From positions 1 to 41,483 of the forward strand of contig CAIPYC010000110.1 of NCBI GenBank assembly GCA_903869185.1: 41,483 bases of DNA, read 5' to 3'. Shown piece after piece: positions 1 to 41,483 of the stretch. The notes under the pieces are model-generated. The model saw nothing but the letters and a program-made list of their open reading frames with translations, had not been told where the DNA came from and made no database searches. Both the position numbers and the translations under genes were made by a program. Each line of letters begins with the position of its first letter. Position 1 is the first letter of the stretch. Origin of the DNA: an uncultured cyanobacterium (lineage in GTDB: Bacteria > Cyanobacteriota > Cyanobacteriia > Cyanobacteriales > Microcystaceae).

Positions 1-400
1 CAATTCGATAGGACTCAGTAGGGGGCAATTGACAGGCAGGGCGAAATTCATCTCGAGCAAATATATAAGCTTCTCTCGAGAAGGGGATGTTTTCCAGAGT
101 AGTTCTAAAAACATAGGGAAGACTCAATAGGGAAATATGTTCATCGTAAGAATAGATGTCAAAACCAATTCGATCCAAAGCCTCAAATTCATCTTTTAAA
201 CAATCCCGGAATAGGGGAATTAAAGGTGCTTGTACAGCAAGAGCTACGACTCTAGCACCCATCTCCTTGAGCTTGATTCCATAGCGCACAAATTGGATGG
301 CATCGCCCAAACCCTGCTCATTCCAGAGGACTATACTTTTGCCCTGAAGATTCGAACCATTCCACATAGGTGTTTTGGGCGCAAACCTTTTAAATTGCTC
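1..400. repeat. Direct repeat copy 1 (GT domain of module C), pairs with 1459-1850
   Basis: Bases 1-121 are identical by eye to 1459-1579 (offset 1458 bp, an exact number of codons). The similarity continues to about 400 with scattered differences, and the offset drops to 1452 near position 271 through a two-codon indel. It lies wholly inside the TPR-glycosyltransferase gene. Confidence 0.9.
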
Positions 401-3400
401 AACGCCAAACCTATTTTCATGTTCCAAAAAGCCTTTTTGTAAATCACCAGAGAGAAGTAAGGCAAGACCGATATTGTAGTGGGCATCAATGAAGTCTGCT
501 TTAAATTCGATTGCCTGTTGATAAGACTCTATAGCCTGGTCAATATTTTCTGTCTCAGCAAGAGCATTGCCCAGATTAAAATAAGCTAGTGCATTATTTG
601 GCTTTAGTTGAATAGCTTTTTTATAAGCTTCAATTGATTCTTCTAATTGATTTAGTTCCTTAAAAATATTACCTATATTAAGATAGGCATCAGCAAAATT
701 TGGCTCCAGTTGAATAGCTTTTTTATAAGCTTCAATTGCTAATTTATATTCTTTTGATTGTTGATAAGCAAAACCCAGATTATTATAAAAAGCCGGTTCT
801 TTGGGATTGAGCCTAATGGCTATTTCAATCAGCTCAATAGCTTTGAAAAGATTTTTCTTTGTAATAGATACTAAACCCAATAGGTGCAAAGCATCGGCAT
901 TGTCTGATTGTTCTTCAATAACCTCTTGCAAAGATCTTTCTGCATCATCCAAATTATTAGCATTGAGATACTGAATTCCCAATTGTAGTTTCTTTTGAAT
1001 CTCACTGCATTTTGTATGTCTATTTTTAACAAGTATGTTCAGATTTTCTTTTACTTGAGAAAATACATTCTCCCAGTTTCCTCGTTCTGATTGTCTAAAT
1101 AATTTCATGCTGGGATACCACGGACTATCTGATCTATCTAGTAACCAGCGCCAGTCTGGAATATAAGGTAACAATACCCAGGTTGGTTTACCCATAGCCC
1201 CGGCTAAGTGTGCTACAGCAGTGTCAATAGTTATTACTAGATCTAATTGAGAGATCAAACAAGCTGTATCGGCAAAATCCTGAATTAAGGGGCTTAGATC
1301 CTCTATGCGTTGATCATTGAGTCCCTTGGCATCTTCTCCTACTTGTAAGCTGTAAAGTGCTACTCCTTCGATATCGAGAAGGCTCAAGAAAAATTCTATT
1401 GGGCAGGATTTGGACTTATAGAGTGTGGGGTTATTTCTATCACTAGCCCAGACAATTCCAATTCGATAGGACTCAGTAGGGGGCAATTGACAGGCAGGGC
1501 GAAATTCATCTCGAGCAAATATATAAGCTTCTCTCGAGAAGGGGATGTTTTCCAGAGTAGTTCTAAAAACATAGGGAAGGCTCAATAGGGAGATATGCTC
1601 ATCGTAAGAATAAATATCACAATTGAGATTCAAAATCTCAAATTCATCTTTTAGGCATTCCTGGAATAGGGGAATTAAAGATGCCTGGACAGCAAGATCA
1701 ACTCTGGCACCCATCTCCTTGAGCTTGATTCCATAGCGCACAAATTGGATGGCATCGCCCAAACCCTGCTCATTCCAGAGGACTATACTTTTGCCCTGAA
1801 GATTAGAACCACTCCACATTGGTGTTTTGGGTGCTGCATGTTTAAACTGCTTGCCTTTAAATCTTCCCTCATATTCAAAAAATCCTTGACTAAAATCTCC
1901 CAACAAAAGCAAGACAAATCCTAGATTGAAATGAGCATCGGCATAATCTGGATTAATCTTAAAAATTCTTTGATAAGACTCAACAGCTTTTTCAAACTGT
2001 TTAACTCTGACATAGACTATCCCTAGATTGTAATGGGCATCAGTATAATTTGGATTTAATCCAACAGCTTTTTGGAGATATTCAATTGCTTTTGAATCAT
2101 TCTCCAATTTGATGGCTATCTCAGCCAATAAATGATGAGCATTGAAATTATCAGGTTGTTCTTCAATAATCTCTTGAAAAGATCTCTCTGCATCATTGAA
2201 ATTATTAATATTGAGATATTTGATTCCTAATTCAAGTTTTTTTTGAATCTCACTGCATTTTGTATGTCTATTTTTAACAAATATGTTCAGATTTTTTTTT
2301 ACTTGAGAAAATACATTCTCCCAGTTTCCTCGTTCTGACTGTCTAAATAATTTCATGCTAGGATACCACGGACTATCTGATCTATCCAGTAACCAGCGCC
2401 AGTCTGGAATATAAGGTAACAATACCCAGGTTGGTTTACCCATAGCCCCGGCTAGATGTGCTACAGCAGTATCAATAGTTATTACTAAATCTAGTTGTGA
2501 TATCAGGCATACAGTATCTACAAAATCATGAATTAAGGGGCTTAGATCCTCTATGCGTTGATCATTGAGTTCTTGTGCATCCTCTCCCACCTGTAAGCTA
2601 TAAAGTGATACATCATCAATATCAAGCAGAGAGATAAAATGCTCTATCGGACAGTATTTTTGTTGATAAAGCGCTGCATTGTTTTTATCAGCAGACCAAA
2701 CAAAACCGATTCTATAAAATTGGCTATTGGGTAACTTGCAACGAGAGCGAAACTGAGCAGGAGGAAAAATATAACTTGATCGAGGGATATTCTCAAGATT
2801 TGTCCAAAAAATACCCGGCAAGCTCATCAGACAAGTATAGTAATCATAAGAATTGATATCGCATTTATCACGATCAACAATTGTAAATTTATCTTTTAAA
2901 CATTCTTGAAACAGAGCAATCAGACTTGGTTGTAGCGCCAAGACCACTTTAGCGCCGCGTTCTTTTAGGATTGAGGCATAGCGAACAGACTGAATTGCAT
3001 CCCCTAGCCCTTGCCCACTCCAGAGAACAATACTGCAATCGTTAATCTTCGATCCATTCCATTTTGGGGTTTTAAGCTTAAGTTGTAATAGATTTTGTAC
3101 CTCAACTCTCCATTCGTACTCTAAATATCCTCTGGAAAAATCACCCAAAAGTAAAAAAGCAAAGCCCAGATTTTTATGAGCATTAACGTAGCTGGGATCA
3201 ATCTCGATTGCCCTTTGGTAATATCCAATTGCTTCATCTAATCTACCTAATTCTTTAAAGGTTGCCCCCAGATTGTTATAAGGACCGGCAAAATCTTTTT
3301 TTAGCTCGATTGATCTCAACAAAGATTCGATTGCCCCCTGATACATTCCCTGTTCGAGATAGACGATTGCCAGATTATTGCAAAACATGGATTCAGCTGG

Positions 3401-3649
3401 ATTGAGCTCAATCGCCCTTTTAATTCGTCCGGTTGCATTCAAGAAATCCTTTATTTTGAGGGCAACTAAACCCCATAGATGCCAAGCATCGGCATTTTTA
3501 GGATCAACTCGAAGGATATCCTTAAAACATTGCTCAGCATTCAACAAATCTTCCTTTTCAAGATGCTCTAGTCCAAGCTTGAGTATTTCATTTGTTGCTG
3601 ATGATTTACCAAGTCTATGCGTTTTTTTCTTCTTGTTAGATCTGCCCAT
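1..3649 (-). CDS. Multi-modular TPR / GT9-like glycosyltransferase, partial (3' end beyond window)
   Basis: The frame is open from ATG at 3649 to the left edge (1216 codons, no stop), so the C-terminus is outside the window. The protein is at least three repeats of a TPR block followed by a glycosyltransferase-like domain. Module A has TPRs at about residues 15-175 and a GT domain at about 190-450. Module B has TPRs at about 455-590 and a GT domain at about 605-865. Module C has TPRs at about 870-1075 and a GT domain from about 1090. Recurrent GT motifs are VLWNEQGLGDAIQFVRY, YRIGIVWASD, TIDTAVAHLAGAMGKPTW and DWRWLLDRSDSPWYP, which resemble ADP-heptose/GT9-type and TPR-linked (GT41-like) transferases. 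The likely role is glycosylation of a surface polymer or protein. It lies 48 nt downstream of a GT4 gene and is probably cotranscribed with it. The acceptor and sugar are unknown. A single-module architecture is what I would expect for the family, so the repetition is unusual. Confidence 0.85.
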   Translation of the reverse strand, partial: MGRSNKKKKTHRLGKSSATNEILKLGLEHLEKEDLLNAEQCFKDILRVDPKNADAWHLWGLVALKIKDFLNATGRIKRAIELNPAESMFCNNLAIVYLEQGMYQGAIESLLRSIELKKDFAGPYNNLGATFKELGRLDEAIGYYQRAIEIDPSYVNAHKNLGFAFLLLGDFSRGYLEYEWRVEVQNLLQLKLKTPKWNGSKINDCSIVLWSGQGLGDAIQSVRYASILKERGAKVVLALQPSLIALFQECLKDKFTIVDRDKCDINSYDYYTCLMSLPGIFWTNLENIPRSSYIFPPAQFRSRCKLPNSQFYRIGFVWSADKNNAALYQQKYCPIEHFISLLDIDDVSLYSLQVGEDAQELNDQRIEDLSPLIHDFVDTVCLISQLDLVITIDTAVAHLAGAMGKPTWVLLPYIPDWRWLLDRSDSPWYPSMKLFRQSERGNWENVFSQVKKNLNIFVKNRHTKCSEIQKKLELGIKYLNINNFNDAERSFQEIIEEQPDNFNAHHLLAEIAIKLENDSKAIEYLQKAVGLNPNYTDAHYNLGIVYVRVKQFEKAVESYQRIFKINPDYADAHFNLGFVLLLLGDFSQGFFEYEGRFKGKQFKHAAPKTPMWSGSNLQGKSIVLWNEQGLGDAIQFVRYGIKLKEMGARVDLAVQASLIPLFQECLKDEFEILNLNCDIYSYDEHISLLSLPYVFRTTLENIPFSREAYIFARDEFRPACQLPPTESYRIGIVWASDRNNPTLYKSKSCPIEFFLSLLDIEGVALYSLQVGEDAKGLNDQRIEDLSPLIQDFADTACLISQLDLVITIDTAVAHLAGAMGKPTWVLLPYIPDWRWLLDRSDSPWYPSMKLFRQSERGNWENVFSQVKENLNILVKNRHTKCSEIQKKLQLGIQYLNANNLDDAERSLQEVIEEQSDNADALHLLGLVSITKKNLFKAIELIEIAIRLNPKEPAFYNNLGFAYQQSKEYKLAIEAYKKAIQLEPNFADAYLNIGNIFKELNQLEESIEAYKKAIQLKPNNALAYFNLGNALAETENIDQAIESYQQAIEFKADFIDAHYNIGLALLLSGDLQKGFLEHENRFGVEQFKRFAPKTPMWNGSNLQGKSIVLWNEQGLGDAIQFVRYGIKLKEMGARVVALAVQAPLIPLFRDCLKDEFEALDRIGFDIYSYDEHISLLSLPYVFRTTLENIPFSREAYIFARDEFRPACQLPPTESYRI
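993..1330. repeat. Direct repeat copy 1 (end of GT domain B), pairs with 2241-2578
   Basis: Near-identical to 2241-2578 at a constant offset of 1248 bp (416 codons). I count about seven differences over 993-1230, then a more divergent patch, then renewed identity near 1287-1323. It encodes the end of the GT domain and the linker into the next TPR block. Confidence 0.88.
1459..1850. repeat. Direct repeat copy 2 (GT domain of module B), pairs with 1-400
   Basis: Partner of the copy at the left edge. The corresponding part of module A (from about 2707) aligns at the protein level but is clearly divergent in DNA, so the B/C similarity here is recent or homogenised. Confidence 0.9.
2241..2578. 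repeat. Direct repeat copy 2 (end of GT domain A), pairs with 993-1330
   Basis: Partner of 993-1330. Modules A and B are nearly identical in this sub-region, whereas modules B and C are nearly identical in a different sub-region. Confidence 0.88.
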
Positions 3650-3697
3650 GACAAGATAAGAATTTTAGGGAGGTCTTTATGGAATTTTTCCAATTCC

Positions 3698-4885
3698 TTA
3701 CCAATTGGTTTTGGCTCTTTCTTCAATTACATTGCGGTATGTAATCTCAGTCTCTCTAGCCAGTTTAGGCCAACTAAAACGCTTTTTCAAATCTTGATAT
3801 GCTCTTTGGGCTAAATACTGGGCTCGCTCGGGATTTTGTAAAATTTCCAAAATTCCCCAACTTAGAGAATCAGGGTTATTGGCGAAAGTGACAATTCCAG
3901 TGTCGTTATGTCTAACTACTTCCGGCAATCCTCCAGCATTAGAAACAACTACCGGAACCCTAGAAGCAAAGCTCTCTAGTGCCACTATACCAAAAGGTTC
4001 GTAGAGACTGGGAAACACCGCACAATCAGCAACAACTTGAAACTTATCCAAATCTTCATCTGACATAAAACCAGTAAAACAACATCGATCATAAATTCCC
4101 AGATTCCAGGATTGGGCCTTGAGATGATCTGTATTGCCTCCTCCTATGATAACTATTTTGGTATTTCCTGCGGTTTGCTCCAGGATTCTCGGGGCGGCAT
4201 TCAAGAGAACTACGATACCCTTTTCATAAGCAATTCTGCCGACATAGTAAACAATTTTTTCTTGGTCATCTGCAAAATTACGGCGAAATGCTTGATAGTC
4301 AAAGCCTGGATCCCGGTCTTTTTTGTCTGCCCTTATTCCATTGTAGATAATCGTCATCTTTTGCGATGATGAACTCAATGCATTTTGTACTTCTTCTTTC
4401 ATGTATTGACTACAGACAATTATCCGCCAAGCATCCTGAACCAATTGACGTTCCTTATCGGCAATGTAACGCTGCGAGTCATTATAGATGCCATTGTTCC
4501 GACCATATTCAGTAGCGTGTATAGTAGCAATCAAAGGTAGTTTGAAATGATATTTCAAGGCTATAGATGCATCACCGACTAACCAGTCATGGGCATGAAT
4601 TAGATCAAAAGGGCCTTCCTGTAGAATCAACTTTCCCCCTTGATTTCCCATACTCTGGTTCATATTGGCTATCCACTGAAAGAAATCATGGCCAGGTATA
4701 ACCGAGACTCGATAAACATGGATTCCTTCGACAATCTCATAAGCCGGAGCTTCGCCAAATTCAATGGTTATCAGATGTACTTCATGTCCTAGTTTAATGA
4801 GTTCCGGATAAAGTTCCGCAACGTGCCGCGCAATTCCACCTACCAATCTTGGCGGAAACTCCCAACTCAGTACGAGAATCTTCAT
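3698..4885 (-). CDS. GT4 family glycosyltransferase (group 1)
   Basis: A 395-aa, apparently complete GT-B fold glycosyltransferase of family GT4, which transfers a sugar from a nucleotide-sugar donor, probably in the cytoplasm. The N-terminal domain starts with a glycogen-synthase-like segment (SWEFPP then GGIARH, residues 7-21) and has HAHDW near 98-101. The C-terminal domain has VGRIAYEKG (215-223) and the donor-binding E-x7-E motif in EPFGIVALE (E296, E304), followed by NAGGLPE. The ATG at 4885 gives the typical GT4 N-terminus (MKILVLSWEFPP). The TPR-glycosyltransferase follows on the same strand after 48 nt, so the two may build one glycan. Family assignment is firm. The exact sugar is not determinable; glycogen synthase itself is unlikely because the protein is shorter than GlgA. 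Confidence 0.88.
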   Translation of the reverse strand: MKILVLSWEFPPRLVGGIARHVAELYPELIKLGHEVHLITIEFGEAPAYEIVEGIHVYRVSVIPGHDFFQWIANMNQSMGNQGGKLILQEGPFDLIHAHDWLVGDASIALKYHFKLPLIATIHATEYGRNNGIYNDSQRYIADKERQLVQDAWRIIVCSQYMKEEVQNALSSSSQKMTIIYNGIRADKKDRDPGFDYQAFRRNFADDQEKIVYYVGRIAYEKGIVVLLNAAPRILEQTAGNTKIVIIGGGNTDHLKAQSWNLGIYDRCCFTGFMSDEDLDKFQVVADCAVFPSLYEPFGIVALESFASRVPVVVSNAGGLPEVVRHNDTGIVTFANNPDSLSWGILEILQNPERAQYLAQRAYQDLKKRFSWPKLARETEITYRNVIEERAKTNW

Positions 4886-5215
4886 AGAACCAATGCATAT
4901 CCAGCCACTGTATTGAAGTCATCACAAACCTGAGCTTACAATACTAACTTTCGTTTATTTTTTTTAAAGTATCATTTTATACTACACTATCCACTTGGCA
5001 AAATTTCTTACAGCTATCATGATTTAATAGTTTAAGAGTCGTTACTCTCTATATATTTTTCAAGAGTGGATCGATCTCAATATCTGTAATAATCGAGATA
5101 TGAATGCCCTTGTAAAGCTTTTTTAAGGATTTAACTAGATTGTACCCGCCGATCTGAAAATGAGATCTTGAAAGAAAGTTTACAAAATTTAATGAAATGA
5201 TTAGAGTCTAAGATT
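4886..5215. other. Divergent intergenic region between GT4 gene and petC
   Basis: About 330 bp without a gene. It is AT-rich and must hold the promoters of petC (plus) and of the GT4 gene (minus). I found no convincing -35/-10 pair and no clear Shine-Dalgarno before petC. Short inverted repeats (ATCTC...GAGAT near 5075-5100) are too weak to call. No short ORF of interest was seen. Confidence 0.6.
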
Positions 5216-5758
5216 ATGAGTCAAGCATCGCAGAATTCTGATGTACCTGATTTAGGTCGTCGTCAGTTCATGAATCTTTTAATGTTTGGTACTATAACTG
5301 GTGTGGCTGCTGGAGCGCTATACCCTGTAGCAAAGTTTTTCATTCCTCCCTCTAGTGGTGGAGCCGGTGGTGGCTCTGTTGCTAAAGATGCCCTCGGTAA
5401 CGACGTAGTGGTTAGTCAGTTTTTGGATTCTCACAAAGTGGGAGATAGAGTGCTTGCCCAAGGTTTGAAAGGAGATCCAACCTATTTGGTTGTCAAAGAA
5501 GATAAAACCCTAGAGGACTACGGAATTAACGCCGTATGCACTCACTTGGGATGCGTTGTGCCTTGGAATGCAAGTGAGAATAAATTCATATGCCCCTGCC
5601 ATGGATCTCAGTACAACAATGAGGGTAAGGTGGTGCGCGGCCCTGCTCCCTTATCTTTGGCCTTGGCTCATGCAACAGTCAATGATGGCGACAAGGTCGT
5701 TTTCACTCCCTGGACAGAAACTGACTTTCGCACCAATGAAAAACCCTGGTGGTCTTAA
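5216..5758 (+). CDS. petC: Cytochrome b6f Rieske iron-sulfur protein
   Basis: A 180-aa Rieske protein, the [2Fe-2S] subunit that passes electrons from plastoquinol to cytochrome f in the thylakoid b6f complex. A twin-arginine-like signal anchor is visible (GRR at 14-16, hydrophobic stretch at about 20-44), followed by a glycine-rich hinge (48-53, GGAGGG). The cluster motifs are CTHLGC and CPCHGS: C108, H110, C126 and H129 are the ligands, and C113 and C128 form the conserved disulfide. Length and C-terminus (EKPWWS) are normal for cyanobacteria. petA follows 18 nt downstream, the classic petCA operon. No Shine-Dalgarno is obvious before this ATG. Confidence 0.98.
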
Positions 5759-5776
5759 TAATAAAAAAAACAAGCG

Positions 5777-6751
5777 ATGAAAAGTTTTAATTCTATCAAC
5801 ATAATGGCATATAGCCGCAAATGTATTACCAGAGTCGTACTTTTGGTAACTGCTACCTTTAGCCTGGTTTTTCTTAATCCTCCATCAGCCTGGGCTTATC
5901 CATTTTGGGCGCAACAAACTGCCCCACAATCTCCAAGAGAGGCAACCGGTAGGATTGTATGTGCCAACTGTCACCTGGCCCAAAAGACAGCTGAGGTGGA
6001 GATCCCTCATTCTGTCTTGCCTGATACCGTATTTGAAGCTGTCGTCAAGATTCCTTATGATCTCAAATCTCAACAGGTATTAGCCGATGGTTCACGTGGT
6101 GGACTCAATGTTGGAGCTGCATTAATGTTGCCAGATGGATTCACCATTGCTCCTCCTGAGCGCATTCCTGAAGAAATGAAGGATAAGATAGCCGATGTTT
6201 ACTATCAGTCATATCGCGAAGGTTTAGAGAATGTTGTTCTGGTAGGCCCTCTGCCTGGAGATCAGCATCAAGAAATTGTCTTCCCCATCCTCTCTCCCAA
6301 CCCTGCTGAGAATAAAAATATTCACTTTGGTAAGTATTCCGTCCATCTAGGTGCTAATCGAGGCAGAGGTCAAGTTTATCCTACTGGTGAACTGAGTAAC
6401 AACAACGCTTTCAAGGCATCTGCATCTGGTTCTGTTGAAAGTATCACCCCTGTTGCCTCTGGTGGTTATCAAGTGGTTATCGCCAATGAAAACGGAAAAG
6501 TTACCGATACTATTCCTGCTGGACCGGAGTTAATAGTTAAAGAAGGACAAGAGATTACTGTGGGTTCCTTTTTAACTGAAAATCCAAATGTTGGTGGTTT
6601 TGGACAAAAAGACACCGAGATAGTCCTGCAAAACCCTAGCCGTATTTTGGGCATGGCATTATTTGCCGGAGCGATAATGTTGGCTCAAATCATGTTAGTA
6701 GTTAAGAAAAAACAAATAGAACGGGTTCAAGGAGCTGAATCAGCTCTATAA
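5777..6751 (+). CDS. petA: Cytochrome f precursor
   Basis: A 324-aa precursor of cytochrome f, the c-type haem subunit of b6f that reduces plastocyanin or cytochrome c6 in the thylakoid lumen. The signal peptide ends at AWA and the mature protein starts at Tyr41 (YPFWAQQ), whose amino group is the axial haem ligand. The haem motif is CANCH (C62, C65, H66). A C-terminal membrane helix (about 288-310, ILGMALFAGAIMLAQIML) is followed by a short basic stromal tail. The start could be M1 or the in-frame ATG at codon 10; both leave a usable signal peptide. It is cotranscribed with petC and followed by an intrinsic terminator. Confidence 0.98.
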   Translation: MKSFNSINIMAYSRKCITRVVLLVTATFSLVFLNPPSAWAYPFWAQQTAPQSPREATGRIVCANCHLAQKTAEVEIPHSVLPDTVFEAVVKIPYDLKSQQVLADGSRGGLNVGAALMLPDGFTIAPPERIPEEMKDKIADVYYQSYREGLENVVLVGPLPGDQHQEIVFPILSPNPAENKNIHFGKYSVHLGANRGRGQVYPTGELSNNNAFKASASGSVESITPVASGGYQVVIANENGKVTDTIPAGPELIVKEGQEITVGSFLTENPNVGGFGQKDTEIVLQNPSRILGMALFAGAIMLAQIMLVVKKKQIERVQGAESAL

Positions 6752-6779
6752 TAAATTTCAGATTTTTTTTGTGCATATC

Positions 6780-6803
6780 AGGGGGTTAATACCCCCTTTT
6801 TTT
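6780..6803 (+). terminator. Intrinsic terminator after petCA
   Basis: Stem AGGGGG / CCCCCT (6780-6785 with 6792-6797), a six-base loop, then an uninterrupted T-run to 6803. It lies 28 nt after the petA stop and ends only a few bases before the GTG of menC, so menC probably depends on read-through or on a promoter overlapping this site. Confidence 0.88.
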
Positions 6804-6807
6804 ATCG

Positions 6808-7695
6808 GTGAAGTTCTCTTATAGTTCTTACAGTTATTCTTTTAAAAATCCCCTTGTTACCTATCATGGAATATGGCGTACTAGAGAAGGGATAATAGTA
6901 ACTTTGCAAGATTCAACTGGTAGTATTGGCCAAGGAGAAATTGCTCCACTCCAATGGTTCGGCACGGAAACTCTAGAAGATGCCTTAGCTTTTTGTCAGA
7001 AACTGCCAGAAGAAATTACAGAAAATACAGTAAGTCAGATTCCTGCTTTTTTACCTTGTTGCCAATTTGCTTTTGATTCGGCATTATTTCACCTTTCCCA
7101 TTCTCCGGTAGATGAAAGTAATCATAAATTTTCTTATACTCGCCTCTTGAGCGCAGGAGAGAGAGCTTTAGAGCAACTTTCTGAAGACATCATGACCTAT
7201 AAATGGAAAATCGGCGTATATCCCTGTCAAGATGAACAAAATATTTTTCTAGATCTAGTCAAATCTCTCTCTCCAGGATGCAAACTTCGCTTGGATGCCA
7301 ATGGTGGAATGACTTTGCAACAGACAAAAAAATGGTTATCTTTGATGGAAAATTATCAGCAAGCAGTAGAATATCTAGAGCAGCCATTACCTACCCAAGA
7401 GTTAGAGGAAATGCTGAAACTATCGAAAGATTATGTTATCCCGATTGCTCTAGATGAGTCGGTTGCTGGACTTGGACAAATTGAGGATTGTTATATTAAG
7501 GGATGGCGTGGAATCTACGTGATCAAGCCTGCCATAGCCGGTTCAGTGTTTAAACTATCAAAGATATGCCTTGATCTTGACATTGATATTGTTGTTTCTA
7601 CAGTGTTTGAGACTCAGATAGGCCGAAGCATGTCGCTGTATTTAGCACAAAAATTAGCAAATCCTCAGCGAGCATTAGGTTATCCCAATCCTTAA
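6808..7695 (+). CDS. menC: o-Succinylbenzoate synthase
   Basis: A 295-aa enolase-superfamily enzyme that dehydrates SHCHC to o-succinylbenzoate, a step toward phylloquinone, the photosystem I quinone. Visible elements are the catalytic-lysine segment YKWKIGV (second Lys of KxK, about residues 132-138), the metal ligands in LRLDANGG, EQP and ALDES, and the second lysine in VIKPAIAGS. The start is GTG at 6808, giving the expected short N-terminal strand (KFSYSSYSYSFKNPL). It directly follows the petCA terminator. It is slightly shorter than most cyanobacterial MenC proteins but has the full motif set. Another member of the enolase superfamily is possible, but the pattern fits MenC best. Confidence 0.88.
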   Translation: MKFSYSSYSYSFKNPLVTYHGIWRTREGIIVTLQDSTGSIGQGEIAPLQWFGTETLEDALAFCQKLPEEITENTVSQIPAFLPCCQFAFDSALFHLSHSPVDESNHKFSYTRLLSAGERALEQLSEDIMTYKWKIGVYPCQDEQNIFLDLVKSLSPGCKLRLDANGGMTLQQTKKWLSLMENYQQAVEYLEQPLPTQELEEMLKLSKDYVIPIALDESVAGLGQIEDCYIKGWRGIYVIKPAIAGSVFKLSKICLDLDIDIVVSTVFETQIGRSMSLYLAQKLANPQRALGYPNP

Positions 7696-7779
7696 TTATT
7701 TACCATTAAATTTTGTAAATCTTGTCTTTTATGTTTTCAAAAATATGTGATTATTTCCCATATATTAAATTCAAATAAA

Positions 7780-8058
7780 ATGAGAGAGAAAACCTTAGTA
7801 AAACTGGCTCAACAAAAGTGGATTTTATCGCGTAATTTGAGTCTGGCTATGATGTTTGTTTATTTTGGCTTTATATTGCTGGTAGCTTATAACAAACAAT
7901 TTATGGGTTCATTGATTGTCCCAGGAATGAGCTGGGGGATTTTGCTGGGTGCTTTAGTAATTGTCTCTGTTTGGATATTAATTTATATCTATGTTCGCTG
8001 GACTAACAACTATTACGATCACAAGATTAAACAAATTATGCTTCGCGGTGAAAAATGA
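7780..8058 (+). CDS. DUF485 small inner-membrane protein
   Basis: A 92-aa membrane protein (103 aa if the upstream GTG at 7747 is used). It has two hydrophobic segments (SLAMMFVYFGFILLVAY and the GILLGALVIVSVWILIYIYV region) and a basic C-terminus (NNYYDHKIKQIM) typical of DUF485 (YjcH-like) proteins. These are almost always encoded directly upstream of an ActP-type monocarboxylate symporter, as here. Its TGA overlaps the ATG of the next gene (ATGA), so translation is probably coupled. The molecular role is unproven; an accessory role to the symporter is the usual inference. The ATG is preferred because the extra 11 residues look non-conserved. Confidence 0.85.
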   Translation: MREKTLVKLAQQKWILSRNLSLAMMFVYFGFILLVAYNKQFMGSLIVPGMSWGILLGALVIVSVWILIYIYVRWTNNYYDHKIKQIMLRGEK

Positions 8059-9602
8059 ATACAACACTTGGTCAATTTAATCCAGTTGCGATAGTTTTTT
8101 TTCTATTATTTATTGCTCTATCTTTAGGAATTACCTACTGGGCAGCTAATAGAACTAACAATGCAGCCCAATTTTATACTGCAGGTGGGCAAATTACTGG
8201 ATTGCAAAATGGCCTAGCTTTGGCTGGTGATTTTATGAGCGCGGCCAGTTTTTTGGGAATTACTGGCTTGGTGGCGCTCAATGGTTTTGATGGGTTGATT
8301 TACTCAATAGGGTTTTTGGTGGGCTGGCCTATCTTGATGTTTTTGGTGGCTGAGCCATTAAGAAATTTAGGTACTTATACTTTTGCCGATGTAGTTGCCT
8401 ATCGTATGAACCAGAAACCTGTGCGTATTGCCTCAGCTCTTGGAACCTTAGCTGTGGTCAGTTTTTACTTGATTGCTCAGATGGTTGGTGCCGGTAATTT
8501 AATCAAGTTGCTATTTGGCCTTGATTATGAGACTGCAATAGTGATTGTTGGTTTGGTAATCATTGCCTATGTGATTTTTGGTGGGATGATGGCTACTACT
8601 TGGGTACAGATTATCAAGGCTGGCTTTTTGCTCAGTGGAACAGTACTATTGTCAATCTTGGTATTGTCAAGATTTGATTTTAATCCAATCAATCTTTTTG
8701 CTGCAGCAGCAAACAAATATGGATCTCAGGTGTTGGCACCCGGTAAGCAGGTGGCTAACCCATTTGATGCCATCTCTTTGGGACTTTCGCTAATGTTTGG
8801 TACCGCAGGTCTACCTCATATCCTGATGAGATTCTATACTGTCGCCGATGCTAAAACTGCCCGCAAATCTGTTATGTATGCATCTTGGTTTATTGGCTCA
8901 TTTTATCTATTGACCTTTGTTCTGGGCTTTGGTGCCATGACTTTACTGGGTCAGGCAGACATTCAAAAAGTTGATAAAGGCGGAAATATGGCCGCTCCTA
9001 TTCTAGCTGAAGCTTTAGGAGGCAATGTTTTGCTGGGCTTTATTGCCGCTGTTTCTTTTGCCACAATCCTGGCTGTGGTGGCAGGTTTAACTCTCTCGGG
9101 AGCTGCCGCTCTTTCCCATGATCTTTGGGTCAATGTGGTCAAAAACGGTAAAGCTGATGAGGTCGAACAACTTCGGGTAGCCCGATACGCAACTCTTGCT
9201 TTGGCGTTTTTTTCTATCGTACTAGGAATTGCTTTTAAAGGTCAAAATGTAGCCTATATGGTAGGACTAGCCTTTGCTATTGCCGCAAGTGGTAATTTTC
9301 CCTCGCTATTACTATCTATTTTCTGGCGTGGTCTCACCACCAATGGTGCAATTGCTAGTATTCTTGTGGGGACAATTACATCCCTGTTGTTGATTTATCT
9401 ATCTCCTACTATCCAAGTAGATATGCTCAATCATGCTTCTGCGATTTTCCCTTTAAAAAATCCTGGATTGGTAACGATACCTCTATCTTTCTTGGTGGCT
9501 ATATTTGTCTCTTTGCTAGAAAAAGATAAAAGATCTACTGAGAAATTTGCCGAGGTTCAGCAGAAGATTCATTTAGGCAATCATTACGACATTATTAATT
9601 AA
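8055..9602 (+). CDS. actP: ActP-type sodium:solute (monocarboxylate) symporter
   Basis: A 515-aa polytopic protein of the solute:sodium symporter family with about 13 hydrophobic segments. Hallmarks are the N-terminal FYTAGGQITGLQNGLALAGD and SAASFLGITG, the Ala/Gly-rich VGAGNLIKLLFGLDYETA region, FGTAGLPHILMRFYTV, and SFATILAVVAGLTLSGAAALSHD. These match the acetate/glycolate permeases ActP/YjcG. The length is a little under the roughly 550 aa of E. coli ActP. It probably imports acetate or another short monocarboxylate with a cation at the plasma membrane. It starts inside the end of the DUF485 gene (4-bp overlap). Substrate specificity cannot be read from the sequence, so the gene symbol is a family-level assignment. 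Confidence 0.85.
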   Translation: MNTTLGQFNPVAIVFFLLFIALSLGITYWAANRTNNAAQFYTAGGQITGLQNGLALAGDFMSAASFLGITGLVALNGFDGLIYSIGFLVGWPILMFLVAEPLRNLGTYTFADVVAYRMNQKPVRIASALGTLAVVSFYLIAQMVGAGNLIKLLFGLDYETAIVIVGLVIIAYVIFGGMMATTWVQIIKAGFLLSGTVLLSILVLSRFDFNPINLFAAAANKYGSQVLAPGKQVANPFDAISLGLSLMFGTAGLPHILMRFYTVADAKTARKSVMYASWFIGSFYLLTFVLGFGAMTLLGQADIQKVDKGGNMAAPILAEALGGNVLLGFIAAVSFATILAVVAGLTLSGAAALSHDLWVNVVKNGKADEVEQLRVARYATLALAFFSIVLGIAFKGQNVAYMVGLAFAIAASGNFPSLLLSIFWRGLTTNGAIASILVGTITSLLLIYLSPTIQVDMLNHASAIFPLKNPGLVTIPLSFLVAIFVSLLEKDKRSTEKFAEVQQKIHLGNHYDIIN

Positions 9603-9652
9603 TCTTTTAACACAGCAGGCGTAAGTCTCTCTATTTACTCTAAACTTCATTT

Positions 9653-10450
9653 ATGACGCGTAAAAAAAAACCAAACAACAATGGACTCGAAGTCTGGATT
9701 AATCGTATACTAACAACTTTGTTGTTGGCAGGACAGGTAGTCTGGCATCTTCTACAAGGACGTATTCATAAACGCAATACTATAGACCAAATGTGGATGG
9801 TAGGACCAGGCTCACTCAGTCTTGCCTTGGTCACAGCAGTCTTTGTTGGAATGGTATTCACCATTCAAGTAGCTAGAGAATTTATTTATTTTGGAGCTGC
9901 CAGTGCTGTTGGTGGAGTATTGTCAATATCTTTAACCAGGGAATTGGCTCCTGTTCTTACTTCTCTGGTAATAGCTGGAAGAGTTGGCTCAGCTTTCGCA
10001 GCAGAAATTGGTACTATGCGGGTAACAGAACAAATAGATGCCCTTTACATCCTAAGAACCGATCCTGTTGACTACTTAGTAACTCCTCGTGTGTTGGCCT
10101 GTATAACAATGCTGCCTGTTTTAGCTATCTTTTCCTTGTTAACCGGTTTAGCTGGTGGTATTCTGATTGCCAATAGTCTCTATGATATATCTCCTACCAT
10201 GTTCATCAAATCAGGACGTAATTTTTTACAAGTCTGGGATATTATCTGCGCAGTGATTAAATCAGCGACATTTGGTGGTCTGATTGCCATTGTCGGCTGT
10301 AGTTGGGGTTTAACCACTACAGGAGGAGCCAAGGGCGTTGGAGAATCTACTACCACTGCTGTAGTAATTTCCACTCTTGCCATTTTTACTGCCAACTTTT
10401 TTTTAGATCTGATTCTCTTTCGCGGAACAGGCCAAGCTAGTATTGGCTAA
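9653..10450 (+). CDS. MlaE-family ABC transporter permease
   Basis: A 265-aa permease of the MlaE/TGD1 family (formerly DUF140), the membrane subunit of ABC systems that move phospholipids or related lipids between membranes. Five or so hydrophobic segments follow a basic N-terminus (TRKKKPNNN). Conserved family features are FTIQVAREF, RELAPVLTSLVIAGRVGSA, the AAEIGTMRVTEQIDAL signature and the C-terminal GAKGVGESTTTAVV. No ATPase (MlaF) or MCE protein is adjacent; in cyanobacteria these partners are usually elsewhere. Family assignment is firm. The lipid is unknown, although the plastid homologue TGD1 acts in lipid import. Confidence 0.9.
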   Translation: MTRKKKPNNNGLEVWINRILTTLLLAGQVVWHLLQGRIHKRNTIDQMWMVGPGSLSLALVTAVFVGMVFTIQVAREFIYFGAASAVGGVLSISLTRELAPVLTSLVIAGRVGSAFAAEIGTMRVTEQIDALYILRTDPVDYLVTPRVLACITMLPVLAIFSLLTGLAGGILIANSLYDISPTMFIKSGRNFLQVWDIICAVIKSATFGGLIAIVGCSWGLTTTGGAKGVGESTTTAVVISTLAIFTANFFLDLILFRGTGQASIG

Positions 10451-10524
10451 AGATAACTGTGTTTTTTCCACAAAATATTGCAAAATGTAAATATCAGATA
10501 TCTTAGTTTTTTAAAAATAACGCA

Positions 10525-12824
<2,300 letters not shown>

Positions 12825-12964
12825 TCACCCAAGACGGGTATTTAAGCCCGTGCATAACAAAATCTATCAAAATTCTACCATAAAAGGGTTAAAGCCGTCT
12901 TAAGCCTGAAATTAGGCAAGATTTGTAAGGTGATGCATCTCTCAAACTATTTGCCAAATACTTA

Positions 12965-13282
12965 TCAGATTTTCCTTTGCAAGATGGAAATGATATCTTC
13001 GGCTGGGCGTACACCCTCAATTCTCTCGACTGGACTACCTGCAATAAAGAGCAACAGAGTGGGCAAGGCCTGAATTTGGTATTGTGAACCTAGATTGGGA
13101 TATTTATCAGTGTCAATCTTGACCACCTTTAATTTATTTTTTAATTGGGCACCAACTTGCTCAAGAATTGGTGACATCATCTGACAAGGTCCGCACCAGG
13201 TAGCGTAAAAATCGACTAACACCGGTAAACTCGAAGAATCTAGAAGCTCTTGAAAACTGGAAAAGTTTTGTTTAACTGCCAT
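12965..13282 (-). CDS. trxA: Thioredoxin
   Basis: A 105-aa thioredoxin, a dithiol-disulfide reductant of cytoplasmic target enzymes. The active site is WCGPC (C30, C33), preceded by VDFYATW and followed by the cis-proline region ALPTLLLF. I chose the ATG at 13282 (MAVKQNFSSF); a TTG three codons further upstream is in frame but gives an untypical N-terminus. It lies 44 nt downstream of panB. Among the several cyanobacterial thioredoxins (m-, x-, y-type), the sub-type is not assigned with confidence. Confidence 0.92.
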   Translation of the reverse strand: MAVKQNFSSFQELLDSSSLPVLVDFYATWCGPCQMMSPILEQVGAQLKNKLKVVKIDTDKYPNLGSQYQIQALPTLLLFIAGSPVERIEGVRPAEDIISILQRKI

Positions 13283-13326
13283 GACTATCAATTTTGTGCA
13301 TTATTTTTTGATCCCTATATTCGATT

Positions 13327-14100
13327 TTAACTAATATATTTACCCTCTCTCACCTGGGCAGCATATTCTCCAACAGCCTGAGAAATAAGCTCTCGTAGAT
13401 TGAGATAGGATTTAGCAAAGGGAGGAATCTTTTCTGATAGGCCAAGGAGATCCGCTGTAACTAATATTTGTCCGTCACAATTAGGACCCGCTCCAATCCC
13501 AATTGTAGGAATTGTCAGTTTACCAGTGATAGTATCAGCCAGTTCGACAGGAATATGCTCTAGCACAACCGCAAAGGCACCTGCTGACTCTAGAGCCATT
13601 GCCTCAAGCAGAATACGCTGGGACTGGGCTTCAGTTCGTCCTTGCTGTCTATAGCCGAGCAGATTGACCGATTGAGGCGTGAGCCCTACGTGTCCCATTA
13701 CCGGTATGCCTATACTAGTTAAGCTGGCTACTGTCTCGGCCATCATGGGATAGCCTCCTTCGAGTTTAACTGCCTGAGCTCCAGTTTCCTTGAGGATTCT
13801 GCCAGCCGAATGGATAGCTACAGATATGCTCTCTTGATAGCTTAAAAAGGGCAGATCACAGACTAAAAAAGCTTTTTTAATACCTCGACTGACAGCGCAG
13901 GCATGATGTATCATCTCATCTAGGGTAATCGGCAAGGTGTTACGATGCCCTAGCGCCACCATAGCCAGTGAATCTCCTACCATTACGATATCCACCAGCT
14001 CATCCAATAAAGTAGCCAAAGTAAAATCCCAAGCAGTTAGAGCCACAATTGGACGCTTTTGCTCCTTAGCAGTTTGAAGAGAGTTTAATGTAACTGGCAT
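13327..14100 (-). CDS. panB: 3-Methyl-2-oxobutanoate hydroxymethyltransferase
   Basis: A 257-aa ketopantoate hydroxymethyltransferase, which uses 5,10-methylene-THF to convert alpha-ketoisovalerate to ketopantoate, the first committed step of pantothenate and CoA synthesis. The TIM-barrel signature is complete: [20 protein letters not shown] (metal-binding Asp), [25 protein letters not shown] and [15 protein letters not shown]. It starts 9 nt after the chlM stop, pointing to one transcript. ilvD, in the pathway supplying its substrate, is also in this window but not linked to it. Confidence 0.96.
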
Positions 14101-14109
14101 AACTAGAAT

Positions 14110-14799
14110 TTAATTGTGGCGCACAGCTTCAAGGATACGGGAATAGTAAAAACTGGTACTGGTCATCCCTGTTCTATTGATTGCAAAATTGTTATCGATC
14201 AAAATCTCTCTTATGGTCTGCTCAGGATGTTGATAAGCTCGAGTGGTTTTGCTAGGGCCAGGGAAGAATTCGCCAATCTTTTTAAGTATCGTTAGATAAA
14301 AGGTCTTGGGAGCAAAACTGAGAATCAGGCGATCTTGGGAAAGCTCAGCCAGGTGAGAGATCATTTTGGCTATATCCTTTTGACTATAGTGGATTAAGAC
14401 ATCCAAGCAAATTACAGTATTATAACGACCTGTGAGTTGCTCGAGATCTTGGACACTAAAAGAAAGCCTATCCTGATAGCCCTGATTTAAAAGAGAGCTT
14501 TTGGATTTGGCCTCTTCTACCATTTTGGCAGAAATATCACTGGCATAGACCTTTGCCCCTGATTCGGCTAATGGAATAGCCAAGCTGCCCACACCACAGC
14601 CAGCATCACAGATAGTAAGCTCATCTAGATTGCCATCAGCCCTGAGCCAATCTAAAACGGTATCGATAGTCTGTTGATGTCCAATTCTGATATCTTTTTG
14701 TACTTTGCTAACTTCACCCTCACCATAGATTCTGCGCCAGCGCTCAAAACCAGTACTGTTAAAATATTCCTTTACTATTGCCTTATCGTTGATGTTCAT
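14110..14799 (-). CDS. chlM: Magnesium-protoporphyrin IX O-methyltransferase
   Basis: A 229-aa class I SAM-dependent methyltransferase that methylates the 13-propionate of Mg-protoporphyrin IX in chlorophyll synthesis. The SAM-binding motif I is CDAGCGVGSLAIPLAESGAK (about 64-83), followed by ASDISAKMVEEA (motif II) and TVICLDVLIHY. The N-terminal EYFNSTGFERWRRIYG and the C-terminal FYYSRILEAVR are characteristic of ChlM/BchM. Length equals the family norm. It lies between metH (96 nt upstream) and panB (9 nt downstream). Its presence shows that the organism makes chlorophyll. Confidence 0.96.
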   Translation of the reverse strand: MNINDKAIVKEYFNSTGFERWRRIYGEGEVSKVQKDIRIGHQQTIDTVLDWLRADGNLDELTICDAGCGVGSLAIPLAESGAKVYASDISAKMVEEAKSKSSLLNQGYQDRLSFSVQDLEQLTGRYNTVICLDVLIHYSQKDIAKMISHLAELSQDRLILSFAPKTFYLTILKKIGEFFPGPSKTTRAYQHPEQTIREILIDNNFAINRTGMTSTSFYYSRILEAVRHN

Positions 14800-14895
14800 C
14801 GAGATCCATTGAGCAGAGATTTACTTGTGCTAATGAAGTTAATTTACATCAAATTTCTCTCAAAGTATATCCATTGAACCTCATCCAATCATTCC

Positions 14896-17800
14896 CTAAG
14901 TATTAAAGTACTTAGCCTCAGGATGATGAACAATGATTGCAGTTGTAGATTGTTCAGGATAAATCTGTTCACTTTCATCCATATAAAGCCCAATTCTTTG
15001 GCAATCAAGCAATTCTATCTGATGATACTGATCTTGGATATTAGGACAGGCGCTGTAGCCGAAACTGTAGCGAGAACCCCTATAGCGCTGCCTTAAAAGA
15101 TCTTTGATAGAAAGAGTCTCACCTGTTTCAATACCCAATTCCTGGCGAATTAATCTATGAGACCATTCAGCCAGTGCTTCTGCGGTCTGTACTGCCATAC
15201 CATGATAGTATAGATAGTCGCTATATTCGTTTGCCTCAAAGAGCTTTTGGGCATATTCACTAGCAATTTCTCCTACAGTTACAGCCTGCATTGGAAAAAC
15301 ATCAATGATCTCGCTTTCTCTCTGGGCAAAAAAGTCAGCAATACAAAGACCTCTTCCACTTTTTTGTCTGGGAAAGGTAAAAGATGCTATAGGTTTTTGA
15401 AGATCAATATTGGCTGGATCGTAAATATACAAAGTATCGCCAGAAGCATTACAGGGAAAATAACCATAGACAACCGTTGGGGTTAGTAAATGTTCTTTTT
15501 TTATTTTTTCCTGCCACTTGTCTAGAATAGGTCGAGCGGTTTTCTCTAGAAAAAGTTTATAATCTCCGTCGTTTTGCTCTCTAGGTTTACGCAATTGCCA
15601 CTGTCCAACAAAGAGCGCTTGGAGATCTAGCAGAGGAAACAGCTCATCTAGTTCAATATTCTGAATAATTCGAGTACCCCAGAAGGGCGGTTTAGGCCTT
15701 TCTATATCTTTAGCAACAGGCTGATAGTTTTTCTCAGGAGCAACGAGGGAATCAGTGGGTTGATTTTCTTGCTCAGAGTTTTTGGAGTTAATTACCAATA
15801 CCTTGGTTGTTTTGTTTTCCTCATCTTGAAAACCCTTGAGATCATCCCAAAGTTTATTCTCCTTAGCGGGCATCAGTCGTTCCATGAATTTGAGATCGAC
15901 AAAGGCGTCTTTACCATAAATTACCCGGCCTTTATAGGTGTTCTGACAGTCTTCATCGACAAACTTACGGTTTAAGGCAGCGCCACCTAAAATAACAGGA
16001 ACAGTTATTCCTTTTTCATTGAAAGTCTCTAGATTGTCTTTCATAAAAGCAGTTGATTTGACCAGTAGACCACTCATGGCAATGCAATCGGGCTTATACT
16101 CCTGGTAGGCCTTGATAATGTTCTCTACAGGCTGCTTGATGCCCAAGTTAATTACTCGGTAACCATTGTTAGAGAGAATGATATCCACCAAATTTTTACC
16201 AATATCATGCACATCTCCTTTGACAGTAGCGATGAGGAAGGTTCCTTTGCCGGCACTATTGCTCTGGTTTTTTTCCATGAAGGGTTCGAGAAAAGCAACC
16301 GCAGCTTTCATTGTCTGGGCAGATTGCAAGACGAAGGGCAATTGCATCTGTCCTGAGCCAAATAGCTCTCCTACCGTCTTCATCCCATCTAGCAGATAGA
16401 TATTGATAATATCTAGGGCTGGGTGTTTTTTCAGTGCTTCATGGAGAGTTTTATCTAGCCCTAATCTTTCTCCATCAATGATATGATGCCTTAGTTTTTC
16501 TTCAATTGGGAGATTCTCTTGCTGAACCAGGGATTTAATTTCGCCAGATTGCTCCTCAAAAAGGGTAGTCAATTCAGTCAAAGGATCATATACACATATA
16601 TCACCTTTAAAACCGCGACGATCATAGATTAAATCCAGGCATACTTCTAGTTGCCTAGCTGGAATTTTGCTCAGTGGTAGAATTTTATTGGGGCTAACGA
16701 TAGCCGAATCCAAACCAAAGCGCATACATTCATGTAAAAAGATTGAATTAAGCACCTGACGGGCTTGAGCCTTAAGTCCAAAAGAAATATTGGAAATTCC
16801 CAGAAGAATATGACAGCTTGGCAATTGCTCCTTGATCTGTTGAATTGCCTCAACTGTAGCTTTACCATTAGCCCTATCTTCTTCTATCCCGGTAGAAATA
16901 GGTAGGGCAAGAGGGTCAAAGAATATTTCACTAGGGGAGATACCATATTCAATTGCTGCATGATAAGCACGCTGGGCTATGGCGAATTTTTTCTCGGCGG
17001 TACGTCCCATTCCCTCTTCATCAATAGTACCGATTACTATCCCAGCACCATAATTCTTTGCTATTTCTAATACTTGAAAAAAGCGCTCTTCTCCATCTTC
17101 ATAGTTAGTGGAATTGAGTATGGATTTGCCTCCTGCAACCTTGAGACCGGCTTCCATCTTTTGCCATTCGGTCGAATCAAGCATTAAGGGAAGTTTGACA
17201 TTATTGACCAAGCGAGAGACAAGCTCTCTCATGTCTCGAACACCATCACGTCCAACATAGTCAACATTGACATCCAGGATGTGTGCTCCTTCTTTTTCCT
17301 GAGATCTAGCCAAAGATGTCAAACTGTCCCAGTCTTCCGCATTGAGCAGTTCGCGGCACTTTTTGGAGCCACTGGCATTCAAACGCTCACCTATAATCAA
17401 GAAGGAATTATCCTGCAAGTAAGGCTGCGCGCTATAAATGGAAGCAGCAGAAGGTTCGCCAGTGATCTGTCGTGCTTTGGGATGCAGGTTTTGACTCATC
17501 TCCACCAGTGCTTTGATGTGATCAGTTCTTGTTCCGCAACATCCACCAATAATCTGCACTCCTAAATCTTCAATAAAGTGCATTAAGGTCATTTGTAGCT
17601 CAACCGGACTGAGTCGATAGTGGGCATGCCCGCCGATATTCTCCGGCAGTCCAGCATTGGGAATGCAAGAGATGACAAAAGGCGAATGCTCAGAAAGATA
17701 TTTGATATGAGGCTTCATCAAATCTGGACCAGTTGCGCAGTTGAGTCCCAAAATATCAATAGGAAAGGGTTCTAAGATTGTCAAAGCTGCTGCAATTTCT

Positions 17801-18420
17801 GTTCCTACCAGCATCGTGCCAAAATCTTCCATAGTCAGAGAGACCATGATTGCTTTACGTTCACTCTTATGGTTTTGGACTTCAAGGATGGCATTGAGAG
17901 CTGCCTTAATCTGCAGAACATCCTGACAGGTCTCCACCAAGAATAAATCCACCCCACCGTCGTAAAGACCTTCTACCTGCTCAATATAGGCATTTTTGAG
18001 ATTATCAAAATCAACATGACCAAGAGTGGGTAATTTGGTACCAGGACCTATCGAGCCAGCCACAAAGCGTGGTTTTTCAGGGGTGGAATATTCCTGGGCT
18101 ACCCGTTTGGCTATAGAGGCTGCGGTTTTATTAAGATAATAGGCTTGAGTTTCTAGTCCATATTCGACAAGGGTGAGTGCACTACCTCCAAAACTATCTG
18201 TTTCAATGACATCAGCTCCAGCTTCCAAAAATCCTCTATGTACCATCTCTACCGCTTCTGGTTTGGTATGAACCAAATATTCATTACAGCCCTCATATTG
18301 AGGTCCACCGAAGTCACTGGCTGTTAAATCCTGAGTTTGCAATGAGGTGCCCATCGCTCCATCAAAGACCAGAACCGGTTTTTTGGGTCCGTGCAGATAT
18401 TCGAGAAAATTATTTTTCAT
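14896..18420 (-). CDS. metH: Cobalamin-dependent methionine synthase
   Basis: A 1174-aa MetH, which moves a methyl group from 5-methyl-THF through cobalamin to homocysteine. The homocysteine domain has its zinc ligands C228 (NCATGP) and C294/C295 (GGCCGT). The pterin-binding domain (about 330-600) includes [12 protein letters not shown] and [15 protein letters not shown]. The B12 domain has DVHDIGK near residues 736-742, with His the lower cobalt ligand. The C-terminal activation domain ends with the [14 protein letters not shown] region. Length is normal. It is divergent from yggT across a gap under 100 bp, too short for a cobalamin riboswitch, so B12 control of this kind is not visible. metF, the supplier of methyl-THF, is nearby in a different transcription unit. 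Confidence 0.97.
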
Positions 18421-18517
18421 GAGGTTGGATTAGTGAAATTTCGCCCAGTCTTGTTAATATGTTATTTGAATATCTATTTTATTGAATTTTTACTTTTTAA
18501 AGGAAGGTAACATATCT

Positions 18518-18787
18518 ATGATTTCAAGTCTTTTAATTAGCACTTTAGTTAATTTTATCAATGTCTACCTAGTTCTGATACTGGTTAGAATTTTGTTAAC
18601 TTGGTTCCAGGGAGCAGGCTGGGCTGAAACTGCAACATCTTACTTGAGTCCAATCACTGACCCTTATCTCAATGTTTTTCGCTCATTCATTCCACCGATA
18701 GGAATGATAGATATTTCTTCAATTCTAGCAATTTTCGTGCTTCAAATTCTCCAGAGTACTTTAGTACAAATTCCCATCTCATTTTAA
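18518..18787 (+). CDS. YggT (Ycf19/CCB3-like) family membrane protein
   Basis: An 89-aa protein with two hydrophobic helices separated by the family signature (LVRILLTWFQ then SPITDPYLNVFRSFIPP). In chloroplasts the relatives CCB3 and Ycf19 help attach haem to cytochrome b6; in other bacteria YggT has been linked to cell envelope or division roles. The role here is uncertain. I chose the ATG at 18518 because a good Shine-Dalgarno (AGGAAGG, 18501-18507) lies 10 nt upstream, rather than the in-frame TTG at 18482. Confidence 0.88.
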   Translation: MISSLLISTLVNFINVYLVLILVRILLTWFQGAGWAETATSYLSPITDPYLNVFRSFIPPIGMIDISSILAIFVLQILQSTLVQIPISF

Positions 18788-18808
18788 TTTTCTAAATTAG
18801 TCATAATA

Positions 18809-19231
18809 TCAAGGACGAACTTTGCTAGCAAAGCCGGAAGCCTTGAACTGTTCTAGTTTAAGAGGAGTGGGCTGGTTGGCGCTTACCGATATTCTGATCT
18901 CAAAATCGCTGGTGCCTGGTGGTATTTCTTCCAATGTACCCAGGCGTGTCCGATTTTGCATAGCTGGCTCATTATTGGCATCGTAGATACGCCCAAAAAC
19001 ATCAGCGTCATATACTGTTTTGCCAGTAGGATTGATCGCCTTACCGGTAACAAGAAAGCAATTAGCCAATTGTGAGCTGCCACTATTGACGTTACCCAAG
19101 GCTAGTTCACTTGGACAATCCTTATATGATATCTCTGTAAGTTTTATAGCAGTTGCAGCTATGGCAGCTGAGCTGAAAAACAATAAACCGAAGTTCATTA
19201 AAAAAATAAGCGCGATTGTCAAAAGTTTCAT
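18809..19231 (-). CDS. Exported small protein, FxLYD-like
   Basis: A 140-aa protein with a clear signal peptide (hydrophobic 4-24, probable cleavage after AAIA at about 26). The mature part is a small beta-rich domain. The segments NCFLVTGKAINPTGKTVYDA, ADVFGRIYDANNE and IPPGTSDFEIRISV resemble FxLYD-type domains found in periplasmic or surface proteins, but this is a pattern judgement. Two cysteines in the mature part (CPSEL..NC) could form a disulfide. It starts 9 nt after metF and is probably the last gene of a trpS-metF-orf unit. Function unknown. Confidence 0.75.
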   Translation of the reverse strand: MKLLTIALIFLMNFGLLFFSSAAIAATAIKLTEISYKDCPSELALGNVNSGSSQLANCFLVTGKAINPTGKTVYDADVFGRIYDANNEPAMQNRTRLGTLEEIPPGTSDFEIRISVSANQPTPLKLEQFKASGFASKVRP

Positions 19232-19240
19232 AATATTTTT

Positions 19241-20131
19241 TCAAACAAGGGATTTAATTTGCGCCCGGTCTAAAATATCAGGGATCAGTTCTTCTTTCTT
19301 TACGGCCATCATATGTACTCCCTGGCAGATATCCTTGGCTAATTTAACCTGCTCTGCTGCAATGTTGATGCCCTCTTCTAGTGGATTATCAGATTGCTCT
19401 AGTCTTTTAATGATCTCTTCTGGAATCTCCACTCCCGGAACGTTTCGATTAATAAAGTGAGCATTCTTAGCGGATTTTAAAAGAAATATACCAGCTAGGA
19501 TTGGCCGATTATTGCCAATGGCAATCTCATTCATGAATTTTTCCAGCCTATCAAAATCGGTGATCAATTGGCTTTGAAAAAATTGAGCTCCTGCTTCAAC
19601 TTTGCGATTAAATCGGCTTTTAAGACCAGACCAACTTTTAGATTGTGGATCAACTGCGGCACCTTTTAACAGATCTAGTGGTCCATCGGGTAGAACTTGA
19701 CCTTGGCAGTCTAATCCTTGGTTTAGTTTATCTATTAACTTAAGTAGTCTCACCGATTCTACCTCAAAGACTGCTCGAGCCATTGGATGATCTCCGGCTT
19801 TAACTGGATCTCCGGTTAGAGCAAGTATGTTGCGAATCCCCAAGGCGTGGGCACCCATGAGATCCCCTTGTAAGGCTATAACGTTGCGATCTCGTCCTGT
19901 GAATTGACAAATGGGCTCTATCCCTTTTTGTAATAGTAAAAAAGATGCAGCCAGAGAGGACATTCGAAGTACTGCTCGACTACCATCTGTGACATTGACC
20001 GCATGTACTCTTTTTTCTAAGATGGATGCTACTGAAAGCATTCGTGAAGGATCGCCTCCTTTGGGTGGTGTGACCTCAGCGGTGATCAAAAATTCCCTAT
20101 TTTCAATGGCCTTTTTTAATCTACTTGTCAT
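19241..20131 (-). CDS. metF: Methylenetetrahydrofolate reductase
   Basis: A 296-aa TIM-barrel flavoprotein that reduces 5,10-methylene-THF to 5-methyl-THF, the methyl donor for MetH. Family features are ITAEVTPPKGGDPS at the N-terminus (with the catalytic-type Glu), VNVTDGSRAV, ICQFTGRDRN, the LALTGDP motif and AGAQFFQSQLITDF. Length is near that of E. coli MetF. Its ATG overlaps the TGA of trpS by 4 bp (ATGA), indicating coupled translation. Confidence 0.92.
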   Translation of the reverse strand: MTSRLKKAIENREFLITAEVTPPKGGDPSRMLSVASILEKRVHAVNVTDGSRAVLRMSSLAASFLLLQKGIEPICQFTGRDRNVIALQGDLMGAHALGIRNILALTGDPVKAGDHPMARAVFEVESVRLLKLIDKLNQGLDCQGQVLPDGPLDLLKGAAVDPQSKSWSGLKSRFNRKVEAGAQFFQSQLITDFDRLEKFMNEIAIGNNRPILAGIFLLKSAKNAHFINRNVPGVEIPEEIIKRLEQSDNPLEEGINIAAEQVKLAKDICQGVHMMAVKKEELIPDILDRAQIKSLV

Positions 20132-21138
20132 GGCTTCAAAAACCCCAAGGCATCTTGGACGCGAGTCAAGGTTCGCTCTGCTACTTCTGTTGCTTTTTCC
20201 TGTCCCTGACTCAATACCTTTTGCAGGTAGTCAGGTTCATTCATTAATTTTTGGTAGCTTTGCTGAATGGGAGTTAGAGAGGTGATCACTGCTTCGCTCA
20301 AAAGAGGCTTGAATTGACCCCAACCTATATTTTCACATTCTCTGGCTACGTTTTCTTTGCTTTGCTTAGATAACAAACCATAGAGCGTCAGTAGATTGTG
20401 ACATTCTGGCCTGTCAGGATCGTCAAACGTCAAACCCTTGATTGAGTCGGTTTTAGTTTTTTTAATCTTTTGGAGGATGACTTCAGGTGGATCCAATAAG
20501 TTAATGCGACTGTTCTCAAGGGGATCTGATTTGGACATTTTGGAGGTTCCATCACTCAGGCTCATCACTCTGGCTCCTTCTTTTAGAATCAGAGGCTCCG
20601 GCATTTTGAATATAGTAGGTTGTTCAGGAGTTCCAAAGCGATCATTGATTCTAATGACAATATCTCTGGTGAGTTCGAGATGTTGTTTTTGATCTTCACC
20701 TACTGGAACTTTATCGGCATCATAGAGCAATATATCTGCGGCCATTAGCACGGGATAATCCAAAAGACCAACACTTACGTTATCCCCCTGCTTCCTGGCT
20801 TTTTCTTTATATTGAATCATGCGCTCAAGCCAATTAAGGGGAGTAATGCAATTGAGGAGCCAAGCCAATTCGCTGTGAGCATGAACATGAGACTGAACGA
20901 AAATAGTAGAGTATTCCAAATCTATACCACAAGCCAAATATAGAGCAGCTATGGTCTTAGTATCTTGGGCCAGGGTTTTGGGATCATGGGGTACTGTTAT
21001 GGCATGGAGATCCACAACGCAAAAATAACTTTCAAAGTCCTGCTGAAAATCAACCCAGTTTTTGATTGCCCCTAAATAGTTTCCTAAATGTAAATTACCT
21101 GTAGGTTGGACACCGGAGAGAATTCTGGCTTTGGTCAT
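20128..21138 (-). CDS. trpS: Tryptophanyl-tRNA synthetase
   Basis: A 336-aa class I aminoacyl-tRNA synthetase that charges tRNA-Trp. The HIGH-like motif is PTGNLHLGNYLGA (12-24), and the KMSKS motif occurs intact (TSKMSKSDP, about residue 200). Other TrpS-specific segments are VPVGEDQKQHLELTRDI (ATP/tRNA site) and the C-terminal helices ending in DALGFLKP. Length is normal. It heads a compact group with metF and the FxLYD-like gene. No tRNA-like leader or T-box is seen upstream (the 59-bp gap is too short). Confidence 0.96.
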   Translation of the reverse strand: MTKARILSGVQPTGNLHLGNYLGAIKNWVDFQQDFESYFCVVDLHAITVPHDPKTLAQDTKTIAALYLACGIDLEYSTIFVQSHVHAHSELAWLLNCITPLNWLERMIQYKEKARKQGDNVSVGLLDYPVLMAADILLYDADKVPVGEDQKQHLELTRDIVIRINDRFGTPEQPTIFKMPEPLILKEGARVMSLSDGTSKMSKSDPLENSRINLLDPPEVILQKIKKTKTDSIKGLTFDDPDRPECHNLLTLYGLLSKQSKENVARECENIGWGQFKPLLSEAVITSLTPIQQSYQKLMNEPDYLQKVLSQGQEKATEVAERTLTRVQDALGFLKP

Positions 21139-21197
21139 TGTCTAGTTTTGTTTTAGATCTATATTAAGACAAAACTTGATCTATCAATTAAAAAATT

Positions 21198-22307
21198 CTA
21201 AGTGCTCTTGGTTTTGAATCTATGTGACCAGTTGATTGCCGGTACCTCAACAACATGATAGATTACAGTTGCAACCAAAGTAGATAGAGCAAAAGTCAAT
21301 AATAAAGATATCAATCTTCCCATGAAGGTTTCATACAAGCTAGATTTCTTAGATATTCCAATTGTGAACTCAGCAATAGGCCAATGAACCAAATAAAGAC
21401 TATATGATATTTTTCCATAAAACTGTATTATTGGCCAATTCAACCAAGTGGTCATTTTTCCACTATATTTTGAAATTATTATAGAAAAACAAACTAGAGA
21501 AGCACAAATAAGATAAATGTTGTGCTGGTAAACAGAAATTGTCATAAATAATATTAAAAAAAAGATACCATGCCGAAATTTCAATTTCCCGTCGATAACC
21601 CAAAAAGATGCTATACCAAGAGAGAACATCACCCAGTATGGCAGAAAAATTGCTGGCTCTGGCATTGGAGTTATAAGGGTAACTTTGGAAATAGCCATTG
21701 TATGTGACAATGAATTCAAGGAAACTAGAAAGGTCAACAAAAATATAGATATATCGATATTCTTTATTTCTATTTTTCTTGATATTTGATAACATAAAAA
21801 ACTAAGTATTCCAAAAAATAAATAAAACTGTATTTCAATGCAAATAGTCCAATAAACAACATTTAGATTCATCGTATTGAAGAACTTTTGTATATAAAAT
21901 ATATGAGTTAGTAAAGTAAATAAATCAGGAAAATAATGAGACTTAGATAATTTTATTCGTATTATTAGTAAGGTCAGTGCGATAAGTATAGATGCATAGT
22001 ACGGGGGGGAAAGCCTAGCTAGGCGACGTAGAAAGAAATTGATAAAAGTCTTGACATTCCAGGTTTTTATATTTCGCACAGAGTAAGCTATCACGAACCC
22101 ACTGATAACAAAGAAAATCGGTACACCCAAATAACCATCATGCATTATTTGAAGTGCAGTATCTTCAATTTTGTTAGACCTTGGTAAAAGAAAAATATAT
22201 CCTCCATGACAGAAAAAAACCGCTAAACAAGCAATTGCCCTAAGTCCGTCTATAAAGGTCAGGCGTTTAGATTTCTTGATGATTTCATTTGATTGATGCT
22301 TGTGCAT
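21198..22307 (-). CDS. Acyltransferase family 3 (OafA/OatA-like) membrane protein
   Basis: A 369-aa integral membrane O-acyltransferase of family 3. Features are FIDGLRAIACLAVFFCHGG at the N-terminus (conserved Arg and the catalytic-type His in FFCHGG), GYLGVPIFFVISGFVI, RRLARLSPPYY and a C-terminal YHVVEVPAINW. About ten hydrophobic helices are visible. Such enzymes acetylate or otherwise acylate surface polysaccharides. I chose the ATG at 22307 because AGGGA lies 7 nt upstream; an in-frame start at 22349 would add 14 residues. The gene is more AT-rich than its neighbours and sits between trpS and an M23 peptidase, suggesting acquisition. A short ghost of a second copy lies just upstream (22353-22402). 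Confidence 0.88.
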   Translation of the reverse strand: MHKHQSNEIIKKSKRLTFIDGLRAIACLAVFFCHGGYIFLLPRSNKIEDTALQIMHDGYLGVPIFFVISGFVIAYSVRNIKTWNVKTFINFFLRRLARLSPPYYASILIALTLLIIRIKLSKSHYFPDLFTLLTHIFYIQKFFNTMNLNVVYWTICIEIQFYLFFGILSFLCYQISRKIEIKNIDISIFLLTFLVSLNSLSHTMAISKVTLITPMPEPAIFLPYWVMFSLGIASFWVIDGKLKFRHGIFFLILFMTISVYQHNIYLICASLVCFSIIISKYSGKMTTWLNWPIIQFYGKISYSLYLVHWPIAEFTIGISKKSSLYETFMGRLISLLLTFALSTLVATVIYHVVEVPAINWSHRFKTKST

Positions 22308-22352
22308 TTTATTTTCCCTGATATACTCAAAAACTCTATACTTAAACAATTA

Positions 22353-22402
22353 CTAAGTGCTCTTGGTCTTAAATCTATGTGACCAGTTGATTGCAGGCAC
22401 CT
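22353..22402 (-). pseudogene. Remnant 3' end of a second acyltransferase copy
   Basis: These 50 bases match the last 50 bases of the intact acyltransferase gene (21198-21247) with four differences. In frame, both encode VPAINWSHRFKTKST followed by TAG, and all four differences are synonymous third positions (GTA/GTG, CCG/CCT, TTC/TTT, AAA/AAG). Upstream of 22402 the similarity stops abruptly, so only the tail of a former paralogue survives. Confidence 0.85.
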
Positions 22403-22442
22403 AAAAGACTTGGAAAATAACAAAAGGGATAATGGAATCCTA

Positions 22443-23279
22443 TTACTCAATATTATGAGTTTTTTGGACCAAATACAGCATGGGATCCTGAGAAATCCAT
22501 CCTATGGGCTGCTTAATGCGAACTTCAAAATGAAGATGAGTTGCCACAATATCGGGGACTCCGCTGCGTCCTACAGTGCCCAATACTTGCCCTGATCTAA
22601 CCTTGGTGCCTATTTTTACCTTAATCTTATTCAACTGAGCATATCGGGTTTGTAACTCTTGGCTGTGATTGATGATGACTAAATTACCATAGCCCTTCTC
22701 CATTCCTGCATAGATAACTGTTCCACTTTCTACCGTCTTGACTGGGGTATCGAAATTGGCTAATAGATCTATGCCACTATGAAAAAACCTGCCTTCAACT
22801 CCAGGATCAGATGTTCTGTTCTGCCAGCCGTAGCTCAAGCCTATCTTTGCTATTGTAGGGAGTGGATAGCCGGAAAATCCAGAAAAATTATTGCTCCTTG
22901 AGTTAAGTGGCTTGGGTTGACCAGATAGGGCTGGAATAAAGACCAGAGAAGGTTTTTTTTGACATCCGTTAAGTTCAAATAGAACGTCAGCTCTAATTCC
23001 ATAATAGCCAGATAAATCCTGCCAAGAGGATCCAACTGGCGCTCGAACTGGCATACCATTTAATGGGGGGATGCTCACATTTGTATTAATAGGCAGCACC
23101 TGCTCACCCAGCTTAGGATTGAAAAGCTCTAGCGTTTGGGGAGAAAGATGAAAGATTCTAGATATGGTAGTAAGAGTTTCACCCGACTTATTGACGAGAT
23201 ATTGCTGCACATGGGAAAGAATTGGTTCTGATGGACAGCTCAAAGCTATTAGTACAACAGGGGACAAGAAAGGGTGCAT
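22443..23279 (-). CDS. LysM / M23 family metallopeptidase (cell-wall)
   Basis: A 278-aa putative peptidoglycan endopeptidase or envelope factor. A short hydrophobic N-terminus (residues 4-14) suggests export. Two LysM-like segments follow (about 27-72, with KSGETLTTISRIF and FNPKLGEQV; and about 84-116, with WQDLSGYYGIRADVLFELNG). The C-terminal M23 domain (about 145-265) keeps the zinc residues H167 and D171 (HSGID) and H248/H250 (HLHFEV), so it looks catalytically competent, unlike EnvC/NlpD-type activators. It is followed at 15 nt upstream by the PIN/TRAM gene on the same strand. LysM boundaries are approximate. Confidence 0.9.
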   Translation of the reverse strand: MHPFLSPVVLIALSCPSEPILSHVQQYLVNKSGETLTTISRIFHLSPQTLELFNPKLGEQVLPINTNVSIPPLNGMPVRAPVGSSWQDLSGYYGIRADVLFELNGCQKKPSLVFIPALSGQPKPLNSRSNNFSGFSGYPLPTIAKIGLSYGWQNRTSDPGVEGRFFHSGIDLLANFDTPVKTVESGTVIYAGMEKGYGNLVIINHSQELQTRYAQLNKIKVKIGTKVRSGQVLGTVGRSGVPDIVATHLHFEVRIKQPIGWISQDPMLYLVQKTHNIE

Positions 23280-23293
23280 AAACTTGGTTTGAT

Positions 23294-24370
23294 CTACACT
23301 AAAATTGGCACCTTGGCAAAGATCATTCTTCCTGCGGATGTTTGTAGGGCAGAGGTTACTATTACCCTAACCTCACTGCCACCTAAATAGTCTTTTCCCT
23401 CCTCGACAACAACCATAGTTCCATCTTCTAAATAGCCAATTCCTTGAGTTGGTTCTTTGCCTAATTTGAGTATTTTCAAATCAAGAGTATCCCCAGGCAA
23501 ATAGATTGCTCTGACAGCCTGCGCTAGATCGTTGACATTGAGAATTGATACTTTCTGAAGATTGGCAACCTTGCTGAGATTGTAGTCATTGGTTAAAAGA
23601 GTTGCGCTAATTTCCTGAGAAAGATGAACCAGTTTTGCATCAACGGTTGAAATATCATCATAGTCAGCAGGATGTATGATTATTTGCTCGGGATAGATAT
23701 CCTGTAGACGATTTAGAATATCTAGCCCTCTCCTGCCGCGTAATCTCTTTTGATCATTATTGGCATCAGCCAACTGCTGCAATTCTTGTAAAACAAATAT
23801 TGGCACCAATATCTGTCCCTCAATAAAACCGGTTTCTAGCAAAGGTTCAATTCTACCGTCAATAATACAGCTTGTATCAATAATCTTCGTAGGAGATGGC
23901 TTCAATGTACCTTCGGCTACCAATAAACTTTCTATACTGTTGGGGTTAATCATCCTCAGAAAAGTTCTGCCATGAGTATCAGCCAAGCCAACTCCCAGAA
24001 AAGAAAACATCACACTACCCAAAATAGCGACTAAAGGTTTGATAAATACAAACTCTTTGGGGATCGGCAAGAGAAAAATTGGTGCCAACATCAAATTGGC
24101 GATCAACAATCCAATAACTAAACCAATGGCACGAGTTAGAATGACTTCAATGGATGTTTTGCGAATCCTTGATTCAAGCCGGCGATAAGTGGTTTGCGCA
24201 ACTAAGCCAATAGCCAGACCGATGATAGAAGAAAAACCAGCAGCGAGCCAGCGCAGGGCTTCTATATTGGAAATCTGTTCTTGAATGCCAAGAGGCAAAA
24301 AATCTATACTAGTAAAACCTACGCTTGCTGAAGCAGTAACGAATAATAAGATGATAATGGCATCCAGCAT
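23294..24370 (-). CDS. PIN/TRAM domain membrane protein (YacL-like)
   Basis: A 358-aa protein with about four N-terminal hydrophobic helices (residues 1-140), a PIN nuclease-like domain (about 160-280, starting KIIDTSCIIDGRIE, with acidic residues in LQELQQLAD and TNDYNL) and a C-terminal TRAM domain (about 290-350, LPGDTLDLKILKLGKEPTQG and the GYLEDGTMVVVEEG motif). This order is that of the YacL family, conserved in Gram-positives and cyanobacteria. It may be a membrane-tethered ribonuclease, but its substrate is unknown. The M23 peptidase starts 14 nt after its stop, so they are probably cotranscribed. Confidence 0.9.
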   Translation of the reverse strand: MLDAIIILLFVTASASVGFTSIDFLPLGIQEQISNIEALRWLAAGFSSIIGLAIGLVAQTTYRRLESRIRKTSIEVILTRAIGLVIGLLIANLMLAPIFLLPIPKEFVFIKPLVAILGSVMFSFLGVGLADTHGRTFLRMINPNSIESLLVAEGTLKPSPTKIIDTSCIIDGRIEPLLETGFIEGQILVPIFVLQELQQLADANNDQKRLRGRRGLDILNRLQDIYPEQIIIHPADYDDISTVDAKLVHLSQEISATLLTNDYNLSKVANLQKVSILNVNDLAQAVRAIYLPGDTLDLKILKLGKEPTQGIGYLEDGTMVVVEEGKDYLGGSEVRVIVTSALQTSAGRMIFAKVPILV

Positions 24371-24485
24371 AATTAATCAGAACCTATAATTGCATAGACC
24401 CATTAATAGTAATTGTAAACTATTAATTTTAAGTCTTCTTTTATTATAGTCTGCAACCCAAATTAGCCAAAACTCTAAAATATAA

Positions 24486-25676
24486 TTGACTATATCTAAG
24501 TTCTGGAAAATACCCGAATCAGCTTACGTTCATATACCTTTTTGTCGTCGTCGTTGCTTCTATTGTGATTTCCCTATATCAGTCATAGGGGATAAAAGCG
24601 ATCCTGCCCAATTCCCTCCTATAGATATATATATCCAATGGCTTGAAAAGGAGATAAATCTTACTGAAAATCTGGGTAAACCACTCAAGACGATATTTTT
24701 TGGAGGAGGTACGCCATCTCTATTGCCAGTCAAGGGACTAAGTACAATTTTAGAATCTCTAAAAAATAAATTTGGCATTGCCCAAGATATTGAAATTTCT
24801 ATTGAGATCGATCCTGGTACGTTTACGGCAGACAGATTGCGACAATATCAAGATCTAGGGATCAACAGGATTAGTTTAGGCGTACAGGCTTTTCAGGATG
24901 AATTGCTCAAGTCCTGCGGAAGAGCCCATGATTTAAAGCAAATTTGGGACTCAATCAATTATTTGGAAGAGGTTAAATTTACAAATTTCAGTTTGGATCT
25001 TATTTCTGGGCTACCTCATCAGAGCTTAGAGCAGTGGGATGAATCACTAAAACAGGCAATTTCTGTTTCTTGCGCACATATATCCTGCTATGACTTGGTT
25101 CTAGAAGCTACTACTCCTTTTGGCAAGATTTATAATGCTGGGCAGTTACCTTTACCAACAGAAGAAGTTACAGCAGCTATGTACCGTATGGCCCAGAGAC
25201 AACTAACCCAGGTAGGCTATGAACATTACGAGATATCCAACTATGCTCGCGATGGACACCAATGCCAACACAATCGAGTCTATTGGGAAAACCAGAGTTA
25301 CTATGGCTTTGGCATGGGAGCTGCCAGCTATATCCAAGGGATTAGACATACTAGAGCTCACAAACGCAGTGATTATTACAAATATGTTGCAAGCTTGGAA
25401 AATAAACAATGCAAACTCAGCGCAGTTCAAAACAATAAAAAAGATCTATTGCTAGAAACCCTTATGCTTGGCCTACGTTTAGCTGAGGGGATTAGTCTTG
25501 AAAAAATAGAGCATGAATTCGGACAAGAGACAAAAGATATCTTAATTTCTTTAATGCAAGAATACTTGCAAAATGGTTGGGTTAATATACTTCCTGAAAG
25601 AATCCATCTGAGTGATCCAGATGGGTTCTTGTTTTCTAATGTTGTCTTAACTAGAATTTTTGAAAGATTTAGTTAG
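24486..25676 (+). CDS. hemW: HemW-family radical SAM protein (haem chaperone / coproporphyrinogen-III oxidase-like)
   Basis: A 396-aa radical SAM protein. The [4Fe-4S] motif is C20-x3-C24-x2-C27 (CRRRCFYC), after SAYVHIPF; GGGTPSLLP, SIEIDPGT and RISLGVQ follow, and the C-terminal HemW domain includes EHYEISNYAR and HNRVYWENQSYYGFGMGA. Early annotations call this coproporphyrinogen III oxidase, but the N-terminal C-x3-C-x2-C without the extra HemN cysteine indicates HemW, a haem-binding chaperone. The start must be TTG at 24486 or later: an in-frame TAA immediately precedes it and no ATG lies before the cluster motif. Its 3' end overlaps the convergent Pmp3-type gene by 8 bp. Confidence 0.92.
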   Translation: MTISKFWKIPESAYVHIPFCRRRCFYCDFPISVIGDKSDPAQFPPIDIYIQWLEKEINLTENLGKPLKTIFFGGGTPSLLPVKGLSTILESLKNKFGIAQDIEISIEIDPGTFTADRLRQYQDLGINRISLGVQAFQDELLKSCGRAHDLKQIWDSINYLEEVKFTNFSLDLISGLPHQSLEQWDESLKQAISVSCAHISCYDLVLEATTPFGKIYNAGQLPLPTEEVTAAMYRMAQRQLTQVGYEHYEISNYARDGHQCQHNRVYWENQSYYGFGMGAASYIQGIRHTRAHKRSDYYKYVASLENKQCKLSAVQNNKKDLLLETLMLGLRLAEGISLEKIEHEFGQETKDILISLMQEYLQNGWVNILPERIHLSDPDGFLFSNVVLTRIFERFS

Positions 25677-25848
25677 GTGTACTGAGATCTTTTGGCTCTT
25701 TGCTGATAATCCAAAAAGCGTGAATTATACCAGGTACCCAGCCAATGATGGTTAGAAGAATATTGATAAAAAGGGCTGGGCTCACTCCTTTAGTCAGAAA
25801 AACACTAACAGGAGGAAGTAAAACGGCAAGAATAATACGAACCAACAT
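25669..25848 (-). CDS. Pmp3/YqaE-family small hydrophobic peptide
   Basis: A 59-aa proteolipid of the Pmp3 (UPF0057) family, with two membrane helices (RIILAVLLPPVSVFL and FINILLTIIGWVPGIIHAFW). The signature LPPVSVFL is conserved. Relatives stabilise membrane potential during salt or cold stress. I chose the ATG at 25848, which has AGGGA about 7 nt upstream and gives the usual family length; an ATG at 25887 would add a 13-residue basic extension. Located between ilvD and hemW, it overlaps the end of hemW on the opposite strand. Confidence 0.85.
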   Translation of the reverse strand: MLVRIILAVLLPPVSVFLTKGVSPALFINILLTIIGWVPGIIHAFWIISKEPKDLSTPN

Positions 25849-25905
25849 GAGTTTTCCCTTAAACTGTTTTCTTGATTTTAACTCCATTTCGAGAGTAAGC
25901 TAATT

Positions 25906-27588
25906 TTAGAGATTTAGATCTGTAACCGCTCCTAAACTACTAGAAGAGACCAGCTTGGCATATTTGGCTAAAACCCCTGTTTTATAACGAGCTTGGGGCG
26001 GCTTCCATTGTGCACCTCGCTTGTTTAGTTCTTCTTGTGAAACATTTAGTTGTAACAGTTTAGCATCAGCATCAATAGTAATACTGTCACCTTCTTCTAT
26101 AAGTGCTATATTTCCGCCAACTGCTGCTTCTGGGGCAACATGGCCAACGACCATACCATAAGTTCCACCAGAAAAACGTCCATCTGTGATAAGTGCCACT
26201 GAATCGCCCAGTCCAGCGCCAATGATCGCAGAAGTAGGTGCCAACATTTCCCGCATACCCGGTCCACCTTTAGGTCCTTCATAGCGAATAACGAGCACAT
26301 CACCGGCCTGTATCTTTTTAGCTAGGATAGCCGCAAGACAATCTTCCTCCGATTCAAAAACCCTAGCAGGTCCAGTAATATGAGTATTTTTAACTCCACT
26401 GATTTTGGCAACAGCTCCCTCAGTAGCCAAGTTACCCTTAAGAATAGCTAAGTGTCCTTGCTGGTAGAGTGGATTTTTCCAAGGTCTGATTACATCTTGA
26501 TTAGCTAGAGGCTGATCCGGAGTCATAGTGAGAATTTCGGCAATCGTCTCTCCAGAAATAGTGAGGGCATCTCCATGCAATAGTCCCTGCTTGAGCAAAA
26601 TTTTCATAACTTGAGGAATTCCGCCAACTCGGTGCAAATCGGTAGCTACATAACGACCAGATGGCTTGAGATCACAGAGAACAGGTACTTTTTGACGAAT
26701 TAATTCAAAATCATCGATACTCAGATCCACCCCTATAGTTCGTGCGATTGCCAACAAATGCAGTACCGCATTAGTAGAGCCACCGATAGCCATGATGACT
26801 GCAATACCATTTTCAAAAGCCTTGCGGGTCAGTATCTCTCTAGGTAAAATCTGGCGACGGATAGCTTCAACAAGCACGAAAGATGACTTCTGTGTGCTTT
26901 CTGTCTTTTCATGATCTTCCGCGGCCATAGTAGAAGAATAGGGTAAGCTCATGCCCATTGCCTCAAAAACCGAAGACATAGTGTTGGCAGTATACATTCC
27001 GCCACAGGAACCAGCTCCAGGGCAGGCTTTTCTTTCAATTTCCAGTAGTTCTTCCTGGGAAATCTTACCCGCACTGTACTGCCCAACCGCCTCAAATGAA
27101 CTCACAACAGTTAAATCCTGCCCATTGTGATGCCCGGGTTTAATAGTACCACCATAGACAAAAATAGCAGGTATATTTAAGCGGGCCATGGCAATCATGG
27201 CACCGGGCATGTTTTTATCACAACCGCCGATGGCTAAAATTCCATCTAGACTCTGACCATTACATACTGTTTCAATAGAATCTGCTATGACTTCACGGGA
27301 GACGAGAGAGTATTTCATTCCCTCGGTTCCCATAGAAATGCCATCACTGATTGTGATAGTACCAAATACCTGGGGCATTGAGCCAGCTTCTTTTAGTCCT
27401 TTTTCTGCAGCTTTAGCTAGTTCACCAATTCCCATATTACAGGGAGTAATAGTACTGTAAGCATTGGCTAGTCCGACAATGGGTTTATTGAAATCGCTAT
27501 CTCCAAAGCCTACAGCCCTCAACATGGCCCGATTTGGCGATCTTTGTACTCCTTCAGTCACTATTTTGCTTCTTCGATTTTCGGGCAT
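25906..27588 (-). CDS. ilvD: Dihydroxy-acid dehydratase
   Basis: A 560-aa Fe-S dehydratase that converts dihydroxy acids to 2-keto acids in the isoleucine and valine pathways. Recognisable features are the start [20 protein letters not shown], the cluster cysteines in GGCDKN and [14 protein letters not shown], and the C-terminal [19 protein letters not shown] with the conserved SGG. The ATG at 27588 gives the normal N-terminus; an in-frame GTG at 27621 would add 11 unconserved residues. It is divergent from the HMA-like gene, with only 62 bp between the two chosen starts. Confidence 0.97.
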
Positions 27589-27650
27589 CAGATTATTATC
27601 CTGTTTGACAAATGAAACCACACTACTTTTAGAATTTTAACAGCAAGCCA

Positions 27651-28448
27651 TTGACCAGAATTGCTAGAATTGATCCTAATGCTAAACCAAGAATTTTTCC
27701 AAGTGTGATCAATATTGAACAGGTTAATGAATTTTCAACTACCTCAGTAGCTCAAGTTATCCATCAAATAGAAGGACGATTGAGAGTCCGGATATTGTGG
27801 TTGCAGGAATATCCTTCTATGGAGAAGAGATTGGAATCTCTATTGCTCTCTGTACTTTGGGTGAGGGAGGTAAGAATCAACCTGAAGACTAATTCGGTGA
27901 CCATAACATACCAATCTACCAAAATCAGCCTCACCAATTTTAGAGAGAGTCTTCTCAAGTCTATCCATCGAATGACCCCAGCAGATTTTCAAGAACAAAA
28001 AGTACAAAAAGAAGAATCTTTTGTTTCTCCCTCTTTCGGAAATCATCTACAGGAACTAGGCGGAAGGATGGTTGGTTCTTCTGCTGGGCAGATTATAGGT
28101 AGAGGATTTGGTATTGCAACAGGTAGGCTTTTGTTGGGACCTTTAGGAATTATCCCGGGTAGAAATGTTGGCAGTTTTATCGGTCAGGTTATAGGCGGTA
28201 ATGTTGGAATAGATAGTATACGTAACCTCCAGCAAAATAATGATCCAACCCCAAATCTAGGCAAAGTTTTAGAGAGAGGAGGAAGGGAAATTATGATGGA
28301 GGCACTGGGTGGATTTCTTTTTGGAGCGGTTGGTTCTGCTACCCTGGGTGTACCCGGACTGATTTTTGGAAGGATAGTAGGAGGAGCAATCGGTAGCCAA
28401 GTCAGTGATGATCTTTGGTATATTCAATCGACCTCTAAACGAATATGA
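27651..28448 (+). CDS. HMA-like (HMA2-type) domain protein with glycine-rich membrane region
   Basis: A 265-aa protein. Residues about 33-108 form a domain resembling the HMA2 type, with HQIEGRLRVRI (G42-R43-L44-R45) in place of a CxxC metal site, then strands VREVRINLKTNSVTITYQ. The rest is dominated by two glycine-zipper-like hydrophobic blocks (about 135-190, with SAGQIIGRGFGIATGRLLLG; and about 215-252, with ALGGFLFGAVGSATLG), suggesting membrane insertion or oligomerisation. The start is uncertain: TTG at 27651 is the longest, and a GTG near 27704 is possible. It is followed by a DUF5132-like gene and a P-ATPase-like gene whose N-terminus carries the same HMA2-like motif. Function unknown. 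Confidence 0.75.
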   Translation: MTRIARIDPNAKPRIFPSVINIEQVNEFSTTSVAQVIHQIEGRLRVRILWLQEYPSMEKRLESLLLSVLWVREVRINLKTNSVTITYQSTKISLTNFRESLLKSIHRMTPADFQEQKVQKEESFVSPSFGNHLQELGGRMVGSSAGQIIGRGFGIATGRLLLGPLGIIPGRNVGSFIGQVIGGNVGIDSIRNLQQNNDPTPNLGKVLERGGREIMMEALGGFLFGAVGSATLGVPGLIFGRIVGGAIGSQVSDDLWYIQSTSKRI

Positions 28449-28455
28449 AATTTAA

Positions 28456-28483
28456 TTGAAAATTTTATAATTATTGTTATAAT
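28456..28483 (+). promoter_or_regulatory. Sigma70-type promoter before the DUF5132-like gene
   Basis: TTGAAA (28456-28461), a 16-bp spacer, then a perfect TATAAT (28478-28483). It lies 85 nt before the ATG of the DUF5132-like gene, within the 120-bp gap after the HMA-like gene, so that gene and those downstream can be transcribed independently of it. Confidence 0.65.
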
Positions 28484-28568
28484 CTTTACTAAATTGAATT
28501 CCTCTAGAGTAGTTCAAAATACTAACAAAAGATCAACTTAACTTTTTAGATATTAGATAGAGGACAAA

Positions 28569-28880
28569 ATGGATTTCGAAGCACTTTTTTTAGGTATAGA
28601 GCCAGTTGTGGCTTTTAGTTTAGGCGCAGCAGCACTAGCAATTGGCAGCGCTGTTACTTTGTTTGGCAATACTGAAGCTGGTAAAACAATTACCGAATCG
28701 GGCCGGGATATGACCAAAAGCGGAATCAAATGGGGTATCGATACTTTCGAAAAAGTTCAAGGAGGCATTGCTGAGGCTAACGAATCCTGGAATGATTTGG
28801 TGGCAGAAGCCCAGTCAGAAATAAAAATTTCCAAGAACTCCAAAGTTTCTGAACCTAAAGAGGTAAATATCTCAGAATAA
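28569..28880 (+). CDS. DUF5132-like small membrane protein
   Basis: A 103-aa protein with one N-terminal hydrophobic helix (about 10-32, VVAFSLGAAALAIGSAVTLF), followed by an amphipathic, charged helical part (GIKWGIDTFEKVQGGIAEA to WNDLVAEAQSEIK) and a polar tail. This shape and the final DLVAEAQSE motif resemble DUF5132, which I know as a companion of HMA-domain proteins and P-type ATPases in bacteria. AGAGG (28558-28562) precedes the ATG by 6 nt. A near-consensus promoter lies upstream and a terminator-like hairpin lies 27 nt downstream. Function unknown; a membrane-organising role is conceivable but is an inference. Confidence 0.75.
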   Translation: MDFEALFLGIEPVVAFSLGAAALAIGSAVTLFGNTEAGKTITESGRDMTKSGIKWGIDTFEKVQGGIAEANESWNDLVAEAQSEIKISKNSKVSEPKEVNISE

Positions 28881-28906
28881 TCAGAAACAAATATAAATAT
28901 TTCTTG

Positions 28907-28953
28907 CTGCTGACGATTAATGATGTTTTGTTTTGTTCGTCAGCAGGTTTTTT
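28907..28953 (+). terminator. Terminator-like hairpin (possible attenuator) before the P-ATPase-like gene
   Basis: A perfect 10-bp inverted repeat CTGCTGACGA / TCGTCAGCAG (28907-28916 with 28937-28946), a 20-nt loop, then GTTTTTT. It begins 27 nt after the DUF5132-like stop, and its T-run ends 14 nt before the ATG at 28968, so it could reduce or condition expression of the downstream gene. Confidence 0.75.
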
Positions 28954-28967
28954 ATTCAAACTCATAC

Positions 28968-30239
28968 ATGAAAAAACGTAATCGAACCAAGCCCAAAAAA
29001 GTCCTTGAACTACCTTGGATTGATTATCATGTTATCCATTCTAGTCCAGGACGTTTGAGAGCTAAAATTCCTCGTTTAAAGGAAGATATTTTCTATTGTT
29101 CTAATTTAGAAAAATTAATTTCTTGTAATTCGTCAATCCTTGATTATCGCTTAAATTTAGCTGCCAGTTCGCTAGTGATATCTTACAATAGCAAAGATCA
29201 AGCTAAACAGGCATTTCTGGTCTATCTTGACGGCATAATTCGTAAGGCCGCATTGAGCGATCTAGATGGAAATAATGAACCCAATATAGTTGCTAGGGAA
29301 GAAAAAAATCTTGGACTACCAATGTTCGCCTTGGCAACAAGTCTAGTTGCTATCCCGCTTGAGTTACCTTTTTTTGTAGTTGGCGCCCTGATTGTGGCAG
29401 CTTCAGGTACATTATGGCAAAGAGTAAATAGCAATAAGGAAACCCCAATCAATTTTGATAGTCTAGATGCACTATGGCTGGGTTCCCAGCTCTTCTCAGG
29501 TAACCTAGTAGCTGGTGCCTTGGCATTGAACCTGTCTCAAGTGGGGGAAAATCTGCGACAAACCAATATCAAGACAATAGAAAACGAACTCTACAGATCG
29601 CTTGAAGCCAACGTAAATTCTCCCCAGGATCAAAAATGGTCAGATTCAATAGAAGATACAGAATTGTTAAGGCAAATCAAGCCCCTTGCCCAGCAATCGA
29701 TAGTGCCTATTTTGATTTTAACAGGCATCACTACTTTGCTCACAAATGACTTGGGAAGGTCCGCTGCATGGCTTCCTCTAAATTTGGGACTTTCGCTCAG
29801 GGGAATCACTCCCCTAGCTATAGCATCTTCTCTAGATAAGGCAGCACAATTTGGCGTACATATCCCCGATGGCAAGACCTTAGAAAAATTAGCCAAGGTA
29901 GATTATCTGCTTACATCTGCTGACGCTCCCCAGGAACGGGGTGAAAATGTGGCGTGGCTAGAAGATTCTTATCTGGTTCTTGCCCAAGATGGTAGCAAAA
30001 TTGTCCTGGACTCACAAAATGATCTTGCCAAGGTAGAACAATCTATAGACTTGGCCCAAGAGACCATCTCTACCATCTACCAAAGTATAGGCCTTGTGAC
30101 ATCACTGAACATGAGTGCTGTTTTTTTGGGAGTATTCCTCGGGGTTGACCCAATCATCACGGTTTTGATCAATGCAGGGGCGGCAATTGCAGGCGAACTC
30201 AACAGTCTTAAGTTGCATCAGAGAATTAGAACGAACTAA
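28968..30239 (+). CDS. Membrane-only P1B-ATPase-like protein lacking A, P and N domains
   Basis: A 423-aa intact ORF. Residues 15-95 are an HMA2-like domain (HSSPGRLRAKI, G28-R29-L30-R31). The remainder aligns in order with the membrane parts of a P1B-type metal ATPase: helices at about 117-150 and 165-190, LSQVGENLRQTN (normally leading into the actuator domain), a helix pair at about 243-290, then GVHIPDGKTLEKLAKVDYLL, matching the segment just before the phosphorylation site. Where DKTGT should follow there is TSADAPQE, and the protein passes directly to the final part (DLAQETISTIYQSIG and the last helices). No TGE, DKTGT or GDGxND motif exists, and the Cys of the usual CPx motif is absent (RGITPLA). 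It cannot be a normal ATPase. The ATG at 28968 is preferred; the one at 28920 lies in the upstream hairpin loop. Confidence 0.75.
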   Translation: MKKRNRTKPKKVLELPWIDYHVIHSSPGRLRAKIPRLKEDIFYCSNLEKLISCNSSILDYRLNLAASSLVISYNSKDQAKQAFLVYLDGIIRKAALSDLDGNNEPNIVAREEKNLGLPMFALATSLVAIPLELPFFVVGALIVAASGTLWQRVNSNKETPINFDSLDALWLGSQLFSGNLVAGALALNLSQVGENLRQTNIKTIENELYRSLEANVNSPQDQKWSDSIEDTELLRQIKPLAQQSIVPILILTGITTLLTNDLGRSAAWLPLNLGLSLRGITPLAIASSLDKAAQFGVHIPDGKTLEKLAKVDYLLTSADAPQERGENVAWLEDSYLVLAQDGSKIVLDSQNDLAKVEQSIDLAQETISTIYQSIGLVTSLNMSAVFLGVFLGVDPIITVLINAGAAIAGELNSLKLHQRIRTN

Positions 30240-30397
30240 TGAGATTCTGTTTATATGGCACACAACCGTGTTGGTAAATGTTAAATATTGTCTGTTTTTG
30301 TGCTAACATTCGACAAACATTTCGTTAGATTCTCCTGCTCATAATCTTTCTTGAAAAACTATCGATGCCCGGTCAAATCAATATCACAACAAGAATT

Positions 30398-31204
30398 ATG
30401 CTTCAACACGATCATTCTTCAATTCCAGTAGTTATATTATGTGGTGGCAAGGGAACTCGATTAAGAGAGGAGACCGAATTTCGACCAAAGCCCATCATTA
30501 ATGTAGGCGATAGGCCGATTGTATGGCATATCATGAAATCTTATGCTCACTATGGCTTTAAAAATTTTATACTCTGTTTAGGTTATAAGGGCGAAGTCAT
30601 CCGGGATTATTTTATCAATTACGATTGGAATCACACTGACATCAAAATAGAACTAGGCAACAAGAAAGTGACCAAGTTAGGCAACAGTCATAGTGAGGAA
30701 GATTGGCAAATCTCTATGATCAATACAGGTCAAGAGACCATGACAGGTGGTAGATTGAAACGTCTTATCCCCCATCTTAAAAAAAGCGGCAGTGATATTT
30801 TCTTTGCTACCTATGGGGATGGGGTTTGTGATGTAAATATCAAAAATGTCTTGGATTTTCATATTGGTCATGGCAAATTGGCCACAGTGACTGCTGTTCG
30901 TCCTGCTTCTCGTTTTGGTGAATTAATGATTGAAAACAACATGGTCACTCATTTCAAAGAAAAACCACAAACTGCAGAAGGTTGGATTAATGGTGGATAT
31001 TTTGTCTTAAATCGCAAGGTCTTGGATTTAATTGGGAATGATGATACAGTTTTTGAGGATCAACCACTGAAAACTCTATCTGAAACCGGAGAACTGGGAG
31101 TCTATCAACATGAAGGTTTTTGGCAATGTATGGACACTTATAGAGAATTAGAGTTACTAAATAAACTTTATAGCTCAGGCAATGCCAAATGGAAGGTATG
31201 GTAA
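30398..31204 (+). CDS. rfbF: Glucose-1-phosphate cytidylyltransferase
   Basis: A 268-aa nucleotidyltransferase that makes CDP-glucose from CTP and glucose-1-phosphate. The N-terminal motif ILCGGKGTRLREETEFRPKP holds the GG..TR..E..KP residues typical of RfbF rather than of GlgC or RmlA. YGDGVCDVNI supplies the metal-binding Asp. GWINGGYFVLNRKVLD and FWQCMDTYREL complete the family pattern. Two starts are possible (30365 or 30398); the later one brings the length closer to the usual 257 aa. It is the first gene of an rfbF-G-H cluster and overlaps rfbG. The 125-bp upstream gap shows no firm promoter. Confidence 0.93.
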   Translation: MLQHDHSSIPVVILCGGKGTRLREETEFRPKPIINVGDRPIVWHIMKSYAHYGFKNFILCLGYKGEVIRDYFINYDWNHTDIKIELGNKKVTKLGNSHSEEDWQISMINTGQETMTGGRLKRLIPHLKKSGSDIFFATYGDGVCDVNIKNVLDFHIGHGKLATVTAVRPASRFGELMIENNMVTHFKEKPQTAEGWINGGYFVLNRKVLDLIGNDDTVFEDQPLKTLSETGELGVYQHEGFWQCMDTYRELELLNKLYSSGNAKWKVW

Positions 31205-32310
31205 ATAAATTCTGGCAAGGAAAAAAAGTCCTAATAACAGGACATACTGGATTTAAAGGCTCTTGGCTTTCACTCTGGCTTCTGCATTTAGGAGCTCAAG
31301 TTAAAGGATTAAGCTTGGCTCCTAGTACAAATCCATCTCTCTTTGAGCAGTTATCTCTTGCCAGAGAGCTGGAAAATGTTATAGGGGATATCCGGGATCT
31401 TGAGTTGATCAAAGGCATAGTAAAATCATGGCAACCTGATTTAATATTCCATTTAGCAGCTCAGCCACTGGTCAGGAGATCCTATATAGAATCAGTAGAA
31501 ACCTGGAATACCAACGTGATGGGAACTATCCATGTTTTGGAATCTCTTAAGAGTCTTTCCCATCCCTGTGCCTTAGTGGCAATTACAACGGATAAATGTT
31601 ACGAAAACAGGGAATGGATTTATGGCTATAGAGAAAATGATCCTTTGGGTGGACATGACCCATACAGCTCTAGCAAGGCCGGGGCTGAACTGGCGATTAG
31701 TTCTTGGCGGAGTTCTTTCTTCAATAAACCAGAAATCCCCATTGGTATAGCCAGTGCCAGAGCGGGTAATGTCATTGGAGGGGGTGATTGGTCTGAAGAT
31801 CGCATCTTACCCGATACTATTGGCTCCTTAATGCGAGGAGAACCCATACCTGTGCGCAATCCAAACTCCACTAGACCATGGCAACATGTTTTAGAACCTC
31901 TATCTGGCTATCTGAACCTTGGAGAGCATCTCTATAAGGGTCTAGGCTCTGTTGATGATCATCATATTCAGAGTCCTTTCAATTTTGGACCGGTACTCGA
32001 GTCTAATCGAACAGTTAAAAGTCTGGTTGAATCAATATTGCAACATTGGACTGGTAGCTGGATAGATCAATCAGATCCCAATGCTCCTCATGAAGCCAAA
32101 TTGTTAAATCTCATCACAGATAAGTCCTTTCATCTGCTTAAATGGAAACCTGTATGGAATTTTCAGCAGACGGTACAATATACGGTTACCTGGTATAAAC
32201 AAGCCAGCATCATTTCAGATGGAGAACATGAAGCTTTTCAAAAATTGACTTTACAACAGATAGAGCAATATCAAAGCGATCAAAAGGCCCAAAATCCAGT
32301 AAATATTTGA
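31198..32310 (+). CDS. rfbG: CDP-glucose 4,6-dehydratase
   Basis: A 370-aa short-chain dehydrogenase that converts CDP-glucose to CDP-4-keto-6-deoxyglucose using bound NAD. The Rossmann motif is ITGHTGFKGSWLSLWL, characteristic of this enzyme and distinct from RmlB. HLAAQPLVRRSY and the catalytic Y-x3-K (DPYSSSKAGAE) are present, as are RAGNVIGGGDWSEDRI and NSTRPWQHVLEPLSGYL. Its start overlaps the end of rfbF (ATG at 31198; the in-frame ATG at 31189 is an alternative). Its product is the substrate of the next gene. Confidence 0.95.
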   Translation: MVNKFWQGKKVLITGHTGFKGSWLSLWLLHLGAQVKGLSLAPSTNPSLFEQLSLARELENVIGDIRDLELIKGIVKSWQPDLIFHLAAQPLVRRSYIESVETWNTNVMGTIHVLESLKSLSHPCALVAITTDKCYENREWIYGYRENDPLGGHDPYSSSKAGAELAISSWRSSFFNKPEIPIGIASARAGNVIGGGDWSEDRILPDTIGSLMRGEPIPVRNPNSTRPWQHVLEPLSGYLNLGEHLYKGLGSVDDHHIQSPFNFGPVLESNRTVKSLVESILQHWTGSWIDQSDPNAPHEAKLLNLITDKSFHLLKWKPVWNFQQTVQYTVTWYKQASIISDGEHEAFQKLTLQQIEQYQSDQKAQNPVNI

Positions 32311-32322
32311 GGTAGATGGACA

Positions 32323-33651
32323 ATGATACAGAACGTTGCAGCTAGCCAGGAACAACAGCTCAGAGATAAGGTTTTCGATGCAGTTAAAGAATATTATCAA
32401 TACAAATTCAGTCCTCGTCCTTTTGTACCAGGACAGAGCTATGTACCGGTATCAGGTAAGGTTTTTGATGAACAGGAATTGGTTAAATTAGTAGATTCAT
32501 CCCTGGATTTTTGGTTAACTACAGGACGCTATGCCTTGGAATTTGAGGAACGCTTTGCCGAATGGATTGGTATTAAACATTGTCTTTTGGTTAATTCAGG
32601 TTCTAGTGCCAATCTTTTAGCCTTGAGCGCATTGACTTCTCCCAAATTAGGAGATAAAAGACTAGTGCCAGGCGATGAAGTGATCACTGTAGCCGCTGGA
32701 TTCCCCACGACAGTCAATCCGATCTTTCAAAACCAGCTTGTTCCAGTTTTTATAGATGTTGAGTTGCCCGGTTATGACATAGATATAAAACAATTGGAGC
32801 TTGCTCTTTCCAAACGAACCAAAGCAATCATGATAGCTCATACCCTAGGTAATCCTTTTAATCTAGAACAAGTTATGGATTTTGTGCAAAAACATGATCT
32901 CTGGCTTATTGAGGACAATTGTGATGCTGTAGGCAGTACATATCAAGGAAAAAAAACCGGAACTTTTGGTCATATTTCTACTGTTAGCTTTTATCCTGCC
33001 CATCATATGACCATGGGAGAAGGTGGCGCAGTTCTCACTAGTGACACTCGTCTGAAAAAAATCCTAGAATCCTATCGCGACTGGGGTAGAGATTGCTGGT
33101 GCCCTCCTGGTGTAGATAATACATGTAATAAGCGTTACGGTTGGCAATTGGGCGAACTACCCTTTGGCTATGATCACAAGTATACATATTCACATGTAGG
33201 CTACAATCTGAAAATGACAGATATGCAGGCCGCAGTAGGGGTAGCCCAATTAGATAAACTACCTGAATTCATTCAAAAGAGAAGGGAAAATTTCGCCTTT
33301 ATTCATCAACATCTTCAAGATTTGCAAGATTTTTTACTTTTACCTCAAGCAAGTCCAAACTCAGATCCCAGTTGGTTTGGTTTTCCACTTTATGTTAAAG
33401 AATCAGCTCCTTTTAGTAGAAATGATTTGGTTAAATATCTTGAGGATAAAAGAATAGGTACTAGGCTACTTTTTGCTGGAAATCTTCTTCGTCAGCCACT
33501 TTACGAGGGTTTGAACTACAGAGTGATTGGAGATCTTGCCAATGCCGATAAGATTATGCAAAATGTTTTTTGGCTTGGTGTTTTTCCCGGTCTTACACAA
33601 GAGATGTTGAGCTACATAGTAAGTACGATTGCTGAATTTTGTCGTAAATAA
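32323..33651 (+). CDS. rfbH: CDP-4-keto-6-deoxy-D-glucose-3-dehydrase (E1)
   Basis: A 442-aa PMP-dependent, [2Fe-2S] enzyme of the DegT/DnrJ/EryC1 fold that removes the C3 hydroxyl in 3,6-dideoxyhexose synthesis. Two diagnostic features are visible. The usual PLP-binding lysine is replaced by His (H227 in [13 protein letters not shown]). The iron-sulfur cysteines follow exactly C-x57-C-x1-C-x7-C (C200, C258, C260, C268). GAGG lies about 10 nt before the ATG. The partner reductase E3 (RfbI/AscD type) that normally feeds electrons to E1 is not in this window, so another reductase or a distant gene must serve. Confidence 0.96.
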
Positions 33652-33655
33652 TACT

Positions 33656-34699
33656 ATGAGCAGTATAATTGCCCAAGATCTCGATCATATTCTCAAGCAT
33701 ACCGAGCCTCTCTGGCAAGAGCTAAAAGACAGCAGAATTTTTATTACTGGTGGAACTGGTTTCTTTGGCTGCTGGCTACTTGAGAGCTTTATCTTGGCAA
33801 ATGAGAAGTTGAATCTGGGAGCTAGGGCTTGCGTATTGACCAGAAATCCTGCTATTTTTCAAACCAAAGCTCCTCATTTGGCTTATCACAGCTCAATAGA
33901 ATTGCTCGGTGGAAATATTACCTGTTTTGATTTCCCCGAGGGGCAATTTTCCCACATCATTCATGCTGCTACTGAAGCTAGTGCGAAACTCAATCAGGAG
34001 AATCCACTGCTGATGTTTGATACTATTGTCGCTGGAACAAGGCGTGTTCTGGAATTTGCCAGGGTTTGTGGCGCATCAAAACTATTATTGACTAGCTCAG
34101 GAGCTGTCTATGGTAAGCAGCCATCTGAAATGACTCACTTGGCTGAGGATTATCTCGGTTCACCAGATCTAAGTGAGCCCGGTTCATCCTATGGAGAAGG
34201 TAAGCGTGTGGCAGAAATGCTTTGTACTTTATATGCCAAGCAATATGGACTTGAGATAAAGATTGCTCGCTGCTTTGCTTTTGTCGGCCCCTATCTTCCC
34301 CTAGATATCCATTTTGCAATTGGCAATTTTATTAAAAATGCATTGCTTAATGAGCCAATTGAAATTAAAGGAGATGGAACAGCCTATCGTTCTTATCTCT
34401 ATGCGGCGGATTTGATGATATGGCTGTGGACAATTTTATTTCAGGGGCAAACCTGTCGCCCCTACAATGTAGGCTCTCAAGAAGGTCTGACTATTAAAGA
34501 TACCGCTTTAATGGTAGCTGATTGCTCCTCAAAGTCAATTCCAGTGCGCATCGCTCAAAATGCAGATCCTACCAAGTTAGCTTCTAGGTATGTTCCTAAT
34601 ACACAAAGAGCGATGACAGAATTGGGACTTCATACCACAATAGATATATCGTTGGCAATTAATAAAACAATCGAGTGGAACTTAAAAACGCAGCAATGA
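33656..34699 (+). CDS. NAD-dependent epimerase/reductase, probable CDP-dideoxyhexose synthase
   Basis: A 347-aa extended short-chain dehydrogenase. The Rossmann motif is ITGGTGFFGCWLLE, followed by HIIHAATEASA and the catalytic triad Ser/Tyr/Lys in LTSSGAVYGKQPSE and SYGEGKRVAEML. It begins 4 nt after rfbH (ATG at 33656; an upstream in-frame start would overlap rfbH). At this position, relatives act on the RfbH product: CDP-paratose synthase (RfbS), CDP-abequose synthase (RfbJ) or a similar 4-keto reductase. The sequence alone does not say which. It closes the rfb cluster; no transferase or flippase follows. Confidence 0.85.
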   Translation: MSSIIAQDLDHILKHTEPLWQELKDSRIFITGGTGFFGCWLLESFILANEKLNLGARACVLTRNPAIFQTKAPHLAYHSSIELLGGNITCFDFPEGQFSHIIHAATEASAKLNQENPLLMFDTIVAGTRRVLEFARVCGASKLLLTSSGAVYGKQPSEMTHLAEDYLGSPDLSEPGSSYGEGKRVAEMLCTLYAKQYGLEIKIARCFAFVGPYLPLDIHFAIGNFIKNALLNEPIEIKGDGTAYRSYLYAADLMIWLWTILFQGQTCRPYNVGSQEGLTIKDTALMVADCSSKSIPVRIAQNADPTKLASRYVPNTQRAMTELGLHTTIDISLAINKTIEWNLKTQQ

Positions 34700-34732
34700 G
34701 AACAAAAGCTAGTTTAAAAAAATCTAATATCT

Positions 34733-35866
34733 ATGGAAAAAGCCTCACTGATTAAGGCAATCGATGATTTATTGCAAGCCGAGGTTTGGGATAAACAAGA
34801 AGCTTTCTTGGTTCTCCAAGAAGTTCGTGATTATTTATTGGCACCGCCGCCTACACAAGTCGATAAAATCAGCAAATTAACCGATCTCATTGATTTACTG
34901 CCAGATCAAAAACACTGGTCGGCAATTTTTGAATATCGTAATGATCAACGCAACTTTCATCTAATAGAGAAAATATCTAAACGCTTATATTCTTTTACAT
35001 TGCCATTGGCTCACTTTTCTCTTAGTGAAATTCTTGTTAATCCAGATAAATTGAGTAACTCAGAACTTACTCCAAATGAACTTACTCAGGCATTCAATTC
35101 TCTTAGAAAGCTTATCATCTGTTGCCCTACTGGAGAATATGAAACCCTTTCTTTGGAAGTAGAAAATAATTTAAAAATTGATCAGATTTCTTGGTTGAAT
35201 CCTTCTGTTGGACTTATCTTATCTGAGCTAGAACAATTAGATTCACTCCCGACTCTAGCAATCTGGACAGGAAAGACCACCACTGAATTTGCCTACCTGG
35301 ACTTACCAAATCAGAAAAACAAGTTTTCATCCAATTTGTGTAAAATTGGTTCAATCCAATATGGATATGAAGCTCTGATACAGGATTTATTCTGCCATAT
35401 GATCTATCCACAGTGGAAAGGCCAATTAAACAACACAATTCCAGCAATTAATTTGAACCCAGCCAGAGCCGGTCAGGCTGATTGGCAAAATAGAAATACA
35501 TTGAAAATACAATTGGACCAACACCCTTTAGGTCATGCTTTGCTCAAGCTTACTGTCCTACTAGCAGAGATTTTGCAATTTCAAGGCGACTATAGTTCCC
35601 ATCTGCGTAAAGAGCCTTGGCAAGTTCAAAGAGCTCAATACGATAGCGAGATTGTCAGTCCTTATCTGGAATATTTAATGATATCAATTGAGAGCATTTT
35701 AAAAATTACAATCCCTGATGTCAAACAGGTTATCTACGGGGGTAAATTACTGGAATTGATTCACCCCCAATCTAGTGGCATATTTTCTCATGCCAAGCTA
35801 TACAAAGTGGTAAAGCTCGAACAAGGGATTGGTAACATCCTGAACTACCCAGACCTTTTTGTCTGA
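34733..35866 (+). CDS. Conserved-looking hypothetical protein, unrecognised
   Basis: A 377-aa soluble-looking protein with no signal peptide and no clear membrane helix. I do not recognise a family. The N-terminal 60 residues are helical and charged (LQAEVWDKQEAFLVLQEVRD). The middle contains ELDSLPTLAIWTGKTTTEFA-like beta segments. The C-terminal part is helical (PLGHALLKLTVLLAEILQFQ and SPYLEYLMISIESILK). It starts 33 nt after the rfb cluster, and its TGA shares one base with the ATG of pgsA (TGATG), implying coupled translation. That suggests, without proving, a link to phospholipid synthesis or the envelope. Confidence 0.7.
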   Translation: MEKASLIKAIDDLLQAEVWDKQEAFLVLQEVRDYLLAPPPTQVDKISKLTDLIDLLPDQKHWSAIFEYRNDQRNFHLIEKISKRLYSFTLPLAHFSLSEILVNPDKLSNSELTPNELTQAFNSLRKLIICCPTGEYETLSLEVENNLKIDQISWLNPSVGLILSELEQLDSLPTLAIWTGKTTTEFAYLDLPNQKNKFSSNLCKIGSIQYGYEALIQDLFCHMIYPQWKGQLNNTIPAINLNPARAGQADWQNRNTLKIQLDQHPLGHALLKLTVLLAEILQFQGDYSSHLRKEPWQVQRAQYDSEIVSPYLEYLMISIESILKITIPDVKQVIYGGKLLELIHPQSSGIFSHAKLYKVVKLEQGIGNILNYPDLFV

Positions 35867-36387
35867 TGAATTTGAATCTTCCCACCTGGATCACCTTATC
35901 TCGCTTGCTTTCTATTCCTATAATTCTCTATCTTCTACAATCTCCTACCAATGAGCATCGAACTGTTGCCCTTTTTGTTTTTTTACTAGCTTCACTAACT
36001 GATTGGGTTGATGGTTACTTAGCTAGGCGGCTCGATCAGGTTACCGAACTGGGAAAATTCTTGGATCCTTTGGTTGATAAACTCCTGGTGCTATCTACTT
36101 TATTGGCTTTAATTCAAATTGGTTTAGTGCCAGCTTGGGGGGTTTGCCTGATCCTCACTAGAGAACTTATCATATCAGGATGGCGAATCAATCCTAGTTT
36201 ATCAGGAAGCTCTTCAATTTTAGGAGCAAATATCTGGGGGAAATGCAAAACCTTCAGCCAAATTTTGTCCATTGCCCTGCTTCTAAGTCCTGTTAACTTC
36301 TCTTGGGCATTGGCGGTGTTCTGGTTATCTGTGCTTTTGACCTTGATCTCAGGTATTATTTATCTCTTGCCTGGTCGAGACCGATAA
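35866..36387 (+). CDS. pgsA: CDP-alcohol phosphatidyltransferase (phosphatidylglycerophosphate synthase)
   Basis: A 173-aa membrane enzyme that joins CDP-diacylglycerol and glycerol-3-phosphate on the way to phosphatidylglycerol, an essential thylakoid lipid. The CDP-alcohol transferase motif DGx2ARx8Gx3Dx3D is perfect: D49, G50, A53, R54, G63, D67, D71. About four to five hydrophobic helices are present and the length matches PgsA. Its start codon overlaps the stop of the unknown gene upstream. Other members of the family are possible, but size and the N-terminal LPTWITLSRLLSIPII favour PgsA. Confidence 0.92.
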   Translation: MNLNLPTWITLSRLLSIPIILYLLQSPTNEHRTVALFVFLLASLTDWVDGYLARRLDQVTELGKFLDPLVDKLLVLSTLLALIQIGLVPAWGVCLILTRELIISGWRINPSLSGSSSILGANIWGKCKTFSQILSIALLLSPVNFSWALAVFWLSVLLTLISGIIYLLPGRDR

Positions 36388-36477
36388 TTAATATTATTGG
36401 GCATTATTCTACTGTTTTTAACTGTTGTACAATTGTTGAGCCTAGGTATCCTAGCGAAGTAATAGAAGGAAATGGAC

Positions 36478-37347
36478 ATGGGTAAGATTTGGGAACTGGA
36501 TTTTTATTCTCGTCCAATCGTTGATGAAAACAATAAAAAAATATGGGAAATCTTGATCTGTGAAAGTCTTGCCGATATTAACCAAAGTGCCAATGTAGGA
36601 TTGAGGTACAGCAAATTTACCTCCAATGAGAATGTCAATTCGATTTCATTAAAGGAAGCAATTGGGCAAGCCATAGAACAGGCGCAGTATAGTCCAACAA
36701 AAATTCGCTTCTTTCGTCGCCAAATGAACAATATGATTATCAAAGCTTGTGAAGATATAGGTATTCCGTCCTCGGCCAGTAGGCGTACTTATACAATCAA
36801 GCATTGGTTAGCTGAGCGTTTTGCTAATTTCTATCCCTTTCAAACGGGCTATGATGAAAATTTAAATCAGACCGCTTCAGTGCAATATCCAGAGATTAAT
36901 CCTCTGGTCTTACCTGATGCCCTGCGGAGCAATAAAAAAGATAGATGGTCTTTTGTCTCTCTAGATATAGCTAGTTTACTGGAAATGAACGAATGGGAAA
37001 TTGGCTTTAAAGAAGCATTCCCTCTTTCTCTAGTAAGCCTAGATCCTCAGACAACTGTACCTGGCTTGGTTATATATTCCTTGCGATCCTTGCCTCTAGC
37101 TGCTTGGTTATCTGGACTGGAATTGGCCTATCTCAAGCTAGAAGGTAGTCAACTTAGACTAGAAGCAGGCGAAAGAGACAGTTGGATCTTGCTCAGTTTC
37201 CCTGAAAAACCCACCCTTACTGAGGCTGAAGATTTTCAAAGAGCTATAATCACAGCCAAAGGCCTTCATTTTCTAGCTATTCAATCAGATCCAAACGCTC
37301 AATCATTCAGTGGTTTTTGGTTACTTTGGCAAGATATTAATTTATGA
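36478..37347 (+). CDS. Tab2/Atab2 family RNA-binding protein
   Basis: A 289-aa protein of the Tab2/Atab2 family (DUF1092), found in cyanobacteria and plastid-bearing eukaryotes. Tab2 and Atab2 bind psaB and other photosystem mRNAs and aid their translation. The N-terminus WELDFYSRPIVDENNKKIWE and the segments KIRFFRRQMNNMI and SRRTYTIKHWLAERF are family hallmarks, as is the end GFWLLWQDINL. I chose the ATG at 36478 because AGAAGGA (36464-36470) is correctly spaced for it, but lies too close to the ATG at 36472. The stop overlaps the aroE start by 4 bp (ATGA), so the two are coupled. Confidence 0.9.
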   Translation: MGKIWELDFYSRPIVDENNKKIWEILICESLADINQSANVGLRYSKFTSNENVNSISLKEAIGQAIEQAQYSPTKIRFFRRQMNNMIIKACEDIGIPSSASRRTYTIKHWLAERFANFYPFQTGYDENLNQTASVQYPEINPLVLPDALRSNKKDRWSFVSLDIASLLEMNEWEIGFKEAFPLSLVSLDPQTTVPGLVIYSLRSLPLAAWLSGLELAYLKLEGSQLRLEAGERDSWILLSFPEKPTLTEAEDFQRAIITAKGLHFLAIQSDPNAQSFSGFWLLWQDINL

Positions 37348-38207
37348 ACATCAATGGTAAAACTAAACTCTTAGGCATAATTGGTAATCCTATTGGGCAT
37401 TCCTTTTCGCCACAAATCCATAACAGTGCTCTGTCCCATCTGGCTCTTGACTATGTCTATTTGCCGTTTCCGGTAGCACCTGCAAAGCTGAGTGAGGCTG
37501 TTTTGGGGTTTGAGGCTATATCTTTAGTGGGCTTTAGTGTGACAATTCCTCACAAACAAGCCATTATCCCATTTTTAAAAGAAATCAGTCCGCTAGCTCA
37601 AGTAGCAGGCGCAGTCAATACCGTTTGCTGGAAAGACACGGGCTGGTATGGCACCAATACGGATATAGCCGCTTTTCTTTCTCCTTTGTTATCTCTAGAG
37701 AGAAACTGGCAAGAAATCGTTCCAGTGATATTAGGCTGTGGTGGCGCGGCTAGAGCTGTAGTTGTTGCTGCTCAAGAACTTGGTTGCCCGTCTGTGCATG
37801 TAGTAAGTCGTAACCAAGATAAGTTGAAAGATTTTCAAGCTAGTTGGCGCTCTTCAATGTTGCAAATTGAGATCCAAATTCATAGCTGGGAAAGTATCAA
37901 AGATCTAATTTCTCAAACTGCCCTCCTAATTAATACCACTCCTATAGGCATGTATCCTGTAGTTGATATTTCACCGGTTGAACAAAGCTTTTGGGAGAAT
38001 ATCAAACCGGATCTGATTGTCTATGACCTGATTTACCGGCCCAGCCCTACACTCTTTTTGCAAGAAGCAGCAGAACAAGGGGCATTGATAATAACCGGAA
38101 CAGAGATGCTAATAAACCAAGCAGCAGAGGCTTTTAAAATATGGACAGGTCAAACTGCCCCGATCGATGTAATGAACCAAGAGCTTTATCACCAATTATG
38201 CTTTTAG
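37344..38207 (+). CDS. aroE: Shikimate dehydrogenase
   Basis: A 287-aa NADPH-dependent reductase of dehydroshikimate to shikimate in the aromatic amino acid pathway. GNPIGHSFSPQIHN (14-27) binds substrate, K71 (SVTIPHKQ) and D107 (GTNTDIAAF) are the catalytic pair, and GCGGAARAV (131-139) is the NADP loop. The C-terminal GTEMLINQAAEAFKIWTGQ is also typical. The gene is translationally coupled to the Tab2 gene, and its stop overlaps the nirA stop on the other strand by 4 bp, so the two genes converge with no terminator between them. Confidence 0.96.
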   Translation: MNINGKTKLLGIIGNPIGHSFSPQIHNSALSHLALDYVYLPFPVAPAKLSEAVLGFEAISLVGFSVTIPHKQAIIPFLKEISPLAQVAGAVNTVCWKDTGWYGTNTDIAAFLSPLLSLERNWQEIVPVILGCGGAARAVVVAAQELGCPSVHVVSRNQDKLKDFQASWRSSMLQIEIQIHSWESIKDLISQTALLINTTPIGMYPVVDISPVEQSFWENIKPDLIVYDLIYRPSPTLFLQEAAEQGALIITGTEMLINQAAEAFKIWTGQTAPIDVMNQELYHQLCF

Positions 38208-39733
38208 CTTTTAACAACCGCGCCAAAATTATCCTGAAGGATGGCGCTTAATACAGGAATGAGATCTTCACAGGCTACCCCTTTTTGTATGCAGCTACCG
38301 AGCTTGGCATCCTTGCCCACCTTGCCTCCAACAAATATATCCACACCCTCAACGATCTTGCCGTTCTTGCTGACTTTGGTTCCCATTAAGCCAATATCGG
38401 CTACTTGAGGTTGACCGCAGGAATTGGGACAGCCTGTCCAATGGATACGTACAGGATTAGGCAGAGACAATCGTTGTTCTAGCTCCCGGGAAATCGCCAA
38501 AGCCCTGTTCTTGGTCTCCACAATAGCCAAGCCGCAGAACTGGGAACCTGTGCAAGATACTAGCGATCTAGTCAAGGGACTGGGATTGGGGCTAAATTTA
38601 TTGAGCAGAGGTTCAGCCTTGACCAATTCTAGATTTTCAAAGCTGATATGGGGAATGATCACATTTTGCTCCACAGTCAATCTAAGCTCACCAGCACCAT
38701 AGAGCTCGGCAATTCTGGCTAAATCCAACATATCCTGAGCCTGAAGTCTACCTACTGGAACATTGAGTCCGATATAACTGAGACCGGCTTGCTTTTGGGG
38801 ATATATTCCCAAATGATCCCTTTTATGCCAATCCATGGCGTCTTTCTCGGCCGCTTTCTCCAGAGGGACACCCAACTGAGCAACGACCTCCTGACGGAAT
38901 CGTTCTATTCCCCATTGATCAATCAACCACATCAATCTGGACTTTTGTCGATTTTCCCTTGGTCCATGATCTCTAAAAACCAGCAAAATAGCCCGGCAGA
39001 GATCCACCACGCTTTGATCATTGGCGACCCAGGCATCCAATTCAATAGCAGCTTCACATCTTTTGGCTGAAAAGAAGCCACCTACTAAAACATTGAAACC
39101 AAGTCGGTCATTTTTATAAACCGGTACAAAGGCAATATCATTGATTTCAGCATGAACAGAATTGTCCCTTCCTCCTTCAATGGCTATATTAAATTTGCGC
39201 GGAAGGTTACTAAATTCAGGATTGCCTTGGCCTTGGCAGGTGATCATATCCTGAACTTTCTGAACCAAATCCCTGGTATCAATCAGTTCATGCTCATCTA
39301 ATCCGGCCATGGGAGAGCCAGTGATGTTTCGCACGTTATCTATGCCTGATTGGATTGAAGTCATACCAACAGAATTGAGCTGATTGAAAATATTGGGAAT
39401 ATCCTGCAATTCAATTCCACGCAATTGTAGATTTTGTCTGGTAGTGATATCAGCGCTGCCTTGGCTGCCATAACCTTGCACAATCTCACCTAGAACTCTC
39501 ATCTGGGAGCTGGTGATAATACCATTGGGAATTCTCAATCGCAGCATGAATTTACCGGGAGTCACTGGACGGAAAAATATACCCAGCCATTTGAGCCGAT
39601 ATTCAAGATCATTTTTGTCCATTGCTTCCCAGCCAATCTGAGCAAAATCATCGATCTGCTCTTTAACTTTTAAGCCATCTTTTTCAGCCTTTAGTTTTTC
39701 AAATTTATTGAGTTTATTTTCGCCCTGGATCAT
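38204..39733 (-). CDS. nirA: Ferredoxin-nitrite reductase
   Basis: A 509-aa sirohaem and [4Fe-4S] enzyme that reduces nitrite to ammonium with electrons from ferredoxin. Cluster ligands lie in CTGSQFCGLAI (about 390-396) and GCPNSCGQPQVAD (about 430-436), the expected C-x5-C and C-x3-C pattern. The N-terminal KWLGIFFRPVTPGKFMLRLR and the region with RQNLQLRGIEL are typical. Length is normal and the frame is intact. It starts 18 nt after the decayed nrtP, with no room for a promoter or NtcA site between them. Expression therefore probably starts within or before the nrtP remains. No nitrate reductase gene is present in the window. Confidence 0.96.
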   Translation of the reverse strand: MIQGENKLNKFEKLKAEKDGLKVKEQIDDFAQIGWEAMDKNDLEYRLKWLGIFFRPVTPGKFMLRLRIPNGIITSSQMRVLGEIVQGYGSQGSADITTRQNLQLRGIELQDIPNIFNQLNSVGMTSIQSGIDNVRNITGSPMAGLDEHELIDTRDLVQKVQDMITCQGQGNPEFSNLPRKFNIAIEGGRDNSVHAEINDIAFVPVYKNDRLGFNVLVGGFFSAKRCEAAIELDAWVANDQSVVDLCRAILLVFRDHGPRENRQKSRLMWLIDQWGIERFRQEVVAQLGVPLEKAAEKDAMDWHKRDHLGIYPQKQAGLSYIGLNVPVGRLQAQDMLDLARIAELYGAGELRLTVEQNVIIPHISFENLELVKAEPLLNKFSPNPSPLTRSLVSCTGSQFCGLAIVETKNRALAISRELEQRLSLPNPVRIHWTGCPNSCGQPQVADIGLMGTKVSKNGKIVEGVDIFVGGKVGKDAKLGSCIQKGVACEDLIPVLSAILQDNFGAVVKS

Positions 39734-39751
39734 TGTTAATTTCCTCTCTAG

Positions 39752-40800
39752 CTAAGCTAATTCTTCTATTTCTGTTACATTGCTATGGGCTTTGGTATCT
39801 TTGAGGAAAAACAGACAGAGAAAAGCCACGATCACTGCTGCTATACCGAGTACTTCAAAAAAGGTTTGATTGCCAGTTATCCCCTGAGGTAGCAGACTAT
39901 ATAAGGTTGCATACAAGACTGAACCTACACTGCCATATGCTCCCACATTTCCGGCAATCTGGCGTGTTACAGAACGCTTGAGCAATGGAGCAATTCCAAA
40001 TGTTGCCCCCGATCCACCGCAAACAAAAAATGAAGTCAACATAGTCATGGCAATGGCCAAGGGGAGCCAAAAACCCGAGGTTATCCGGCTCATCAGCAGA
40101 TAGCCAAGACCAACCCCGGCAATCATCAAGGTTAAGGCATTTTTGCGACTCCCGATTCTATCAGAAATCAAACCACCAGCAGGTCCTAGCAAATATGTTC
40201 ATCAGGGGGAATGTAGCGGCAACCAGACCAGATGCGGTATGGCTAAGGTTGTAAGTATGTTCAAAGAACTCTGGCAACATGGAAACTACTGCTAATTCTG
40301 AACCAAAGCTGACTGCATAGGCCAGCTCCAGTAAAAAGATTTGCCCAATTTGATAACGATCTTTTACAGGATAGGTTTTCTCTCCTACAATCACTTCATA
40401 GTTGACCCTGAAGGATTGATAGATGGCAAAGGCAAAAAGAATCAACAGAAATACCCAAAGAGCGTACATAGAAGATGGTTTAAGGAATTTGACCAGTTGC
40501 AGACGCCAGACTATCAACCCCATCGCACCAAAAATGGGAATATTGGTTAGGATAAATGCCCAGAAACTATTTCTTGAAGTCAATTCGAGAGCGCCGTCAC
40601 GAGCTGGACGGACGTATTCCCTATCTTTAGGCGTATCTCGCACATTGATGTAGAACAGAATACCAAAAATCAAAGAGACCAGACCACTCAAAGCAATTGC
40701 CAACCTCCAGTTTTCATGCCCAGATGCCCAAAAGGCTGTAGCAAGAGCAATTGAGGGTAAAATCGCCTCCGAATCCAACAACCTCACTCATCCCATATCC
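39752..40800 (-). pseudogene. nrtP: Nitrate/nitrite MFS permease, frameshifted and 5'-truncated
   Basis: Two overlapping reading frames together encode the C-terminal two thirds of an NrtP/NarK-type permease. The upstream frame (about 40787-40161) has [20 protein letters not shown] and YAVSFGSELAVVSMLPEFFE, and runs out of frame after FPLMNIFAR. The downstream frame (40192-39752) resumes with GPAGGLISDRIGSRK. Removing one base (about 40184) restores MNIFARPAGGLISDRIG. A second shift near 40766-40771 separates the segment [11 protein letters not shown] from [12 protein letters not shown], with a stop just before it. The N-terminal third (about 140 residues) is missing from the upstream DNA. 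It would have imported nitrate ahead of nirA. Confidence 0.85.
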
Positions 40801-40940
40801 TGCCCGATCTCAGGACAACCTGAACTCAAGGCCTGCGCTGTAAATATTTATCCAATCAAACAGACAACAAACCAAAATGGACACGGAATCACTAGAACCC
40901 AAAGGGAACTGGAAACAATTCAACTCTGACTTAGAGAAAA

Positions 40941-41183
40941 TCAACAATAGAAATCAGATCGTTCCAAGTCAACTTCGCCGTAATCGGGTGACCAGCCGAT
41001 CCATTTTCCTTCAGGCTTTTGGCAGATTAGCTTAACTTCATCAAAGGCGTATTCATTGATTTTTACTGCAAGCCTAACCCAAGTATCTCTAGTATAGTTG
41101 AGTTGACAGACTGAATACCAAGCCAGGGTATTGGTTTTATTTGCTTCTGGGATTAGTGAATCAACATTGTAAGTAGTTTGCAC
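40941..41183 (-). CDS. Small hypothetical protein
   Basis: An 80-aa soluble-looking ORF with a GTG start and a plausible Shine-Dalgarno (GAGGTGAG, reverse strand, a few bases upstream). It is rich in Trp, Tyr and charged residues (LAWYSVCQLNYTRDTW, KPEGKWIGWSPDYG), reading like a real small beta-protein rather than a shadow frame. I recognise no family. It sits where the missing 5' part of nrtP would be expected, on the same strand, ending 140 bp before the surviving nrtP sequence. Three cysteines are present, one at the C-terminus. Confidence 0.55.
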   Translation of the reverse strand: MQTTYNVDSLIPEANKTNTLAWYSVCQLNYTRDTWVRLAVKINEYAFDEVKLICQKPEGKWIGWSPDYGEVDLERSDFYC

Positions 41184-41483
41184 TGGCTCACCTCAGAATT
41201 CCTAATATATTCTGTATAAACTGTAACATTTTTTGTCAACCGCGAAGTCAAATGTCCGCTGGTGAGACAACTGCTGGTTGTGCCACTGGATTATACTGAC
41301 AACATTCTCGAAGCCTAACTAGTCAATAGTTTTAAAATTTACTATTTAACGTCAATTCGGGATAAGAAGGAGAAAAAAGACAGTACAGTTACAAGTTAAG
41401 AGAAGGTTTTTTGGGCTGATGGCAGTAGGCGATTAATCCACAGATGAGATTTACACAGAAATTAACAGGGCTGCGGTGCCTAG
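41184..41483. other. Right-edge region without recognisable gene
   Basis: About 300 bp. Bases 41184-41340 are AT-rich and probably include the promoter of the 80-aa ORF. No GTA-N8-TAC (NtcA) site was found by eye. The last 50 bases carry a short repeat-like segment. No complete ORF is supported, and nothing clearly runs off the edge. Confidence 0.5.
41432..41467. repeat. Possible short dispersed repeat
   Basis: The words ATTAATCCACAGATGAG and TTTACACAGAAATTAAC resemble the AATCCACAGAT..TTACACAGATTAA family of short dispersed repeats that I know from many bacterial genomes. Only one copy occurs in this window, so it is not proven to be repeated here. Confidence 0.35.

Follow-up and report, generated by a model that had tools for sequence, protein, structure and literature searches.

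Organisation of the locus

The window, the whole 41,483-nucleotide stretch of lake cyanobacterium DNA analysed here, contains three adjoining ORFs on the plus strand (27651-28448, 28569-28880 and 28920-30239), termed P1, P2 and P3. Translation of P1 likely starts at GTG 27705, the same place as the start of its orthologue in the same-genus genome G002, TTG 27651 being the longest possible start, and P3 likely starts at ATG 28968, giving a protein of 423 residues. No intact P-type ATPase gene is present among the ORFs listed for positions 22000 to 36000 of the window. The first-pass annotation had remarked on an H-x3-GRLR motif common to P1 and P3 and on glycine-zipper-like blocks in P1; the motif is present in both translations, and the blocks prove to be two zippers recognised by a triple glycine zipper, (GlyZip)3, profile.

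P1 (27705..28448, plus strand) combines a CoBaHMA/HMA_2 domain (PF19991, 37.8 bits, above the cut-off of 30) with glycine zippers 1 and 2 (28050..28418, plus strand), which score 76.7 bits over positions 2-129 of the 198-position (GlyZip)3 model. The zipper part still scores 77.5 bits with a model built without P1, against 9.7 bits for the best of 978 reported shuffles (1000 made), and 14 glycine columns across the two zippers show no variation in an alignment of P1 with its orthologue and eight further zipper proteins. Cyanobacterial calcyanin, which is associated with intracellular amorphous calcium carbonate (iACC), is defined by a C-terminal (GlyZip)3 preceded by an N-terminal domain of several kinds, CoBaHMA among them. 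P1 can be aligned with proteins of this architecture for the greater part of its sequence, and both its HMA_2 match and its alignment with three-zipper proteins indicate an N-terminal domain of the CoBaHMA kind. Its C-terminal end, however, lies directly past zipper 2, and with two zippers in place of the triple P1 is therefore not calcyanin in the strict sense. Judged by its sequence P1 is a calcyanin relative, the label 'calcyanin' being based on architecture, one neighbour gene and general background. This relationship, absent from the first-pass annotation, is the key link to the wider system. No PDB entry gives a convincing match to the (GlyZip)3 profile, and the AlphaFold model of P1 is poor (mean pLDDT 45.3).

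A protein with the complete triple zipper is encoded on another contig of the same genome (G000:C87:31103-31711). It scores 133.5 bits over positions 111-300 of 316 with a model that does not contain it (A5), and 228.5 bits over positions 2-198 of 198 with one that does (A6). Three Microcystis genomes have an exchanger-like gene that overlaps the one for the three-zipper protein; in one of the three its membership of the sodium/calcium exchanger family is confirmed.

P2 (28569..28880, plus strand) is a DUF5132-like protein of 103 residues, its score of 24.6 bits (PF17195) lying slightly below the cut-off of 25; its G002 orthologue is 91% identical and scores 29.1 bits. DUF5132-like ORFs recur close to CoBaHMA-ATPases, and P2 may be a small helper protein beside P1 and P3.

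P3, an ATPase without its engine

P3 (28968..30239, plus strand) is a pseudo-P1B-ATPase. Alignment with an intact relative bears out the initial reading of this gene as one without catalytic domains: the A domain, the DKTG phosphorylation motif, the N domain and the P domain are all absent. Consistent with this, the Pfam search gave no match of P3 to E1-E2_ATPase (PF00122) or Hydrolase up to E 1, profiles and alignment find none of the DKTG, TGE actuator and GDGxND motifs of a P1B-type ATPase, and P3 scores 42.3 bits with the heavy-metal P-type ATPase model TIGR01525, far below the cut-off of 346. An HMA_2 match is retained near the N-terminus (29031..29249, plus strand; 25.3 bits, and 23.8 bits in a second search, both below the cut-off of 30). 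The membrane part is the best preserved part of the protein; by alignment it keeps the membrane helices that surround the ion path in P1B pumps, the AlphaFold model being too poor to confirm them (mean pLDDT 51.9, near 80 in the HMA domain), and the profile matches of P3 to P1B pumps of the PDB cover its C-terminal part only.

In sequence the ion path differs from that of CopA-type pumps. The CPx motif is absent from P3, in which the window LNLGLSLRGITP stands against ACPCALGLATP in a CopA-type outgroup. The catalytic CoBaHMA relatives likewise lack the CopA-type CPC and have a conserved Asp beside that place, where P3 carries Asn; their compared helices contain no conserved Cys or His, although 26/34 catalytic rows share a Met in one of the ion-path helices. 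The missing CPC, the Asp and the lack of conserved Cys or His favour the reading preferred below, whereas the Met and the Asn of P3 speak against it. Two intact CoBaHMA-ATPases, with DKTG, TGE and GDGxND, are encoded elsewhere in the same genome (contigs C6 and C154). Together with the domain loss in P3 they support the earlier proposal that a non-catalytic membrane protein has been made out of an ATPase scaffold, intact ATPases being present elsewhere.

Conservation and recurrence

Compared with G002, P1, P2 and P3 have dN/dS values of 0.13, 0.06 and 0.20, alongside 0.05 and 0.11 for the neighbouring ilvD and hemW. At a dS of about 1.2 and with no stop in either genome, P3 is under purifying selection. 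Deletion peculiar to one genome, which the first-pass annotation would have concluded had close homologues all been full-length, does not fit the distribution, as DKTG-less relatives occur in 21 of the 388 genomes of the order. A one-off deletion is rejected, with orthologues in G002, G001, Microcystis and Gloeothece. The DKTG-less CoBaHMA-ATPases measure 345-796 residues and stand at different stages of domain loss, a series of P-type ATPases from full length to membrane-only in which the membrane part is kept after catalytic loss. Those of G190, G202 and G235 keep all domains and read DRTG, and may therefore not be dead; that of G022 is in two contig-end pieces, and the G295 row is also at a contig end.

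Rows entered the trees if they reached 140 bits and 330 residues (640 for cut rows), leaving 159, which were thinned to 74 by dropping those more than 92% (pseudo-ATPases) or 72% (others) identical; the pseudo-ATPases of family f41 are too weak with the model used to be included. A quick tree gathers 27/29 DKTG-less rows into a single clade (SH-aLRT 87), with proteins of G042 (414 residues) and G052 (412) elsewhere. Careful trees, the first without these two and G446 (409), G057 (554) and G235 (582), the second also without G446 (724), split the DKTG-less rows; an AU test does not reject a single clade (p 0.305).

Co-occurrence with glycine-zipper proteins

In the order a DKTG-less ATPase is present in 17/17 genomes with a GlyZip match, while 0/43 genomes that have only other CoBaHMA-ATPases give a GlyZip match, an association spotted after seeing the data and favoured by a GlyZip model in which 7/11 rows come from genomes chosen partly for their pseudo-ATPases. 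By genus the counts are 9/9 versus 2/140 (Fisher 7e-13, the genomes not being independent of one another). At most four ATPase candidates were scored per genome, so pseudo-ATPases may have been missed. Scans of two families were made later, with some GlyZip genomes already known and negatives that include incomplete genomes, and are cleaner than that of the order but not blind: all 13 GlyZip genomes of f40 (13/13 versus 0/16, 1.5e-8) and all five in the f41 sample (5/5 versus 0/101, 1e-8) have a DKTG-less relative. So do all 16 GlyZip genomes in a phylum sample of 386, and such relatives were also found in family f39 (G446 and G554), with further ones in G659 and G663.

The correspondence is not perfect. 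Four of the 21 DKTG-less genomes of the order have no GlyZip match (G042, G046, G252 and G379), and when the three DRTG genomes are set aside 18 remain, covering 14/17 GlyZip genomes. The zipper match is complete (2-198) in 9/17, all nine with a DKTG-less ATPase, that of G190 and G202 being of the DRTG kind; partial matches include G001 (2-58), G235 (2-137) and G022, a fragment of a two-zipper protein, in the order, and G679 (6-78) and G689 (37-96, with a stop) in f40. G657 of f41 matches the pseudo-ATPase model (E 4e-22), yet DKTG, TGES and GDGxND are present. Intact CoBaHMA-ATPases, for their part, occur in many genomes without a GlyZip match.

Three f41 genomes carry zipper protein and pseudo-ATPase at one locus. 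The series in G770 and G751 runs from the zipper protein through a divergent DUF5132-like ORF, a catalytic ATPase and a 121-residue ORF to the pseudo-ATPase, the ORFs nearly abutting or overlapping, and the layout in G626 is similar. In G559 the two genes are hundreds of kb apart, and linkage alone therefore does not explain the co-occurrence.

Proposed role and alternatives

Our preferred reading, to which we give a probability of about 0.55, is that the trio is a derived piece of a calcyanin-linked CoBaHMA/P-type-ATPase cation system, in which P3 partners the intact pumps or the three-zipper protein in handling Ca2+ for iACC. P3 would be a conserved pseudo-pump, held in the membrane by its P1B-type helices and bearing a CoBaHMA domain, that from its sequence should be unable to hydrolyse ATP. 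It would most likely bind the intact ATPases of C6 and C154 or the C87 protein, and act as scaffold or regulator of a hard-cation pump, most plausibly for Ca2+, which would feed or hold iACC.

The motif GRLR resembles one that the first-pass annotation names for ferrosome ATPases, and more genomes have a CoBaHMA-ATPase match than a GlyZip match (64 versus 17 of the 388), as might be expected if the trio were a ferrosome-like iron module, its CoBaHMA/xxGRxR proteins and P1B remnant belonging to an iron-storage organelle unrelated to calcium. The iron connection drawn initially nevertheless gained no support: the pseudo-ATPases track calcyanin-type zipper proteins, the gene beside that for the three-zipper protein in Microcystis belongs to the sodium/calcium exchanger family, and we consider this module improbable. 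Somewhat less doubtful, but still unlikely, is the idea that the pump helices form a membrane scaffold or a passive channel, general to CoBaHMA proteins and serving membrane or envelope organisation with calcyanin as one of several clients; such generality would suit the occurrence of the CoBaHMA/HMA_2-like domain in an annotated YegS-type lipid kinase and with DUF454, and the preservation of the membrane part in P3, but it leaves unexplained the lack of GlyZip matches in all 43 genomes with only intact CoBaHMA-ATPases. Decay of an ATPase, the relatives forming a pseudogene series with no present function, would account for the graded domain loss and for Microcystis G046, in which the pseudo-ATPase is broken into three ORFs and no GlyZip match is found. 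It is very hard to reconcile with the dN/dS of P3, which largely refutes a pseudogene, with intact ORFs in distant families and with co-occurrence in three scans, and the pseudogene reading is rejected.

The calcyanin-linked cation system admits a bolder form, which we put forward only tentatively: in calcyanin cyanobacteria intact and engine-less CoBaHMA-ATPases might together form a mixed P-type pump that fills the calcium-carbonate compartment with alkaline-earth ions. If so, a P-type transporter would here be obligately paired with a non-catalytic paralogue, and would supply the transport component that the calcyanin system has been missing. A 2025 paper (PMC11773610) states that Cyanobacteriota have yielded no functional counterpart to the Ca-ATPases of other bacteria that form carbonate, and calls the specific role of ccyA still unclear. 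A gene family co-occurring with calcyanin-type proteins in several lineages offers concrete candidate partners for calcyanin. Among laboratory strains, Cyanothece sp. PCC 7425 is known to form iACC (PMC6087745), and a genetic toolbox is reported for it (PMC7530172).

Comparison with known systems

P1 has zippers 1 and 2 in common with calcyanin (ccyA), as well as an N-terminal domain of the CoBaHMA type, whereas zipper 3 is missing. P2 resembles DUF5132 (24.6 bits, and 29.1 for its orthologue), whereas the corresponding f41 ORFs match weakly (14.2 bits, G626) or not at all (G659). The theme of a small membrane protein with a transporter recalls the Fez proteins of the ferrosome, which is marked by iron granules that are membrane-bound and under Fur control, but the trio cluster has no intact ATPase. 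P3 retains the HMA_2-like domain and membrane helices of the HMA_2/CoBaHMA subgroup of P1B-type ATPases, and differs from them in having dispensed with the A, P and N domains, DKTG and the CPx motif.

Results and discussion

The three consecutive plus-strand ORFs at 27651-30239 (P1, P2 and P3) lie between ilvD, on the minus strand, and a nucleotidyltransferase gene, flanks assigned by family matches. P1 (247 aa, likely start GTG 27705) combines an HMA_2 domain (37.8 bits, cut-off 30) with two glycine-zipper blocks, the DUF5132 score of P2 (103 aa) is 24.6 bits against a cut-off of 25, and P3 (423 aa, ATG 28968) matches both HMA_2 and models of heavy-metal P-type ATPases below their cut-offs; the family search of the window proteins found no A- or P-domain family in P3. 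Alignment with an intact 745-aa relative shows that P3 retains the N-terminal domain and membrane helices, while the A domain, DKTG, N domain and P domain are all missing. Family matches and alignment thus bear out the first-pass annotation, which described HMA2-like, DUF5132-like and membrane-only P-ATPase proteins.

That annotation had named a one-off deletion of P3 as one case against it. This is ruled out by DKTG-less relatives, which recur in G002, G001, Gloeothece and Microcystis. In G002, a MAG of the same genus (Umea_bin-05048), the same trio likewise adjoins the same ilvD gene, with dN/dS relative to the window's own genome, G000, of 0.13 (P1), 0.06 (P2) and 0.20 (P3). The G001 trio is shorter (an HMA_2-type protein of 187 aa, a DUF5132-like protein and a P3 of 345 aa). 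On a Gloeothece verrucosa PCC 7822 plasmid a P3 relative of 522 aa, with the annotation 'HMA2 domain-containing protein', accompanies a heavy-metal P-type ATPase, DUF1345 and DUF5132 genes and a short ORF, and four Microcystis genomes have intact P3 versions of 494-520 aa; by alignment, these longer forms keep a remnant of the P domain's second half, without DKTG. Elsewhere, in DKTG-less forms of 592-690 aa, the N domain is gone and the A domain, though still there, is mostly degenerate (judged by eye and length), and forms of 714-793 aa in G190, G202 and G235 have all domains, with DRTG and GDGINE, and may still be active. Taken together, the forms grade from full-length to membrane-only proteins. 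Tree analyses neither demonstrated nor rejected a single origin.

These pseudo-ATPases, P3-type members of the CoBaHMA-ATPases that have lost the catalytic motif, are conserved and co-occur with glycine-zipper (GlyZip) proteins. The pseudo-ATPase model A2 (E ≤ 1e-30, at most four candidates scored per genome) matched 64 of 388 Cyanobacteriales genomes, and the ORFs of all 64 were classified. A DKTG-less ATPase is present in 21: G000, G001, G002, G011, G015, G022 (two contig-end pieces), G023, G027, G028, G039, G042, G046 (broken), G181, G190, G202, G235 (these last three DRTG), G252, G339, G350, G358 and G379. Among the other 43, DKTG is found in the ORFs seen for 42, the remaining one, G295, being truncated at a contig end. 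Model A6 of the calcyanin-type triple zipper (E ≤ 1e-10, all 388 genomes) matched 17 genomes, which all belong to the 21, and had no match in the 43. This count is biased in that seven of the model's 11 rows came from genomes chosen mostly for pseudo-ATPases, the other four coming from the P1 search; as in the samples below, these are related genomes and not independent events. G042, G046, G252 and G379 lack a match. Excluding the three DRTG genomes leaves 18, holding 14 of the 17, and the nine genomes with full three-zipper coverage all fall among the 21. At genus level, GlyZip matches occur in 9 of 149, all inside the 11 genera with a DKTG-less ATPase (Fisher, 7e-13). The G046 pseudo-ATPase (Microcystis; L043 7314-8862) is split into three ORFs, and its breakage and the missing zipper are a possible joint loss.

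The association recurs in two further family samples. In f40 (29 genomes, 20 at least 90% complete, 13 of these 20 with a GlyZip match), 13 genomes have GlyZip matches, two of them partial; CoBaHMA-ATPases occur in the same 13 and in 0/16 others at E ≤ 1e-15, and each of the 13 has an ORF of 499-685 aa that lacks DKTG, the one in G689 being the shortest and partial. In f41 (106 genomes, 66 at least 90% complete) all five GlyZip genomes have DKTG-less ORFs of 703-796 aa, and the f41 model A9 matches these and G657, whose pump is catalytic. Across 386 phylum genomes GlyZip is found in 16, each with a DKTG-less ATPase, pseudo-ATPase scans of the negatives covering those in the order, f40 and f41.

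Gene neighbourhoods vary. In G770 and G751 (f41) a zipper protein is divergent from a DUF5132-like ORF, a catalytic ATPase, a 121-aa ORF and a pseudo-ATPase, genes that almost abut or overlap, and in G626 (f41) the zipper protein, a weak DUF5132-like ORF (14.2 bits) and both ATPases lie inside 9 kb. The pseudo-ATPase is on a different contig in G634 and G752 (f41), and in G559 it lies at about 0.39 Mb, the three-zipper gene at about 1.20 Mb and two more CoBaHMA-ATPases at about 0.90 and 2.08 Mb. Three genomes, G358, G350 and G339, combine a CoBaHMA-zipper protein with a pseudo-ATPase and catalytic ATPases inside about 25 kb; the neighbours tested at these loci are a Ca2+/H+ exchanger (TIGR00378) in G358 and a Get3-like ATPase in G339, and inspection by eye picked out an ORF resembling carbonic anhydrase. 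Within a few kb of the window trio is a PIN/TRAM-like protein (by eye; 23294-24370, minus strand). A 359-aa ORF resembling it directly adjoins the three-zipper gene in G449, G586 and G683 of f40 (L119 123-1202; L178 6788-7867; L368 8757-9836), possibly an old shared neighbourhood.

Other proteins share these domains. In a second full-size CoBaHMA-ATPase paralogue, B, DKTG is present, but several genomes show GEGIND or GEGLND in place of GDGxND (L099 6532-8835; L217 2732-4987; L307 7866-10154), which may mean that catalysis is changed here too. A Gloeothece protein annotated as a YegS-type lipid kinase (L115 12063-13565) and a similar Microcystis G039 ORF (L181 5405-6925) weakly match the CoBaHMA-ATPase model (about 61 bits), apparently via an HMA_2-like domain. 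The window's genome and Microcystis also share a recurring family of 330-374-aa proteins that combine a hydrophobic stretch at the N-terminus with an HMA_2-type domain (L054 7390-8514; L053 949-2058; L180 2017-3009).

When 34 catalytic CoBaHMA-ATPase rows were aligned with a CopA-type outgroup, the latter had ACPCALGLATPT where the family has about DfGTGIRVSVPT; CPC is therefore absent, and a conserved Asp lies beside that place. The helices compared hold no conserved Cys or His in the 34 rows, 26 of which keep a Met in the helix preceding the A domain. This suggests a hard rather than soft metal as substrate. In P3 and its orthologue Asn replaces the conserved Asp. Since P3 cannot pump, we infer that it probably binds an intact CoBaHMA-ATPase and shapes or regulates that pump; CoBaHMA domains would be a common handle, also recruiting P1 or calcyanin. 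One account (PMC6087745) gives the envelope of intracellular amorphous calcium carbonate granules as about 2.5 nm and not a lipid bilayer, which, as a site for P3-type membrane proteins, may count against the simplest picture.

A literature search retrieved no recognisable account of pseudo-P-type ATPases in the calcyanin system, weak evidence of absence as most subscription papers lay outside its coverage. Searching 386 phylum genomes with P1 and its orthologue (E ≤ 1e-8) gave matches in 14, among them proteins of 303-362 aa in which three glycine zippers follow a CoBaHMA-like domain at the N-terminus (a different domain in G446). This we take to be the architecture of calcyanin (ccyA), reportedly described by Benzerara and colleagues in 2022, its CoBaHMA form reportedly by Gaschignard and colleagues in 2024. 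Three papers (PMC12836880, PMC12746419, PMC11773610) associate calcyanin with intracellular calcium carbonate in cyanobacteria. In both G000 and G002 the three-zipper protein is on another contig than the trio, with a similar ORF of about 950 aa two genes away. In three Microcystis genomes a 349-aa three-zipper gene overlaps an ORF that begins in the same way as a sodium/calcium-exchanger-family protein, the family assignment having been tested for G039; G039 also has a 113-aa P1-like HMA_2 protein upstream. A separate zipper family of 202-224 aa, in which a CoBaHMA domain is not recognised, occurs in Microcystis, Gloeothece and G181 (L169 11888-12556; L180 16449-17123; L183 1536-2162; L044 5551-6159), in Gloeothece and G181 a few kb from the pseudo-ATPase. 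Scored with a model from which P1 was left out, the zipper part of P1 reaches 77.5 bits, and none of the 978 shuffles reported exceeds 9.7. When P1 and its orthologue are aligned with eight further zipper proteins, fourteen glycine columns of zippers 1 and 2 are invariant; calcyanin has three zippers, whereas P1 stops before zipper 3.
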